Source: Rhodopseudomonas palustris
GTDB lineage: Bacteria > Pseudomonadota > Alphaproteobacteria > Rhizobiales > Xanthobacteraceae
DNA length: 64,000 nucleotides
Reading direction: 5' to 3'
Assembly (NCBI RefSeq): GCF_013415845.1
Contig: NZ_CP058907.1
Span: 3,224,001 to 3,288,000 of the forward strand
In this document: one piece after another, positions 1-64,000 of the stretch
Layout of the letters: each line of letters begins with the position of its first letter
Position numbering within the stretch: position 1 is the stretch's first letter
Notes under the pieces: model-generated
Told to the model about the DNA's origin: nothing
The model's database searches: none
The model's input: the letters and a program-made list of their open reading frames with translations, nothing else
Position numbers and translations under genes: made by a program

Positions 1-2847
1 GCGGCGCAGGCGTTCCGCCGGCAGCCACGGCTCGAGCTGCGGCAGGATGATCGATGGCGCGTCCGCCAGACCGCCGAACATGTCGTTCTGGCCGCTGGTC
101 GCGGCTTCATGATTGCGCTGGCAGGCCGCGACGATCGCATCGGCGCCGCCGAACACACGGGCGCGGTTGGAATCGAGGCAATCGAACGCACCGGCGGCAG
201 CAAGACATTCGATGACGCGCTTGTTGATGGCGCGCGGATTGACCCGCGCGGAGAAGTCCGCGAGCGAGGTGAACGGCCGATCGCCCCGCGCCTCGACGAT
301 CTGCTGCACCGCCTGCATGCCGACGCCCTTCAGGCCGGCGAGCGCGTAGAAAATCGTATTCGGGCCGACCTCGAAGGTCGCACCGGAGCGATTGACCGAC
401 GGCGCCTCGACCTTGATGCCGAGCCGCTGCGCCTCGGCGCGGAATTCTGACAGCTTGTCGGTGTTGTGGATTTCCAGCGTCATCGACGCGGCGAGGAATT
501 CCACCGGATAGTGCGCCTTCATATAGGCGGTGTGGTACGATACCAGCGCATAGGCGGCCGCGTGGCTCTTGTTGAAGCCGTAGTCGGCGAACTTCGCCAA
601 AAGGTCGAAGATGGTATCGGCCGCGTCCTTGGCGACGCCGTTCTTCACCGCGCCTTCGACAAAAATCGCGCGCTGCTTGTCCATCTCGGCGCGGATCTTC
701 TTACCCATCGCGCGGCGCAGCAGGTCGGCGTCGCCGAGCGAGTAGCCAGCCATCACCTGCGCGATCTGCATCACCTGTTCCTGGTAGATGATGACGCCGA
801 ACGTCTCCTTCAGGATCGGCTCCAGCATCGGATGCAGATATTCGGGCTCCTCGTCGCCGTGTTTGCGGGCGCAGTAGGTCGGGATGTTCGCCATCGGGCC
901 CGGCCGATACAGCGCCACCAGCGCGATGATGTCTTCGAACCGGTCGGGGCGCATGTCGATCAGCGCCCGCCGCATGCCCGCGCTTTCCACCTGGAACACG
1001 CCGACGACATCGCCGCGGGCCAGCATCTGATAACTCGGCGCGTCGTCGATCGGCAGCGTGTGCAGGTCGACATGGATATCGCGCTGCTTGAGCAGCTTCA
1101 CCGCGACGTCGAGCGTCGTCAGCGTCTTCAGGCCGAGGAAGTCGAACTTCACCAGACCCGCCGGTTCGACCCATTTCATGTTGAACTGGGTCACCGGCAT
1201 GTCGGATTTCGGATCGCGATACAGCGGCACCAGGTCGCTGAGCGGGCGATCGCCGATCACGATGCCGGCCGCGTGGGTCGAGGCGTGGCGGGTCAGGCCT
1301 TCGAGCTTCTGCGCGATATCGAACGCGCGCGCCACGATCGGGTCTTCGTCGCGCGCCGCCTGCAGCTTCGGCTCGCCTTCGATCGCCTGCTTCAGGGTGA
1401 TCGGCGCCGCCGGATTCTGCGGCACCAGCTTGGTCAGCTTGTCGACCTGGCCGTATGGCATCTGCAGCACGCGGCCGACGTCGCGCAGCACGCCGCGCGC
1501 CTGCAGCGTACCGAAGGTGATGATCTGCGCCACCTGATCGCGGCCATAGCGATGCTGCACATACTCGATTACTTCGCCGCGGCGATCCTGGCAGAAGTCG
1601 ATATCGAAGTCCGGCATCGACACGCGTTCCGGATTGAGGAAGCGCTCGAACAGCAGGCCGAACCGGATCGGATCGAGGTCGGTAATCGTCAGCGAATACG
1701 CCACCAGCGAGCCGGCGCCCGAACCACGGCCCGGACCGACCGGAATGCCATGGGCCTTGGCCCATTTGATGAAGTCCGACACGATCAGGAAGTAGCCCGC
1801 GTATTTCATGCGGGTGATGACGTCGAGCTCGAAGGCGAGCCGCTTGTTGTAGTCCTCCTCTGTCGTCCCCGGCGACAGGCCGTGAACGCTGAGCCGCTTG
1901 GCGAGGCCCTGCTCGGCCTGGCGGCGCAGCTCGGCCGCTTCGGCGGCGGCTGCTTCCGCCGCGTCGCTGACGCTGGCGCCGACGGTGAACAGCGGCAGGA
2001 TCGGCTTGCGGGTCAGCGGCCGGTAGGCGCAGCGCTGTGCGATCTCCACCGTCGATGCCAGGGCCTCGGGGAGGTCGGCGAACAGCACCGCCATCTCGGC
2101 GCGGGTCTTGAACCGGTGATCGGGCGTGAACTGAATGCGATCGGTTTCGGCGATCAGCTTGCCGGATGCGATACACAACAGCGCGTCGTGTGCTTCGTAG
2201 TCCTCGGTGCTGGCGAAATGCGGCTCGTTGGTCGCGACCAGCGGCAGGCCCTTGTCATAGGCAAGATCGATCAGCCCGCCTTCGGCACGGCGCTCGGCCT
2301 CGGTGCCATGACGCTGCAGCTCGACATAGAGCCGATCGCCGAATGCCTGCTGCAGCCGCTCGCAGCGCTGCGCGGCGAGCGCCGGATCGGTCAACATTGC
2401 CAGCGAAATCGGCCCATCCGGCCCGCCGGTCAGCGCAATCACGCCGTCGGTTTCGCCTTCGAGCCACTCCAGCTTGACGTGCGGCACCTGGTTGACCGGC
2501 GTTTCCAGGAACGCCCGCGAGTTCAGCCGCATCAGGCTGCGATAGCCCTGCTCGCGCGCCGCCAGCAGCACGATCCGCGCCGGGGTCGCCAGCGCACCGT
2601 GGCGGGAGTTCGGATCCTGGTCGCCGAAGTCGATACCGAGTTCGAGCCCGACGATCGGCTGGATGCCGTAGCCCGACAGCTTGTCGGAGAATTCCAGCCC
2701 GCCGAACATGTTGTCGGTGTCGGTAAGGGCCAGCGCCGGCTGGCGGTCGGCCTTCGCCAACTCCGCAAGCTTGGCGATCTTCATCGAGCCTTTCAGCAGC
2801 GAATAGGCCGAGTGGACGTGCAGATGGACGAATCCGGCGTTGCTCAT
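1..2847 (-). CDS. dnaE: DNA polymerase III subunit alpha (partial, C-terminus outside window)
   Basis: Catalytic subunit of the replicative DNA polymerase. The first 949 residues are present; the reading frame runs off the left edge of the window. The N-terminus carries the PHP domain signature HLHVHSAYSLL (about residues 8-18). The palm-domain motif PDFDIDF lies at about residues 412-418 and supplies two of the metal-binding aspartates. Downstream are the typical alpha-subunit motifs around KKIRAEMDKQR and FNKSHAAAYALVSY. The ATG at 2847 begins MSNAGFVHLHVHS, which fits the usual family start. Nothing looks damaged. It is the replicative DnaE1 type rather than the error-prone DnaE2 (ImuC) type, judging by the long PHP domain and the absence of imuA/imuB neighbours; that distinction is inference. 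Confidence 0.96.
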   Translation of the reverse strand, partial: MSNAGFVHLHVHSAYSLLKGSMKIAKLAELAKADRQPALALTDTDNMFGGLEFSDKLSGYGIQPIVGLELGIDFGDQDPNSRHGALATPARIVLLAAREQGYRSLMRLNSRAFLETPVNQVPHVKLEWLEGETDGVIALTGGPDGPISLAMLTDPALAAQRCERLQQAFGDRLYVELQRHGTEAERRAEGGLIDLAYDKGLPLVATNEPHFASTEDYEAHDALLCIASGKLIAETDRIQFTPDHRFKTRAEMAVLFADLPEALASTVEIAQRCAYRPLTRKPILPLFTVGASVSDAAEAAAAEAAELRRQAEQGLAKRLSVHGLSPGTTEEDYNKRLAFELDVITRMKYAGYFLIVSDFIKWAKAHGIPVGPGRGSGAGSLVAYSLTITDLDPIRFGLLFERFLNPERVSMPDFDIDFCQDRRGEVIEYVQHRYGRDQVAQIITFGTLQARGVLRDVGRVLQMPYGQVDKLTKLVPQNPAAPITLKQAIEGEPKLQAARDEDPIVARAFDIAQKLEGLTRHASTHAAGIVIGDRPLSDLVPLYRDPKSDMPVTQFNMKWVEPAGLVKFDFLGLKTLTTLDVAVKLLKQRDIHVDLHTLPIDDAPSYQMLARGDVVGVFQVESAGMRRALIDMRPDRFEDIIALVALYRPGPMANIPTYCARKHGDEEPEYLHPMLEPILKETFGVIIYQEQVMQIAQVMAGYSLGDADLLRRAMGKKIRAEMDKQRAIFVEGAVKNGVAKDAADTIFDLLAKFADYGFNKSHAAAYALVSYHTAYMKAHYPVEFLAASMTLEIHNTDKLSEFRAEAQRLGIKVEAPSVNRSGATFEVGPNTIFYALAGLKGVGMQAVQQIVEARGDRPFTSLADFSARVNPRAINKRVIECLAAAGAFDCLDSNRARVFGGADAIVAACQRNHEAATSGQNDMFGGLADAPSIILPQLEPWLPAERLRR

Positions 2848-2929
2848 CGGCGCGGCGGCTCTTCAGACAAACGTGCGGGTTGGGACGAGTGGTTTGCGGA
2901 ACCGGTCGCCGTGACGGCACCGACTCGGA

Positions 2930-2989
2930 AGCCCAATGGTGGGCTCCCTCCCCCTTCACCGCAAGCATCGGCGGGGATCTTATCCCCGC
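2930..2989 (-). other. Two short hairpins between dnaE and the upstream small gene
   Basis: Two perfect inverted repeats sit in the gap upstream of dnaE. One is AGCCCA/TGGGCT at 2930-2945 with a 4-nt loop. The other is GCGGGGAT/ATCCCCGC at 2971-2989 with a 3-nt loop. Neither is followed by a T-run on either strand, so a classical intrinsic terminator is not supported. They could end transcription of the 32-aa gene or fold in the dnaE leader. Confidence 0.3.
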
Positions 2990-3020
2990 TATGCCGAAGC
3001 GGTCGCAACGCAGCCAACGA

Positions 3021-3119
3021 TCAGGCCTGCGCCAGCACCTGAGCCCACACCGCCACCATGCCGATGAACAGTGCAATCGACGTCAGCGCCGCAGCTTCTT
3101 GGATGAAGATCTTCAACAT
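3021..3119 (-). CDS. 32-aa hydrophobic membrane peptide, unknown function
   Basis: A very short gene read from an ATG at 3119. It is preceded by a near-perfect Shine-Dalgarno (GGGAGG, six bases before the ATG). The peptide begins MLKIFIQEAAALTS and continues into one hydrophobic segment ending WAQVLAQA, so it should form a single membrane helix. The good ribosome site, a reading frame of exactly one transmembrane span and the position just upstream of dnaE support a real gene. A longer upstream in-frame start exists but lacks a comparable ribosome site. I recognise no named family. Its partner, if any, is unknown. Confidence 0.6.
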   Translation of the reverse strand: MLKIFIQEAAALTSIALFIGMVAVWAQVLAQA

Positions 3120-3336
3120 CGTCCGCCTCCCTGACCTTGTGAACATAACAAGAACAATGTTCTCATTTCGTTCTAGAGTCAAGCAAGCGGCCGGCGCAGC
3201 AACCTGGACCGTTAACGAGACGTTACTATCCCCGAAATTCACCGGCGCGGCTCGCATTGACGGTCATTCGGGATTGGCGCACGGATCGAAGGCGCGCGGC
3301 TTGTGAAACCGCGCGCCGCAGCTAGCGGAGACGACG

Positions 3337-3579
3337 ATGCGAATGGGAGCGATGGTGCTGCTGGCCGGGTTGGCGCTGCCAGGAGCGGCTGCGGCGCAGC
3401 CTTACGACAACTATCCGGTCTGCCTGCGGGTGTACGGCCCAGTGCGCTACGACGAGTGCCGCTACACCTCGATCGAGCAGTGCCGGCCCGCCGCCTCGGG
3501 CATCGCCGCCCAATGTCTCACCAATCCATGGTATCAGCCGCTGGCGGGGCCGGCCTCGCGCCGGGCCCGGCGGCATTGA
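3337..3579 (+). CDS. DUF3551 family secreted small protein
   Basis: An 80-aa protein with an N-terminal signal peptide (MRMGAMVLLAGLALPGAAAA, predicted cleavage after AAA-Q). The mature part carries the DUF3551 pattern YPVCLRVYGP, then YDECRYTSIEQC, then CLTNPWY, with four conserved cysteines that could form disulfides in the periplasm. DUF3551 proteins are numerous in Bradyrhizobium and Rhodopseudomonas and have no known function. A GGAG-like ribosome site precedes the ATG. A paralogue follows about 110 bases downstream. The C-terminus is short and arginine-rich (SRRARRH). Confidence 0.8.
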   Translation: MRMGAMVLLAGLALPGAAAAQPYDNYPVCLRVYGPVRYDECRYTSIEQCRPAASGIAAQCLTNPWYQPLAGPASRRARRH

Positions 3580-3687
3580 GCCGGCGCATGTGCGCCGACC
3601 CTGCGCCGTCATAGATTTCTGTCACACTCTCGGATGCGCCGAGTCGCTGCCACCGCGACCGGCTGCTCAACAAGGATCCGAACGAAG

Positions 3688-3942
3688 ATGCGCAAGCTGC
3701 TCCTGATCGCGATGCTCGCCGGCCTCGGCCTGACCACCACCGCCGAGGCGCGGGATTATCCGGTCTGCCTGCGGGTGTATCAGAGCTATCACGACTGGTA
3801 CGACGAGTGCAGCTACGACACCATGGCGCAGTGCCGGATGTCGGCCTCGGGCCGCAGCGCCGATTGCATGACCAACCCGTGGTACACCGCGCCGCAGCAG
3901 CAGCCGACCAAGAAGAAGCGCAAGCATCGCCGCCAGCAGTGA
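3688..3942 (+). CDS. DUF3551 family secreted small protein, second copy
   Basis: An 84-aa paralogue of the preceding gene. It has a signal peptide (MRKLLLIAMLAGLGLTTTAEA) followed by the same pattern: YPVCLRVYQ, YDECSYDTMAQCRMSASG, then CMTNPWY. The tail is strongly basic (KKKRKHRR), unlike the first copy. I chose the ATG at 3688 because it starts directly at the signal peptide; an in-frame ATG 54 bases upstream would add a non-signal-like extension. The tandem arrangement suggests local duplication followed by divergence of the C-terminus. Function is unknown for the family. Confidence 0.8.
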   Translation: MRKLLLIAMLAGLGLTTTAEARDYPVCLRVYQSYHDWYDECSYDTMAQCRMSASGRSADCMTNPWYTAPQQQPTKKKRKHRRQQ

Positions 3943-3970
3943 GACGAGTGCGAAGGCCCCGAGGCGCCTT

Positions 3971-4085
3971 CATTCCGGGGCGCGCGCAAGCGCGAACCCG
4001 GAATCCCGAGATGTTCCGCGTTGACGCCCTTCACCCTGCACCGCGGGATTCCGGGTTCGCTTGCTGACGCGAGCGCCCCGGAATG
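3971..4085. repeat. Palindromic intergenic repeat element
   Basis: A 115-bp element whose ends form a long imperfect inverted repeat. The left arm (3971-4008) begins CATTCCGGGGCGC and ends GGAATCCCG. The right arm (4044-4085) begins CGGGATTCCGGG and ends GCGCCCCGGAATG. The arms enclose about 35 bases. It resembles dispersed palindromic repeats common in Bradyrhizobium and Rhodopseudomonas intergenic regions. It lies between the convergent DUF3551 and lolD genes, where it could form a bidirectional hairpin. Confidence 0.75.
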
Positions 4086-4138
4086 ACGGCTGAGGCAATC
4101 ATGGCCGGGCCGCAATGACCTGCTGAAGCCGAGCCGTC

Positions 4139-4837
4139 CTATTCCAGCTCGACCACCACGCCGTCCTGCAGCGAGACGCGGCGGTCCATGCGGGCGGCGA
4201 GCTCCATGTTATGGGTGGCGATCAGCATCGCCACCTGGGTCGCTTTGACCAGCTGCATCAGCGCGTTGAACACATAATCGGCGGTGTGCGGATCGAGATT
4301 GCCGGTCGGCTCGTCGGCGAACAGCACGCGGGGCGCGTTGGCAACCGCGCGGGCGATCGCGACGCGCTGCTGCTCGCCGCCTGACAGCTCCGAGGGCCGA
4401 TGGGTGATGCGGTCGGCGAGCCCCAGATAGGACAGGATTTCCTTGGAGCGGCTGATCGTCTCTTTGCGCTTCAGGCCGCGGATCATCTGCGGCAGCATCA
4501 CGTTTTCCAGCGCGGTGAATTCCGGCAGCAGCCGGTGCGACTGGTAGACGAAGCCGATATCGGTGCGGCGGATCTGGGTGCGCTCGGCATCGGTCAGCGC
4601 CGACGTCGCCGCGCCGCTGACATAGACCTCGCCCTCATCGGGATGCTCAAGCAGCCCGGCGATGTGCAGCAGCGTCGACTTGCCCGAACCGGAGGGCGCC
4701 ACCAGCGCCACCGACTGCCCCGCCCATAGCGCCAGCTTGGCACCGTCGAGGATCGTCAGCGTCGCCTCGCCTTGCGAATACTGCCGCTTGATGTCGTGAA
4801 GGTACACGACCGGGATGTCTTCGGCGCCCTGCTCCAT
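4139..4837 (-). CDS. lolD: Lipoprotein-releasing ABC transporter ATP-binding protein LolD
   Basis: ATPase of the Lol system, which extracts mature lipoproteins from the inner membrane for delivery to the outer membrane. The protein has 232 residues. The Walker A motif APSGSGKST is at about 47-55. The ABC signature [14 protein letters not shown] and Walker [13 protein letters not shown] follow, and the switch histidine is in IATHN. The ATG at 4837 gives [11 protein letters not shown] and lies 11 bases after the permease stop codon, so the pair is an operon. An upstream in-frame start would overlap the permease and add an arginine-rich stretch, which is unlikely. Confidence 0.94.
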
Positions 4838-4848
4838 CGTGTTTCGCC

Positions 4849-6117
4849 TTACTCGTAGCGCAGCGCGTCGACCGGATCGAGGCGCGCGGCGCGCCACGAC
4901 GGGTACAACGTGGCGAGGAACGACAGCGTCAGCGCCATGATCACCACCGCGCTGGTCTCGGCGAAATCGATCTCAGCCGGCAGCTTCGACAGGAAATACA
5001 GCTCCGGCGAGAACAGCTCGGTGTTGGTGACCCACGACAGGAACTGCCGGATCGACTCGATGTTCATGCACACCAGCACGCCGACGAAGAACCCGGTCAG
5101 CGTGCCGACCACACCGATCGCGGCGCCGGTGATCAGGAACACCCGCATGATCGAGCCCTGGCTCGCCCCCATGGTGCGCAGGATGGCGATGTCGGCCCCC
5201 TTGTCCTTCACCAGCATGATCAGGCCGGAGATGATGTTGAGCGCCGCCACCAGCACGATCAGCGTCAGGATCAGGAACATGACGTTGCGCTCGACCTGAA
5301 GCGCATTGAAGAACGTCGAGTTGCGCTGCCGCCAGTCGACCAGAAACACCGGCCGCCCGGCCGCCTCAGTCACCGCTTTGCGGAAGACGTCGATGCGGTC
5401 GGGGTTATCCGTATAGACCTCGATCGCGGTGACGTCGTTGGCCCGGTTGAAATACGCCTGCGCTTCCTTCAGCGGCATGAACACAAAGGTCGAGTCGTAT
5501 TCGGACATGCCGATCTCAAACACCGCGGCGACCTTGTAAGGTTTGATCCGCGGCGTGGTGCCCATCGGCGTCACAGCGCCGCGTGGCGCCACCAGCGTGA
5601 TGCTGTCGCCAGCGTGCAGCGACAGCTGATCGGCGAGCCGGCGTCCGATCGCGACGCCCTGGCTGTCGTCGAAGCCTTCCAGCGTGCCCTGCTTCAGGTG
5701 ATTGGCGATCGACGACAGCCGGTTGAGATCGTCGGCGCGGATGCCGCGCACGAATACGCCCGAGGCGTTGAACGGCGACGATGCCAGCGCCTGGCCGTCG
5801 ACCACGGGAGCTGCCAGCTTGATGCCCTGCACGCCGCTGAGGCGATCGGCGACGTCCTTCCAGTCGGTCAGCGGGCTTTCCAGCGGCTGCACCAACAGAT
5901 GGCCATTGAGGCCGAGAATCTTGTCGAGCAGCTCTTTGCGGAAGCCGTTCATCACCGCCATGACGATGATCAGCGTCGCCACCCCGAGCATGATGCCGAG
6001 GAAGGAGAAGCCGGCGATCACCGAGATGAACCCCTCGCGCCGGCGCGCACGCAGATAGCGCCCGGAAATAAGCCACTCGAATGGCGCGAAAGGAGGAGTT
6101 CGAACTGGGTCGTTCAT
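4849..6117 (-). CDS. lolC: Lipoprotein-releasing ABC transporter permease (LolC/LolE family)
   Basis: Inner-membrane permease of the Lol lipoprotein export machine, 422 residues from the ATG at 6117 (an ATG at 6129 would add four residues). It has the family layout: one transmembrane helix at about residues 30-55 ([19 protein letters not shown]), a large periplasmic domain, then three helices in the C-terminal FtsX-like part, ending [18 protein letters not shown]. Only one LolC/E-type gene is present beside lolD, so it may act as a homodimer, as is usual outside the gammaproteobacteria; that is inference. Confidence 0.92.
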
Positions 6118-6208
6118 GGCGTGATCCATAGTCCGAATTTCACACGATTCGGGCTTTATCTGGCCGACGCCGCCCTCGCCGTTCAGGCCCGCGGTGGATA
6201 AGTGCCTA

Positions 6209-7525
6209 TTACGTCAGTCGTGCGACCACATCGGCGAGCGCGAGATTTTCACGCGACCCGTCGCTGCGGCGCTTGAGTTCGACCTTGCCTTCGGCGAGTC
6301 CGCGCGGACCGACGTGGATCTGCCACGGAATGCCGATCAGGTCTGCGGTCGCGAACTTGGCGCCGGCGCGCTGATCGGTGTCGTCATACAGAACGTCGAC
6401 GCCCTTGGCCGACAGCTCGCGATAGAGCTGGTCGCAAGCCGCGTCGGTCGCAGCGTCGCCCTGCTTCAGATTGAGGATCGTCACCCGGAACGGCGCCACC
6501 GCCTCCGGCCAGATGATGCCGTTGTCGTCATGGCAAGCTTCGATGATCGCACCGAGCAGCCGCGACACGCCGACGCCGTAGGAGCCGCCGTGGATCGGTG
6601 CATCGGTCCCGTCCGGACCGGTGACGTTCGCCTTCATCGAGTCGGAATACTTGGTGCCGAAGTAGAAGATCTGGCCGACCTCGATGCCGCGGGTGTTGAG
6701 GCGGTTCGCCTCCGGCACTTCGCTCTCGTAGCGCGCCGGCTCGTGGACGTCCTCGGTCGCCGCATAGACCGAAGTCCACTGCTTGATGATCGGGGTCAGG
6801 TCGCCGTCGTAATCGACGTTCTCGTCCGGCACCGGCAGGTTCAGCACGTCGCGGTCGATGTAGACGCCGGACTCGCCGGTCTCGGCCAGCACGATGAACT
6901 CGTGGCTGAGATCGCCGCCGATCGGGCCGGTCTCGGCGCGCATCGGAATCGCCTTCAGGCCCATCCGCGCGAAGGTGCGCAGGTAAGCCACGAACATCTT
7001 GTTGTAGGACTTGCGCGCGCCGGCTTCGTCGACGTCGAACGAGTACGCGTCCTTCATCAGGAATTCGCGGCCGCGCATCACGCCGAAACGCGGACGCTGC
7101 TCGTCGCGGAATTTCCATTGAATATGATAGAGGTTCAGCGGCAGGCTCTTGTAGGACTTGATGTAGGCCCGGAAGATCTCGGTGATCATTTCCTCGTTGG
7201 TCGGGCCGTACAGCAGTTCCCGCTTATGCCGGTCGGCGATCCGCAGCATCTCCGGACCGTAGGCATCGTAACGGCCGCTCTCGCGCCACAGGTCAGCGAG
7301 CTGCAGCGTCGGCATCAGCAGCTCGATCGCGCCGGCGCGGTTCTGCTCCTCGCGGACGATCTGCTCGATCTTCTTCAGCACCCGATGGCCGAGCGGCAGC
7401 CAGGCGTAGATGCCGGCGGCCTCCTGCCGCAGCATCCCGGCGCGCAGCATCAGCCGGTGCGAGACGATCTCGGCCTCCTTCGGGTTTTCCTTCAGGATCG
7501 GCAGGAAGAATCGCGACAAACGCAT
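6209..7525 (-). CDS. proS: Prolyl-tRNA synthetase, short form
   Basis: Attaches proline to tRNA-Pro. The 438-aa product begins [19 protein letters not shown] and shows class II synthetase motifs: motif 2 with [18 protein letters not shown], and motif 3 with [11 protein letters not shown]. The protein passes from motif 2 to motif 3 without the roughly 180-residue editing (INS) domain found in E. coli ProS. That is the normal alphaproteobacterial architecture and implies that mischarged Ala-tRNA-Pro must be cleared by a separate factor. An in-frame upstream start (7621) would add 32 residues without homologous character and was rejected. lolC lies 92 bases downstream. Confidence 0.95.
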
Positions 7526-7700
7526 GGGATTTGCTCGGAGAATCGGGTGGAATTTGATGTTGCGCCAGTGAAACCGGATCGGACGCGAAAACACAAGGGC
7601 GGGAGCCGCGCAACTCGGCAATTCGGGCCGGATTGGCCGCTGCTGAGGTCGGTGCGGGACCGTCGCGGTCTAGCACGGCGGCCGGGTGCTCGGCACCCGA

Positions 7701-9311
7701 CTATCGAATCACGATCGGGGCTTCGAGGTTCACCTTCTCGAAATCCGAGATCAGGATGCCGAGCATCAGCGTCCATTTTCCGGGCACGGGCGCCGTCAGC
7801 CGTGCCCGCCAGGGTCCGTCCGCCGTCTTCCGCGCTTCGGCGCTGAGCGGCTCGATCCCGGCGTCAGGCTTGGCCAGCGTCACGGTCAGCGCCTGCGCGG
7901 CAAGCGGCGCCTCCTCGGCCGTCTGCAGCAGCAGCACCTCGATCTCGACAGGCCCGGCTCGGGCGGGCGCCAGCGTCACCGTGGCCGTCGCCCGCTCGGT
8001 GTGGAGATGCACGACCTCCGAGGGTGCCGTGGATTGAGATACGGCGCTACGCGGCGGCGGGGTGAACCGCCACAGCCCGACCACGCCCAGAATCGCGATC
8101 ACCAGCACCAGTTCGGCCGCGATGCTGGCCCGCATTCTCCGCACCGTTGTTGCTTCGCCGGCTAGCAGGAGCGGCGTCAACCTGACTCGGTTCCACAACG
8201 CCAGAGCGAGCAACACCACGACCAGCGCCAGCTTCGCGATCAGCACCCGCCCGTAATCGCTCTGCCACAGCGCATCGATCCGGCCGAGTTCGATCGCCGC
8301 CAGCGCGATGCCGCTGATCAGCAAGGCCACGATCGCCAGCGGGATCGCCTTGGAAAATCGCCGCAGGGGCGCCGGCGCCGCATCGCGCCTGCCCACCGCG
8401 ATCGCTAGCGGTAGCAGCGCGCCGATCCATAGCGCCAAGCTGACGCCATGGACCCAGACCGCAGCGCCGGAGAGTGAGCGCGGTCCGGCCGTGGCCGCAT
8501 GGCCGCTGACCGCAAACGCCGTTCCCAGGCTCACCACCGCGCCGAGCGACAGCAACCGCGCGTTCCAGCCGCGCCAGCGCAACGCCGCAAGCGCCAATAC
8601 CAATGCAAGGCCCGACAGCGTCGCGGCGTCGCCAAACGATCCCGACGCCCCGGCTCTCCAGACGGCGGCATCGCCGAGCCGGGCCAGCGGCAGATCCAGC
8701 GCATCCAGCCCCTGCAGGCCAGCCGACAACACGACGGCGGCCAGGCCGACTAGCGCAAGTCCCGCGGTCAGCATCCCAGCGCCCGCGAGCGGCACTGCAG
8801 CGATCCAGGCCAGGAACGCCGCGCCGCCGACGGCGGTGAGCAGCGTGAAGCCGACCAGGATGCGCGTCGCCCAAATCGCGGTGCGGCGCACCGGATCGTC
8901 CGGCACGACGATGGGCGGCAGCCTTTGGCCGGGCGTCCCGATCCAGAACGTCAGCGCTCCGCCGATCGGGTGGCCATCGGCGGAGATCACCCGCCAGCTC
9001 AGCACATGGGCGCCCTCGCTCAGCAGCGCAGGCGGCGCGAACCGGAGCGTCGCGCCATCCTGGTCGATCGCGGTGATCGCCTGGCTGCGGCCGCGCGCGT
9101 CGATCAGTTGCAGCAGCAGCGCCGTGACCGGTTCGTTGAAGGTCAGCGAGAAAGTAGTAGGCGACGTCGCCAACACGGCTTCAGAAGCAGGGTCGCTGGC
9201 GACGAGGCTTGCATGCGCCGCCGCGAGCGCCGGCCACAGGACCACGACAATCGCCGTGATCCAGGCCAGCCAGCGCCCGCGGCTCCGCATCCGATGGCGA
9301 ATCGCCGTCAC
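7701..9311 (-). CDS. Copper resistance CopC-CopD fusion with C-terminal YtkA/FixH-like domain
   Basis: A 536-aa three-part membrane protein. A signal peptide ends LAAAHASL, so the mature protein would begin with the histidine typical of CopC. The CopC beta-sandwich (about residues 33-125) includes the conserved SADGHPIGG. About eight transmembrane helices of CopD follow (about 145-410). A soluble C-terminal domain of about 110 residues resembles YtkA/FixH-like periplasmic domains. It is probably involved in copper binding and passage across the inner membrane. It starts with GTG at 9311, and the GTGA shares bases with the stop codon of the upstream DUF1775 gene, suggesting translational coupling. 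The last assignment (FixH-like) is the least certain. Confidence 0.85.
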   Translation of the reverse strand: MTAIRHRMRSRGRWLAWITAIVVVLWPALAAAHASLVASDPASEAVLATSPTTFSLTFNEPVTALLLQLIDARGRSQAITAIDQDGATLRFAPPALLSEGAHVLSWRVISADGHPIGGALTFWIGTPGQRLPPIVVPDDPVRRTAIWATRILVGFTLLTAVGGAAFLAWIAAVPLAGAGMLTAGLALVGLAAVVLSAGLQGLDALDLPLARLGDAAVWRAGASGSFGDAATLSGLALVLALAALRWRGWNARLLSLGAVVSLGTAFAVSGHAATAGPRSLSGAAVWVHGVSLALWIGALLPLAIAVGRRDAAPAPLRRFSKAIPLAIVALLISGIALAAIELGRIDALWQSDYGRVLIAKLALVVVLLALALWNRVRLTPLLLAGEATTVRRMRASIAAELVLVIAILGVVGLWRFTPPPRSAVSQSTAPSEVVHLHTERATATVTLAPARAGPVEIEVLLLQTAEEAPLAAQALTVTLAKPDAGIEPLSAEARKTADGPWRARLTAPVPGKWTLMLGILISDFEKVNLEAPIVIR

Positions 9312-9835
9312 GGCGCCTTCGGCTTCAGCCGCAGCGCCGGGGCCGGCTCATGTAGGACGTCGGACTTCTGTCCCGCTGCGGGAATTTCGATCCAGCGCGA
9401 AACTCCCTTCTCGCATTCCTGCACCACCGGGAAGTACAGCGTCTTGCCGGCGGCATCAGGCAGTTTCATCACCAGGCCGAAGGTGTCGTAGAGGTTGTCC
9501 GGGAGCGGACCGCCGCGCCAAGTCACTTCGTCGATGGTTTCGGTGATGGTCTTGCCGTGCAGCTTCGGCTGTTCGCCTTCGATCTTGCGGGTCTTGATCT
9601 CGACCGCCCAGCCCGGCTTCATCTGCGGCTTCACCGACAGCACGCCACCCGGAATCTTGACCCGCACCGCGACTGTCGCGGTGCCGTCGCAGCCGTGCGG
9701 CACGCTGAGCGCCGCTTGGAAGTAATTGCCGGCCACCGCCTCGTTCGGCTGCAACGTGACGTGGGCCAGCGCCGGCGCGGCGCCGAACGCAGCGGCCGCA
9801 AGGGCCGCCGCTGCTGTTACCGATCGGGACCGCAT
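9308..9835 (-). CDS. YcnI/DUF1775 family periplasmic copper-associated protein
   Basis: A 175-aa secreted protein with a signal peptide (ALAAAAFGAAPALA) followed directly by HVTLQPNEA. The histidine at the mature N-terminus is the hallmark of YcnI-type DUF1775 domains, where it joins a copper site. The domain continues through SVPHGC, VKPGW-like KPGWAVEI and EVTWRGG. The ATG at 9835 overlaps the stop of the PCu(A)C gene by one base (TAATG). The stop overlaps the GTG start of the CopC-CopD gene. The order chaperone-YcnI-CopCD matches known copper-delivery gene clusters. Confidence 0.85.
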   Translation of the reverse strand: MRSRSVTAAAALAAAAFGAAPALAHVTLQPNEAVAGNYFQAALSVPHGCDGTATVAVRVKIPGGVLSVKPQMKPGWAVEIKTRKIEGEQPKLHGKTITETIDEVTWRGGPLPDNLYDTFGLVMKLPDAAGKTLYFPVVQECEKGVSRWIEIPAAGQKSDVLHEPAPALRLKPKAP

Positions 9836-10374
9836 TACTTCTTCATCCCGTGGCCGCTGTGATCCATCGTGCCATGGTCCATCTTCATCATGCTGCCGCC
9901 GGTATCGCCCGGCGCCTTGGCGCCGACGCCTTCGACGTCGAGCGTAACCTGCACCTTGCCGGCCTTTTCGAACTGCAGCGTCATCGGCACCTTGTCGCCC
10001 TGCTTCAGCGGGCCTTTCAGATCCATCAGCATGATGTGGTAGCTGCCCGGCATCAGCGTAACGGTCTTGCCGGGCTCGATCGGCAGGCCCTTGTCGAGCG
10101 GGCGCATCTTCATCACGCCGTTGTCCATCGACATCTCGTGGATCTCGACCTTGCCGGCGATGTCGGCAGTGCCGGACACCAGACGGTCGGCGCTGCTGCC
10201 CTTGTTCTCGATGGTGAGGAAGCCGCCGGCAACCTTGGCGCCGCCGGGGGTGGCGCGGCTCCACGATTGGCTGATCACCAGATCGCCGGCCTTGACCTCG
10301 GCGGCCTGCACGGCGGCGGTGGACAGCAAGGTGGCGACGGCGACGGACGCAACGCTGCGGATGAACATCTTCAT
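9835..10374 (-). CDS. Periplasmic copper chaperone PCu(A)C
   Basis: A 179-aa protein with a signal peptide (SVAVATLLSTAAVQA). The PCu(A)C copper(I)-binding motif is present as HEMSMDNGVMKMRP followed by PGSYHIMLMDL, giving the conserved H-x-M pairs and the spaced Met and His ligands. A flexible tail rich in Met and His (MMKMDHGTMDHSGHGMKK) follows the domain and is a likely second copper site. Homologues insert copper into the CuA or CuB centres of terminal oxidases. It is the second gene of the four-gene cluster; the DUF2946 gene begins the set about 130 bases upstream. Confidence 0.92.
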   Translation of the reverse strand: MKMFIRSVASVAVATLLSTAAVQAAEVKAGDLVISQSWSRATPGGAKVAGGFLTIENKGSSADRLVSGTADIAGKVEIHEMSMDNGVMKMRPLDKGLPIEPGKTVTLMPGSYHIMLMDLKGPLKQGDKVPMTLQFEKAGKVQVTLDVEGVGAKAPGDTGGSMMKMDHGTMDHSGHGMKK

Positions 10375-10502
10375 GGGTGGGTCTTTCTGTCAGTTGAGGT
10401 TAGTCAGAACGGAAGCGGCGGCAGGCGCGTTCCCCGCGGTTGCAGGGCGACGACGCGCCGTCCGGCGATTGTCGAGGATGGGAAGAGCGGCGGACGCCGC
10501 GG

Positions 10503-10919
10503 TCAGGCGGAGACTGGGACCAGAGCCGGCGGCCCGCGCGCCTGAGCGTCGACGAACGAGCGATGGTCGATCGCCGACGGCTCAGCCAGATGCCAGACCA
10601 CTTCCTCGGCAAACCGCGCCACGACGAAATCCTGCGGCGGCGGCGCCGGCACCGGCGCACCGTTGAGGCCGACGGCGCAGATCGCGCAGCAGCCGGAGTC
10701 GTGCCCCGACGGTAAAGCGGCGTGTGACGCTTGCCCTGGCCTCGCCATCTCGGCGCACAGCGGCGCGACGCCGACCGGATCGGCGATCGCGCTGGCGATG
10801 AAGCGCACGGCACCGATCGGCGCCAACAGCTGCACCAGCACCACCACGGCAACCAACGGAATCAACCGCCCGAGACGTCGGCGCAGCGCAGACAGTCCTT
10901 TGTGCGGGTGAATTATCAT
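10503..10919 (-). CDS. DUF2946 family membrane-anchored protein
   Basis: A 138-aa protein with a basic start (HPHKGLSALRRRLGR) and one hydrophobic segment (LIPLVAVVVLVQLLAP), then a periplasmic part with a Cys-rich stretch, SGHDSGCCAICAVG. That His/Cys pattern is typical of DUF2946 proteins, which recur beside copper genes, and it suggests metal binding; no biochemical function is established. The ATG at 10919 lacks a clear ribosome site, so the exact start is less certain. It is the first gene of the copper cluster, and the A+T-richer non-coding region with the candidate small RNA lies just upstream. Confidence 0.7.
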   Translation of the reverse strand: MIIHPHKGLSALRRRLGRLIPLVAVVVLVQLLAPIGAVRFIASAIADPVGVAPLCAEMARPGQASHAALPSGHDSGCCAICAVGLNGAPVPAPPPQDFVVARFAEEVVWHLAEPSAIDHRSFVDAQARGPPALVPVSA

Positions 10920-11074
10920 GCAGGTCGGTTGCGTTCGGTTGGGAAACGCAGCATCGCACAGCCCGGCAAGCGCGCCAAACGAAACTGCAAACCGCGTGCA
11001 GCTGGCGAGTTCTCGTTCATTTCACGTCTTGCCTTAAATTTGAACATTCGTTGCTGAGAATGATGACAAGGCGC

Positions 11075-11262
11075 TTGGAATAGGCTACCAATATGACCAC
11101 AGGCTGAGCCTTGCGGCAAAAGTCTGAGTGGTCCAAGTCTCGGGAGGAACCCTGACGTTCACAAACGAACGTCGCCCGGCCAACTAATACAAACAACTAT
11201 TCGGGAAAATTATAGGGTCGACAAGTTTTTCAGCAGGGCGCCGCGCCCTGCTTTTTCTTTTT
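11075..11262 (+). ncRNA. Candidate structured small RNA
   Basis: No convincing protein frame occurs here, and the stretch is markedly A+T-richer than its surroundings (11161-11220 is 27 G/C of 60). On the plus strand I see an imperfect stem pairing CTTG...GACCAC with GTGGTCCAAG, a TCGGG/CCCTGA hairpin, a perfect GACGTTC/GAACGTC hairpin with a 6-nt loop, a CCCG/CGGG pairing, and a strong intrinsic terminator at the end. No gene follows on the plus strand, so a riboswitch is unlikely and a free-standing RNA is favoured. The 5' end is a guess; no confident promoter was found. I could not match it to 6S, tmRNA, SRP or RNase P RNA. Confidence 0.45.
11232..11262 (+). terminator. Strong intrinsic terminator
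   Basis: Perfect 9-bp stem AGCAGGGCG/CGCCCTGCT with a 3-nt loop, followed by TTTTCTTTTT. The T-run is only on the plus-strand side (the other side reads TGAAAAACTT), so it ends plus-strand transcription coming from the gene-free segment to its left. Confidence 0.85.
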
Positions 11263-11536
11263 AAGCACCATTTCGGCACTATTTTTCATTCGACGAATCG
11301 CTAGACGGCCATGTCGTCCGCAGGCGAATCCACCCCAACGCCATTTGCAGAGTGAGTCGCGTGCGCGGCTTAGCAGTCGCCTCGATCATGCCGCGCAGGC
11401 ATCGATCTCATCAGGCCGTGCAACAGCAAAGACACCGGCCGAGAAGAAGCGAGGCAATATCGGCTGCGTAAGTTGGGATCATTGGCCGTTCGTTGAACAG
11501 CCCGGCCGCATGCGGCGATTCGTACGGCGCTGGCCG
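11263..11536. other. Intergenic, no gene seen
   Basis: Between the terminator and the DUF1467 stop codon I see no frame with coding character on either strand, no tRNA and no repeat. Together with 10920-11231 this makes a gap of more than 600 bases without a protein gene. Confidence 0.5.
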
Positions 11537-11818
11537 CTACAGCGGCAGATGCATCAGCTTGGCGAGACGATCGATGCCGAGCCAGCCGGAGCGATACGCA
11601 TACAGCGCGATCGCGAAGATCACCGCCGAGATCAGCGTGGTCCACAGCGCCTTGCGCGCCAGCAGCGTCGCCACCGGGGCGCCGGGATCGGTGCCGGGAG
11701 TGGCCCCCTCACCTTCGCTCTCGGCGTGACTGCGCACGCCGAACGGCAACGTCACGAACAACACGATCCACCATAAGACGAAGTAGATCGCGAGCAGCCC
11801 GGCGACGGTGGAAACCAT
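11537..11818 (-). CDS. DUF1467 family membrane protein
   Basis: A 93-aa protein with two transmembrane helices: residues 4-27 (VAGLLAIYFVLWWIVLFVTL) and a second near the C-terminus (LWTTLISAVIFAIALYAY). They are joined by an acidic/proline loop containing the PFGVRS motif that marks DUF1467 proteins. No function is known. The start is three bases after the mce stop codon, and the same order (rnj, mce, DUF1467) recurs in related alphaproteobacteria, so it is the last gene of this leftward array. Confidence 0.82.
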   Translation of the reverse strand: MVSTVAGLLAIYFVLWWIVLFVTLPFGVRSHAESEGEGATPGTDPGAPVATLLARKALWTTLISAVIFAIALYAYRSGWLGIDRLAKLMHLPL

Positions 11819-11821
11819 CGA

Positions 11822-12226
11822 TCAGGCTTGTTCGATCTCGACCAACGCGCCGGAGAAATCCTTCGGATGGAAGAACAGCACCGGCTTGCCGTGCGCGCCG
11901 ATCTTCGGATTGCCGTCGCCGAGCACCCGCGCGCCTTCCTTGGTCAGGCGGTCGCGCGCTTCGATGATGTCCGGCACTTCGTAGCAGACGTGGTGAATGC
12001 CGCCGTCGGCGTTGCGCTCGAGAAACTTGGCGATCGGCGAGGCTTCGCCGAGCGGCTGGATGAACTCGATCTTGGTGTTCGGCAGGGTGACGAACACGGT
12101 GATGACGCCGTGCTCCGGCAGCGGCACCGCTTCCGAGATCGCCGCGTCGAAGCCGGCGCCGTAGACATTGGCGGCCTGCACCGCATCCTTCACCGCGATC
12201 GCCACGTGGTTGAGCCGCCCGAGCAT
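11822..12226 (-). CDS. mce: Methylmalonyl-CoA epimerase
   Basis: Interconverts the (R) and (S) epimers of methylmalonyl-CoA, linking propionyl-CoA breakdown to succinyl-CoA. The 134-aa protein is a glyoxalase/VOC fold: it opens MLGRLNHVAIAV with the first metal histidine, has IHHVCYEV in the middle with a second, and ends ALVEIEQA, where the glutamate is a ligand. The ATG at 12226 has an AGAGG ribosome site at proper distance; a GTG two codons upstream lies too close to it. It sits between rnj and the DUF1467 gene. Confidence 0.93.
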   Translation of the reverse strand: MLGRLNHVAIAVKDAVQAANVYGAGFDAAISEAVPLPEHGVITVFVTLPNTKIEFIQPLGEASPIAKFLERNADGGIHHVCYEVPDIIEARDRLTKEGARVLGDGNPKIGAHGKPVLFFHPKDFSGALVEIEQA

Positions 12227-12267
12227 GGTCACCCTCTTTCGTTGTCGTGTTCTTGTTGGTGTTTATC

Positions 12268-13938
12268 TCAAACCGTCAGCACGTGCACCGTGCACAAAGG
12301 TTTCTTGCCCCATTCCGCCTGGACGATCGAGCGGACCGTGCGTCGCACCGATTCCGCGACGGCGTCCGGATCGCGCCGCCGCGCCCGCGGCAGCCCCTCG
12401 ACGGTGGAGACGACGGCATCGAACACGATGTCTTCGAGCGGTTCGCCAGCGGTGTTGTTCTCCGGCATGCCGACCAGATCGACCTCCGGGTCGTCAGCAA
12501 GTTCGCCGGTCTCGGTCAGCGCCAGCGCCACGAAGGCGCAGCCGGCAAACGCCATCTTGCGGCGCTCGACGACGGCGCGCGAGGTGTCCTGCTCGAGGAT
12601 GGTGCCGTCCTTGTACAGCCGGCCCGACGGCAGCTGATCGATCACCGCCGGATCGCCCGGCCCGAGACGGATCAGGTTGCCGTTGCGGCAAGTCATCACC
12701 TTGGGCACGCCCATCTGCCGCGCCAGCTTGGCGTGTTCGTTGAGATGCAGCGCCTCGCCGTGCACCGGGATCAGCAGCTGCGGCCGCACCCAGGAGATCA
12801 TCTCGCGCAGTTCGTCGCGGCGCGGATGGCCGGAGACGTGGACGAGATGATCACGATCGGTGATCACCTCGATGCCCTGCGTCACCAGTCCGTTGATGAT
12901 GCTGCCGACCGCCTTCTCGTTGCCCGGAATGGTGCGCGACGAGAAGATCACGCAGTCGCCCTTGTTGAGGGTGATCTCGGGATGATCGTCCTTGGCGATC
13001 CGCGCCAGCGCGGCGCGCGGCTCGCCCTGGCTGCCGGTGCACAGCGCCAGCACCTTGTCGGGCGGGAAATGCCCGTAATATTCGGGCCCGCGGAAGCTCT
13101 GCACCCCATCGAGATGCCCGGTCTCACGCGCGACCTGCGCGACGCGGTCCATCGCGCGCCCGACCAGAACCACTTCGCGCCCGGCCGCCTTCGCCGCATC
13201 GGCGACCGCGCGGATGCGGCCGACATTGGATGCGAAGGTCGTCACCGCGACGCGGCCCTTGGCGGATTTGATCAGGCCGGCGAGCGAGACCGCGACTTCG
13301 GCCTCCGACGGCGAGCGGCCGTCACGCACTGCGTTAGTGGAGTCGCCGATCAGCGCCAGCACGCCTTCGTCGCCGAGCTGACGCAGCCGCGCCTCGTCGG
13401 TCGGCGGGCCGACCACAGGCGTCGGATCGATCTTCCAATCGCCGGTGTGCAGCACGGTGCCGACCGAGGTGCGGATCGCCAGCGCATGGCTTTCCGGAAT
13501 CGAATGCGCCACCGGGATGAACTCGACGCTGAACGGGCCGAGATCGATCGTGCCGCCCGACGGCACTTCGGTGATCGGGATCTTCAGCGTGGTGCGTTCG
13601 GCCGCCAGCTTGGCGGCGAACAGCGATGCGCTGAACTTGGTGGCGTAGATCGGGCAGCCGAGCTTCGGCCACAGATCGATGATCGCGCCGAAATGGTCCT
13701 CGTGGGCGTGCGTCAGCACCAGCCCGACCAGGTTCTTCTTCTCTTTTTCGAGAAAGCGGACGTCCGGCATGATCAGATCAATGCCGGGCAGATGCTCCTC
13801 GTCGCCGAACGACACGCCGAGGTCGACCGCCAGCCAGCTCCGCTGATGGCGATTGCCAAGGCCATAGATCGACAGGTTCATGCCGATCTCGCCGACGCCG
13901 CCGAGCGGCGCAAATGTAAACTCGTCCGGACGCGCCAT
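12268..13938 (-). CDS. rnj: Ribonuclease J
   Basis: A metallo-beta-lactamase/beta-CASP ribonuclease with 5'-to-3' exonuclease and endonuclease activity on RNA. The product is 556 residues from the ATG at 13938, which overlaps the birA stop codon (TGATG); a GTG one codon upstream is also possible. The metal-binding motif LTHAHEDHFGA is at about residues 72-82. Later motifs are LHTGDWKID, IGDSTNA and the beta-CASP stretch FSSRTIPGNE, followed by VSGHPRRDE. The C-terminal dimerisation domain ends in LCTVHVLTV. Alphaproteobacteria commonly carry RNase J alongside RNase E. Confidence 0.94.
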   Translation of the reverse strand: MARPDEFTFAPLGGVGEIGMNLSIYGLGNRHQRSWLAVDLGVSFGDEEHLPGIDLIMPDVRFLEKEKKNLVGLVLTHAHEDHFGAIIDLWPKLGCPIYATKFSASLFAAKLAAERTTLKIPITEVPSGGTIDLGPFSVEFIPVAHSIPESHALAIRTSVGTVLHTGDWKIDPTPVVGPPTDEARLRQLGDEGVLALIGDSTNAVRDGRSPSEAEVAVSLAGLIKSAKGRVAVTTFASNVGRIRAVADAAKAAGREVVLVGRAMDRVAQVARETGHLDGVQSFRGPEYYGHFPPDKVLALCTGSQGEPRAALARIAKDDHPEITLNKGDCVIFSSRTIPGNEKAVGSIINGLVTQGIEVITDRDHLVHVSGHPRRDELREMISWVRPQLLIPVHGEALHLNEHAKLARQMGVPKVMTCRNGNLIRLGPGDPAVIDQLPSGRLYKDGTILEQDTSRAVVERRKMAFAGCAFVALALTETGELADDPEVDLVGMPENNTAGEPLEDIVFDAVVSTVEGLPRARRRDPDAVAESVRRTVRSIVQAEWGKKPLCTVHVLTV

Positions 13939-14744
13939 CACGCCGCTCCCATTGATGCGACGCCCTTGAAATACACGTCACCGGCCGAAACCGGCACCCT
14001 TCTTCCGTCGGTGGTGCGCACAATCAGACAGCCGGTGTCGTCGATGCTGTCGAACACGCCCTCGAGCGCGCTGTCGCCGGACCGGATCGACACCGCTTCG
14101 CCAAGGCCGGCGGCGCGCTCCAGCCAGCGTCGGCGAATCTGCGGAAAGCCGCGGCCGTTGTCCCAGATTCCACGCAGCTCGGTCCAGGCGTCGGACAGCG
14201 CCGCGAACAGATCCTCAGCGGTCACCGAGATGCCGAGGTCGTGCAGCGAGACCGCCGGATACGGCGTATCGGTCGGCGCCGCAATGACGTTGGTTCCGAT
14301 GCCGACCACCACAGCGAGGCGATCGCCGACGTTCTCGGCTTCGAGCAGAATGCCGGCGAGCTTCTTGCCCGACGCCAGCACGTCGTTCGGCCATTTCAGC
14401 CGGAAACCGAAATCGGTGCCCGAGCGCGCCCGCGCTTCCAGGCTGACCTGCTGCAGCGCGGCTTCGAGCGCAAGCCCGGCCGCGAAGCCGAGCGTCGCCG
14501 CAGTGCCGGGCGGCACCCGCATCACTTCGAGAACGCTGCTGGCCAGATTGCCGCGCGGCGCGATCCAGGCGCGCTGGCGGCGGCCGCGGCCGGCGGTCTG
14601 CTCGGTGGTGACGAACCACATCGGCCCCGCCTCGCCTGCCCGCGCGCTGGTCAGCGCTTCGGCATTGGTCGAGCCCGTGGAATCGAAAGCGGCGAGCTTA
14701 TAGCCCGCCGCTGCCGCCTTTGATCCGAGATGCAGCGCCGTCAT
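13938..14744 (-). CDS. birA: Biotin--[acetyl-CoA-carboxylase] ligase (catalytic domain only)
   Basis: Attaches biotin to carrier proteins such as the acetyl-CoA carboxylase BCCP subunit. The 268-aa protein has the ligase motifs FDSTGSTNAEA, GRGRRQRAW (biotinyl-AMP loop) and KWPNDVLASGKKLAGIL, and a short C-terminal domain. It lacks the N-terminal helix-turn-helix of E. coli BirA, so it should not act as a biotin-operon repressor. Its ATG directly abuts the nuoN stop codon, and its own stop overlaps the rnj start. Biotin synthesis genes lie about 44 kb away in the same window (bioF-D-A). Confidence 0.93.
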   Translation of the reverse strand: MTALHLGSKAAAAGYKLAAFDSTGSTNAEALTSARAGEAGPMWFVTTEQTAGRGRRQRAWIAPRGNLASSVLEVMRVPPGTAATLGFAAGLALEAALQQVSLEARARSGTDFGFRLKWPNDVLASGKKLAGILLEAENVGDRLAVVVGIGTNVIAAPTDTPYPAVSLHDLGISVTAEDLFAALSDAWTELRGIWDNGRGFPQIRRRWLERAAGLGEAVSIRSGDSALEGVFDSIDDTGCLIVRTTDGRRVPVSAGDVYFKGVASMGAA

Positions 14745-16184
14745 TCAGAACAGCGACTTGGCTGCCGCTGTTGCTGCGTTCACCAGCGGCGCCGGGTAAA
14801 CGAAGAACAGCATGTTGAACAGACCGGCGACCATCAGGACGCCGCGCAGCTCCGGCCGCACCGGATCGACACCCGGGGCCGGCTCGTCGAAGTACATCAC
14901 CTTGACGATGGCCAGATAGTAGTAGGCGCCCACCACGCTGGTGACGACGCCGATCACCGCCAGCACGAACATGCCGGCCTTGATCGCGGCCATGAACACG
15001 TAAAACTTGGCGAAGAAGCCGGCCAGCGGCGGAATGCCTGCGAACGAGAACAACAGCATGGCGAAGAAGAACGCCAGCGGCGGATTGGTGCGCGACAGGC
15101 CGGCGAAGTCGCTGATGTTCTCCACATGCATGCCGTTGCGACGCATCGCCAGGATCACCGCGAACGCGCCCAGCGTCATCGCAACATAGATCGAGATGTA
15201 GACGATCACGCCCTGCGCGCCTTCGACCGTGCCGGCCGACAGACCGACCAGCGCGAAGCCGATATTTGCGATCGCCGAATACGCCATCAGGCGCTTGATG
15301 TTCTTCTGGCCAATCGCCGCGAACGAGCCGAGCGCCATCGAGGCGATCGCCACGAAAATCACGATCTGCTGCCACTGCGGCGCAATGCTCGGGAAAGCGG
15401 TCAGCGTGACGCGGGTGAAGATCGCGATGCCCGCCACCTTCGGCGCCGAGGCGAAGAACGCGGTGACCGGGGTCGGCGCGCCTTCGTAGACGTCCGGCGT
15501 CCACATGTGGAACGGCACCGCCGAGACCTTGAAGCACAGGCCGGCGAGCAGGAACACGAGGCCGAACACCAGGCCGACATTGCCGTCCTTGGCCGCAGCG
15601 GCAATGCCCGAGAACTGCACCGTGCCGGTGAAGCCGTAGATCAGCGAGGCGCCGTACAGCAGCATGCCGGACGACAGCGCACCGAGCACGAAGTACTTCA
15701 TGCCGGCTTCGTTCGACTTGGCATCCTGACGGTTGCTGGCCGCGACCACGTAGAGCGCAAGGCTCATCAGTTCGAGACCGAGATACAGCATGATCAGGTC
15801 GCCGGCCGAGATCAGCAACAGCATGCCGGCGGACGACAGCAGCACCAGGATGGCGTATTCGAACATCCGGCGCGACGGGTCGGTCAGCACTTCGAGCGAT
15901 AGGATCAGCGTCACGGCCGAACCGATCAGCGCCAGCACCTTCAGGAAGCGGGCGAAGTCGTCGACGATGAAGCTGCCGCCGAAGGTGACCAGCTTGCCGG
16001 CCGGCAGCGCGAACAGCTCCAGCGCGCCGGTGGCGAGCAGCAGCAGGATCGCCAGCACCGTGACGGTGCCGGTGGCCTTCGGCCCGCGATACGCGCCGAG
16101 CATCAGGAGCAGCATCGCCCCTACCACCAGAACCAGTTCCGGCAGGATCGGAAGCAGCGGGTAACCGGCTGTTTCAAAGTTCAT
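14745..16184 (-). CDS. nuoN: NADH-quinone oxidoreductase subunit N
   Basis: Antiporter-like membrane subunit of complex I, 479 residues, about 14 transmembrane helices. It is one of three Mrp-antiporter-type proton channels. Typical sequences are visible: GLELMSLALYVVAA (the helix 5 glutamate), VSAVPFHMWTPDVYEGAPTPVTAFFAS and the lysine-bearing GQKNIKRLMAYSAIANIGF. It is the last nuo gene of the operon and is followed without a gap by birA. Confidence 0.97.
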   Translation of the reverse strand: MNFETAGYPLLPILPELVLVVGAMLLLMLGAYRGPKATGTVTVLAILLLLATGALELFALPAGKLVTFGGSFIVDDFARFLKVLALIGSAVTLILSLEVLTDPSRRMFEYAILVLLSSAGMLLLISAGDLIMLYLGLELMSLALYVVAASNRQDAKSNEAGMKYFVLGALSSGMLLYGASLIYGFTGTVQFSGIAAAAKDGNVGLVFGLVFLLAGLCFKVSAVPFHMWTPDVYEGAPTPVTAFFASAPKVAGIAIFTRVTLTAFPSIAPQWQQIVIFVAIASMALGSFAAIGQKNIKRLMAYSAIANIGFALVGLSAGTVEGAQGVIVYISIYVAMTLGAFAVILAMRRNGMHVENISDFAGLSRTNPPLAFFFAMLLFSFAGIPPLAGFFAKFYVFMAAIKAGMFVLAVIGVVTSVVGAYYYLAIVKVMYFDEPAPGVDPVRPELRGVLMVAGLFNMLFFVYPAPLVNAATAAAKSLF

Positions 16185-16203
16185 CTGGATCAGTCCTTGC
16201 CGG

Positions 16204-17721
16204 TCACGGCAGCGCCGCTGCCTTCACGGCAGTCACGGCGGCGGCGTAGTTGTTGACGAGTTGCTGAACGGAGGCGGCCGACATGTCGAGCACCGGCTTC
16301 GGATAGAAGCCGAACAGGATCGTCAGCACCAGCAGCGGCGCCATCATCAGGCCCTCGCGCCAGGTCAGATCCTTGATGCTGGCGAGAGCCGGCTTGGTCA
16401 TCGCGCCGAACACCACCTTGCGATACAGCCACAGCGCGTAGCCGGCCGACAGGATCACGCCGGTGGTCGCCAGCGTCGCGGTCGGGATGTTGACGCGGAA
16501 GGTGCCAAGCAGCGTCAGGAATTCACCGACGAAGCCGGAGGTGCCAGGCAGGCCGACATTGGCCATGGTGAACACCATGAACACCAGCGCGTACAGCGGC
16601 ATCCGGTTGACCAGGCCGCCATAGGCGGCGATCTCGCGGGTGTGCATCCGGTCGTAGACGACGCCGACGCAGAGGAACAGCGCGCCCGACACGATGCCGT
16701 GGCTGACCATCTGGAACACCGCGCCGGCGACGCCCTGGGTGGTGCCGGCGAAGATGCCCATGGTGACGAAGCCCATATGCGCCACCGAGGAGTACGCAAT
16801 CAGCTTCTTGATGTCCTCCTGCATCAGAGCGACCAGCGAAGTGTAGATGATCGCGATCACCGACAGGGTGTAGATCAGCGGCGCGAAATACGCCGAGGCA
16901 TCGGGGAACATCGGCAGCGAGAACCGCAGGAAGCCATAGCCGCCCATCTTCAGCAGGATCGCGGCGAGCACGACCGAGCCCGCCGTCGGCGCTTCGACGT
17001 GGGCGTCCGGCAGCCAGGTGTGTACCGGCCACATCGGCATCTTCACCGCGAAGGAAGCGAAGAACGCCAGCCACGCCCAGGTCTGCAGACCGCCCGGGAC
17101 CGAGGTGCGCATCAGAGTCGGAATGTCGGTGGTCCCGGCGTTCCAGTACAGCGCCATGATCGCCAGCAGCATCAGCACCGAGCCGAGCAGCGTGTACAGG
17201 AAGAACTTGAACGACGCGTACACCCGGCGCGGACCGCCCCAGACGCCGATGATCAGGAACATCGGGATCAGGCCGCCTTCGAAGAACAGATAGAACAGTA
17301 CCAGATCCAGCGCCGAGAAGGTGCCGATCATCAGCGTTTCGAGGATCAGGAACGCGATCATGTATTCGCGCACCCGCACCGTCACCGAGCGCCAGCTCGC
17401 GATGATGCAGAACGGCATGATCGCGGTGGTCAGGATCACCAGCGGCAGCGAAATGCCGTCGAGACCCATGTGATAAGTGATGGTGTTGCCGAGCCAGGGC
17501 GCCTTTTCGACGAACTGGAAGCCCGGGTTGGCCGGATCGAAGTGCCAGACCAGCAGCAGCGACACCGCGAAGGTGATCAGCGTGGTCCACAGCGAGATCC
17601 AGCGGGCGTTACGCCGCGCCGCCTCGTCCTCGCCACGGGCGAGATAGACCAGTGCCGCGCCGAGCACCGGCAGGAACGTAACGACCGACAGCACCGGCCA
17701 GGTCATGATCGAAGCCGACAT
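16204..17721 (-). CDS. nuoM: NADH-quinone oxidoreductase subunit M
   Basis: Antiporter-like membrane subunit of complex I, 505 residues. Diagnostic stretches include [18 protein letters not shown] (helix 5 glutamate), [20 protein letters not shown] and the broken-helix lysine region [18 protein letters not shown]. It contributes one of the proton translocation channels. The ATG at 17721 directly abuts the nuoL stop codon. nuoN follows 19 bases downstream. Confidence 0.97.
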
Positions 17722-19815
<2,094 letters not shown>

Positions 19816-19874
19816 GCGCGCGCCTTCAGCCTCCGGACGATGCCGTCAATCCGCGATCGATTGCCGATCATGCC

Positions 19875-20186
19875 CTAGCCCTTCATCAAGTTGATATCTT
19901 GCACCGCGATGGTGCCGCGGTTGCGGAAGAACACCACCAGCACCGCCAGGCCGATCGCGGCCTCCGCGGCTGCGACGGTGAGCACCAGCAGCGCGAAAAC
20001 CTGCCCGACGATGTCGTTCAGGTAGATCGAGAACGCCACCAGGTTGATGTTGACGGCGAGCAGCATGAGCTCGATCGACATCAGGATGATGATGACGTTC
20101 TTGCGGTTCAGGAAGATGCCGAGTGTGCCGAGGGTGAACAGCACCGCGGCGACCGACAGGAAATGGCCAAGCCCGATCTCGTTCAT
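19875..20186 (-). CDS. nuoK: NADH-quinone oxidoreductase subunit K
   Basis: Small membrane subunit of complex I, 103 residues and three transmembrane helices. It carries the conserved membrane glutamates in IEMML-like [12 protein letters not shown] and in [14 protein letters not shown] chose the ATG at 20186 because it has a GGGGAG ribosome site and shares an ATGA overlap with the nuoJ stop; a GTG three codons upstream lacks such a site. It matches the usual family length of about 101 residues. Confidence 0.96.
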
Positions 20187-20821
20187 CGCACCCACTCCCC
20201 GGCATCGTTGTCGGACAGGCCCTGCCCCGTCTTGACGTGGCGGATCGCCATCGCCGTTTCCTTGGAGCGGGCGTTCTGCGCGGCGATATCCTGCCGCTTG
20301 ACCTTCTTCTTGTGCCGCAGCGTCAGCACGATCGCGCCGACCATCGCCACCAGCAGCACCATGCCCGACACCTGGAAGTAGTGGATGTAGCGGGTGTAGA
20401 GCACGAGGCCGAGCGCCTCGGTGTTGGACACGCCGGTCGGGATCGGCGAGGTCACCGCTTTGGTGACGGTCGGGCTGATCACCCAGCCGCCGGCCAGCAG
20501 CAGCAGCTCGGCCAGGAAGATGAAGCCGATCAAGAGGCCGAACGGCAGATATTCGAGGAAGCCTTCGCGGAGCTGGCTGTAGTCGACGTCCAGCATCATG
20601 ATCACGAACAGGAACAGCACCGCGACGGCGCCGACATAGACCACGATCAGGATCATCGCCAGGAATTCGGCCCCCATCAGCACGAACATGCCGGCGGCGT
20701 TGACGAACACCAGGATCAGGAACAACGCGGAGTGCACCGGGTTGCGGGCGACCACGACCATCACCGCGGCGGCGATCGCCACCCCGGCGTAGAGATAGAA
20801 GAACAGGACGGGCATCGACAT
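20183..20821 (-). CDS. nuoJ: NADH-quinone oxidoreductase subunit J
   Basis: Membrane subunit of complex I, 212 residues, five transmembrane helices. It contains [19 protein letters not shown] and the helix 3 region [22 protein letters not shown], which bears the pi-bulge known from complex I structures. The charged tail after the last helix ([11 protein letters not shown]) is somewhat long. The start is the ATG at 20821, with a second ATG two codons on. The stop overlaps nuoK. Confidence 0.96.
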
Positions 20822-20830
20822 GGCGTCAGC

Positions 20831-21319
20831 TCACCGGTACGGCGCGTCGAGGGAGATGGCCTTGGCGATTTCGCGTTCCCAGCGGTCGCCGTTGGCCAGC
20901 AGGCGGGCCTTGTCGTAGTACAATTCCTCGCGGGTCTCGGTGGCGAACTCGAAGTTCGGGCCCTCGACGATCGCGTCGACCGGGCACGCCTCCTGGCAGA
21001 ACCCGCAATAGATGCACTTCACCATGTCGATGTCGTAGCGCACCGTGCGGCGGGTGCCGTCGTTGCGGCGCGGGCCGGCCTCGATGGTGATCGCCTGCGC
21101 GGGGCACACCGCCTCGCACAGCTTGCAGGCGATGCAGCGTTCCTCACCGTTGGGATAACGGCGCAGCGCGTGCTCGCCGCGGAACCGCGGTGAGATCGGG
21201 TTCTTCTCGAAAGGATAATTGATCGTCGGCTTCGGTTTGAAGAAGTAACGCATGGCGAGGAAAAACGCCGATACGAACTCGGTCAGAAGCAGCGAACGGG
21301 CGGTAGCGGTGACGTTCAT
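20831..21319 (-). CDS. nuoI: NADH-quinone oxidoreductase subunit I (2x[4Fe-4S])
   Basis: Peripheral-arm ferredoxin-like subunit of complex I, carrying clusters N6a and N6b. The 162-aa protein has two complete ferredoxin cysteine sets: [16 protein letters not shown] (about residues 62-77) and [16 protein letters not shown] (about 102-117). The N-terminal helix region [22 protein letters not shown] lies on the membrane near the quinone cavity. It sits between nuoH and nuoJ in standard order, with gaps under 10 bases. Confidence 0.98.
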
Positions 21320-21326
21320 CGAAGCC

Positions 21327-22352
21327 TCATTTCGGTGCCAGGCCGGCGAACTGCAGGACCGACGCCACGATCACCACCATCGCCAGCGACAGCGGCAGGA
21401 AGACCTTCCAGCCCAGCCGCATCAACTGGTCGTAGCGGTAGCGCGGCACGATCGCCTTCGCCATCGCGAACAGGAAGAACATGAACAGCAGCTTCAGCGA
21501 GAACCAGACGATGCCGGGCACCCAGGTGAAGGGTGCGTAAGGCACCGGCGGCAACCATCCGCCGAGGAACAGGATCGTGCCCATCGCGCACATCGTGACG
21601 ATCGCCACGTATTCGCCGAGCATGAACAGCAGATACGGGGTCGACGAGTATTCGACCATGAAGCCGGCGACGAGTTCCGATTCCGCTTCGACGAGGTCGA
21701 ACGGCGGGCGGTTGGTTTCGGCCAGCGCCGAGACGTAGAACACCACGAACATCGGGAAGAGCGGCAGCCAGTACCAGCCGAGCATGCCCCACTTGCCATC
21801 CTGCGCCTCGACGATTGCGGTCAGATTCAGCGAGCCGACGCAGAGCAGCACGCAGATCACTACGAAACCGATCGAGACTTCGTAGGACACCATCTGCGCG
21901 GCCGAGCGCAGCGCGGCGAGGAACGGGTACTTCGAGTTCGACGACCAGCCCGCCATGATGATGCCGTACACCGACAGTGACGACACCGCGAGGATGTAGA
22001 GCACGCCGACATTGATGTCGGCGATCACCCAGCCGGCATTCACCGGGATCACCGCCCAGGCCGCGAGCGCCAGCACGCAGGTCACCAGCGGCGCCAGCAG
22101 GAACAGTCCCTTGTTGGCGCCGTCCGGAATGGTCGGTTCCTTGAGGACGAACTTCAGCAAGTCGGCGAACGACTGCAGCAAACCCCACGGTCCGACCACG
22201 TTCGGGCCGCGCCGGATCTGCACCGCCGCCCAGATCTTGCGGTCGGCGAGCAGGATGTAGGCGATCGCGATCAGGAGGATGACCAACAGCAGCACGCTCT
22301 GCCCGATCACCACGAGCAGCGGCCACAGGTTGGTCGCGAAGAATTCTGCCAT
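21327..22352 (-). CDS. nuoH: NADH-quinone oxidoreductase subunit H
   Basis: Membrane subunit of complex I that forms much of the quinone chamber, 341 residues, eight or nine helices. Hallmarks are [26 protein letters not shown] sequence (about residues 42-63), the [23 protein letters not shown] loop (about 207-228) lining the quinone site, and FMLGEY. It lies between nuoG and nuoI. Confidence 0.97.
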
Positions 22353-22361
22353 GGGTCCCGC

Positions 22362-24437
22362 CTACTCCGCCGCCGTCAGCAATTGCCCCGACGCCAGGCG
22401 GGAGCATTCCGCCATCACCGCGGATGCCCGCGCGATCGGGTTGGTCATGTAGAAATCGGCGATCACCGGCTTGAACGGCGTCTTCTCGACGCTGCCGCCG
22501 GCGCTCGCCAGCTTGCGCAGATCGGCCGGATCGCCGGCCTCGATTTGATCGACCCGCATCAGATGCGGCACCTCGGCGAACAGCGCCTTGCGCAGCGCCG
22601 CCAGCGAGTCGTAGGGCAGCTTGGCGCCCAGCGCTTCGGACAGCGCCCGCAGGATCGCCCAGTCCTCACGCGCATCGCCCGGCGGGAACGACGCCCGGCC
22701 CGCGATCTGCACGCGGCCCTCGGTGTTGACGTAGATGCCGGACTTCTCGGTGTAGGCGGCGCCCGGCAGGATCACGTCGGCACGGTGTGCGCCGCGATCG
22801 CCGTGGGTGCCGATGTAAACCACGAACGCGCCGTCCGGCAGCTTGACCTCGTCGGCGCCGAGCGAGAACAGCACGTCGACGCCGCCGGCGGTCGCCATCT
22901 CCGCTGCGCCCAGCCCGCCCATTCCCGGCACGAAGCCGATGTCAAGCGCGCCGACGCTGGAGGCCGCCGGATGCAGCACCGCAAAGCCGTTCCAGCCGTC
23001 ATCGAGCGCACCGACGTCGGCGGCGAGCTTGGCCGCCAGCGACAGGATCGCCGCGCCGTCGCGACGTGCGGTCGCCGCCGCGCCGACCAGGATGATCGGG
23101 CGCTTGGCGTTCTTCAGCGTCTCGGCGAAGCCGAGCTTGCCGGCGATCAGATCGTTCAGCGTGTCGGTGCCGGCGCCGAGATAGTCGTAGTGATAGGTCA
23201 GCTCGGCCTGGTCGCCGATCACGCCGATCGGCATGCCGCTGGCCCGCCAGCGCTTGCGGATGCGGGCGTTGAGGATCGCCGCCTCTTTGCGCGGATCGGA
23301 GCCGATGATCAGCACCGCGTCGGCCTGCTCGATGCCGACGATGCCCGGATTGAAGATGTAGCTGGCGCGGCCGGCCTTCGGATCAAACGCCGCAACGTTC
23401 TGCGCCGCAACGTTGGTCGAGCCGAGCTTGGCGAGCAGCTGCTTCAACGCAAACATCTCTTCGACCGCGGCGAGATCGCCGGCGATCGCACCGATCTTCT
23501 TGGCCGGCGTGCCGTCGAGCTTGGCCTTGATCGCGGCGAATGCCTGCTGCCAGCTCGCCGGCTTCAGCTTGCCGCCCTCGCGAACGTACGGCCGATCGAG
23601 CCGCTGGGTGCGCAGGCCGTCGACGACGTGGCGGGTCTTGTCGGAGATCCACTCCTCGTTGATCGCCTCGTTGACGCGCGGCAGGATGCGCATCACTTCG
23701 CGGCCGCGGGTGTCGACGCGGATCGCCGAACCGACGCCGTCCATCACGTCGACCGATTGGGTCTTGCCGAGTTCCCAAGGCCGCGCCGCGAAGGCGTACG
23801 GCTTGGACGTCAGCGCGCCGACCGGGCAGATGTCGACCAGGTTGCCCTGCAGCTCCGAAGTCAGCGCCCGTTCGAGATAGGTGGTGATCTCCATGTCCTC
23901 GCCGCGGCCGATCGCACCCATTTCGGGCACGCCGCAGATTTCCGCCGCGAAGCGCACGCAGCGGGTGCACTGGATGCAGCGGGTCATCGAGGTCTTGACC
24001 AGCACGCCGAGATACTTGTCCTCGACCGCGCGCTTGTTCTCGGCGAACCGGCTCTGATCGACGCCGTAGCCCATCGCCTGGTCCTGCAGGTCGCACTCGC
24101 CGCCCTGATCGCAGATCGGGCAGTCGAGCGGATGGTTGATCAGCAGGAACTCCATCACGCCTTCGCGTGCCTTCTTGACCATCGGAGATTTGGTCGAGAT
24201 CTCCGGCGGCTCGCCGTTCGGACCCGGGCGACAGTCGCGCACGCCCCAGGCGCAGCTCGCCACCGGCTTCGGCGTGCCCTTCAGCTCGACCAGACACATC
24301 CGGCAGTTGCCGGCGATCGACAGCCGCTCGTGGTAACAGAACCGCGGAATTTCGGCGCCGGCGGACTCACAGGCCTGCAGCAGCGTGTACTCCGGCGGAA
24401 CTTCGACTTCCTTGCCGTCGACGATGATCTTGATCAT
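22362..24437 (-). CDS. nuoG: NADH-quinone oxidoreductase subunit G
   Basis: Largest peripheral subunit of complex I, 691 residues. The N-terminal [2Fe-2S] cluster uses Cys34, Cys45, Cys48 and Cys62. Then come the NuoG Cys/His motif (NHPLDCPICDQGGECDLQD), a [4Fe-4S] set (TRCIQCTRCVRF...DICPVGALTS) and a molybdopterin-oxidoreductase-like C-terminal domain that has lost the cofactor role. I chose the ATG at 24437 because it has a GGAG ribosome site; a GTG three codons upstream overlaps the nuoF stop and would add three residues. Confidence 0.96.
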   Translation of the reverse strand: MIKIIVDGKEVEVPPEYTLLQACESAGAEIPRFCYHERLSIAGNCRMCLVELKGTPKPVASCAWGVRDCRPGPNGEPPEISTKSPMVKKAREGVMEFLLINHPLDCPICDQGGECDLQDQAMGYGVDQSRFAENKRAVEDKYLGVLVKTSMTRCIQCTRCVRFAAEICGVPEMGAIGRGEDMEITTYLERALTSELQGNLVDICPVGALTSKPYAFAARPWELGKTQSVDVMDGVGSAIRVDTRGREVMRILPRVNEAINEEWISDKTRHVVDGLRTQRLDRPYVREGGKLKPASWQQAFAAIKAKLDGTPAKKIGAIAGDLAAVEEMFALKQLLAKLGSTNVAAQNVAAFDPKAGRASYIFNPGIVGIEQADAVLIIGSDPRKEAAILNARIRKRWRASGMPIGVIGDQAELTYHYDYLGAGTDTLNDLIAGKLGFAETLKNAKRPIILVGAAATARRDGAAILSLAAKLAADVGALDDGWNGFAVLHPAASSVGALDIGFVPGMGGLGAAEMATAGGVDVLFSLGADEVKLPDGAFVVYIGTHGDRGAHRADVILPGAAYTEKSGIYVNTEGRVQIAGRASFPPGDAREDWAILRALSEALGAKLPYDSLAALRKALFAEVPHLMRVDQIEAGDPADLRKLASAGGSVEKTPFKPVIADFYMTNPIARASAVMAECSRLASGQLLTAAE

Positions 24438-24442
24438 GGCAG

Positions 24443-25768
24443 TCACTCCGCCGCTTGCATGTGCGCCGGATCGAGCACGCCCTGATCGTCGAGCGTGGCC
24501 TTGCGCGAGAAGTCGTCGATACGGCGCTCGATCTCGGGGCGGAAGGCGCGGATCAGGCCCTGGATCGGCCAGGCCGCGGCATCGCCGAGCGCGCAGATGG
24601 TGTGGCCTTCGACCTGCTTGGTCACTTCCAGCAGCATGTCGATTTCGCGCTTATGGGCGCGGCCTTCGACCATGCGGTCGAGTACGCGCCACATCCAGCC
24701 GGTGCCTTCGCGGCACGGCGTGCACTGGCCGCAGCTTTCGTGCTTGAAGAAGTAGCTGATCCGCGCGATCGCGGCGACGACGTCGGTCGACTTGTCCATC
24801 ACGATCACGCCGGCGGTGCCGAAGCTCGACTTCACCGCGCGGGTGCCGTCGAAGTCCATGATCAGCTCTTCGCAATCCGCCGCCGGGATCAGCGGGCACG
24901 ACGCGCCGCCGGGGATGATCGCCAGCAGATTGTCCCAGCCGCCACGAATGCCGCCGCCGTGCTTCTCGATCAGCTCGCGGAACGGAATGCTCATCGCCTC
25001 TTCGACGACGCAGGGCGTGTTGACGTGGCCGGAGATGCCGTAAAGCTTGGTCCCAACGTTGTTGGCCCGGCCGATCGAGGAGAACCACGCTGCGCCGCGG
25101 CGCAGGATGTCCGGGGCGACCGCGATCGACTCGACGTTGTTGACCGTGGTCGGGCAGCCGAACAGACCGACGTTCGCCGGGAACGGCGGCTTCAGCCGCG
25201 GCTGGCCCTTCTTGCCTTCGAGGCTTTCGAGCAGCGCGGTTTCTTCACCGCAGATGTAGGCGCCGGCGCCGTGAGCGACGTAGAGGTCGAACGGATAGCC
25301 GTGAACGTTGTCCTTGCCGATCAGCTTGGCCTCATAGGCCTGGTCGATCGCCGCCTGCAGCCGCTCGCGCTCGCGGATGAACTCGCCGCGGACGTAGATG
25401 TAGCCGGTGTGGGCCCCCATCGCGCAGCCCGCGAGCAGACAGCCTTCGACCAGCGTGTGCGGGTCGTGGCGCATGATCTCGCGGTCTTTGCAGGTGCCGG
25501 GCTCGGACTCGTCGGCATTGACGACGAGATAGCTCGGCCGGCCGTCGGCATTGTCCTTCGGCATGAAAGACCACTTCAGGCCGGTCGGGAAGCCGGCGCC
25601 GCCGCGGCCGCGCAGGCCCGACGCCTTCATCTCGTTGATGATCCAGTCGCGGCCCTTGTCGATGATCGCCTTGGTACCTTCCCACCCGCCACGACGGCGT
25701 GCGCCCTTCAGCGTCCAGTCGTCGAGACCGTACAGGTTCCGGAAGATGCGGTCCTTGTCGTCCAGCAT
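24443..25768 (-). CDS. nuoF: NADH-quinone oxidoreductase subunit F (NADH/FMN binding)
   Basis: Entry point for electrons into complex I: binds NADH, FMN and the N3 [4Fe-4S] cluster. The 441-aa protein has the FMN/NADH glycine-rich stretch [18 protein letters not shown] (about residues 51-68), [19 protein letters not shown] (about 168-186) and the cluster motif [12 protein letters not shown] with the fourth cysteine in [13 protein letters not shown]. The start [14 protein letters not shown] is standard. A small membrane-protein gene, not found in the textbook operon, separates it from nuoE. Confidence 0.97.
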
Positions 25769-25786
25769 GGCTTGCGGCGTTCCCTG

Positions 25787-26002
25787 TCAGCGTTTCGATT
25801 GCATGTAAGCGAGCCCGATAGCGCATCCCCCGAAGGTCAGCGCCCAGATCACGCTCGATTGGAGTGTTGCACCGAGCGCGTAGCGCTGCAGTAGAAATAT
25901 GAACGCTGCTGCGGCGATGCCGTGCAGCAGGATGTAAACAGGAGTCGGCATGGCTCTCGCGCTTTCCGCGACGGCGCGCCCCGCCGGGGCGATCGTCGTC
26001 AT
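25787..26002 (-). CDS. 71-aa two-helix membrane protein between nuoE and nuoF
   Basis: A small protein with an Ala-rich leader and two hydrophobic segments ([18 protein letters not shown] and [19 protein letters not shown]) ending in a short basic tail (QSKR). I do not recognise a named family. Its ATG at 26002 overlaps the nuoE stop in an ATGA, and nuoF begins 18 bases after its stop, so it is almost certainly translated as part of the operon. An internal ATG at 25951 would give a 54-aa protein starting at [11 protein letters not shown] and is a realistic alternative. An accessory or assembly role for complex I is inference from position only. Confidence 0.7.
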
Positions 26003-26748
26003 GGCGGGTTCTTCTCGGTGGCGTCGGCCGCAGGCGGCTTGGGCGCCGGGCGCTCTTGGACGTTGGCAGCCGCCCCCGCCCGCTTCGCGTCATTGTCGGT
26101 CAGGGCCGGCCCATTGGAGTCGACCGGCGATACGTTGATACCACCCGACTTCAACGTGGTCGGGCCGGTCATCGGTGCCGCGTGCTGGCGGCCGTTCTGC
26201 GGACCCGGCGTCGGCGGATTGCCGCTGGCAAAGCCGTCCAGCACCTTGTTCAGCGTCTCCGGCGTCAGATCCTCGTAGGTATCCTTCCAGATCTGCACCA
26301 TCGGCGCGTTCACGCAGGCGCCGGCGCACTCGACCTCCTCCCAGGAGAAGTCGCCGTCGGCGGACAGATGGAACGGGTCGTGATGGATCCGGTTCTTGCA
26401 GACTTCGATCAGCTCCCCGGCGCCGCGCAGCCGGCACGGCGTGGTGCCGCAGACCTGGACGTGGGCTTTCTTGCCGACCGGGTTGAGCTGGAACATCGTG
26501 TAGAAGGTCGCCACTTCCAACGCGCGGATGTGCGGCATCTGCAGCATGTCGGCGACGGTGCGGATCGCCGCTTCCGGCAGCCAACCGCCGCACTGCTCCT
26601 GCGCCCGCCACATGATCGCGATCACCGCCGAGAACTGCCGGCCCGGCGGATACTTCGTGATTTCCTTCTGCGCCCAGGCAAGATTTTCCGCGGTGAACGC
26701 GAAGCTCTCGGGTTGCAGCTCTTTCGGTGCCAGTCGACGAACGGACAT
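25999..26748 (-). CDS. nuoE: NADH-quinone oxidoreductase subunit E, with long C-terminal extension
   Basis: Thioredoxin-fold subunit of complex I carrying the N1a [2Fe-2S] cluster, 249 residues. The cluster cysteines are in VCGTTPC (about residues 98-104) and [11 protein letters not shown] (about 138-148). The start [19 protein letters not shown] follows the stop of the methyltransferase gene by two bases. E. coli NuoE has about 166 residues. Here roughly 75 extra residues after DGFASGNPP are rich in Pro, Ala, Gly and Asn with no predicted fold. The upstream frame is open further, but it belongs to another gene's antisense and lacks homologous character. Confidence 0.96.
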
Positions 26749-26750
26749 GC

Positions 26751-27722
26751 TCAGTTTCTCGCCGAGCGCTGCGCCACGCTCGCATTCAGGTGTTGGATCC
26801 GGGCCTGCCAGAACGCGCTTGCGGTTCCGACGACGTTGTAGCCGACATTCGACGCGACCTTGATCCGGTCGAGAATGCCGAGATCGACCACGGCCTCGTA
26901 GCGATTGCTTTGCGGGTCGTACACGACCAGCTTCAGCGGGGTGTGTTCGAGGATGTAGCGCGACACCTTGTGATCGCGGTCGCTGCCGTGCTCTTCGCAC
27001 AGGATCGCAGTGTCTTCGGCGAGCAGCCGCTCGCCGCCGCGGATCGCGTCGATCTCGACACCCTCGACGTCGAGCTTGACGATGTACTTGCCGCCAAGCG
27101 GCAGATGGCCGTCATCGATCAGATCGTCGAGACGGATCACCGGCACGTCCTCGCCGTCGACGCCGGGCTTGCCGGCGATGCTGAACGCTTCGTGCTTGGT
27201 GCCCGACAGCTTGGCGGTGCCGCGCGCGGCGCCGACCGCGCACTTCATCACCGAGAACCGGTTGCCGTTGACCCTCGCATTATGCGTCAGGCGGGCGAAG
27301 TTCTGGCTCGACGGCTCGATCGCCAGGGTGCGATGCGCACCGAAGGGCGCGCTCGATACCAGGACCGACCAGTAGCCGTAATTCGCGCCGCAATCGATCA
27401 GCGTGTAGTCAACGTCGGCGGCGTCGCGGAACAGCAGGTCCAGCTCGATCTCGTAATCATAATCGCGCTGCAGCAGCTTGCTCCAATAGCCGTCGCCGTA
27501 GGGAAACACGAAGGTCGCGTCGGGATTGAGCTTGATCGCGATGTCGCGCTCCGGCAGCGCCTTGCGCATCAAATTCGCCGCCGCGTTGTAGCCGCGATAC
27601 GAGAACGTCGACGACACCCGCGCGCCCATCACCAGCGCGCACGCCGCAGCGCGCTCGAGGGCACCGGCGCCCTCGAGAGCGCCGGTGGCGCGGTCAAACT
27701 GGATGGGCTCGGGCACGTTCAC
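26751..27722 (-). CDS. FkbM family SAM-dependent methyltransferase
   Basis: A 323-aa methyltransferase inserted between nuoD and nuoE. The SAM-binding core shows [17 protein letters not shown] (motif I, about residues 122-138), [17 protein letters not shown] (acidic loop) and the FkbM hallmark [20 protein letters not shown], then ILCEEHGSD. The likely start is the GTG at 27722, whose GTGA overlaps the nuoD stop; a second GTG lies two codons in. Base composition looks like its neighbours, so it is not obviously recent. FkbM enzymes usually O-methylate sugars or small molecules; whether this one acts on complex I, a quinone-related compound or a glycan is unknown. Confidence 0.88.
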
Positions 27723-28927
27723 CGATCGACCTCTCCGAACACGATGTCGAGCGAACCGAGGATCGCCGAGACGTCGGCGAGCAGATGGCCGCGGCTGAGG
27801 AAGTCCATCGCCTGCAGATGGGCGAAGCCAGGCGCACGGATCTTGCACTTGTAAGGCTTGTTGCTGCCGTCGGACACCAGGTACACGCCGAACTCGCCCT
27901 TCGGCGCCTCGACCGCGACATAGACTTCGCCGGCCGGGACGTGGAAGCCCTCGGTGTACAGCTTGAAGTGATGGATCAGCGCTTCCATCGAGCGCTTCAT
28001 CTCGCCGCGGCGCGGCGGGAAGATCTTGTGGTCGTCGACCACAACCGGCCCCTGCCCGTCCGGCGCCCGCAGCTTGGCAATGCACTGCTTCATGATCCGA
28101 ACCGACTGCCGCATCTCTTCCATGCGGATGTGGTATCGGTCGTAACAGTCGCCGTTCTTACCGATCGGAACTTCGAAATCGAGCTCGGCGTAGCATTCGT
28201 AGGGCTGCGACTTGCGCAGGTCCCAGGCCGCGCCGGAGCCGCGCACCATCACGCCGGAGAAGCCCCAGGACCACGCCTGATCGAGCGTCACCACGCCGAT
28301 ATCGACGTTACGTTGCTTGAAGATGCGGTTGTCGCTGAGCAGACGGTCGAGATCGTTCACCACCGCCGGGAATGCGTCACACCAGGCGTCGATGTCGTCG
28401 ACAAGCTTCGGCGGCAGATCCTGATGCACACCGCCGACGCGGAAATACGCGGCGTGCATCCGGCTGCCGGAGGCGCGCTCGTAGAACATCATCAGCTTTT
28501 CGCGCTCTTCGAAGCCCCACAGCGGCGGGGTCAGCGCACCGACGTCCATCGCCTGCGTGGTGACGTTGAGCAGATGCGACAGGATGCGGCCGATCTCGGC
28601 ATACAGCACGCGGATCAGTTGGGCGCGGCGCGGCACCGCGATCCCGAGCAGCTTTTCCACCGCCAGGCAGAAGGCGTGTTCCTGGTTCATCGGCGCGACG
28701 TAATCGAGCCGATCGAAATACGGAATCGCCTGCAGATAGGTCTTCTGCTCGATCAGCTTCTCGGTGCCGCGATGCAGGAGGCCGATATGCGGATCGACCC
28801 GTTCGACCACCTCGCCGTCGAGCTCCAGCACCAGCCGGAGCACGCCGTGTGCCGCCGGATGCTGCGGACCGAAATTGATGGTGAAGTTGCGGACGCTGGC
28901 AGCGTCGGGAGCAGCAGCGTCAGCCAT
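27719..28927 (-). CDS. nuoD: NADH-quinone oxidoreductase subunit D
   Basis: The 49-kDa subunit of complex I that forms the quinone-binding site with NuoB, 402 residues. Its fold is that of a NiFe-hydrogenase large subunit without the metal ligands. Landmarks are [21 protein letters not shown] (quinone-site histidine, about residues 20-40), [28 protein letters not shown] and the C-terminal [18 protein letters not shown]. The start [19 protein letters not shown] is normal. The stop codon overlaps the GTG of the FkbM gene. Confidence 0.98.
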
Positions 28928-28978
28928 GGAGCGGGCTCCGCATCAAAGCGAGTAGCGAATTACGAACAGCGAACCGGA

Positions 28979-29593
28979 TCACGACTTCACTCCCGCCTTC
29001 TCGTCTCCGGGAAGGACCGGATAGTCAGCCCCTTCCCAGGGCGATAGGAAGTCGAACTTACGGAACTCCTGATTGAGCCGCACCGGCTCGTAGATCACCC
29101 GCTTCTGGTCGTCGTCGTAGCGAACCTCGACGAAACCGGTCAGCGGAAAATCCTTGCGCAGCGGATGACCATCGAAACCATAATCAGTCAGCAGCCGGCG
29201 CATATCGGGATGACCGGTGATGACGATGCCGTAGAGGTCGTAGGCTTCGCGCTCGAACCAGTCGGCACCGGGAAACACCTCGATGATCGACGGCACCAGC
29301 GTGGTCTCGCCGACCTCGGCCTTCACCCGCACCCGCTCGTTCAGCTTGGGCGAAAGCAGGTGATAGACGATCTCGAACCGTTCCGCGCGGCCGGGATAGT
29401 CGACCGCGGTCATGTCGATGAAGCTGATGAAGCGGAAGCGCGGATCGTCGCGCAGCAGCCGCATCACCTCCACGATTTTGCCGGCATCGACCGTCAGCGT
29501 GAGCTGGCCGAATCCGACCGAGTGACCGGTCGCGATGCCCGGCAAGGCGCCGACGATCGTCTGACCCAGGGTGTCGAGCCCGTTGTCGTCCAT
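28979..29593 (-). CDS. nuoC: NADH-quinone oxidoreductase subunit C
   Basis: The 30-kDa peripheral subunit of complex I, 204 residues. It is a separate protein here, not fused to NuoD as in E. coli. Diagnostic residues are [21 protein letters not shown] and the signature [33 protein letters not shown] stretch followed by [19 protein letters not shown]. The ATG at 29593 lies 13 bases after the nuoB stop. Confidence 0.97.
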
Positions 29594-29606
29594 GAAACAG
29601 CCTTCT

Positions 29607-30203
29607 TCAGCGTTCGATAGTGCCGGTCCGCCGGATTTTCTTCTGCAGCAGCATCACGCCGTACAGCAGCGCTTCGGCGGTGGGCGGACAGCCGGGCACA
29701 TAGATGTCGATCGGAACGATGCGGTCGCAGCCGCGCACCACGGAATACGAATAGTGGTAGTAGCCGCCGCCGTTGGCACACGATCCCATCGAGATCACGT
29801 AGCGCGGCTCCGGCATCTGGTCGTAAACCTTGCGCAGCGCCGGGGCCATCTTGTTGGTCAGCGTGCCGGCGACGATCATCACGTCGGACTGACGCGGCGA
29901 CGCACGCGGCGCGAAGCCGAAACGCTCGGCGTCGTAGCGCGGCATCGACAGCTGCATCATCTCGACGGCGCAGCAGGCGAGACCGAAGGTCATCCACATC
30001 AGTGAGCCGGTGCGCGCCCAGGTGATCAGGTCATCGGTCGCAGCGACGAAGAAGCCTTTGTCGGACAGTTCGCGGTTGACGTTGAGAAAGAACGGATCAT
30101 CCGCCCCGACCGGCCTGCCGGTGTTGGGGTCGATGATGCCGGTAGCGGGCCGCGCGATCAGCGGCTGCGCGCCGACCGGATGTTGCGACGGCGTCGGCTG
30201 CAT
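29607..30203 (-). CDS. nuoB: NADH-quinone oxidoreductase subunit B
   Basis: Subunit of complex I holding the N2 [4Fe-4S] cluster next to the quinone. The 198-aa protein has the tandem cysteines in [12 protein letters not shown], the third in [15 protein letters not shown] and the fourth in [15 protein letters not shown] chose the ATG at 30203 ([11 protein letters not shown]). An in-frame ATG at 30224 would overlap the nuoA stop region by ten bases and add MGLRPET; both are possible. The N-terminal 35 residues before [11 protein letters not shown] are poorly conserved in the family. Confidence 0.96.
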
Positions 30204-30214
30204 CGTCTCAGGCC

Positions 30215-30580
30215 TCAATCCCATTCCAGAGCGCCCTTCTTCCATTCGTAGGCGAAGCCGACGGTCAGGACGCCAAGGAATACCATCATCGACCAGAAGC
30301 CGGTCGCACCGAGCTTGCCGAAGGCCACCGCCCACGGAAACAGGAATGCGACTTCGAGGTCGAAGATGATGAACAGAATGGCGACAAGGTAGAATCTGAC
30401 GTCGAATTTCATGCGGGCATCGCTGAAAGCATTGAATCCGCATTCATAGGCGGAGAGCTTTTCCGGGTCCGGTTGCTGATACGCCACCGCGAACGGCGCG
30501 ACCAGCAAAACGAAGCTCAAACCAGCCGCAACGATGATAAAAACGACGATTGGCAGGTAGTTAGACAGAATGCCGCTCAT
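30215..30580 (-). CDS. nuoA: NADH-quinone oxidoreductase subunit A
   Basis: First gene of the nuo operon; a 121-aa membrane subunit of complex I with three helices. The conserved loop [39 protein letters not shown] is visible in pieces: ECGFN (about residues 46-50), FDVRFYLVA and [10 protein letters not shown], which carries the conserved acidic pair. The ATG at 30580 gives [10 protein letters not shown]; a GTG one codon upstream is an alternative. Confidence 0.96.
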
Positions 30581-30892
30581 CACCCGTTCCCTAACCCCGC
30601 GGCCTGTTGCGTTGCCGCAGACTCGTTCGCATTTGAATTGTTCTACCGCTTAGCGCAGTGCAACAGGGGGCGCAAGCCAAGCTGTGGCAAGACCGAGGTG
30701 GTCGGCATGCTTTCCAGGCCTACCAGCACGAATTCGTGAGTCATCATTCACAACCAAAGCTATCAACCACTCAGAAACCATACAGCCACCGCACGAAACC
30801 ATTTTCGGAACCGGCGAAACTTTCCTGAAACACACGCAAGGCTATCGTCCGTTTGTCGACGCGGCAACAACAAGCGCCGCGGGGAGGCAGCG
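30581..30892. promoter_or_regulatory. Divergent control region of nuoA and the 64-aa gene
   Basis: A 312-base gap between two divergently read genes, so it must hold both promoters. On the minus strand TTGCAC and CAATTC stand 17 bases apart about 60 bases before nuoA, a weak match to a housekeeping promoter. I see no confident -35/-10 pair on the plus strand and no clear operator palindrome. No tRNA or coding frame is convincing. Confidence 0.35.
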
Positions 30893-31087
30893 ATGAACCA
30901 CTCTTTGCATTCAGCGGATCGTGCGACCCACCTGAAGATCGTGGTGGTGGCTCTCGTTGCAGGTATTAGCGTAGCGGCTCTTGGGATCACAGCCCGAACC
31001 ACCGCCGCTGACAGCCAGACGGCGCAGGTGATCAAGGCGACCAAACAGATGACGGTAACCGACTCTGGCCGCTCGACGGTGAGATAG
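30893..31087 (+). CDS. 64-aa membrane-anchored or exported small protein
   Basis: A short gene with an excellent ribosome site (GGGGAGG seven bases before the ATG) and its own intrinsic terminator 46 bases after the stop. The protein begins MNHSLHSADRATHLKIVVVA, has one hydrophobic helix (IVVVALVAGISVAALGI) and ends in a polar tail with KATKQMTVTDSGRSTVR. I recall near-identical short hypothetical proteins in Bradyrhizobium, but no function is known. Being divergent from nuoA it may or may not relate to complex I. Confidence 0.75.
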   Translation: MNHSLHSADRATHLKIVVVALVAGISVAALGITARTTAADSQTAQVIKATKQMTVTDSGRSTVR

Positions 31088-31132
31088 CGACGCTTCTCCA
31101 ACCGCGCATCAGCGGTAACAGAGGATTGAGAG

Positions 31133-31155
31133 GGCCGCCACTTTGGCGGCCTTTT
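31133..31155 (+). terminator. Intrinsic terminator of the 64-aa gene
   Basis: Perfect 7-bp stem GGCCGCC/GGCGGCC with loop ACTTT, followed directly by TTTT on the plus strand. It ends the short transcript of the upstream small gene. Confidence 0.8.
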
Positions 31156-31568
31156 GCATAGCTGATAGATGCAAACAGCAAGCACTCGCGACTCGTGCCT
31201 GCAATCAAGCGCAAGCGCCCTCACCTGCCTCGATCGGAATCGGCCGCTGCCTGGAGCGTGTTGCGAGGGAAACAGCGTCGGCGCTCTGCGACGCTCGCAA
31301 CAGGCACCACGTCATGAGGCCACGCGAAGCACCGCCCCGCCCCACGCGCCGGCCGTCTTCTCATCCTTCGAGACGGCGGCGCGCCAGACCACTCGATAAG
31401 GTCAGCGCAGCTGGAAAGGCCCCTGCCGCCCAATCCATCGACGAAGCGCGCGAAGCTGCAGCGGCGCTGCGCACCCGGCAAAGCCGATTACGTGCGAACT
31501 GGCGAACTGTATGAAGCTTGAAGATGTTCGGGGAAGCTTGCGGCAGCGCCATACGCCCTTGGGCGAAG
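31156..31568. other. Intergenic, no gene seen
   Basis: About 410 bases between the terminator and the 3' end of tRNA-Asp. Several overlapping frames are open on both strands because of high G+C, but none starts with a ribosome site or shows a recognisable domain, signal peptide or membrane segment. The tRNA promoter is on the far side, so this region probably holds only tRNA 3' processing sequence. Confidence 0.45.
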
Positions 31569-31645
<77 letters not shown>

Positions 31646-31895
31646 GTGGTTTTGCGTCAACCGCGCGTGGCGGTCGAATTAAAGGGACCGCAGACCCAAG
31701 TCAAGCGGCTTGAGGCAGAGATTCCCATTCTCGTGCACAACCTCCGCATTTATCCTTTAATGTCGGCATTTTTCGACACGCCAATGCAAATAATGCGCTG
31801 TTTACGGGGGAAACGACGTAGGCAGCGCCCACCCGAATCGTCTAAGCCCTGCTACGTCTTAGTTTCTAAGCCGCCACACACAGCAGGAGGGCTAT

Positions 31896-32207
31896 ATGGC
31901 GAAGAAAGCAGTTGCCAAATCCGCGACGCCGGCGACGGTGACCCTGAAGCATCTCGCAGCGGCGCTCGCGGAAGAGCACGAGCTGTCGAAGAAGCAGACC
32001 GAAGCCATTTTGGGCGACATGGTGACCCGCATCACCAAGCACCTGAAGAAGGGCGAGCGCATTCGCATCGTCGGCCTCGGCATCCTCCAGGTTCGCAAGC
32101 GCGCCGCCCGCATGGGCCGCAACCCGGCCACCGGCGAGCAGATCCAGATCAAGGCCTCCAAGAAGGTGGCGTTCCGCGCCGCCAAGGAACTCAAGGAAGC
32201 GATCTGA
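31896..32207 (+). CDS. HU family DNA-binding protein
   Basis: A small histone-like protein that bends and compacts DNA, 103 residues. After a basic N-terminal extension (MAKKAVAKSATPATVTLKHL) the HU fold follows, with GLGILQVRKRAARMGRNPATGEQIQIKASKKVAFRAAKELKEAI covering the beta-arm; the arm-tip signature is GRNPATGE (about residues 75-82). The extension and the arm sequence differ somewhat from the main HU-alpha/beta type. An AGGAGG ribosome site precedes the ATG. Two hairpins follow the gene. Confidence 0.93.
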   Translation: MAKKAVAKSATPATVTLKHLAAALAEEHELSKKQTEAILGDMVTRITKHLKKGERIRIVGLGILQVRKRAARMGRNPATGEQIQIKASKKVAFRAAKELKEAI

Positions 32208-32219
32208 TTCTGCTTCCAG

Positions 32220-32269
32220 AGCGTTTTTCAACGGCCGACTCGGTTGTCGGGGGTCGCGTGAAAAACGCT
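32220..32269. repeat. 11-bp inverted repeat after the HU gene
   Basis: AGCGTTTTTCA at 32220-32230 is perfectly complementary to TGAAAAACGCT at 32259-32269, with a 28-base loop. It begins 12 bases after the HU stop codon. The T-tract is inside the stem, so it could act as a terminator only imperfectly. A stronger terminator lies 70 bases further on. Confidence 0.55.
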
Positions 32270-32337
32270 CGTCGCAGGAAGGCGCTGGAATGCGGGTCCT
32301 GACTCGGTCGGGATTAGAACTCCAGTTCAGATTGAAG

Positions 32338-32379
32338 AACGGCAGGCTTGGGCATCCGCCCCGCCTGCCGTTTCTTTTT
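32338..32379 (+). terminator. Intrinsic terminator downstream of HU
   Basis: Perfect 10-bp stem AACGGCAGGC/GCCTGCCGTT with a 15-base loop that itself can pair GGGC with GCCC, followed by TTTCTTTTT-type sequence. It ends plus-strand transcription from the HU gene. Confidence 0.85.
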
Positions 32380-32504
32380 GGCAACGCAGCACGCGTCCCA
32401 GCGGGTCGCGCGGCAGGTCAGGACCGGATATCAACAGCAATGCCGCGTGCCCGAAGCGCATGGTCCCGAGTTTGGGCGCTGCGAGCCTGCAAGGGAGTTC
32501 GGAC

Positions 32505-33758
32505 GTGACCGCGATTAACTTCGACTTCACCGTGTTGGAGCGTTTTCTCCGCTACGTCACCATCGACACCCAATCGGACCCGCATTCCGAATCCTGCCCG
32601 TCCACAGAAAAGCAGAAGGACCTCGGCGCGCTGCTGGCGCAGGAGCTGCGCGAATTGGGCCTCGCCGACGCGCATCTCGACCAGCACGGCTACGTCTACG
32701 CGACGATTCCCGCGACCACCGAGAAACAGAACGTTCCGGTAATCTGCTTCTGTGCCCACATGGACACCTCGCCCGATTGTTCAGGAGCTGGCGTCAAACC
32801 GCAGGTCTGGAAGGACTATCAGGGCGGCGACATCGTCCTGCCGGGTGATAAGTCGCAGATGATTCGGCGCGCCGAGCACCCGGCGCTGTCGAATCAGATC
32901 AGCCACGACATCGTCACCAGCGACGGCACCACCCTGCTCGGCGCCGACAACAAAGCCGGCGTCGCCGAGATCATGGATGCGGCGCGGTTTCTGCTGGCGC
33001 ACCCCGAGATCAAGCATGGCACGCTCAAGATCCTGTTCACCCCGGACGAAGAGATCGGCCGCGGTGTCGACAAGGTCGACCTCACCAAGCTCGGCGCCGA
33101 TTTCGCCTACACCATGGACGGCGAAAGCGCCGGGCATATCGAGGATGAGACGTTCTCGGCCGACAGCGCGGTGATCACCATCGAGGGCGTCAGCGCCCAT
33201 CCGGGATTCGCCAAGGGCAAGATCGAGCATGCCATCAAGATCGCTGCGGCGATCATCGAGCGGCTGCCCAAAACCGGCTGCTCGCCGGAGACCACCGAAG
33301 GACGCGAAGGCTTCCTGCATCCGATCGGAATCACCGGCACGCTGGAAAAGGCCAGCGTCAGCTTCATCGTCCGGGATTTCACAGAAGCCGGACTGAGGGA
33401 CAAGGAAACGCTGCTGCAGAGCATCGTCGAAGAGGTGATGCTGGATTATCCGCGCTCGCGCGCCAAGATCGAGATCCAGCCGCAATATCGCAACATGAAG
33501 CAGGTGCTCGACCGCCATCCCGAGCTGGTCGAGAACGCCCGTGAAGCCATCCGCCGTGCCGGCCTCACGCCGGTCACCGCCGCGATCCGCGGCGGCACCG
33601 ATGGCGCGCGGCTGTCGTTCATGGGCCTGCCCTGCCCCAACGTGTTCGCCGGCGAGCACGCCTTCCACTCCCGTCTGGAATGGGTCAGCCGCCAGGACAT
33701 GGAGAAGGCGGTCGAGACCATCGTGCATCTGGCAACGATCTTCGAAGAGCAGGCGTAA
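32505..33758 (+). CDS. pepT: Peptidase T (tripeptide aminopeptidase)
   Basis: Zinc-dependent cytoplasmic enzyme that removes N-terminal residues from tripeptides; M20 family, 417 residues. Metal-site stretches are FCAHMDTSPD (His and Asp, about residues 82-91), LLGADNKAGVAEI (bridging Asp, about 144-156), FTPDEEIGRG (catalytic and bridging Glu), YTMDGE and the C-terminal AGEHAFHSRLEW with the last histidine. The start is a GTG at 32505 with an AAGGGAG ribosome site. An ATG 15 codons upstream lacks a ribosome site and would add residues not seen in the family. Confidence 0.94.
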   Translation: MTAINFDFTVLERFLRYVTIDTQSDPHSESCPSTEKQKDLGALLAQELRELGLADAHLDQHGYVYATIPATTEKQNVPVICFCAHMDTSPDCSGAGVKPQVWKDYQGGDIVLPGDKSQMIRRAEHPALSNQISHDIVTSDGTTLLGADNKAGVAEIMDAARFLLAHPEIKHGTLKILFTPDEEIGRGVDKVDLTKLGADFAYTMDGESAGHIEDETFSADSAVITIEGVSAHPGFAKGKIEHAIKIAAAIIERLPKTGCSPETTEGREGFLHPIGITGTLEKASVSFIVRDFTEAGLRDKETLLQSIVEEVMLDYPRSRAKIEIQPQYRNMKQVLDRHPELVENAREAIRRAGLTPVTAAIRGGTDGARLSFMGLPCPNVFAGEHAFHSRLEWVSRQDMEKAVETIVHLATIFEEQA

Positions 33759-33906
33759 CGAGTGCATCGCGGCGCGCGGCCACACAGCACGATGGCGCGC
33801 ATCGCCGCCGCGGTTTTGTCTCAATCGTTGGACCGCGATCCTGGAATCAGCTCTGAGTTCCCGTGCCGTGCGGTGCTGCCCGCGCGGACGACACGGAGAC
33901 ATTCGG

Positions 33907-35151
33907 ATGATTTGCGCCCGCTTGGCATCTTTGGCGTCTGCACGAAGGATCGGAATTGTCGCGCTGATCGCAGGCGCTCCCATCATCCTGACCGGCTGCA
34001 AGGAGCAGAACAAATACGCTGCGCCACCACCAGCCAAGGTCACCGTCGCCAAGCCGACCCAAGCGCCGGTGACGCTGTATGCGGAATTCACCGGTAACAC
34101 CTCGCCAGTCGCGTCGGTCGATCTCGAAGCACGGGTGCAGGGGTTTCTCGAAAGCGTCGACTATCTCGACGGTGAGGCGGTCAAGAAGGACCGTGAGCTG
34201 TTCAAGATCGAGAAGGCGCAGTACCAAGCCCAGGTCGATCTGCAGCAGGCCCAGCTCGACGGCGCCAAGGCCAAGCAGGCGAACGCCCAGCGTGAAGCCG
34301 ATCGACAGACGATCCTCGGGCAGAGGGATGTCGCCTCGCAGCGCAATGTCGACGACGCCCAGACCAATCTGGCAGCCGCCAACGCCCAGGTCGCCGCCGC
34401 CCAGGCATCGCTGGCGCTGGCCAAGACCTCGCTGGGCTACACCACGGTGACGGCACCGTTCGACGGCGTGGTGACCCGCCGCCTTGTGAACGTCGGCACC
34501 CTGGTCGGCTCGGCCGGCCCGACCAAGCTCGCCACCATCCTGCAGGTCGATCCGCTCTACGTGTATTTCAACATCACCGAGCAGCAGCAGATCAATCTGC
34601 GCGACGCGCTCGCCAAGCGCGGCAAGACGCTGAAGGACATGCGCGAGGAACGCCTGGAAATGCCGATCCAAGTCGCGCTAGCGTCCGACACCTCGTTCCA
34701 ATACGCCGGCAAGATCGACTACATCGCGCCGCAGGTCGATCCGTCGACCGGCACGCTGCAGCTCCGCGGGACGCTGCCGAACAAGGACGTGGCGCTGGTG
34801 CCGGGCCTGTTCGTCCGGGTCCGGGTCGCGGTCGGCCAGCTCGACGACGCGCTGCTGATCAACGACACCGCGGTGATGTCCAACCAGACCGGCAGCTACG
34901 TGATGGTGGTTGGCGCCGGCGACGTCGTCGAGCAGCGCCAGGTCACGCTCGGGCCGCAGGAAGGTCAGCTTCGGGTCGTCACCAGCGGATTGAAGGCTGA
35001 CGACCGTGTGGTGATCGGCGCGATCCAGCGCGCCATTGCCGGCAACACCGTGACGCCGGTCGCCGGGACGATGGCGGCCGCCCCGACCGCGCCGACCCCG
35101 GCGCCCGCCGCGCTGAGCCCTGGAGCCCAATCCGGCACCGCGAAACCCTGA
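33907..35151 (+). CDS. RND efflux periplasmic adaptor (membrane fusion lipoprotein)
   Basis: Adaptor that links an RND pump to an outer-membrane channel. The 414-aa protein has a lipoprotein signal with lipobox LTGC near residue 36. The lipoyl half-motif VEARVQGFLESVDYLDGEAVKK-like region is followed by a coiled-coil hairpin rich in Gln and Ala (about residues 105-175), the second half TTVTAPFDGVVTRR, and beta-barrel sequence PLYVYFNITEQQQ. The tail is Ala/Pro-rich. The ATG at 33907 has a GGAG ribosome site; the frame is open far upstream, but that part overlaps pepT. The pump gene begins 28 bases after the stop. Confidence 0.93.
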   Translation: MICARLASLASARRIGIVALIAGAPIILTGCKEQNKYAAPPPAKVTVAKPTQAPVTLYAEFTGNTSPVASVDLEARVQGFLESVDYLDGEAVKKDRELFKIEKAQYQAQVDLQQAQLDGAKAKQANAQREADRQTILGQRDVASQRNVDDAQTNLAAANAQVAAAQASLALAKTSLGYTTVTAPFDGVVTRRLVNVGTLVGSAGPTKLATILQVDPLYVYFNITEQQQINLRDALAKRGKTLKDMREERLEMPIQVALASDTSFQYAGKIDYIAPQVDPSTGTLQLRGTLPNKDVALVPGLFVRVRVAVGQLDDALLINDTAVMSNQTGSYVMVVGAGDVVEQRQVTLGPQEGQLRVVTSGLKADDRVVIGAIQRAIAGNTVTPVAGTMAAAPTAPTPAPAALSPGAQSGTAKP

Positions 35152-35179
35152 GCCCACCGGCCCTCACGAGGCGTTGCCC

Positions 35180-38100
35180 ATGTTCTCGCGCTTCTTCATC
35201 GAACGGCCGGTGTTGTCCAACACCCTCGCCTTCCTGATCGTCCTGCTCGGCGCCCTGGCGCTGATGCGGCTGCCGGTGTCGCAATATCCTGACGTGGTGC
35301 CGCCGACGGTGTCGGTCTCCGCGACCTATCCGGGCGCCAGCGCGCGCACCGTGATGGATTCGGTGGCGCTGCCGATCGAGCAGCAGGTCAACGGCGTCGA
35401 GGGCATGATTTATATGCAATCGACCAGCGCCAGCGACGGCAGCTACAATCTGGTCGTCACCTTCGACATCGGCACCGATCCGAACATGGCGCAGGTGCTG
35501 GTGCAGAACCGGGTGTCGCTGGCCAGCGCGCAATTGCCGACTTCGGTCTCGACTCAAGGTCTCAACATCAAGAAGAAGTCGACCGCGATCCTGCAATTCG
35601 TCAGCTTGGTTTCGTCCGACGGCCGCTATGACAACCTGTTTCTCGCCAACTACGCCAAGATCAACATCCAGAACGAGCTGGCGCGGCTGCCCGGCGTCGG
35701 CGACGTGTCGGTGCTCGGCTCCGGCTCCTACGCGATGCGGATCTGGCTCGATCCGGACAAGCTGCAAAGCTATGGCCTGACGCCGAGCGACGTGATCAGC
35801 GCCGTGCAGCAGCAGAGCAACCAGGTCACCGCCGGCCTGGTCGGCGGCCCGCCGGCACCGTCGATCGTGAATTTCCAGTACGCGCTCGACGTCGTCGGCC
35901 GCTTCAACGAAGCCACCGATTTCGAAAAGATCGTGGTCAAGGCGGTCGACCAGGGCGGCGGCCAGCTGGTGCGGATCGGCGACATCGGCCGCGTCGAGCT
36001 GGGCGCGTCGTCTTACGGCCAGAACGCAACGCTCGACGGCAAGCCCTCGGCTGCGATCGCAATTTCGCTGCTCACCGGCGCCAACGCGCTGTCGGTGGCA
36101 GAGGCGGTGAACGCCAAGATGAAGGAGATGGCGGGCTCGTTTCCGGCCGGTCTCGACTACAAGGTGTCGTTCGACAGCACCAAGTTCATCACCGCCTCGG
36201 TCGACGAGGTGTACGAAACGCTGATCATCGCCGCCGTGCTGGTGCTGGTGGTGATCCTGATGTTCCTGCAGGACTGGCGAGCGATGCTGGTCCCCGCCAC
36301 CACCGTGCCGGTGACGATCATCGGCGCGTTCGCGGCGATGTCGGCGATGGGCTTCACGGTCAACACCACCAGCCTGTTCGCGCTGGTGCTGGCAATCGGC
36401 ATCGTGGTCGACGACGCCATCGTCATCGTCGAAGGCGTGTCCCGGCACACCGCCGGCGGGATGTCGAGCCGAGAGGCCGCGGTCAAGGCGATGTCGGAGC
36501 TGTTCGGCCCGATCATCGGCATTACGCTGGTGCTGATGGCGGTTTTCCTGCCGGCCGCCGCCCTGCCCGGCCTCACCGGCAAGATGTATCAGCAGTTCGC
36601 GCTGGTGATCGCCGCCACCGCACTGATCTCGGCTGTTAACGCGGTGACGCTGAAGCCGACGCAATGCGCGCTGTGGCTGCGCGCGCCGGTGCCGCCGGAG
36701 CAGCGCGGCATCGTCTATCGCATCTTCAATGCGGTATATGCGCGCTGCGAGGCCGTGTATGCGGCGCTGATCCGCCGCCTGGTCGCGTTCAGCATCCTGA
36801 CCACGATCGTCGGCCTGGTTCTGGTCGGGGTCGCGTTCTATGGCGTGTCGCGGGTGCCGACGGCCTTCCTGCCCTCGGAAGATCAGGGCTATTTCATCAT
36901 CAGCCTGAAGCTGCCGGATGCGGCTTCCGCCGGGCGCAGCGACGCTGCGGTCGCCAAGGCGGTCGAGCTGGTGCGCAAGACTCCGGGCGTCGAAAGCGTG
37001 ATCGGCGTCTCCGGCGTCTCGCCGCTCGACAACAACGCCACGATGTACAACGCCGGCATGCTGTACGTGGTGCTGCACGACTGGGATCAGCGCAAGACCA
37101 AGGATCTCAGCATCGACGCGATCGCCGCCAAGGTGCGCGCTGCGCTCGGGCAGCTCGACACCGCAACCGCGCTGGTGCTGATGCCGCCGCCGATCCAGGG
37201 CATCGGCAACACCGGCGGCTTCACCATGATGGTGGAGATGAAGAACGGCAGTTCGGACTTCCTGGCGCTGCAGAACGCCACCGAACAGCTCGCCGCCAAC
37301 GCCTCGACCCAGAGCGGCATCACCCACGCGGCCTCGACCTTCAAGGGCAACGTCAAGCAGCTCCGTTTGGTGGTGGACCGCATGAAGGCGGAGACGCTCG
37401 GCGTCACCGTCGGCCAGGTGTTCTCGGCCGTCGAAAGCTATCTCGGCTCGACCTACGTCAACCAGTTCACCAAGTTCAACAACGTGTTCCAGGTCTACGT
37501 CCAGGCCGACGCGCCGTTCCGGCTGCGGCCAGACGACGTGTTGAAGCTGAAGGTGAAAGGCAGCAACGGCCAGATGGTGCCGGTCGGCGCGGTCGCGTAC
37601 CTGACCGACGAGGTCGGCCCGCCGCTGATCACGCTGTACAATCTGTACCCGGCCGCAACGCTGGTCGGCAGCCCGGCGGCCGGCTTCAGCTCCGGTGAAG
37701 CGATGTCGCTGATGAGCGAAGTCGCCGCCAAGTCGCTGCCCTCGTCGATGGGCACGGCCTGGACCGGGATGTCGTATCAGGAGCAGGTGGTCGGCGATCA
37801 GATCTACTACGTGTTCGCGGTCGCGCTGCTGCTGGTGTATTTCGTGCTCGCCGGACAATACGAAAGCTGGCTGCAGCCGCTGGCGGTGATCCTCGCCGTG
37901 CCGCTGACCCTGCTCGGCACCGTCGCGGCGCTGGAATGGTCGGGCCTGCCGAACGATCTCTATACGCAAATCGGCATCGTGCTGCTGATCGCACTGGCGG
38001 CGAAGAACGCAATTCTGATCGTCGAATATGCGCGCGAGAAATGTGTGGAAGGCATGCCGATCGCCGAGGCCGCAGTGGAGGCCGCGCGGCTCCGGTTCCG

Positions 38101-38320
38101 CCCGATCCTGATGACCTCGTTCGCCTTCATCTTCGGCATGCTGCCGCTGGCGCTCGCGACCGGCGCCGGTGCCGGCGCCCGCGTCTCGCTCGGCATCGCC
38201 GTGGTGGCCGGTATGCTGGCCTCCACGGGGCTGGCGGTGCTGTTCGTGCCGGCGTTCTTCGCCGTGCTGCAGCGGCTGGGGACGCGGCGTGAAGCCGCCG
38301 CCTCTCCGGCCGAGGGATAA
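35180..38320 (+). CDS. RND multidrug efflux pump, HAE1 (AcrB/MexB) family
   Basis: Proton-driven trimeric inner-membrane exporter, 1046 residues and 12 transmembrane helices with two large periplasmic loops. It begins MFSRFFIERPVLSNTLAFL. The proton-relay motif in helix 4 is GIVVDDAIVIVEGVSRH, with the paired aspartates known from AcrB. Other family landmarks are RLPVSQYPDVVPPTVSVSA near the N-terminus and LRFRPILMTSFAFIFGMLPL near the C-terminus. The start is the ATG at 35180, six bases after a possible TTG. No outer-membrane factor gene follows, so the pump must borrow one encoded elsewhere. No regulator is adjacent, so substrates cannot be inferred. Confidence 0.95.
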   Translation: MFSRFFIERPVLSNTLAFLIVLLGALALMRLPVSQYPDVVPPTVSVSATYPGASARTVMDSVALPIEQQVNGVEGMIYMQSTSASDGSYNLVVTFDIGTDPNMAQVLVQNRVSLASAQLPTSVSTQGLNIKKKSTAILQFVSLVSSDGRYDNLFLANYAKINIQNELARLPGVGDVSVLGSGSYAMRIWLDPDKLQSYGLTPSDVISAVQQQSNQVTAGLVGGPPAPSIVNFQYALDVVGRFNEATDFEKIVVKAVDQGGGQLVRIGDIGRVELGASSYGQNATLDGKPSAAIAISLLTGANALSVAEAVNAKMKEMAGSFPAGLDYKVSFDSTKFITASVDEVYETLIIAAVLVLVVILMFLQDWRAMLVPATTVPVTIIGAFAAMSAMGFTVNTTSLFALVLAIGIVVDDAIVIVEGVSRHTAGGMSSREAAVKAMSELFGPIIGITLVLMAVFLPAAALPGLTGKMYQQFALVIAATALISAVNAVTLKPTQCALWLRAPVPPEQRGIVYRIFNAVYARCEAVYAALIRRLVAFSILTTIVGLVLVGVAFYGVSRVPTAFLPSEDQGYFIISLKLPDAASAGRSDAAVAKAVELVRKTPGVESVIGVSGVSPLDNNATMYNAGMLYVVLHDWDQRKTKDLSIDAIAAKVRAALGQLDTATALVLMPPPIQGIGNTGGFTMMVEMKNGSSDFLALQNATEQLAANASTQSGITHAASTFKGNVKQLRLVVDRMKAETLGVTVGQVFSAVESYLGSTYVNQFTKFNNVFQVYVQADAPFRLRPDDVLKLKVKGSNGQMVPVGAVAYLTDEVGPPLITLYNLYPAATLVGSPAAGFSSGEAMSLMSEVAAKSLPSSMGTAWTGMSYQEQVVGDQIYYVFAVALLLVYFVLAGQYESWLQPLAVILAVPLTLLGTVAALEWSGLPNDLYTQIGIVLLIALAAKNAILIVEYAREKCVEGMPIAEAAVEAARLRFRPILMTSFAFIFGMLPLALATGAGAGARVSLGIAVVAGMLASTGLAVLFVPAFFAVLQRLGTRREAAASPAEG

Positions 38321-38412
38321 GGCTGCCGAGATGGCTGCAAAGATGGGATCGGCCCTGCGCCGGTCCAGCCTGCCTTGCACAGACCATGGCCCCCGCGGTA
38401 GATAGGCGCGGC

Positions 38413-38489
38413 GGGCGGCTAGCTCAGCTGGTTAGAGCATCTCGTTTACACCGAGAGGGTCGGGAGTTCGAATCTCTCGCCGCCCACCA
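38413..38489 (+). tRNA. tRNA-Val (TAC)
   Basis: A 77-nt plus-strand cloverleaf with CCA encoded. The acceptor stem is GGGCGGC/GCCGCCC. The D-arm contains AGCTCAGCTGG. The anticodon loop TTTACAC is closed by TCTCG/CGAGA, giving anticodon TAC. The T-arm contains AGTTCGAATCT, and the discriminator is A. Confidence 0.97.
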
Positions 38490-38818
38490 TGGTTCTCGCA
38501 CCCCTGCCCTAGGATCCCGGCGTCTGCCGCCCACCAGCTCTGTGCGCGGTCATTCCAGGAGAGGCCCGACGCGCGGTGAGGCGGAGGAAATTGTCCTCCG
38601 CTGGTGAATGATCTCCGAACGTCATGAGCCGCCCGAAGGGGCCGCCCCGGAGCTTGGTACCACAACGCACCATTGCCCACCCAACATAGTACCGACAGCA
38701 GCCTTTCCGACTGCGCTGCATGCTCTTGAGCGGCGAAAGTGCAGGTAAATGTACTAACGAGATATCCATCTACCCACGGTAGTGAGGGAGGAGATCAAGA
38801 CGCCGGCTGGGGTAGTCA
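38490..38818. other. Intergenic, no gene seen
   Basis: About 330 bases between tRNA-Val and the GGDEF/EAL gene. It should contain that gene's promoter. I see no clear -35/-10 pair, no long palindrome and no recognisable short protein. A GAGGGAGGAG tract at 38784-38793 looks like a ribosome site but is 26 bases from the ATG, too far for it. Confidence 0.4.
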
Positions 38819-41467
38819 ATGGCAAGGGTTGGGTGGAACGCACGGGCGCGTAGCCTGCTGCGGGGACCGGGAAACGCGTCAGTGCGATGGATCGTCGGGA
38901 TCGGCGTGCTGCTGATCGCCGCGATCTCGATCGTCACCGCCTGGATGATCGCCGACGGCCGTGAGCGCGTCCTGCGCAACGCCGGGCGCGAACTCGGCAA
39001 CACCGCGTTGCTGCTTGCCCGCCAGTTCGACCGCACCTTCGACACCCTGAATGCCGATCAGAGCGACACCGCCTCCTCGCTCGAGCAGACTTTCCCGCTC
39101 GCCAAGGCGCTGTCGACCCACACGCTGCTGGCGCTGAAAGCCGGCGAGCTCGGCGACTTCGACCTGTTCGACACCAGCGGCGCGCTGATCAACTCCTCGC
39201 GCGGCTGGCCGCTGCCGAACGTGGAGATCGGCGCGCATCCGAATTTCAAACGCTGGATGGCCGACTACGAGCGCGACGAAGCCGAGGCCGAATTCATCCG
39301 CGATCCGGTGCTCGGCGGCCTGACGCTGACGCTGATCAAGCGCCTGCGCGGCCCGACGCGCGCGACGACGGGCGTCCTGACCAGGACGATCCCGAACACC
39401 TGGTACGAGAACCTCGCGTCTTCGATCGTGCTCGGCGAAGACGCCTCGATCGCGATCTTCACCAGCGGCGGCACGCTGGTGACGCGATGGCCACGCTTCA
39501 CCCAAGCAAATGGGCAGAACTTTCTCGACTCAGAACTCAAGCCGCTATTCCTGCAGCCGAGCATCACCAGGCGGGTCAACAGCCCGTTCGACGGTCGCGA
39601 GCGGCTGGCGGCGGCGCGGATGCTGACCAAGCAGCCGGTATTCGTCGTGGTGTCGCGCTCGGTCAACGGCGTGCTGTCGAGCTGGTGGCGCGAGCTGTGG
39701 GTGATGGTGGCAGTCGCATGCGCCTCGGCGCTCGCCGTCGCCGTGGTGCTGTTTCAGCTCGGCCGCCAGATCCTCCGGCAGGAAACCGATTTGCGGAAGC
39801 GCTACAGCATCGCCGTCGACAACATGGCGCAGGGTCTGTCGCTGTTCGACTCCACGGGACGGCTGTTGCTGTTCAACCAGCGCTATCTCGATTTATACGG
39901 CCTGCCCGCCGGCGCGCTGAAGCCTGGCATGCGCACCTTCGAAATCGTGCGGCAGCTGCAGCAGGCCGGCCACGATCCACATCTGCTCGAATCCTATCGG
40001 GCCTTCGCGCTGAAGCACGCCGGTGCCCGCAGTGCGTTCGAGGTCGAATTCCCCGACGGCCGGACCATCCTGATCACCCGCGAGCCGATCCCGGGCGGCG
40101 GCTGGGTCACCACCGACGAAGAGATCACCGAGCGCAAGCGCTCCGACTCCCGCATCCACCACCTCGCCCATTACGACGACCTCACCGGCCTGCCGAACCG
40201 CTCGTCGTTCCGCAAGCACCTCGGCGAGGCTCTGAACCTGATCGAGCCCGGCGACCAGCTCGCTCTGCTCTATATCGACATCGACGAGTTCAAGATCGTC
40301 AACGACACCCTCGGCCATCCGGTCGGCGATCAGTTGCTCCAGGCTCTCGCCGACCGCCTGCGGAATTGCGTCGGCCCGGACGACTACGTCGCCCGGCTCG
40401 GCGGCGATGAATTCGCCGTGGTGATGGCCGACGCCTCCGACATCCGCGAGTTCGTCGCGAAGCTGCAAGCCACCCTGCGCGACAGCATCGATTGCGCCGG
40501 TCAGGTGCTCTCGCCGGATGCCAGCATCGGCATCGCGCTGGCGCCGGACCACAGCTGCGAAGTGGACGACCTGATCGCGAAGGCGGACCTCGCGCTATAC
40601 GCGGCGAAAGCCGAAGGTCGCCGCACCTATCGGTTCTTCATGCCGGAGATGGACGTCAAGGCGAAGGCCAGGCACGAGCTCGCGACCGAGCTGAAGCGCG
40701 CGGTGACCGAGCACGATTTCCGACTGCACTTCCAGCCGCTGGTCGATCTGAATTCCGGCACGATCGCCGGCTGCGAAGCGCTGCTGCGCTGGCAGCATCC
40801 GGTTCGCGGCTTCGTCTCGCCAGCCGAGTTCATTCCGCTGGCCGAAGACATTGGGCTGATCGAAGACCTCGGCGAATGGGTGCTGGACCAGGCCTGCCGT
40901 GTCGCGGTCGGCTGGCCGGCGTCGATGACGGTCGCAGTCAACGTGTCGCCGATCCAATTCCGGCGCGCCACGTTCCCGCTCAAGGTCGCCGCGGCGCTGG
41001 CCCGCACCGGGCTCGCCGCGCACCGTCTGGAGCTCGAGATCACCGAGGCGCTGCTACTGCAGGACAACGAGTCGACACTCGCGATCCTCAATCAACTCCG
41101 CGACCTCGGCGTCAAAATCGCGCTCGACGATTTCGGCACCGGCTATTCGTCGCTCAGCTATCTGCACCGTTTCCCGATCGACAAGATCAAGATCGACAAG
41201 AGCTTCGTCGACACCCTCACCGAGGAAGCCGGATCGGCCACCATCGTCCGCGCCATCGTGCAGATCGCCGCCGCCGGCAACAAGACCACGCTCGCCGAAG
41301 GCGTCGAGACCGCCGCCCAGCGCGACCTGCTGCGCCACCTCGGCTGCCAGCAGATGCAAGGCTACCTGTTTAGCCCGGCGCTGCCCGAGGACGCCCTGGC
41401 GCGCCTGATCGGTAACGCCGACGCCGAAACGCAAACGGCGCCCCGAAGGGCGCCGGCGAGTGTGTGA
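38819..41467 (+). CDS. Membrane sensor with PAS, GGDEF and EAL domains
   Basis: A cyclic-di-GMP turnover protein of 882 residues. A first transmembrane helix (about 24-45) and a second (about 293-317) bracket a periplasmic sensing domain of about 245 residues that resembles a dCache-type fold. A PAS domain follows (about 328-440, with NMAQGLSLFDSTGRLLLFN). The cyclase signature GGDEF is intact at 528-532. The phosphodiesterase signature EALLRW is at 653-658, with downstream motifs ELEITEALLLQDN, ALDDFGTGYSSLSYL and DKIKIDKSFV also intact, so both activities are possible. The last 14 codons overlap a terminator-like repeat discussed separately. The ATG has only a weak ribosome site. Confidence 0.93.
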   Translation: MARVGWNARARSLLRGPGNASVRWIVGIGVLLIAAISIVTAWMIADGRERVLRNAGRELGNTALLLARQFDRTFDTLNADQSDTASSLEQTFPLAKALSTHTLLALKAGELGDFDLFDTSGALINSSRGWPLPNVEIGAHPNFKRWMADYERDEAEAEFIRDPVLGGLTLTLIKRLRGPTRATTGVLTRTIPNTWYENLASSIVLGEDASIAIFTSGGTLVTRWPRFTQANGQNFLDSELKPLFLQPSITRRVNSPFDGRERLAAARMLTKQPVFVVVSRSVNGVLSSWWRELWVMVAVACASALAVAVVLFQLGRQILRQETDLRKRYSIAVDNMAQGLSLFDSTGRLLLFNQRYLDLYGLPAGALKPGMRTFEIVRQLQQAGHDPHLLESYRAFALKHAGARSAFEVEFPDGRTILITREPIPGGGWVTTDEEITERKRSDSRIHHLAHYDDLTGLPNRSSFRKHLGEALNLIEPGDQLALLYIDIDEFKIVNDTLGHPVGDQLLQALADRLRNCVGPDDYVARLGGDEFAVVMADASDIREFVAKLQATLRDSIDCAGQVLSPDASIGIALAPDHSCEVDDLIAKADLALYAAKAEGRRTYRFFMPEMDVKAKARHELATELKRAVTEHDFRLHFQPLVDLNSGTIAGCEALLRWQHPVRGFVSPAEFIPLAEDIGLIEDLGEWVLDQACRVAVGWPASMTVAVNVSPIQFRRATFPLKVAAALARTGLAAHRLELEITEALLLQDNESTLAILNQLRDLGVKIALDDFGTGYSSLSYLHRFPIDKIKIDKSFVDTLTEEAGSATIVRAIVQIAAAGNKTTLAEGVETAAQRDLLRHLGCQQMQGYLFSPALPEDALARLIGNADAETQTAPRRAPASV

Positions 41468-41484
41468 CGTTAGCGAGCGCCTTA
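41427..41484. repeat. Terminator-like repeat, copy A (left of RhuM gene)
   Basis: On the minus strand it reads as an 8-bp stem CGGCGCCC/GGGCGCCG with a 4-nt loop followed by TTTGCGTTT, then ends beside CTAAGGCG. Copy B beyond the RhuM gene has the identical stem and the same tail, with 17 identical bases at the start, and both copies end in CGCCTTAG on the plus strand. The copy also encodes the C-terminus of the GGDEF/EAL protein. It can terminate minus-strand transcription from the RhuM gene. Confidence 0.65.
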
Positions 41485-41575
41485 GATCTGCGCTGTGGCA
41501 AGCGTGACGTGCAAGCGAGCCCTCGTCTCGTTGACCGCTGGGATGACCGTGAAGCGAGCGATGTAGAGCAGCTAC

Positions 41576-42616
41576 TCAGGTTTCCGGCTTCCTCTGCGTG
41601 AGGCGGCGCGCTTCTGCTTCGAGCTTCACCAGATCTTCGGCAGCTTCGCGTTCGGCCGCGATCGCCTCCGCAGCGCGGCGGTCGGCATCGAAGGCATCGA
41701 ACCGTGCATGTGCGATCTCCGTCATCCGCTCATGCGACATTCGTCCCTTGCCCTGAAGCACCTCACGCTCGTTGAAGGATAGAAAGCGGTCGGTCTGCGT
41801 GATCCAATCGGCCATTCGCGTCTCTTGTCTGCGCGAGGCTCGGTCTTCAGCAAAGTCGAGGAACATCGTCGTGAGACGGTTGAGGGAATCGATCTCCTCC
41901 GTCGTGAGATAGTTCTTCGAAATTGTGACGTCGGTCTTTCGCACGCGCTCGCCCACCCAACTGGTCAAAGCCATGTTCGGCCTTTCCGGGTCGGCGCGAG
42001 CGACGATCAACTCAGCCGCCGTCTGCCCGGTAACTGCGAATACAAGCTTGTTCTGGATCGTGGCGAAGAATGCCTTGGCGGTGTCGGCGCAGCCGTCATA
42101 GTCGACGCTGGTGGCGGCGAAGAGGTCGCGGACCTTCTGGTAAAATCGCTTCTCTGACGCCCGAATATCCCGGATGCGGAGCAGCAGTTCGTCGAAGTAG
42201 TCGAGACCACCCGGCTCCTTAAGCCGGGCGTCGTCAAGGACGAAGCCCTTGGTCAGGTATTCCCGTAATACCGTGCTCGCCCAGCGCCGGAACTGACTGC
42301 CACGCGGACTGCGAACGCGATAGCCGACGGCCAGGATGGCGTCGAGATTGTAGATCTTGAGCGTGCGACGGACCGAACGAGCCCCTTCCTGCTGAACTTG
42401 TAAGAAATCCTTACAAGTTGCCGCTTCGTCGAGCTCTCTATCGTCGAAAATGGTTCCGAGATGCTGGTTGACGTTCTGCGAGGTGGTCTCGAACAGCGCC
42501 GCGATCTCGGCCTGAGTGAGCCAGACGGTGCCGTCGACCACGCGAAGCTGGATCGCGTCGCGGCCATCCTCAGTGCGATAGAGGACAAGCTCACCGCGGG
42601 ACGAGGCGGCGCTCAT
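41576..42616 (-). CDS. RhuM family protein (accessory, function unknown)
   Basis: A 346-aa protein of the RhuM family, named after a Salmonella pathogenicity-island gene. The N-terminal region LRVVDGTVWLTQAEIAALFETTSQNVNQHL resembles a phage-antirepressor-like winged helix; KIYNLDAILAVGYRVRSPRGSQFRRWAS is the family signature. The C-terminal half is helical and Glu/Arg-rich. The function is not established; homologues are frequent on mobile and defence islands. The gene is visibly poorer in G+C than its surroundings (41881-41940 is 29 of 60, against 41 of 60 at 43081-43140 in lon) and is flanked by near-identical repeats. The ATG at 42616 is the family-like start; longer frames add no recognisable sequence. 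Confidence 0.88.
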   Translation of the reverse strand: MSAASSRGELVLYRTEDGRDAIQLRVVDGTVWLTQAEIAALFETTSQNVNQHLGTIFDDRELDEAATCKDFLQVQQEGARSVRRTLKIYNLDAILAVGYRVRSPRGSQFRRWASTVLREYLTKGFVLDDARLKEPGGLDYFDELLLRIRDIRASEKRFYQKVRDLFAATSVDYDGCADTAKAFFATIQNKLVFAVTGQTAAELIVARADPERPNMALTSWVGERVRKTDVTISKNYLTTEEIDSLNRLTTMFLDFAEDRASRRQETRMADWITQTDRFLSFNEREVLQGKGRMSHERMTEIAHARFDAFDADRRAAEAIAAEREAAEDLVKLEAEARRLTQRKPET

Positions 42617-42752
42617 GTAGCAGTTTCCATGATCTTCCCCACCGCTTTGACCCAGACCACGCTTCAAACCCGCCAGGAGCTGGCGTTGTAGCCGGTCTGG
42701 CACATCTCAAGCATCTTCTTGTTGATCCGATCTACCCGACTCTCAGCTCCCC

Positions 42753-42782
42753 AAAACGCAAACGGCGCCCTTTCGGGCGCCG
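42753..42782 (-). terminator. Intrinsic terminator of lon
   Basis: On the minus strand: 8-bp stem CGGCGCCC/GGGCGCCG with loop GAAA, then TTTGCGTTTTGG. It begins about 30 bases after the lon stop codon. It is the core of repeat copy B. Confidence 0.75.
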
Positions 42783-42814
42783 CTGAGTTGGTTGTGTGTC
42801 GCTCGCCGCCTTAG
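42754..42814. repeat. Terminator-like repeat, copy B (lon 3' end)
   Basis: Covers the lon terminator and the lon stop codon. It shares with copy A a 17-base identical start (AAACGCAAACGGCGCCC), the identical second stem arm, a GAGT and GTGTG block, and the end CGCCTTAG. The two copies stand about 1.33 kb apart and bracket the RhuM gene, as a target duplication or recombination scar would. Confidence 0.65.
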
Positions 42815-45243
42815 TGGGCGGTCAGGCCGCCGCCGGCTTCGTCGGCTTCGGCGCTGTCCGGAGTGCCGGGCAGCTTGGTTTCCTCTTCCCAGACGATCGG
42901 CACCGGCGCGCGGGTCAGCGCGTTGGCGATCACCTCGTCCATCCGCGCCACCGGGATGATGTTCAAACCACCCTTGATCGCGTCGGAGATCTCGGTGAGG
43001 TCCTTGGCATTATCTTCCGGGATCAGCACCGTCTTGATGCCGCCGCGGGCCGCGGCGAGCAGCTTCTCCTTGAGGCCGCCGATCGGCAGCACCCGGCCAC
43101 GCAGCGTGATCTCGCCGGTCATGGCGATATCGCGGCGGATCGGGATGCCGGTCAGCACCGACACGATGGTAGTCGCCATCGCCACGCCGGCCGACGGGCC
43201 GTCCTTCGGGGTCGCCCCCTCCGGCACGTGGACGTGGATGTCGCGCTTCTCGAAGAACGGCGGCTCGATGCCGAAGGTGATCGCGCGGCTGCGGACGTAG
43301 GACGCCGCCGCCTGGATCGATTCCTTCATGACGTCGCGCAGGTTGCCGGTGACCGTCATCCGGCCCTTGCCCGGCATCATCACGCTTTCGATCGTCAGCA
43401 GCTCGCCGCCGACATCGGTCCACGCCAGACCCGTGACCACACCGACCTGATCGTCCTTCTCGATTTCGCCGAAGCGGAACTTCGGCACGCCGAGATATTC
43501 CTCGATCTGCTTCTCGTCGATATGGACCGACTTCTTCTTCGACAGCATCAGGTCCTTCACCACCTTCCGCGCGAGGGTAGAGATCTCGCGCTCGAGGTTG
43601 CGGACGCCGGCCTCGCGGGTGTAGCGGCGGATGACGAGCAACAACGCGTCGTCGTCGATCGACCACTCCTTCGGCTCCAGGCCGTGCTTGGTCAGCGCCA
43701 GCGGGATCAGGTGCTTGCGTGCGATCTCGACCTTCTCGGTCTCGGTGTAGCCGGCGATCCGGATGATCTCCATACGATCCATCAGCGGCCCCGGAATGTT
43801 CAGGGTGTTCGCCGTGGTGATGAACATCACGTTGGACAGATCGTAGTCCACCTCGAGATAGTGGTCGTTGAAGGTGCCGTTCTGCTCGGGGTCGAGCACC
43901 TCGAGCAGAGCCGATGACGGATCGCCGCGGAAATCGGCGCCCATCTTGTCGATCTCATCGAGCAGGAACAGCGGATTCGAAGTCTTCGCCTTCCGCATCG
44001 ACTGGATGATCTTGCCGGGCATCGAGCCGATGTAAGTGCGGCGGTGGCCGCGAATCTCGGCTTCGTCACGCACACCACCGAGCGACACGCGGACGAACTC
44101 GCGTCCGGTGGCCTTGGCGATCGACTTGCCGAGCGAGGTCTTGCCGACGCCGGGCGGGCCGACGAGGCAGAGGATCGGCCCCGACAGCTTGTTGGCGCGC
44201 GACTGCACCGCGAGATACTCGACGATCCGCTCCTTGACCTTCTCGAGCCCGTAGTGATCGGAATCCAGCACGGCCTGAGCCGCTTCCAGATCCTTCTTCA
44301 CCTTGGACTTCTTGTTCCACGGGATCGACAGCAGCCAGTCGAGATAGTTGCGCACGACGGTCGCTTCCGCGGACATCGGCGACATCTGGCGCAGCTTCTT
44401 CAGCTCGTGCTGCGCCTTCTCCCGCGCTTCCTTGGAGAGCTTGGTCTTGGCGATCTTCTCTTCGAGTTCGGCGAGTTCGTCCCGGCCGTCTTCGTCGCCG
44501 AGCTCCTTCTGGATCGCCTTCATCTGCTCGTTGAGATAGTACTCGCGCTGGGTCTTCTCCATCTGGCGCTTGACGCGCGAGCGGATGCGCTTCTCGACCT
44601 GCAAGACCGAGATCTCGCTCTCCATCAGGCCGAGCACCTTCTCCAGCCGCTGCGTCACCGACAGCGTCTCCAGGATGCCCTGGCGGTCGGCGATCTTGAC
44701 GGCGAGATGCGAGGCGACGGTGTCGGCGAGCTTGGCGAAGTCGGTGATCGACTGCACCACGCCGACGACTTCGGCCGAGATCTTCTTGTTGAGCTTCACA
44801 TAGCTCTCGAAGTCGGACACGACCGAGCGGCCCAGTGCCTCGGCTTCCACCGAGGTGGCATCGCTGTCTTCGAGCGCGACGGCGTCGGCCTCGTAGTAAT
44901 CGGCGCGATCGGTGTACTTGTCGACCTTGGCGCGCGCGAGGCCTTCGACCAGCACCTTCACGGTGCCGTCGGGCAATTTCAGCAGCTGCAGAACGCTCGC
45001 CAGCGTGCCGATCTCATAGATCGCATCGGGAGCCGGATCGTCATCGGACGCGTTCTTCTGCGTCGCCAGCATGATCAGCGCGTCGTTCTTCATCACCTCT
45101 TCGAGGGCGCGGATCGACTTCTCGCGACCGACGAACAGCGGCACGATCATGTGCGGAAACACGACGATGTCGCGCAGCGGAAGAACCGGATAGGAGTGGC
45201 TTTCGCCGTAGGTGATCGATGGCCTGGGTTTGGTGGCGGTCAT
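42811..45243 (-). CDS. lon: ATP-dependent protease Lon (endopeptidase La)
   Basis: Cytoplasmic AAA+ protease that degrades misfolded and regulatory proteins, 810 residues. The N-terminal substrate domain begins [22 protein letters not shown] in pieces. Walker A is [15 protein letters not shown] (about residues 360-375). The proteolytic dyad is Ser684 in DGPSAGVAM and Lys727 in [10 protein letters not shown]. The C-terminus ends in an acidic tail ([10 protein letters not shown]). It is read towards the RhuM gene and stops 30 bases before a clear terminator. Confidence 0.97.
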
Positions 45244-45563
45244 GGCCCCGTTCCTTTCGTTTTGCCCCCTCGCCCTCGGCCCGCCATCGGCGCTGCCGTC
45301 ACGAGGTGCGGAGGTGTCCGGTCTTCTCCGGCCGGTCAGGGCCTCGGTCTCCGGAATGATTGAGGCGAATCCTGAAAACGCTTGTCATCGCCGACCAATT
45401 AGGTGGCTATCCGGCGGTGGGGTGTCAAGTCGTGGAAAACGCAACGTTTTGTCCGGCTTTGGCGCGGGATGCTGATGCACAGAGACGAGCCGCCACTCGC
45501 GGCGGCAGCCCGTTCTGATCGTTGCGGCAGCGGCCCTGAGGGCCGCCGCGTCGGCGCTGCGCG
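45244..45563. other. lon-clpX intergenic region
   Basis: 320 bases between the clpX stop and the lon start. It holds the possible lon promoter and, at 45530-45546, a hairpin GCGGCCC/GGGCCGC with a 3-nt loop that may end clpX transcription although no T-run follows. No open frame here has a start with a ribosome site and recognisable content. Confidence 0.5.
45400..45428 (-). promoter_or_regulatory. Possible lon promoter
   Basis: On the minus strand TTGACA (45428-45423) and CACCTA (45405-45400) are separated by 17 bases, about 155 bases before the lon ATG. The -35 is perfect and the -10 is weak. The extended -35 (ACTTGACACCCC) could also fit an alphaproteobacterial heat-shock promoter, but the -10 does not clearly match. 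Confidence 0.35.
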
Positions 45564-46838
<1,275 letters not shown>

Positions 46839-47230
46839 TTCTATCTCCGTCCGCCGTTCGGTCTCTTCCGGTCATCGCCTGATCCGAGCCCATGCCCGGC
46901 AGACAAGTTCAAAGTTAGCAATTTCCGTACCAGAAAAGACCCCCGCATCAGTCTGGCCGCGAACCGCGACCGAGTTCGAATCCCCCAAGCACTTTCGTCG
47001 ATCAGGTTCAGCCAATCAGACTGTCACCCGTCTATCAAGAATTCGCTAATCGGCCGGACGCCGGCCGACGTGACAATAGCGTGATTTGTTGCGTCTGCGC
47101 GACCCTTGGTCGCTGAAATCAACGCAGCGTTGCGCCATTGTCACGTGGGAGCTCGGCACGAAAGCGGAACATTGGGGCTTTCCTGTGAGATTCCCGAGGG
47201 CGAGATTCCCGACCTCGGGGTGCTCGCGGC
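46839..47230. other. clpP-clpX intergenic region
   Basis: 392 bases between the clpP stop and the clpX start. It is unusually long for this block and contains the 79-base inverted-repeat structure listed separately. The remaining sequence is A+T-richer than the genes and probably includes a clpX promoter, though I cannot name a confident -35/-10 pair. No coding frame is supported. Confidence 0.5.
47068..47146 (-). other. Long inverted-repeat structure between clpP and clpX
   Basis: ACGTGACAATAGCG at 47068-47081 is complementary to CGCCATTGTCACGT at 47133-47146 in 13 of 14 positions. Inside lie a perfect GCGACC/GGTCGC hairpin and two mutually exclusive pairings: TGATTT with AAATCA, and GTTGCGT with ACGCAGC. 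It lies in the clpP 3' untranslated region or clpX leader. No T-run follows, so it is not a simple terminator. Confidence 0.6.
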
Positions 47231-47869
47231 TCAGGCAGCCTTCGGGGCCGGCGCGGGATCTTCGGGGCGCTTTTCGATCACCTTGTCGACGATCCCGAAT
47301 TCCCGGGCCATTTCGGCGGTCAGGAACTTGTCGCGCTCCAGCGCATCCTCGATCGCCTTGTAGGTCTGACCGGTGTGATGCACGTAGATCTCGTTGAGCC
47401 GCTTCTTCAGGTTCAGAATCTCCTGGGCGTGCAGCATGATGTCGGTCGCCTGGCCCTGGAATCCGCCGGACGGCTGATGCACCATGATCCGCGCGTTCGG
47501 CAGCGAGAACCGCATGTCCTTGTGGCCGGCAGCGAGCAGCAGCGAGCCCATCGACGCGGCCTGACCGGTGCACAGCGTCGAGACCGGCGGGCGGATGAAC
47601 TGCATGGTGTCGTAGATCGCCAGACCCGATGTCACCACCCCGCCCGGCGAGTTGATGTACATCGAAATTTCCTTCTTCGGATTTTCCGCTTCAAGGAACA
47701 GGAGCTGCGCGACGATCAGCGTCGACATGCCGTCTTCGACCGGGCCGGTGACGAAGATGATCCGCTCTTTCAGGAGGCGCGAGAAGATGTCGTAGGCTCG
47801 TTCGCCGCGGTTGGTCTGTTCGACCACCATCGGCACGAGGTTCATGTAGGTTTCCACCGGATCGCGCAT
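47231..47869 (-). CDS. clpP: ATP-dependent Clp protease proteolytic subunit
   Basis: Serine protease core of ClpXP and ClpAP, 212 residues. The catalytic serine is Ser106 in [11 protein letters not shown] and the histidine is His131 in [10 protein letters not shown]; the glycine-rich strand [17 protein letters not shown] precedes them. The C-terminus (DPAPAPKAA) is a slightly longer tail than usual. It lies between tig and clpX, separated from tig by a terminator, so it probably has its own promoter. Confidence 0.98.
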
Positions 47870-48122
47870 AAATCACCTGAGGGTTGTCGTAGGCGACAGC
47901 TCGCGGGAGCGACAAAAACGGCTCCGCCGCAGGCGTTCGCCCCGTGATGCAGGACGTGAAGCGAGGTCACAGATATGAGCCGATTGCGCGGCGACAAGGG
48001 TGGACCCCGTTTCCACCTGTGAGTTGATACCGATTCGGCCAATCCCGGCAAAACCGACGAACGGCTTTTCGCCGCCAGCGAGCCGGCTTTCACGGCGCAT
48101 CGTTAACAGTGCCTGACGGCGC
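47870..48122. other. clpP upstream region
   Basis: About 250 bases between the clpP start and the tig terminator. It should hold the clpP promoter. I do not find a confident promoter or palindrome, nor any supported small gene. Confidence 0.4.
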
Positions 48123-48155
48123 AAAACGGCCGCCGTGACGGTATCACGGCGGCCG
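48123..48155 (-). terminator. Intrinsic terminator of tig
   Basis: Perfect 12-bp stem CGGCCGCCGTGA/TCACGGCGGCCG with a 5-base loop, followed on the minus strand by TTTTGCG. It starts 26 bases after the tig stop codon. Confidence 0.85.
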
Positions 48156-48181
48156 CAGCAATGATTCTCAGACGATGCGGA

Positions 48182-49540
48182 TCAGGCCGCAGTCTTGTCG
48201 TCCTCGTCCTTGTAGAGCTCCTCGCGGGTGACCTTCTTTTCGGTCACGTTGGCAAGCTCTAGGATGAAGTCGACAACCTTGTCTTCGTAAATCGGCGCGC
48301 GGAGCTGGGCCAGCGCTTCCGGATTGGAGCGGTAGAAATCCCAGACTTCCTTCTCGCGGCCCGGCATCTGACGGGCACGCTCGATCACCGCGCGGCTGAC
48401 TTCGTCGTCGGTGACCTGGATCTTGTTCTTCTCGCCGATCTCCGACAGCACCAGGCCGAGGCGGACGCGGCGGTCGGCGATCTTGCGATACTCTTCCTTC
48501 GCGGCGTCTTCGGTGGTGTTCTCGTCGGCGAAGGTCTTGCCGGTCGACTGCATCTCGGCGTTGATCGACCGCCACATCACCTCGAACTCCTGCTCGATCA
48601 GCGACGGCGGAGCATCGAACTTGTGGGCTTCGTCGAGCCGGTCGAGCAGCTGGCGCTTGACCTTGAGCCGCGACGCGCCGGCGTATTCGGCGCCGAGCCG
48701 GGCCTTGGCGGCTTCCTTCAGCTTGTCGAGTGACTCCAGGCCGAGGGTCTTGGCGAACTCGTCGTCGATCGTGGTCTCCTGCGGAGCCTCGAGCTTGGTC
48801 GCGGTGGTCTCGAACTCGGCCGGCTTACCCGCCAGCGTCTCGCTGGCGTAGTTGGCCGGGAACGTCACCTTGATGGTACGGGTCTCGCCGACCGCGATGC
48901 CGACGAGCTGATCCTCGAAGCCCGGAATAAAGGACGCCGAGCCGATCACCACCGGGATGTCCTCGCCGGTGCCGCCGTCGAACGCGACGCCGTCGATGGT
49001 GCCCTTGAACGACACGGTGACGCGGTCGCCGGTCTCGGCCTTGGCGCCTTCGGCCTTGTCGGCATAGGCGCGGTTGGCGTCGGCGATGCGCTTGATGGCT
49101 TCATCGACGTCGGAATCGGCGACGTCGACCACCGGCTTCTCGACCGAGAAGCTCTTGAAGTCGGCCAGTTCGATCGCCGGGACGACTTCGATCGCCACGG
49201 TGTAGGTGAGATCGGACTTGCCCTCGAGGATGTCCTCGATCTCCTTCTGGTCCTGCGGCATGGTGATCTTCGGCTCGGTGGCGAGCCGGAAGCCACGCTC
49301 GGAGAAGATGCCGTCATTGGTGTCGCGGACCAGCTTGTCGATGGTCTCGGCGGCGACCGAACGGCCGTACACGCGCTTCAGGTGAGCGGTCGGCACCTTG
49401 CCCGGACGAAAGCCGTTGAGGCGCACTTTGTCCTTCAGATCGGCGAGCTTCTCGTCGATCTTGGCGTCGATGTCCGCAGCCGGGACATTGACCTGGAATT
49501 CGCGCTTCAATCCGTCGGCAACGGTTTCCTTGACCTGCAT
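48182..49540 (-). CDS. tig: Trigger factor (ribosome-associated chaperone)
   Basis: Peptidyl-prolyl isomerase and holdase that docks at the ribosome exit tunnel, 452 residues. The ribosome-binding signature [17 protein letters not shown] is at about residues 43-59 (family GFRxGKxP). The FKBP-type domain is at about 160-245 ([14 protein letters not shown]...[15 protein letters not shown]). The rest is the helical arm domain. The ATG at 49540 ([15 protein letters not shown]) is the family start; the frame is open 32 codons further upstream without homologous sequence. Confidence 0.96.
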
Positions 49541-49687
49541 GGCGTCAATCTTCTTCTCTTGGCTCCGGCCAAAGGACCGGAAATGGTCGAATGTACGATG
49601 CGGCCTCGCGGCCTGCACCATCGGGTTGGCGGACATCCGTCCTGGCGGACGGCCCTCCGAAAATCGTCATGAGCAAAAGCACTTGCG

Positions 49688-49772
<85 letters not shown>

Positions 49773-49930
49773 GAAGAGCATCATGTCCGGCCGCGATGCC
49801 GCGGGCGGCGGCTTATAGCATGACATATAGGGCCCGCATCAAGAGAAACCCGCAGCTTTTACCAACCGCGGCGGGCCGTCGCAGATCGACGATGCCGGCC
49901 GGACCGACGCGGGTTCCCCGACTAAGCTGC

Positions 49931-50281
49931 TTAGCCGCCGGTGGTCATCAACGACTGCACGCGGGCGTAGAGATCGTTGCCGCGTCCGACCAAATACTGG
50001 CCTTTCAGGCGGTAGTCGCCCGGCACGCCCCGGATGTCGACGATCGACAGGCCGGCGCGATCCTGGTGGCCGCGCTCGGACATCAGCGCGCAGATTCGCG
50101 AAATCGTGCCGTCCTTGAGGCCCGTGCGATCGGAGAGTTCGCGCTGGGTGATGCCGGGCTTGCCGCCGATCTGCAGCAACACGAGGATCTGGTTGGCGGT
50201 GATTTCGGGGTGAATTTCGCGAAACGCGTCGAGAATAAGAGAAAGTCGTTCGAGCCAACCAGCGTCTTCGGTCGTCGTCAT
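49931..50281 (-). CDS. MarR-like winged-helix regulator
   Basis: A 116-aa protein with a MarR-type DNA-binding domain: ITANQILVLLQIGGKPGITQRELSDRTGLKDGTISRICALMSERG contains the recognition helix (about residues 43-70). A short C-terminal part (GDYRLKGQYLVGRGNDLYARVQ) completes the wing and dimer helix. It is shorter than classical MarR (about 145 residues). I chose the ATG at 50281; an in-frame start about 25 codons upstream is also possible because the nearest ribosome-like GAGG lies 15 bases from this ATG. It is divergent from the oxidase-like gene, 128 bases away, and may control it. Confidence 0.72.
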   Translation of the reverse strand: MTTTEDAGWLERLSLILDAFREIHPEITANQILVLLQIGGKPGITQRELSDRTGLKDGTISRICALMSERGHQDRAGLSIVDIRGVPGDYRLKGQYLVGRGNDLYARVQSLMTTGG

Positions 50282-50409
50282 GATGGAGAAGGCAGCCTCG
50301 TCTTGCAGCAAATGGGAACTCAGTCTTACGGGCCGAATCTCAGGCGCCTCAAGCATCACGTTGTCGCAGACCGCTGGACAGCGGCCGGCGAACATGGTCC
50401 GCATCAAGC

Positions 50410-51732
50410 ATGACCGATCAGCCGCCTGCCCTGTCCCGCCGCTCCGTGCTCGCCGGCCTTGGCGCCGCGACGATTGCGCCAGCGCTGCCAATCCAGGCGG
50501 CGGCTGCCCCGGCGCGCAAGACGCTGGTGCTCCGCGCCGCCATAGGCTCGGCCGTGTTGAAGCCGGGCGCGGCTGCGGTTGCGCGGCCGATCTTGAGCCT
50601 CGAAGGCCCGCCGCTGATGCGCGGCGACGAGGTCGCGGTTCAATTCGACAACAAGCTGGCCGAGCCGGCCCTGCTGACGCTGCGCGGCCTCGGCGGCGCG
50701 GGTGCAGCCGAGCCACTGGTGAAGATGCAGCCGGTCCCGCCCGGCGGCAGCGACAGCTTCCTGCTGACCTTGCGCTCCGCCGGCACCCTGCTCGCCGACC
50801 TGCGGCTTGCCGCCGACGCCGGACCGGCGCCGATGCCGGCGCTGCCGCTGATCGTCACCGAGTCCGAGCCGCCGCAAGCGGACGGTGATCAGGTGGTGCT
50901 GATTGAAGACTATCGTCTTGGCGACGACGGCAAGCCGCGCCCGGCCGGCGTCGATGCCGGCGCGACGCCGTGGCTCTACACAGTCAACGGCAAGCCCTCG
51001 GCAGAGTTCGCCGTCCGGACCAATGGCCGATTTAGATTCCGCTTCATCAACGCCTGCCAACGCAATGTGATCGCGCTCAAAATCGAAGATCACAACGTCT
51101 GGGTGATGGCCCTCGACAGTCAGCCGGCGGAGCCGTTCCTGGCGCGCGGCGGCGCGCTGGTGATCGCGCCGGGCGGCCGGGTCGATGCGCTGATCGACAC
51201 CCCGAAAGCCGCCGGATCGCGGGCGGCGATTACCCTGCACGATGGCGGCAAGCCGACCGAGCTCGGCAAGCTGGTCTATGGCGGTGATCCGCCGCTCCGT
51301 CCGGCGCCGCTGCCGCAGCCGGCGCCGCTGCCGGCCAACGGCCTGCCTACCCAGCTTCCGCTCGGCAGCGCCCTCCGCGCCGAGCTGCTGCTCGGCGCCC
51401 TGGTCAATGCACAGCTCGATTGGTTTGCGCCGGACAAGTTCAACCCGGCGGCCGGACCGGCGTTTCAGGTCAAGCGCGGCCGCACCGTGGTGCTGGCGCT
51501 AACCAACCACGCCACCATGCCGATGGTGTTCCACCTGCATGGCCATCACTTCCGGCTGCTCGATCGGCTCGACGACGGCTGGAAGCCGTTCTGGCTCGAC
51601 ACGCTGGCGATCGACGCCGGCCAGACCCAGCGCATCGCCTTCGCAGCCGAGTATCCGGGGCTTTGGCTGATCGAGTCCTATGCGGCGAAATGGTCGGAGC
51701 CGCGGCTGGTGCGGAGCTATCTCGTCACCTGA
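50410..51732 (+). CDS. Tat-exported multicopper-oxidase-like protein with degenerate copper sites
   Basis: A 440-aa protein with a twin-arginine signal (LSRRSVLAGLG) and three cupredoxin-type regions. The third domain keeps HLHGHHFRLLDR, which in oxidases holds type 1, 2 and 3 copper ligands. The usual first-domain H-W-H motif is replaced by TLRGLGG. The C-terminal H-C-H-xxx-H motif is absent, the position reading LWLIESYAAKWSEPRL. It thus lacks most copper ligands and resembles FtsP/SufI-type scaffold proteins more than an active laccase. It is read divergently from the MarR-like gene. Copper oxidation is unlikely; a periplasmic structural role is inference. Confidence 0.8.
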   Translation: MTDQPPALSRRSVLAGLGAATIAPALPIQAAAAPARKTLVLRAAIGSAVLKPGAAAVARPILSLEGPPLMRGDEVAVQFDNKLAEPALLTLRGLGGAGAAEPLVKMQPVPPGGSDSFLLTLRSAGTLLADLRLAADAGPAPMPALPLIVTESEPPQADGDQVVLIEDYRLGDDGKPRPAGVDAGATPWLYTVNGKPSAEFAVRTNGRFRFRFINACQRNVIALKIEDHNVWVMALDSQPAEPFLARGGALVIAPGGRVDALIDTPKAAGSRAAITLHDGGKPTELGKLVYGGDPPLRPAPLPQPAPLPANGLPTQLPLGSALRAELLLGALVNAQLDWFAPDKFNPAAGPAFQVKRGRTVVLALTNHATMPMVFHLHGHHFRLLDRLDDGWKPFWLDTLAIDAGQTQRIAFAAEYPGLWLIESYAAKWSEPRLVRSYLVT

Positions 51733-51780
51733 AAGGCCGGCTCCAAGCCTCGACGGAATCGAGACTCTTTTGGGAATCGT

Positions 51781-53280
51781 TCAGTACTCGATCCCGAGCG
51801 CGTCATAGAGCCGGCGATGCACCGCCGGCATCGTCTCGGTCAGATCCTCGGCGATCAGACCGGGGCCGGCCTCGCAGGCCGCCTCGCCGTGCATCCACAC
51901 GCCGATGCAGGCGGCTTCGAACGCCGGCACGCGCTGCGCCAGCAGGCCGGTGATGATCCCGGTGAGCACATCGCCGGAGCCGGCGGTCGCCAGCCACGGC
52001 GGCGCATTGGCGGCGATCGCCGCACGGCCGTCCGGCGACGCCACCACCGTATCGGCGCCCTTGAGCAGCACCACGGCGCCGGAACGCTGCGCCGCTACGC
52101 GCACCCGTTCAAGCTTCGAGCGAAGTGGATTTTTGTTGCTCATATCGCTGAACAGGCGCGGAAATTCGCCTTCGTGCGGGGTCAGCACGACCTGCGGACT
52201 GCTGGCCGATTTGATCGCCTCGAACAGCTCGTCCGGATGTCCGGCGAAGCTGGTCAGCGCGTCAGCATCGAGCACCACCGCGGCGCCAGCGGCCAGCGCC
52301 GCCAGCACCTTGCCCCGGGTCTCCTCACCGATCCCGGCGCCCGGCCCGATGCCGATGGCGTTGAAGCGGCGGTCGGCCAGCATCGTGCCAAGTTCGTCCG
52401 GCGTATCGACCGGCCGCACCATCACCGCCGTGAGAGCCGCCGCATTCACGGCCAGCGCGTCGCGGGGCGATGCCACAGTCACGAGCCCCGCGCCGGCGCG
52501 GAGGGCGCCGCGGGCGGCCAGCCGCGCCGCCCCGGTTTGGGACAGCTCGCCCGACACCACCACCGCGTGGCCGCGGCCGTATTTGTGGCCGTCGGCGCGC
52601 GGCACCGGGAAGTCCGGCAGCCATAGATCGGGGTCATTTTCGAATGCCTGCGGACGGATTTCGCCCAGCACCCCGGGCTCGATGCCGATGTCGACGAGGC
52701 GGACCTGACCGCAATGCAGCCGGCCGGGCAGCAGCAGGTGACCGATCTTGCGGCGGAAGAAGGTAACTGTTTCGCGCGCCCGGATCGCCGCGCCCATCAC
52801 GGCGCCGGTGGCGCCGTTGATGCCGCTCGGCAGATCGACCGCCAGCACCGGCACGCCGCTGTGGTTCACGGCCTCGATCACCTCGAGCGCCTGATCCTTG
52901 ACCGGCCGGTTGAGGCCGGAGCCGAACAGCGCATCGATGATCAGCGCGGGCGCCCCGATCGACTGGGTCAGGAACGGCAGCAGCGGCCCCCTCCACTCCC
53001 GCGCCGCAAGCGCCGCATCGCCCTTCAGTGCCTCGCGCTCGCCGAGCAGCATCACGTGCACGGTGCGGCCGAGTGCAACTAATTCGGTCGCGGCGATCAG
53101 CCCGTCGCCGCCGTTATTGCCGGGGCCCGCGATCACCAGGATCGGACCCTCGTCCGCCATCTCGATCGCCGCCTGCGCGACATGGCGGCCGGCGTGCAGC
53201 ATCAGCGCGAACCCCGACGATCCTCCGGCGATCGTCAGAAGGTCGGCGCGGTCCATTTCAGCGGGCGTCAAAAGTTCCAT
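51781..53280 (-). CDS. nnr: Bifunctional NAD(P)HX epimerase/ADP-dependent dehydratase
   Basis: Repairs hydrated NADH and NADPH. The 499-aa protein joins an N-terminal YjeF epimerase domain, with GPGNNGGDGLIAATEL (about residues 51-66) and DALFGSGLNRPV, to a C-terminal ribokinase-like dehydratase domain with VLTPHEGEFPRL and the nucleotide motif TAGSGDVLTGIITGLLAQ. I prefer the ATG at 53280 over the TTG two codons upstream. It lies back to back with glnB. Confidence 0.93.
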   Translation of the reverse strand: MELLTPAEMDRADLLTIAGGSSGFALMLHAGRHVAQAAIEMADEGPILVIAGPGNNGGDGLIAATELVALGRTVHVMLLGEREALKGDAALAAREWRGPLLPFLTQSIGAPALIIDALFGSGLNRPVKDQALEVIEAVNHSGVPVLAVDLPSGINGATGAVMGAAIRARETVTFFRRKIGHLLLPGRLHCGQVRLVDIGIEPGVLGEIRPQAFENDPDLWLPDFPVPRADGHKYGRGHAVVVSGELSQTGAARLAARGALRAGAGLVTVASPRDALAVNAAALTAVMVRPVDTPDELGTMLADRRFNAIGIGPGAGIGEETRGKVLAALAAGAAVVLDADALTSFAGHPDELFEAIKSASSPQVVLTPHEGEFPRLFSDMSNKNPLRSKLERVRVAAQRSGAVVLLKGADTVVASPDGRAAIAANAPPWLATAGSGDVLTGIITGLLAQRVPAFEAACIGVWMHGEAACEAGPGLIAEDLTETMPAVHRRLYDALGIEY

Positions 53281-53691
53281 GCCCAATTCCCGGTACAGTC
53301 GCCTGCAGCGAAGGCAGCATCATCGGTGCGAGACCGGACAAAACCTTCAAATGCACAAGACATGAGCTGATTGCTGAATAATTAATCAGGCAAAGCTCAT
53401 TTTGCATCCGCTCAGTGAGCCATGCGGGCGATTAATATCCTGATAAAGCTTCATAATCGGCCAGTGCGCAAATTGGCACGGACCCTGCTTTTACGGAAGC
53501 CAGTTTCGATCCCTCGCGCTCGCCTCTTGTAGGCGGGGTGTGCGCGATCGTCTCTGAGTTCCGGCCTGGCGGGGCTTGGGGGCGGTGTTGCTCACCCATT
53601 CGGCCGCGGCGTTATCGATCAACTGCGCAGCGTCGCGCAATCTGGCATACACATGCCGACTCACGACGTGGGAAGTCCGGGGAGAGTGTAA
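53281..53691. promoter_or_regulatory. nnr-glnB divergent control region
   Basis: 411 bases between two divergent starts. It contains a sigma-54 promoter for glnB (listed separately) and, around 53391-53408, an A+T-rich interrupted palindrome GCAAA-N6-TTTGC that could be part of an upstream activator site. Regularly spaced TGATTA/TAATCA-like elements between 53360 and 53450 also look regulatory. NtrC sites would be expected here, but I cannot identify a textbook match. Confidence 0.5.
53473..53490 (+). promoter_or_regulatory. Sigma-54 promoter of glnB-glnA
   Basis: TTGGCACGGACCCTGCTT matches the -24/-12 promoter: GG at 53475-53476 and GC at 53487-53488 are exactly ten bases apart, with the TGGCAC core perfect. 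Transcription would start near 53500, about 190 bases before the glnB start. Nitrogen-controlled glnBA transcription by RpoN and NtrC is established in related bacteria. Confidence 0.85.
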
Positions 53692-54030
<339 letters not shown>

Positions 54031-54068
54031 GCACCCGGCCTATCAACCCTCGCCTGATCGCATCACCT

Positions 54069-54087
54069 GGCGGCCGATCCGGCCGCC
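54069..54087 (+). other. Hairpin between glnB and glnA
   Basis: Perfect 7-bp stem GGCGGCC/GGCCGCC with a 5-base loop, 32 bases before the glnA ATG. It is followed by ATTTCACG, not a T-run, so it may attenuate or protect the transcript rather than end it. Confidence 0.5.
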
Positions 54088-54119
54088 ATTTCACGACGAC
54101 CCGTAGCAAAGGGGTACTC

Positions 54120-55529
54120 ATGACGACCGCTAAAGAAGTCCTGAAATCCATCAAGGACAACGACGTGAAATACGTCGATCTGCGTTTCACCGATCCGCGC
54201 GGCAAGTGGCAGCATGTCACCTTCGACGTGTCGATGATCGACGAGGAGATCTTCTCCGAAGGCACCATGTTCGACGGCTCCTCGATCGCCGGTTGGAAGG
54301 CGATCAACGAGTCCGACATGACGCTGATGCCCGATCCGGCGACCGCCACGATCGATCCGTTCTTCGCAGAGACCACCATGGTGATCACCTGCGACATCCT
54401 CGAGCCGTCGACCGGCGAGCCCTACAACCGCGACCCGCGCGGCATCGCCAAGAAGGCGGAAGCCCAGGTCAAGGCGCTCGGCATCGGCGACAGCGTGTTC
54501 GTCGGCCCCGAAGCCGAGTTCTTCGTGTTCGACGACGTGCGCTATTCGGCGAGCCCGTACAACACCGGCTTCAAACTGGACTCGTCGGAACTGCCGACCA
54601 ACTCGGACACCGAGTACGAAGGCGGCAACCTCGGCCACCGCATCCGCACCAAGGCCGGTTACTTCCCGGTGCCGCCGCAGGACTCCGTGCAGGACATGCG
54701 CTCGGAGATGCTCGGCGCGATGGCCAAGATGGGCGTCAAGGTCGAGAAGCATCACCACGAAGTCGCTTCGGCCCAGCACGAGCTCGGCATGAAGTTCGAC
54801 ACCCTGACCCACATGGCCGACCAGATGCAGATCTACAAGTACTGCATCCATCAGGTCGCCCACATCTACGGCAAGACCGCGACCTTCATGCCGAAGCCGG
54901 TGTTCGGCGACAACGGCTCGGGCATGCACGTGCACCAGTCGATCTGGAAGGACGGCAAGCCGACCTTCGCCGGCAACAAGTACGCCGACCTGTCGGAAAC
55001 CTGCCTCCACTACATCGGCGGCATCATCAAGCACGCCAAGGCGATCAACGCCTTCACCAACCCGTCGACCAACTCCTACAAGCGTCTGGTCCCGGGCTAT
55101 GAAGCGCCGGTGCTGCTGGCCTACTCGGCCCGCAACCGCTCGGCCTCGTGCCGTATCCCCTACACCACCTCGCCGAAGGCCAAGCGCGTCGAAGTCCGCT
55201 TCCCGGACCCGATGGCCAATCCGTATCTCGCCTTCGCGGCGATGCTGATGGCCGGCCTCGACGGCATCAAGAACAAGATCGATCCGGGTCCGGCGATGGA
55301 CAAGGACCTGTACGATCTGCCGAAGGAAGAGCTGAAGCAGATCCCGACCGTTTGCGGCAGCTTGCGCGAAGCGCTCGAGAACCTCGACAAGGACCGCGCC
55401 TTCCTCAAGGCCGGCGGCGTGTTCGATGACGACTTCATCGACGCCTTCATCGAGCTGAAGATGACCGAAGTGGCGCGGTTCGAAATGACCCCGCACCCGG
55501 TCGAGTTCGAGATGTACTACTCGTACTAA
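54120..55529 (+). CDS. glnA: Glutamine synthetase type I
   Basis: Makes glutamine from glutamate, ammonia and ATP; a dodecamer, 469 residues. Conserved sequences are FDGSSIAGW (Asp50-loop, about residues 50-58), [11 protein letters not shown], the [15 protein letters not shown] active-site stretch and NRSASCRIP. Tyr398 in [11 protein letters not shown] is the adenylylation site, so activity is under GlnE control. An AAGGGG ribosome site precedes the ATG, and glnB lies upstream in the same operon. Confidence 0.98.
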
Positions 55530-55553
55530 TCGCTTCGGCGACACCACTCAGGG

Positions 55554-55587
55554 AAAGGCGCTCCTCGCGGGGCGCCTTTTTCTTTTT
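55554..55587 (+). terminator. Intrinsic terminator of glnB-glnA
   Basis: 8-bp stem AAAGGCGC/GCGCCTTT with a 10-base loop, followed by TTTTTCTTTTT-like sequence. It begins 25 bases after the glnA stop codon. Confidence 0.88.
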
Positions 55588-55770
55588 GGATCGAACAACG
55601 CCGTGCCGCGGCCGGTGCTCTGCAAGACCACGCGGTGAGACGTGCTGGCGCGCCATCCCGAACCATCCGCCACAGGTGATGCGTCCGCGTGAAGGACACA
55701 CCGCAGCCACCTGGCGCACGCCGCACGCCGCAGCGGCCACGTCGCCCCGGTTGATTCAGCTCAAAGCCTC

Positions 55771-55786
55771 ATTCATTCGAATGAAT
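55771..55786. promoter_or_regulatory. Perfect 16-bp palindrome, probable TetR operator
   Basis: ATTCATTCGAATGAAT is a perfect palindrome ending 27 bases before the ATG of the TetR-family gene. The size, symmetry and position between the glnA terminator and the regulator are what an autoregulatory TetR operator looks like. The A+T-rich sequence on its right (TAAAC) may overlap the promoter. Confidence 0.75.
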
Positions 55787-55813
55787 TAAACAGACGCCGA
55801 TGAGGCGCCGACG

Positions 55814-56563
55814 ATGAAGTCCAACGGCCACGCAACCAAGCTCCGCACCACGCCGTCCCTCGGCGGCCAGAGCCACGACACCCGCGCCCGGATGATCGAG
55901 GCTGCGATCGAGGTGTTCGGATCGGTCGGCTACGACGGCGCCACCACCCGCCAGCTCGCCGAGCGAGCCGGCGTGAATCAGGCCGCAATCCCCTACCATT
56001 TCGGCGGCAAGCGCGAGCTGTATGTGGCCGCCGCGCAAGCCATCGCCGATTACATGCGATCCCGCATCGAGCCGCTGATCGACGAACTGCGCAGCGCCAG
56101 TGTCGATCCAGTCGGCCACATCGACGCGGTGGTGATGCGGTTCTTCCAGTTCATCGCCGGCGATGAGGAGCCGGAGGCCTGGACGGTGTTCTTCGTGCGC
56201 TGCGAGCGCGACGCCGACGACGCCTTCCGCATCATCTACTATCAATCGGTCGCGCGGTTTCAGGCCGCCTTGATCGCGGAAGTGGCCGCCGCCACCGGAC
56301 GTTCGCCGGATGACGAGGACCTGAAGGTACGGGTCGCCGTCGTGCTCGGCGCGATCTCCAACTTCCGCACGCTGCGCAACGTCATGCTGAGTTCACTCGG
56401 CTGGGACACATTCGACGCCGAGCGGAAGCGGACCGTGGAGACTGCAGTCCGGCGACTGGCGCTGGCCGAATTGCTCGGCATCCACGCCGACGCCCCGTCC
56501 GACGTCCATCCCCCGCTCGGCTCCACGTCCGGGGCTCAACCATCACCCACGGCCAGACCGTAA
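55814..56563 (+). CDS. TetR-family regulator (CerR/DUF1956 type)
   Basis: A 249-aa repressor. The N-terminal helix-turn-helix reads MIEAAIEVFGSVGYDGATTRQLAERAGVNQAAIPYHFGGKREL in pieces; the recognition part is GVNQAAIPYHFGGK (about residues 53-66). The C-terminal ligand domain resembles the CerR/YbiH DUF1956 type. The last 25 residues are a Pro/Ser-rich tail. A perfect palindrome lies upstream, and a gene for an unknown helical protein follows 12 bases after the stop. Classical relatives sit beside HlyD/ABC efflux genes; those are absent here. Confidence 0.88.
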   Translation: MKSNGHATKLRTTPSLGGQSHDTRARMIEAAIEVFGSVGYDGATTRQLAERAGVNQAAIPYHFGGKRELYVAAAQAIADYMRSRIEPLIDELRSASVDPVGHIDAVVMRFFQFIAGDEEPEAWTVFFVRCERDADDAFRIIYYQSVARFQAALIAEVAAATGRSPDDEDLKVRVAVVLGAISNFRTLRNVMLSSLGWDTFDAERKRTVETAVRRLALAELLGIHADAPSDVHPPLGSTSGAQPSPTARP

Positions 56564-56575
56564 AAGGAGGCTGCC

Positions 56576-57187
56576 ATGACCAAGCCCGATCTTACTCAAG
56601 CCTATCTGGAATGGACCAAGCAGAAGCTCGACGAGTCCGCCGCGACGATCGCCAAGATCGAGGAAGCGGCCGCCAAGATCGGCGATGCCTCGAGCGCCAA
56701 GGCGCAGGAAGCGCTCGCGCAGCTCCGCACCGCGCGTGACGCCTTCCAGGCTCAGGTGAGCGCGGTGCAAGCCGATTTCGGCGCCTCCAAGCAGGTGACC
56801 GATGCGGCGCTGTCAGCGGTCTCGGCGCAATGGAACGAGGTCGAACTGGCGTTCCAGAAATTCCTCGGCGCCGCCGGCGATCAGGCCGGGCTGGTCAAGG
56901 ACGCGCTCGCCGCCCGCGCCGAAGCGCAGCGCCAGTCGTTCCTGTCGTCGCTGGAGACGATCCACACCGGTGCCGCCGCGGCACTCGAACAGGGCCGCAA
57001 GGAAATGGAATCCTCGCTGCGCCGCTGGACCGAGGAAACAGAAAAGACGCTCGGCCCGAAGCTGACTCAATTGTCAGCCGCCGGCGACGAGACCTGGAAC
57101 GCGCTGAAGGCCGGCCTCGACGAGACCGCCGCAGTGTACGAGAAGACCTGGGCGCGGATCTCGCAGGCGTTCACGAAGCCCAAGTAA
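56576..57187 (+). CDS. 203-aa helical, coiled-coil-like protein, unknown function
   Basis: An almost entirely alpha-helical protein without signal peptide or membrane segment. It is rich in Ala, Gln, Glu and Lys, with heptad-like spacing from about residue 15 to 190 (for example QKLDESAATIAKIEEAAAKI and KALAQLRTARDAFQAQ-like stretches). It resembles phasins or apolipoprotein-like amphipathic proteins in composition only; I recognise no family motif. A strong AAGGAGG ribosome site, seven bases before the ATG, and the 12-base gap to the TetR gene show that it is a real co-transcribed gene. The regulator is therefore likely to control it. Confidence 0.78.
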   Translation: MTKPDLTQAYLEWTKQKLDESAATIAKIEEAAAKIGDASSAKAQEALAQLRTARDAFQAQVSAVQADFGASKQVTDAALSAVSAQWNEVELAFQKFLGAAGDQAGLVKDALAARAEAQRQSFLSSLETIHTGAAAALEQGRKEMESSLRRWTEETEKTLGPKLTQLSAAGDETWNALKAGLDETAAVYEKTWARISQAFTKPK

Positions 57188-57208
57188 CAGCGACTGAACA
57201 TGCCAAGC

Positions 57209-57295
57209 GTCATGGCCGGGCTTGTCCCGGCCATCTACGTCTTCGATCTTGCGAAATCTTACGACGTGGATGCCCGCGACGAGCGCGGGCATGAC
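57209..57295. repeat. Palindromic intergenic repeat (GTCATGGCCGGG type)
   Basis: An 87-bp element bounded by GTCATG and CATGAC. It holds two internal hairpins, GGCCGGG/CCCGGCC at 57214-57232 and GCCCGCG/CGCGGGC at 57272-57290, and ACGT-bearing inner arms. It matches in style a repeat widely scattered in Rhodopseudomonas and Bradyrhizobium genomes. It lies between the convergent helical-protein gene and bioA. Confidence 0.8.
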
Positions 57296-57329
57296 GGGTT
57301 GAATGCGGTCTTGATCACCGATACGCCGC

Positions 57330-58607
57330 TCAACCCGCATCGCTCCCACGCGCCAGCACCTCGGGTGCCGCGGCGATCGCCTCATACACCGCCTCGATCT
57401 CCACCGCCGTGCTGCAATACGGCGGCATCAGATAGATCGTGTTGCCGAGCGGGCGGACCAACAGACCGCGATTGATAAAGTATGCGTACAGCCGCGGCCC
57501 GACGTCGGCCAGATAGCCGCTGTCGCCGACCTGCAGATCGACCGCCGCGATGGTGCCAATCTGGCGGACATTGCTGAAACGTGCATCGTCCCTGAAACGA
57601 TCCAGCGCGCGAGCGTGGACGGCCGCCAGATCGTCGATCCGTTGCCGTACCGGCTCGCTCGCCCACACCTGAAGATTGGCCAGCGCCGCAGCGCAGGCGA
57701 TCGGGTTGGCGGTGTAGGAGCTGGAGTGAAAGAACGTCTTGCGCCGGTCGGTCGAGAAATGCGCGTCGAAGATCTCGCGCTGGCACATCGTCACCGCGAG
57801 CGGCACCGAGCCGCCGGTCAGGCCCTTCGAGTAGCAGGCGATGTCGGGCACGATATTCGCTTGCTCGCACGCGAACAGCGTGCCGGTGCGGCCCCAACCG
57901 GTCATCACTTCGTCGGCGATCAGCAGCACGCCGTGCGCCTTGCAGATCCGTGCCATCTCGGCCAGCACCCAGGGCGGATAGATCAGCATGCCTCCGGCCC
58001 CGAGCACCAGCGGCTCGACGATCAGCGCCGCCACCGCCTCATTGCGGCATGCCTGCTCCAGCGCGTCGAGCGTTGCCTGCTCGGCGCCCGCGCGCGGAAA
58101 CGGCAGCCGGCTGACATCGAACAGCAGCGGGTCATACGGCGCATTGAACACGCCGCGCTCACCGACCGACATGCCGCCGATGGTGTCGCCATGATACGCG
58201 CCTTCCAGCGCCAGAATACGCCGCCGGCTCTCGCCGGAATGCAGCCAATAGCCGAGTGCCATCTTGAGGCCGACCTCGACCGAGGTCGAGCCGCTGTCGG
58301 AGAAGAACACGTGCGTCAGCTCGGGCGGCGTGATCTCGACCAGGCGCTGCGCAAGCTGTTCGGCCGGCGGATGGGTGAAGCCGGCAAAGATGATCTGATC
58401 GAGCTGGTCGGCCTGCTGCTTGATCGCCGAGATGATTGTCGGATGGCGATGACCATGCGTCACCACCCACCACGAGCTGATCGCATCGAAGATCCGCCGC
58501 CCGTCATCGGCTTGAAGCCAAGCGCCCTCGCTGTGCACGATCGTCGGGGTGTCGCCCTGCACCGCATGCTGGGTGAACGGATGCCAGACCGGCGAGGCGT
58601 GGCTCAT
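57330..58607 (-). CDS. bioA: Adenosylmethionine-8-amino-7-oxononanoate aminotransferase
   Basis: Third step of biotin ring assembly: converts KAPA to DAPA using S-adenosylmethionine as amino donor and PLP. The 425-aa protein has the class III aminotransferase features: HPFTQHA near the start, [50 protein letters not shown] and the PLP lysine in [13 protein letters not shown]. The ATG overlaps the bioD stop (ATGA), so the operon reads bioF-bioD-bioA. Confidence 0.96.
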
Positions 58608-59242
58608 GGCGCGTCTCCGAGGAAATCGCGAGGCTCGAACGCCGCTGCGAACGCAGCGCGTAGCGCGGCCGCATCAAGCCGCTCCAGCCGGGGCAACCGG
58701 CCGAGCCGGCGGGTATGGCCGAGTTCGACGATGATCTGCTCGGAGTCGAGGTTCTCATCGCCGAGGAAGGCGACGCCGAGCAGCGGAATGTCGCGCGCCC
58801 TGATCGCTTCGATCGACAGCAGCGTGTGGTTGATCGTGCCGAGCGAGGTGCGGGCACATAGCACCAGCGGCACTCCCCAGCGCGCGAACACATCGATGTA
58901 GGTGGTCTCGCGCGTCAGCGGCACCATCAATCCGCCGGCGCCTTCGACCACCAGCGGACGCGGCACCGAAGGCAATTCGAGCGCGGCGACGTCGATGTCG
59001 ACACCGTCGATCTCCGCGGCGAGATGCGGCGAGGCGGGCGTCTTCAGCCGGTAGCGTTCCGGCAGGATCCTATCGGCTGCGAGCCCCGACAGCCGCTGCA
59101 CGGCGCCGGAGTCGGTCTCGTCTTCGAGTCCGGACTGCACCGGCTTCCAATAGGTGGCGTCCAGCGCGCCGGCGAGTGCGGCGGCAAACACGGTCTTGCC
59201 GATGCCGGTGTCGGTGCCGGTGACGACGATCCGCGCGCTCAT
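58604..59242 (-). CDS. bioD: Dethiobiotin synthetase
   Basis: ATP-dependent carboxylase that closes the ureido ring of biotin, 212 residues. The P-loop [17 protein letters not shown] is at about residues 9-25, [11 protein letters not shown] follows, then the [11 protein letters not shown] magnesium-site loop. The ATG at 59242 overlaps the bioF stop and the stop overlaps the bioA start. A longer open frame upstream is antisense-like sequence and was not used. Confidence 0.95.
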
Positions 59243-60369
59243 GCCGCCGCCCTCATATCTTCGGCAAGCGCTGCGAACAGCGAGGCGATCACGTCCTCGG
59301 ACAGATTGGCGCTGAGCGCGATGCGCAGCCGCGCGGTGCCTTCCGGCACCGTCGGCGGCCGGATCGCGCGAACGTCGAAGCCACGCCGCTGCAGCGATGC
59401 CGCGAGCGCCACCGCCGTGCTGTTGGCACCGACGATGATCGGCAGGATGTGCGAGCCCGACGAGGTGATGCCGCAACGCTGCTTCAGTTCGCGATCCGCG
59501 AACGCGACCAGCGCGGCGAGCCGCTCCCGTCGCTCCGGCCGGGTGCGGCTGATGTCGAGCGCCGCGCGCGTCACCGCCGCAATCAGCGGCGACGGCGCGG
59601 TGGCGAAGATAAACGGCCGCGCCCGGTTGACCAGGAAGTCGCGCACGATCTTCGGACCGAGCACAAAGCCGCCCATGGTGCCGAGCGCCTTGCCGCAGGT
59701 ATGCAGGGTGATGACGTTGGCACGGCCCTCGAACGAAGCGGCCAGTCCCCGCCCCTCCGGTCCGGCGACGCCGGTCGCATGCGCCTCGTCGATCACCAGA
59801 ATGGCGTCGTGCCGATCCGCCACCGCGACCAGCTCGTCGAGCCGCGGGCTGTCGCCATCCATGCTGTACACGCTCTCCACCGCGATCCAGGCGCGGCCAC
59901 GGCCACCGTTGGCCCGCCATTGCCGCAGCCGCGCGTCGAACGCCTCGATATCACTGTGGGGCACGCTTTCGCAGGTCGCGCGACCGCGGCGCATGCCTTC
60001 GTGCACGCTGGCATGGATCAGCTCATCGTACAGCACGAGATCGCCACGCTGCGGCAGCGTCGCGAAGATCGCGTGATTGGCGCTGAAGCCGCCGCCGAGA
60101 TACAGCGCGCTTTCTGCGCCGAAGTAATCAGCCGCTTCCGCTTCGAGCGCTTCGTGCTCTTCATGATTACCACGCAGCAATCGCGAGCCGCCGGCTCCGA
60201 TCGGCACGCCGCGCGCAACCGCATTGGCGGCGGCCTGGCGCAACTCGTCGGACTCGGCAAGGCCGAGGTAATCATTGGAAGTGAAGTCGACGCCGGCGCG
60301 CGGCTGGAGCTTGCGTCGCCGCCCCGCATCCGCAAGTGAACGCAGGTCGGCTTCAAGGCTCTGGTACAT
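59239..60369 (-). CDS. bioF: 8-amino-7-oxononanoate synthase
   Basis: PLP enzyme that condenses pimeloyl-thioester with alanine, 376 residues. Landmarks are [11 protein letters not shown] (about residues 28-38), [47 protein letters not shown] and the PLP lysine in [16 protein letters not shown]. The ATG at 60369 has an AGGA ribosome site. It is the first gene of the bio cluster; no bioB or bioC is in the window, and no BioR-type palindrome was found upstream. Confidence 0.95.
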
Positions 60370-60509
60370 CGATCCTAGTCCTGGTGGTGCGGCAGCTTGC
60401 CGCAGTGCGGGCGCTACCGTCGTTTGACCGCCGCAGGTGGAGGTTAAGCGGCGCGCGAGCGGCCGAAGGGCGGTGGGAACCACACAGGCCGGCTCAGCGC
60501 GGCCCTTGC

Positions 60510-61073
60510 TTAGCGCGCGTCGTCGAGCTCGTCACTGTCCTCGTCATAGCCCCGCTCGGACGGGCCCATCACGATCTCGTTGCGCAGGGCCTCGAACCGA
60601 CGCCTGGTTTCCTGATCGCGGGCCGCGATGAAGGCAATCGCGTCGGCGCGCGGCATCGGGCCGCTGGAGATCGGATGCACGCTGGCCCCGATCGTCTCGT
60701 CGACGAAATAACCGCGGTCGTCGCGGCGCATGCGCCATTTGAAGCGCAGCGCATCCAGCGGACCCGGTCCCTCTCGGGTGTAACGTTCGAGATCGTCGTC
60801 GCCGTCGTCGGGCTCCGGCACCGCCGCCGAGGCGGCCTCCTCAGCAGGCTTGGCCTGCTCAGTAGCATCCGTGGGCTCGGAGACATCGCGGTCGGACACC
60901 GCTTCGGCCGCAACAGGCTCGTCGCCCTGCGCACCGGCATCGGACGAGGGCGGGACAGAGGGCGCACCCTCCTCCGGCACCACTTCGTCTCGCGCCTCCG
61001 CGTTGGCGTCGGGCCTTTCGAAGATGCTCGCAATCGCCGCGAGCGCTTCATCGGTTGGGTCGTTGGCAGTCAA
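60510..61073 (-). CDS. Acidic hypothetical protein with TTG start
   Basis: A 187-aa cytoplasmic protein. The first half is disordered and rich in Glu, Asp, Ala, Pro and Ser. The second half, from about residue 95, is more ordered (LDALRFKWRMRRDDRGYFVDETIG, then MPRADAIAFIAARDQETRRRFEALRNEIVMG). I recognise no family. I chose a TTG at 61073 because GGGGGAG stands seven bases before it; the longer ATG-initiated frame (61121) has no ribosome site. The tail (YDEDSDELDDAR) is again acidic. It is upstream of the amidase stop region on the same strand. Confidence 0.7.
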   Translation of the reverse strand: MTANDPTDEALAAIASIFERPDANAEARDEVVPEEGAPSVPPSSDAGAQGDEPVAAEAVSDRDVSEPTDATEQAKPAEEAASAAVPEPDDGDDDLERYTREGPGPLDALRFKWRMRRDDRGYFVDETIGASVHPISSGPMPRADAIAFIAARDQETRRRFEALRNEIVMGPSERGYDEDSDELDDAR

Positions 61074-61161
61074 TACAAAGCTCCCCCAGTTCGGCCTGAA
61101 GACAACAGCAAGGCCGAACACGTCAACGCCGACAATGGTCGCTGGTTTCTATTTTGTGTGG

Positions 61162-62592
61162 CTATGTCGAGGCATATACCGGCGGACGCCGAGTTTTCCA
61201 CGGCCGTTCGCGCTCGAGCTGCGCAGCGAGACGTAATAGTGTTGCTTCGTCGCCGAACCGGCCTGCGAACATCATGCCGATAGGCAGGCCGCTTGCACTC
61301 CACGCCAGCGGCACCGACATCGATGGTTGTCCGGACATATTAAACAGACTCGTGCCCGGAATATACCGACGCAGCGTCGGGCTGATCCCGGAGAGATCGT
61401 GCGCCATGGTATTAATTTCGCCGATCCGCAGCGGCAGCGTGCACAGCGTCGGCGACAGAAATACATCGATGCTCGTGAAAAACTCCGCCAGCGCGCGCGA
61501 GATCTGGAACGCGGCGAGCTGCGCCGCGCAATAATCGACACCGCTCGCTTTGCGTGCATTGGCGGCCGACGCCAGCGTCAGCACTTCAAAATCTCGTTCG
61601 GTCATGGCGCGGCCGAGTGTCTGCTCGGCGAGCTGCACCGCAAGGCCGGTGTTGCAGGCAACGATGGTGGCGATCACCTGCGCCGGATCGGCAGGTAGCA
61701 CCGGTGCGCGCTCCTCGACGTGATGACCGAGCCCTTCGAGCTGCCTTGCGGTATCACGCACCGCCGCAGCAACCTCCGGATCGATCGCATCACCATAGGT
61801 CGAACGGTCGGTAAACGCGATCCGCAACCGGCCTGGTTCACGGCCGACTTCCTCGGCGAACGGCCGCTCCGGCGGCGGGGCAACGTAAGGGCTCGACGGC
61901 TCGGGGCCGTGCAGTGCATCGAGCATCGCGGCGCTGTCGCGCACACTGATACTCACCACATGACCACAGGCGAAGCCGCCCCAGCCCTCGCCGCGATCCG
62001 GCCCGATCGGATTGCGCGCCCGCGTCGGCTTCAGCCCAAACACGCCGCAGGCGGAGGCCGGAATGCGGATCGAGCCGCCACCGTCGCTGGCATGGGCCAC
62101 CGGCAAAATGCGCGCCGCCACCGCGGCCGCAGCGCCGCCCGACGAGCCGCCGGAGGAGTGATCAATATTCCACGGATTGCGGGTCGGCCCGTGCAGCCGC
62201 GACTCCGTGGTCGGCATCAGGCCGAATTCCGGGCTGGCGCTCTTGCCGAAAATCGTCACGCCGGCGGCGAGAAACCGCCCCGCCAGCGTGCCGGTGTGGG
62301 GCGCAACGAAGTCCTTGTACAGGCTGGCACCGAAGGTGGTGCGCGTGCCGGCGAGCAGATCGAGATCCTTCAATAGAAACGGCACGCCGGTGAACGGCCC
62401 CTGCGGCAGGCCGGCTTCGATCTGCTTGCGCGCGTAGTCGTCGTGCCGCACCACCACCGCATTGAGCTTGGGATCGAGCGCATCGGTCCGCGCGATCGCT
62501 TCATCGAGCAGTTCGGCAGCGGTGACCTGCTTGCTGCGGACCAGTTCGGCGAGGCCGACGCCGTCGTAATCGCCGTACTCTTTGAACGCCAT
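61162..62592 (-). CDS. Amidase (amidase signature family)
   Basis: Hydrolase of the amidase-signature superfamily, 476 residues. The catalytic triad is recognisable: the lysine in [10 protein letters not shown] (about residue 74), the cis-serine in [19 protein letters not shown] (about 144-162) and the nucleophilic serine in [21 protein letters not shown]. The substrate cannot be read from sequence; relatives act on aliphatic amides or are GatA-like. It is not GatA itself, as gatB and gatC are absent. Gene orientation matches the downstream acidic protein. Confidence 0.9.
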
Positions 62593-62645
62593 GATGGACC
62601 TCTCCCCGAAGTTATTTGGTTATGTTGCAATGATCTTTGAGGCGT

Positions 62646-62723
62646 CATTGCGAGCGAAGCGAAGCAACGAAGCAATCCAGTCTCGGCCTCGCAGCTCTGG
62701 ATTGCTTCGCTTCGCTCGCAATG
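62646..62723. repeat. Palindromic intergenic repeat (CATTGCGAGCGAAGC type)
   Basis: Left arm 62646-62680 begins CATTGCGAGCGAAGCGAAGC and ends AATCCAG. Right arm 62697-62723 begins CTGGATTGCTTCGC and ends TCGCAATG. The two arms are strongly complementary around a short spacer; the left arm carries an extra 8-base copy (GAAGCAAC). This repeat type is widespread in many bacterial genomes. It lies between the amidase and dehydrogenase genes. Confidence 0.85.
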
Positions 62724-62757
62724 CCGCGCGCTGGCGTGATAAGCGCCGAGCGCCCAA

Positions 62758-63747
62758 CTAACCGAGCACGTCCTGATTGACGACGTTGATGCGGATCGGG
62801 TCGCCGTCGAGCACGCTCAACATGTTGCGGGCGGTCTGCTCGCCCATCCGGTCGAGCGCTTCGCGGGTGACGCCGGCGACGTGCGGCGCGATGATCACGT
62901 TGGGCAGATCAAACAACTTGTGGCCGTGCGGCGGCGGCTCCTGCTCGAACACATCGAGCCCGGCGCCGGCGAGCTTGCCCGCGAGCAGCGCGTCGTACAG
63001 CGCCTGCTCGACCACAATGCCGCCGCGCGCGGTGTTGATCAGGTACGCGGTCGGCTTCATCTTCGACAGCCGCGCCGCATCGAACAGCCCGGTGGTCTCA
63101 GGCGTCTTCGGGCAGTGCAGGCTGACGAAATCGGCGTCGGGGAGCGCGGCGTCGAGGTCAGAAACCTGCTTGCAGCCGGCCGCTTCGATCGCCGCTGCGG
63201 GCACGTAAGGGTCGTACACCAGGACGGTCATTTCCATCGCCAGGCAGCGCTTGGCGGTGCGGGTGCCGATGCGGCCGAAGCCGACGATCAGCACTGTCTT
63301 GCCGAACAGATCGAACGGCAGCAGCCCGAGCCGCGTCGCCCAGGCGCCGGTCTTGACCAACGCGTGCAGCTCGGCGCCGCGCTTGGCCAGCGTCAGCATC
63401 ATGAACAGCGCCTGCTCGGCGACCGATGGCGAATTCGCGGTGCCGGCGGTCATCAGCGGCACCTTACGCTTGTTCAGCGCCGGCACATCGATCGCGTCAT
63501 AGCCGACGCCGATCCGCGCCACCACGCGCATCTGCTGCGCCGCATCGAGCTCGCGCTCGCCGAACCGGGTGGCGCCGAGCGCGACGCCATGCACCGGCGC
63601 TTCGGTGCGCAGCAGCGCGTCGAAATCCTCCGCCGAGATCATGTTGGGAAATTCGATCATCTCGATATCGCCGCGTTCGGCGATCAGCGCCCTGCCCCGC
63701 TGCGACAACGATTCCGTCACCAGCAGCTTCTTCGTATTCGACGTCAT
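62758..63747 (-). CDS. D-2-hydroxyacid dehydrogenase (SerA/PGDH family)
   Basis: NAD-dependent D-isomer hydroxyacid dehydrogenase, 329 residues. The Rossmann motif is VLIVGFGRIGTRTAKR (about residues 152-167). The catalytic set is Arg in NTARGGIVVEQAL, Glu in GLDVFEQEPPP and His in IAPHVAGVTREA. It lacks the ACT regulatory domain of biosynthetic SerA, so the substrate is uncertain: 3-phosphoglycerate, glyoxylate/hydroxypyruvate or another 2-ketoacid. It is probably a catabolic or detoxifying enzyme; that is inference. Confidence 0.88.
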   Translation of the reverse strand: MTSNTKKLLVTESLSQRGRALIAERGDIEMIEFPNMISAEDFDALLRTEAPVHGVALGATRFGERELDAAQQMRVVARIGVGYDAIDVPALNKRKVPLMTAGTANSPSVAEQALFMMLTLAKRGAELHALVKTGAWATRLGLLPFDLFGKTVLIVGFGRIGTRTAKRCLAMEMTVLVYDPYVPAAAIEAAGCKQVSDLDAALPDADFVSLHCPKTPETTGLFDAARLSKMKPTAYLINTARGGIVVEQALYDALLAGKLAGAGLDVFEQEPPPHGHKLFDLPNVIIAPHVAGVTREALDRMGEQTARNMLSVLDGDPIRINVVNQDVLG

Positions 63748-63855
63748 ATCGGGCCCCTGGGGTCTTGTTCGTTGTTCGCGCCGCTCGTGAGATGGCGGGC
63801 GATGGTTTTTTGTATCAGGCCGCGCGCGGCGAGGTCCACCGGCAATTGCCGCGCG

Positions 63856-64000
63856 TCACGACCGCGTCGCCAACGCCACGCCGGTCAGCGTCATCACCAG
63901 CGCGGCGATCTGGCCGATCCCGAGCGGCTCGTGCAGCGCAACCGCCGAGGCGACCACGCCGATCACCGGGGTCGCCATGGTGCCGATCGCCGCAACCGAC
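63856..64000 (-). CDS. EamA/DMT-family permease, C-terminal fragment (window edge)
   Basis: The last 47 codons of a gene that enters from the right edge, ending at a TGA at 63858-63856. The fragment contains IGTMATPVIGVVASAVALHEPLG and a final hydrophobic helix (IGQIAALVMTLTGVALA), the typical ending of ten-helix drug/metabolite transporters of the EamA type. Substrate is unknown. The start lies outside the window. Confidence 0.78.
   Translation of the reverse strand, partial: SVAAIGTMATPVIGVVASAVALHEPLGIGQIAALVMTLTGVALATRS

Follow-up and report, generated by a model that had tools for sequence, protein, structure and literature searches.

An FkbM-family methyltransferase gene between nuoD and nuoE of Rhodopseudomonas palustris, with paralogues in copper-resistance operons

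The window, by which we mean the whole 64,000-nucleotide stretch that was analyzed, comes from a genome of 5.32 Mb in a single contig, whose nearest named relatives are Rhodopseudomonas. Within the nuo (complex I) operon on its minus strand, nuoD, the gene of the 49-kDa subunit (27719..28927; 402 amino acids, HRG motif kept), is followed by a gene for an FkbM-family methyltransferase, here called MT (26751..27722). MT begins with a GTG codon at 27722 and encodes 323 amino acids before its TGA stop. The next gene is nuoE (25999..26748; 249 amino acids, ATG start at 26748), and nuoC (28979..29593) and nuoF (24443..25768) lie further out on the two sides. Curated NCBIfam models identify nuoB, nuoC, nuoD, nuoE and nuoF as flanking MT on the same strand, with Pfam matches in addition for nuoC, nuoE and nuoF, and nuoG was assigned from its position and from matches in relatives.

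The sequence-only reading had placed the start of MT in an overlap with the nuoD stop codon and its end two bases before nuoE, which can be read directly in the sequence. nuoD ends with the TGA inside a GTGA (27719..27722, minus strand) that it has in common with the start of MT, and bases 26749-26750 separate the MT stop from the nuoE start. The longest open reading frame of nuoB (29607-30443, minus strand, 278 amino acids) begins too far upstream, where it overlaps nuoA in a different frame, and translation probably starts at an internal methionine near residue 73. The genome also has a second, distant nuo operon, whose NuoD is 40% identical and in which there is no MT between D and E. A protein search with MT found no other relative in its own genome at E <= 0.001, and the genome contains one other PF05050 gene.

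The assignment of MT to the FkbM type, also made from the sequence alone, is borne out by family models, with nuo genes as neighbors according to NCBIfam. MT scores 51 bits against PF05050 (Methyltransf_21; cut-off 22.7) and 80.1 bits against TIGR01444 (fkbM_fam; cut-off 37.7). PF05050 is the sole Pfam family in MT at E up to 0.001, and neither PF02636 nor PF01135 is found. The AlphaFold2 model has a mean pLDDT of 89.7, and its top Foldseek match is 2py6, an FkbM protein of Methylobacillus (E 3.9e-8), which is also the only PDB match of our alignment profile A2 at E <= 0.1. MT is an FkbM-family methyltransferase with the class I, Rossmann-like SAM methyltransferase fold and an intact motif I. 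A second structural comparison returned COMT and other class I methyltransferases, the best Z score (14.4 over 165 residues) belonging to catechol O-methyltransferase. The FkbM/COMT-like class I fold does not narrow the choice of substrate, and families absent from the list of structural matches are not thereby excluded.

Four motifs, all encoded on the minus strand, have residues that are invariant or nearly so across the alignments. Motif I, DCGANYG (residues 110-116; 27375..27395), is what we take, from knowledge of the family, to be the SAM-binding motif; its D110, G112, A113, N114 and G116 reach identities of 98% or more across 233 rows, a set that leaves out L166, L167 and L168. The DGYW motif (residues 77-80; 27483..27494) is a signature of the subfamily, with D77, Y79 and W80 invariant in alignments A1, A2 and A3. 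In the model, KLDVEG (residues 216-221; 27060..27077) stands at the end of strand 212-217 and EEHG (residues 243-246; 26985..26996) at the end of strand 237-244, and E243 and H245 are invariant in A1, A2 and A3. The conserved motifs predict a catalytically intact enzyme that uses SAM.

Compared with three near relatives (L004, L006, L008), the pN/pS of MT is 0.13-0.14, and that of NuoD is lower, at 0.04-0.07. Values for MT reach about 0.5 against more distant relatives. The ratios against near relatives clearly point to purifying selection on MT. Hydropathy profiles of seven MT proteins show no transmembrane-like window in six of them (maximum 1.06); the exception is L215, with a value of 1.94 in a stretch that contains the SAM strand. 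A spurious open reading frame was considered and rejected in view of the family matches, the purifying selection and the confident model.

FkbM and NoeI carry out O-methylation of a hydroxyl. MT shares the FkbM sequence family, above curated cut-offs, and the class I SAM fold with 2py6 and other members. It differs from them in its subfamily signature, D.YW ... DCGAN.GYWS ... KLDVEG.E ... E.HG.D..H, and in its home, which is in nuo and copper operons and not in a cluster for natural products or glycans. We found no description of MT in nuo or copper operons in the open-licence PMC literature. The FkbM family is known, and the subfamily resident in these two kinds of operon appears to be undescribed.

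The sequence-only reading had proposed a survey of nuo operons for the same insertion. In the genus, MT occurs in 14 of 16 genomes, always (14/14) in the order nuoD-MT-nuoE, so it is neither confined to one strain nor free of the nuo operon in close relatives. Restriction to this strain is further contradicted by samples of the family and the order. Among the best 80 of 328 named relatives in the GTDB collection, a set that favors close kin (mainly Bradyrhizobium, and also Rhodopseudomonas, Tardiphaga and Afipia), 78 have the same order, the exceptions being L141 and L145.

In wider samples, the numbers of positives are lower bounds, as the best 15, 5, 5 and 6 candidates per genome were aligned for the family, order, class and phylum, respectively. 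The family sample of 149 genomes includes 59 with an MT-family match at E <= 1e-20, and MT adjoins nuoD in 48 of these, according to coordinates compared by hand. The other 11 consist of five genomes from genus g10, whose copy is of the PCu(A)C type (see below), four with a copper-operon copy only, G118, whose match is at a contig end, and G153, whose match is weak (75 bits). In the order sample (397 genomes) there are 32 matches, 15 of them outside the family; of these 15, 11 have the order nuoD-MT-nuoE, and they represent seven further families, with identities of 34-42%. The class sample (385 genomes) has seven matches, and the four outside the order have no nuo genes in the stretch examined. 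With a broader profile, 12 matches at E <= 1e-25 were found in the phylum sample (349 genomes). Where distinct loci are counted, L141 = L148, L144 = L173, L139 = L175 and L130 = L184, and L149 and L159 have the same MT sequence.

The history of MT largely follows that of its operon. Excluding L166 and L167, MT and nuo distances among 42 nuo-located loci are correlated with rho 0.89, and none of 300 permutations was as high. The two trees have 20 of 39 splits in common, and rho is 0.60 among near loci. MT has probably resided in nuo from the time of an ancestral lineage of the Hyphomicrobiales. In the 11 nuo loci that are most distant, rho is -0.03, and this lack of correlation makes lateral transfer into the same spot possible.

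Some loci depart from the common pattern. In genus g48, a divergent FkbM gene, 29-30% identical to MT, lies at the nuoD-nuoE junction (L166:6153-7040, minus strand; L167:6278-7204, plus strand), and in two sister genomes of this genus (L244, L267) nuoD and nuoE abut. The g48 gene may be an orthologue that evolves fast, or it may stem from another, independent insertion at this junction. One of the 48 family copies adjoining nuoD, in G081 (L168:6691-7305), has lost its middle and with it most of the SAM domain; the frame is open and in phase, and both ends are kept. In Azorhizobium, nuoD and nuoE are listed with consecutive locus tags (PMC3357923).

Paralogues of MT occur in ten copper-resistance operons (L146, L149, L152, L154-L159, L164); nine of their MT sequences are distinct, and they trace to about four lineages. 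These copies are 41-47% identical to the MT of the window. Multicopper oxidases and OpgC, a periplasmic glucan acyltransferase, are encoded in all ten loci, and CusF in nine, the tenth stretch ending there. The L164 run is the most completely annotated, with 13 of 14 called genes scanned: outer-membrane efflux protein, multicopper oxidase, cupredoxin, CusF, MT, DUF4396/multicopper oxidase, CopC, CopD and OpgC. The other nine copper loci share many clusters with it by BLAST. CopC and CopD are present in the copper operons, three of which hold a FemAB/GNAT-like gene as well. In six of the ten loci, five of them near-identical, opgC follows MT directly among the called genes. Since OpgC is encoded in 137 of the 149 family genomes, with or without MT, its link to MT may be incidental.

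Two further contexts are found away from nuo. In four loci (L161, L162, L171, L172), MT lies beside a gene for a PCu(A)C copper chaperone, assigned by Pfam for L172 and by clusters for the other three. In five distinct loci representing two contexts (L145, L150, L151, L147 and L148, the last identical to L141), the neighbor is an ATP-grasp-like gene with weak matches to PF15632, below the cut-off. The recurrence of these pairs fits an explanation in which MT methylates a small molecule (catechol-like, quinone-related or the product of the ATP-grasp partner) and not a glycan. The top structural Z score, for catechol O-methyltransferase, points the same way, and the metal ligands of COMT presumably have their counterparts in D218, which comes after strand 4, and in E243/H245 at strand 5. 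On the whole, however, we regard a small-molecule substrate as quite unlikely.

In a tree of 81 MT rows, a well-supported branch (100/99) sets off the nine copper rows from all others, and another well-supported branch does so for the five PCu(A)C-type rows; nuo-located rows are found on both sides of these clades. The tree was rooted at the midpoint, which is arbitrary, and its long branches are flagged. Since the copper and PCu(A)C clades arise among nuo-located rows, the simplest reading is that nuo was the older home of MT, from which copies were probably recruited elsewhere later. The MT of the nuo operon differs from its copper-resistance counterparts in both operon and clade.

The residues that distinguish these types are few. 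Across 228 distinct proteins of the nuo, copper, PCu(A)C and ATP-grasp types, 46 positions are at least 98% identical. At positions 7, 23, 122, 130 and 181, nuo-located copies are conserved and copper-like copies differ from them, the latter being 107 proteins collected by a protein search irrespective of gene context. When the nuo-located copies are compared only with the nine distinct operon-verified copper copies, the separating positions are 7, 122 and 176. No nuo/copper separating position is among the invariant motif residues. The small number of nuo-specific conserved residues suggests a single chemistry and probably a single class of substrate; more of them would be expected if nuo copies acted on a complex I protein and copper copies on something else. 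The copper-operon paralogues, whose invariant residues are nearly the same, offer a second handle on what the substrate is.

MT is not obligatory in the nuo operon: 144 of the 149 family genomes encode NuoD, and 48 have an adjoining MT. The 56 MT-negative nuo loci examined keep nuoB, C, F and G in order around a nuoD-nuoE pair whose members are no more than 597 bases apart; these counts exclude three second copies of NuoD that lack a nuoE match (L242, L248 and L278) and an additional NuoD of G141 (L291). On a nuo tree of 99 distinct loci, which leaves out L292 as too incomplete, the presence of MT changes nine times by parsimony. Within the MT-bearing part of this tree there are three separate losses, in G014 (of the same genus), in G109/G129/G163 and in G124, and nuoB-G are otherwise intact in these lineages. 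G014 is one of two same-genus genomes without MT, the other being G009, and the one whose nuo locus was examined. In the 91-base gap of G014, one frame corresponds to the first and last codons of the MT gene, as judged by eye against L123 and the MT of the window. G109/G129/G163 and G124 still hold a copper-operon copy, and G014 keeps no copy at all. The five genomes of genus g10 have a nuo operon (NuoD 73-76% identical) without MT, and their only copy is the PCu(A)C-type one elsewhere. Complex I can do without MT: several lineages have dropped the gene and kept the remaining operon unharmed.

In Rhodopseudomonas, Bradyrhizobium, Afipia and Tardiphaga, MT lies inside nuo, an operon of textbook standing, yet the open-licence papers searched hold no description of it. 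This raises, for tractable laboratory strains, the question of whether a position kept across up to eight families reflects a role in complex I or only a convenient promoter. In the former case, MT would methylate a residue of a Nuo subunit encoded on its own transcript, or a bound cofactor, and thereby tune the assembly or stability of complex I. The copper-operon copies would act likewise under copper stress, which damages respiratory enzymes. The location between two peripheral-arm genes in so many families is consistent with this explanation, as are the translational overlap with nuoD and the retention of a copper-operon copy by two of the three loss lineages. The third, G014, has no copy, and the five g10 genomes have one away from nuo and none inside. 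All 59 MT-positive family genomes encode NuoD, but so do 85 of the 90 MT-negative ones, and the second nuo operon of the source genome is a further example of nuo genes without MT.

If MT modified complex I, residues of its subunits might be expected to track it. We compared the columns of NuoB-G between MT-positive rows (99-109, depending on the gene) and 55 MT-negative rows, and the differences resemble lineage markers. A comparison of the three losses showed no convergent change in NuoB, NuoC or NuoF; in NuoD, NuoE and NuoG a few weak columns emerged, such as NuoE 126 and 174, each changed in two of the three losses. None of these changes is convincing as convergence. The shortage of nuo-specific conserved residues in MT also does not favor a partner within complex I.

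A precedent for modification of complex I does exist, in that PMC3750175 describes dimethylation of an arginine in the HRG motif of NuoD in Paracoccus and mitochondria. NDUFAF7/MidA resembles MT in being a SAM methyltransferase linked to complex I. It belongs to a different Pfam family, PF02636, and MT has no sign of NuoD as a target. The genome encodes a PF02636 protein elsewhere (G000:C1:4766258-4766962). Since the HRG motif is kept and this separate gene is present, the arginine mark on NuoD needs no MT, and NDUFAF7-like arginine methylation was rejected as the main reading. The sequence-only reading had put forward a methylation step linked to complex I. The losses with nuoB-G intact, the separate PF02636 gene, the lack of a convincingly tracking residue and the paralogues with the same invariant residues in copper operons and other loci all speak against complex I as the target, which we consider unlikely. 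If it were the target, the mark would be a new bacterial modification of complex I.

MT could also be a structural accessory subunit of complex I that has kept a methyltransferase fold. According to PMC11522691, CI-PIMT of Paracoccus denitrificans is such a supernumerary subunit of an alphaproteobacterial complex I, an inactive PIMT bound to NDUFS3. The G081 copy (L168), with its core lost and its frame and both ends kept, might be read in the same way, but a single decayed copy resembles a dying gene. CI-PIMT belongs to the PIMT family and is catalytically dead, with its cofactor residues changed (same source); in contrast, MT belongs to the FkbM family with intact motifs. The cofactor site of MT is not degenerate, the G081 copy being the exception, and its SAM-motif residues are at least 98% conserved. 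Because MT is of another family and its motifs are intact, a dead scaffold is unlikely. The losses of MT are tolerated, and no complex I genes are found beside the copper-operon copies. We therefore regard an accessory subunit of this kind as very improbable, while an active MT bound to complex I is possible as judged from sequence.

In the source genome, three genes clearly belong to PF01135 (PIMT), and one of them scores lower (101.6 bits; G000:C1:2745692-2746249, L295). R. palustris is reported to have an inactive PIMT resembling the CI-PIMT of Paracoccus (PMC11522691), and the weaker gene may for this reason be a candidate for CI-PIMT.

One enzyme family might link respiration and copper, with the nuo and copper copies installing the same methyl mark on a target that both settings need, for instance a shared residue of the respiratory chain or of metalloproteins, or an envelope glucan that limits copper uptake. 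The nuo copy would then keep up the mark at a basal level, and the copper copy would add to it under stress. Loss of the nuo copy would be easier for genomes with a copper copy, such as G109, G129, G163 and G124, and G014 is a counter-example. We consider such a common mark rather improbable.

More distant members of the family give a hint about the class of substrate. Of the six that were annotated (L224, L227 and L228 being left out), three have glycan-related neighbors: an O-antigen ligase (L177), a glycosyltransferase of group 1 (L225) and, on the opposite strand, a glycosyltransferase of family 25 (L314). The other three (L221, L223, L226) adjoin genes for solute- or periplasmic-binding proteins. 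These glycan neighbors, the company of OpgC in copper operons and the known roles of FkbM proteins together point to a sugar hydroxyl of an envelope molecule. For Acidithiobacillus, a contribution of periplasmic glucans to copper tolerance has been proposed, not proven (PMC6070983). The close copies of MT in copper-resistance operons suggest a target common to other processes rather than complex I itself.

Our preferred explanation, which we hold tentatively, is that MT is an O-methyltransferase of envelope glycans or similar molecules, a dispensable resident of nuo that was recruited again to copper operons. An FkbM-type O-methyltransferase encoded between nuoD and nuoE, and translated along with complex I, would use SAM to methylate a hydroxyl on the precursor of an envelope glycan, glycolipid or glucan on the cytoplasmic side. 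Residence in nuo would tie its expression to respiratory growth. Synteny and the tree suggest that duplicates were recruited to copper operons with opgC, to the PCu(A)C locus and to the ATP-grasp-like loci. Through these copies, copper or other signals could control the same modification, so that respiratory growth and copper stress would be tied to one modification of the envelope. The sequence-only reading had mentioned a glycan or small-molecule target as an alternative; it fits the data better than a complex I target does, but it is unproven.

The preferred explanation is weakened by the long stay of MT in one spot, which is not obviously expected of a gene without a tie to respiration. 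Instead of a partnership with complex I, its fixed place may reflect an old single insertion into a rigid operon, together with the benefit of being expressed from the nuo promoter. A more extreme possibility is that MT is a pure passenger, an FkbM gene in a tolerant junction that is kept by the rigidity of nuo, with an unrelated function and a meaningless place. This possibility overlaps the preferred explanation, which adds the substrate class and the promoter benefit.

Other cargo in nuo operons of the order is consistent with a passenger, as an HTH regulator gene (in L216:5813-7797) and an L,D-transpeptidase (YkuD) gene (in L217:3852-5234) occur between MT and nuoE. Spacers of at least 300 bases are found in 37 of 155 distinct loci at the C-D junction and in 45 of 155 at F-G; of the 56 MT-free loci, 14 have one at D-E. 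The agreement in outline of the MT and nuo trees would also be expected of a passenger. By contrast, spacers of at least 700 bases are otherwise rare, with 14 at the other four junctions together, and 48 of 59 positives have MT in nuo although relocation is clearly possible. We think it unlikely that MT is merely carried along.

An unannotated gene for a predicted membrane protein of 71 amino acids (25787..26002, minus strand) lies between nuoE and nuoF, its start overlapping the end of nuoE. It belongs to the same operon and is not part of MT, and the protein has no Pfam match. Matches at E <= 1e-3 occur in 76 of 156 distinct nuo loci, i.e. in 74 of 100 distinct MT-positive loci and in 2 of 56 MT-negative ones. 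These two MT-negative loci, L233 and L237, both lost MT recently.
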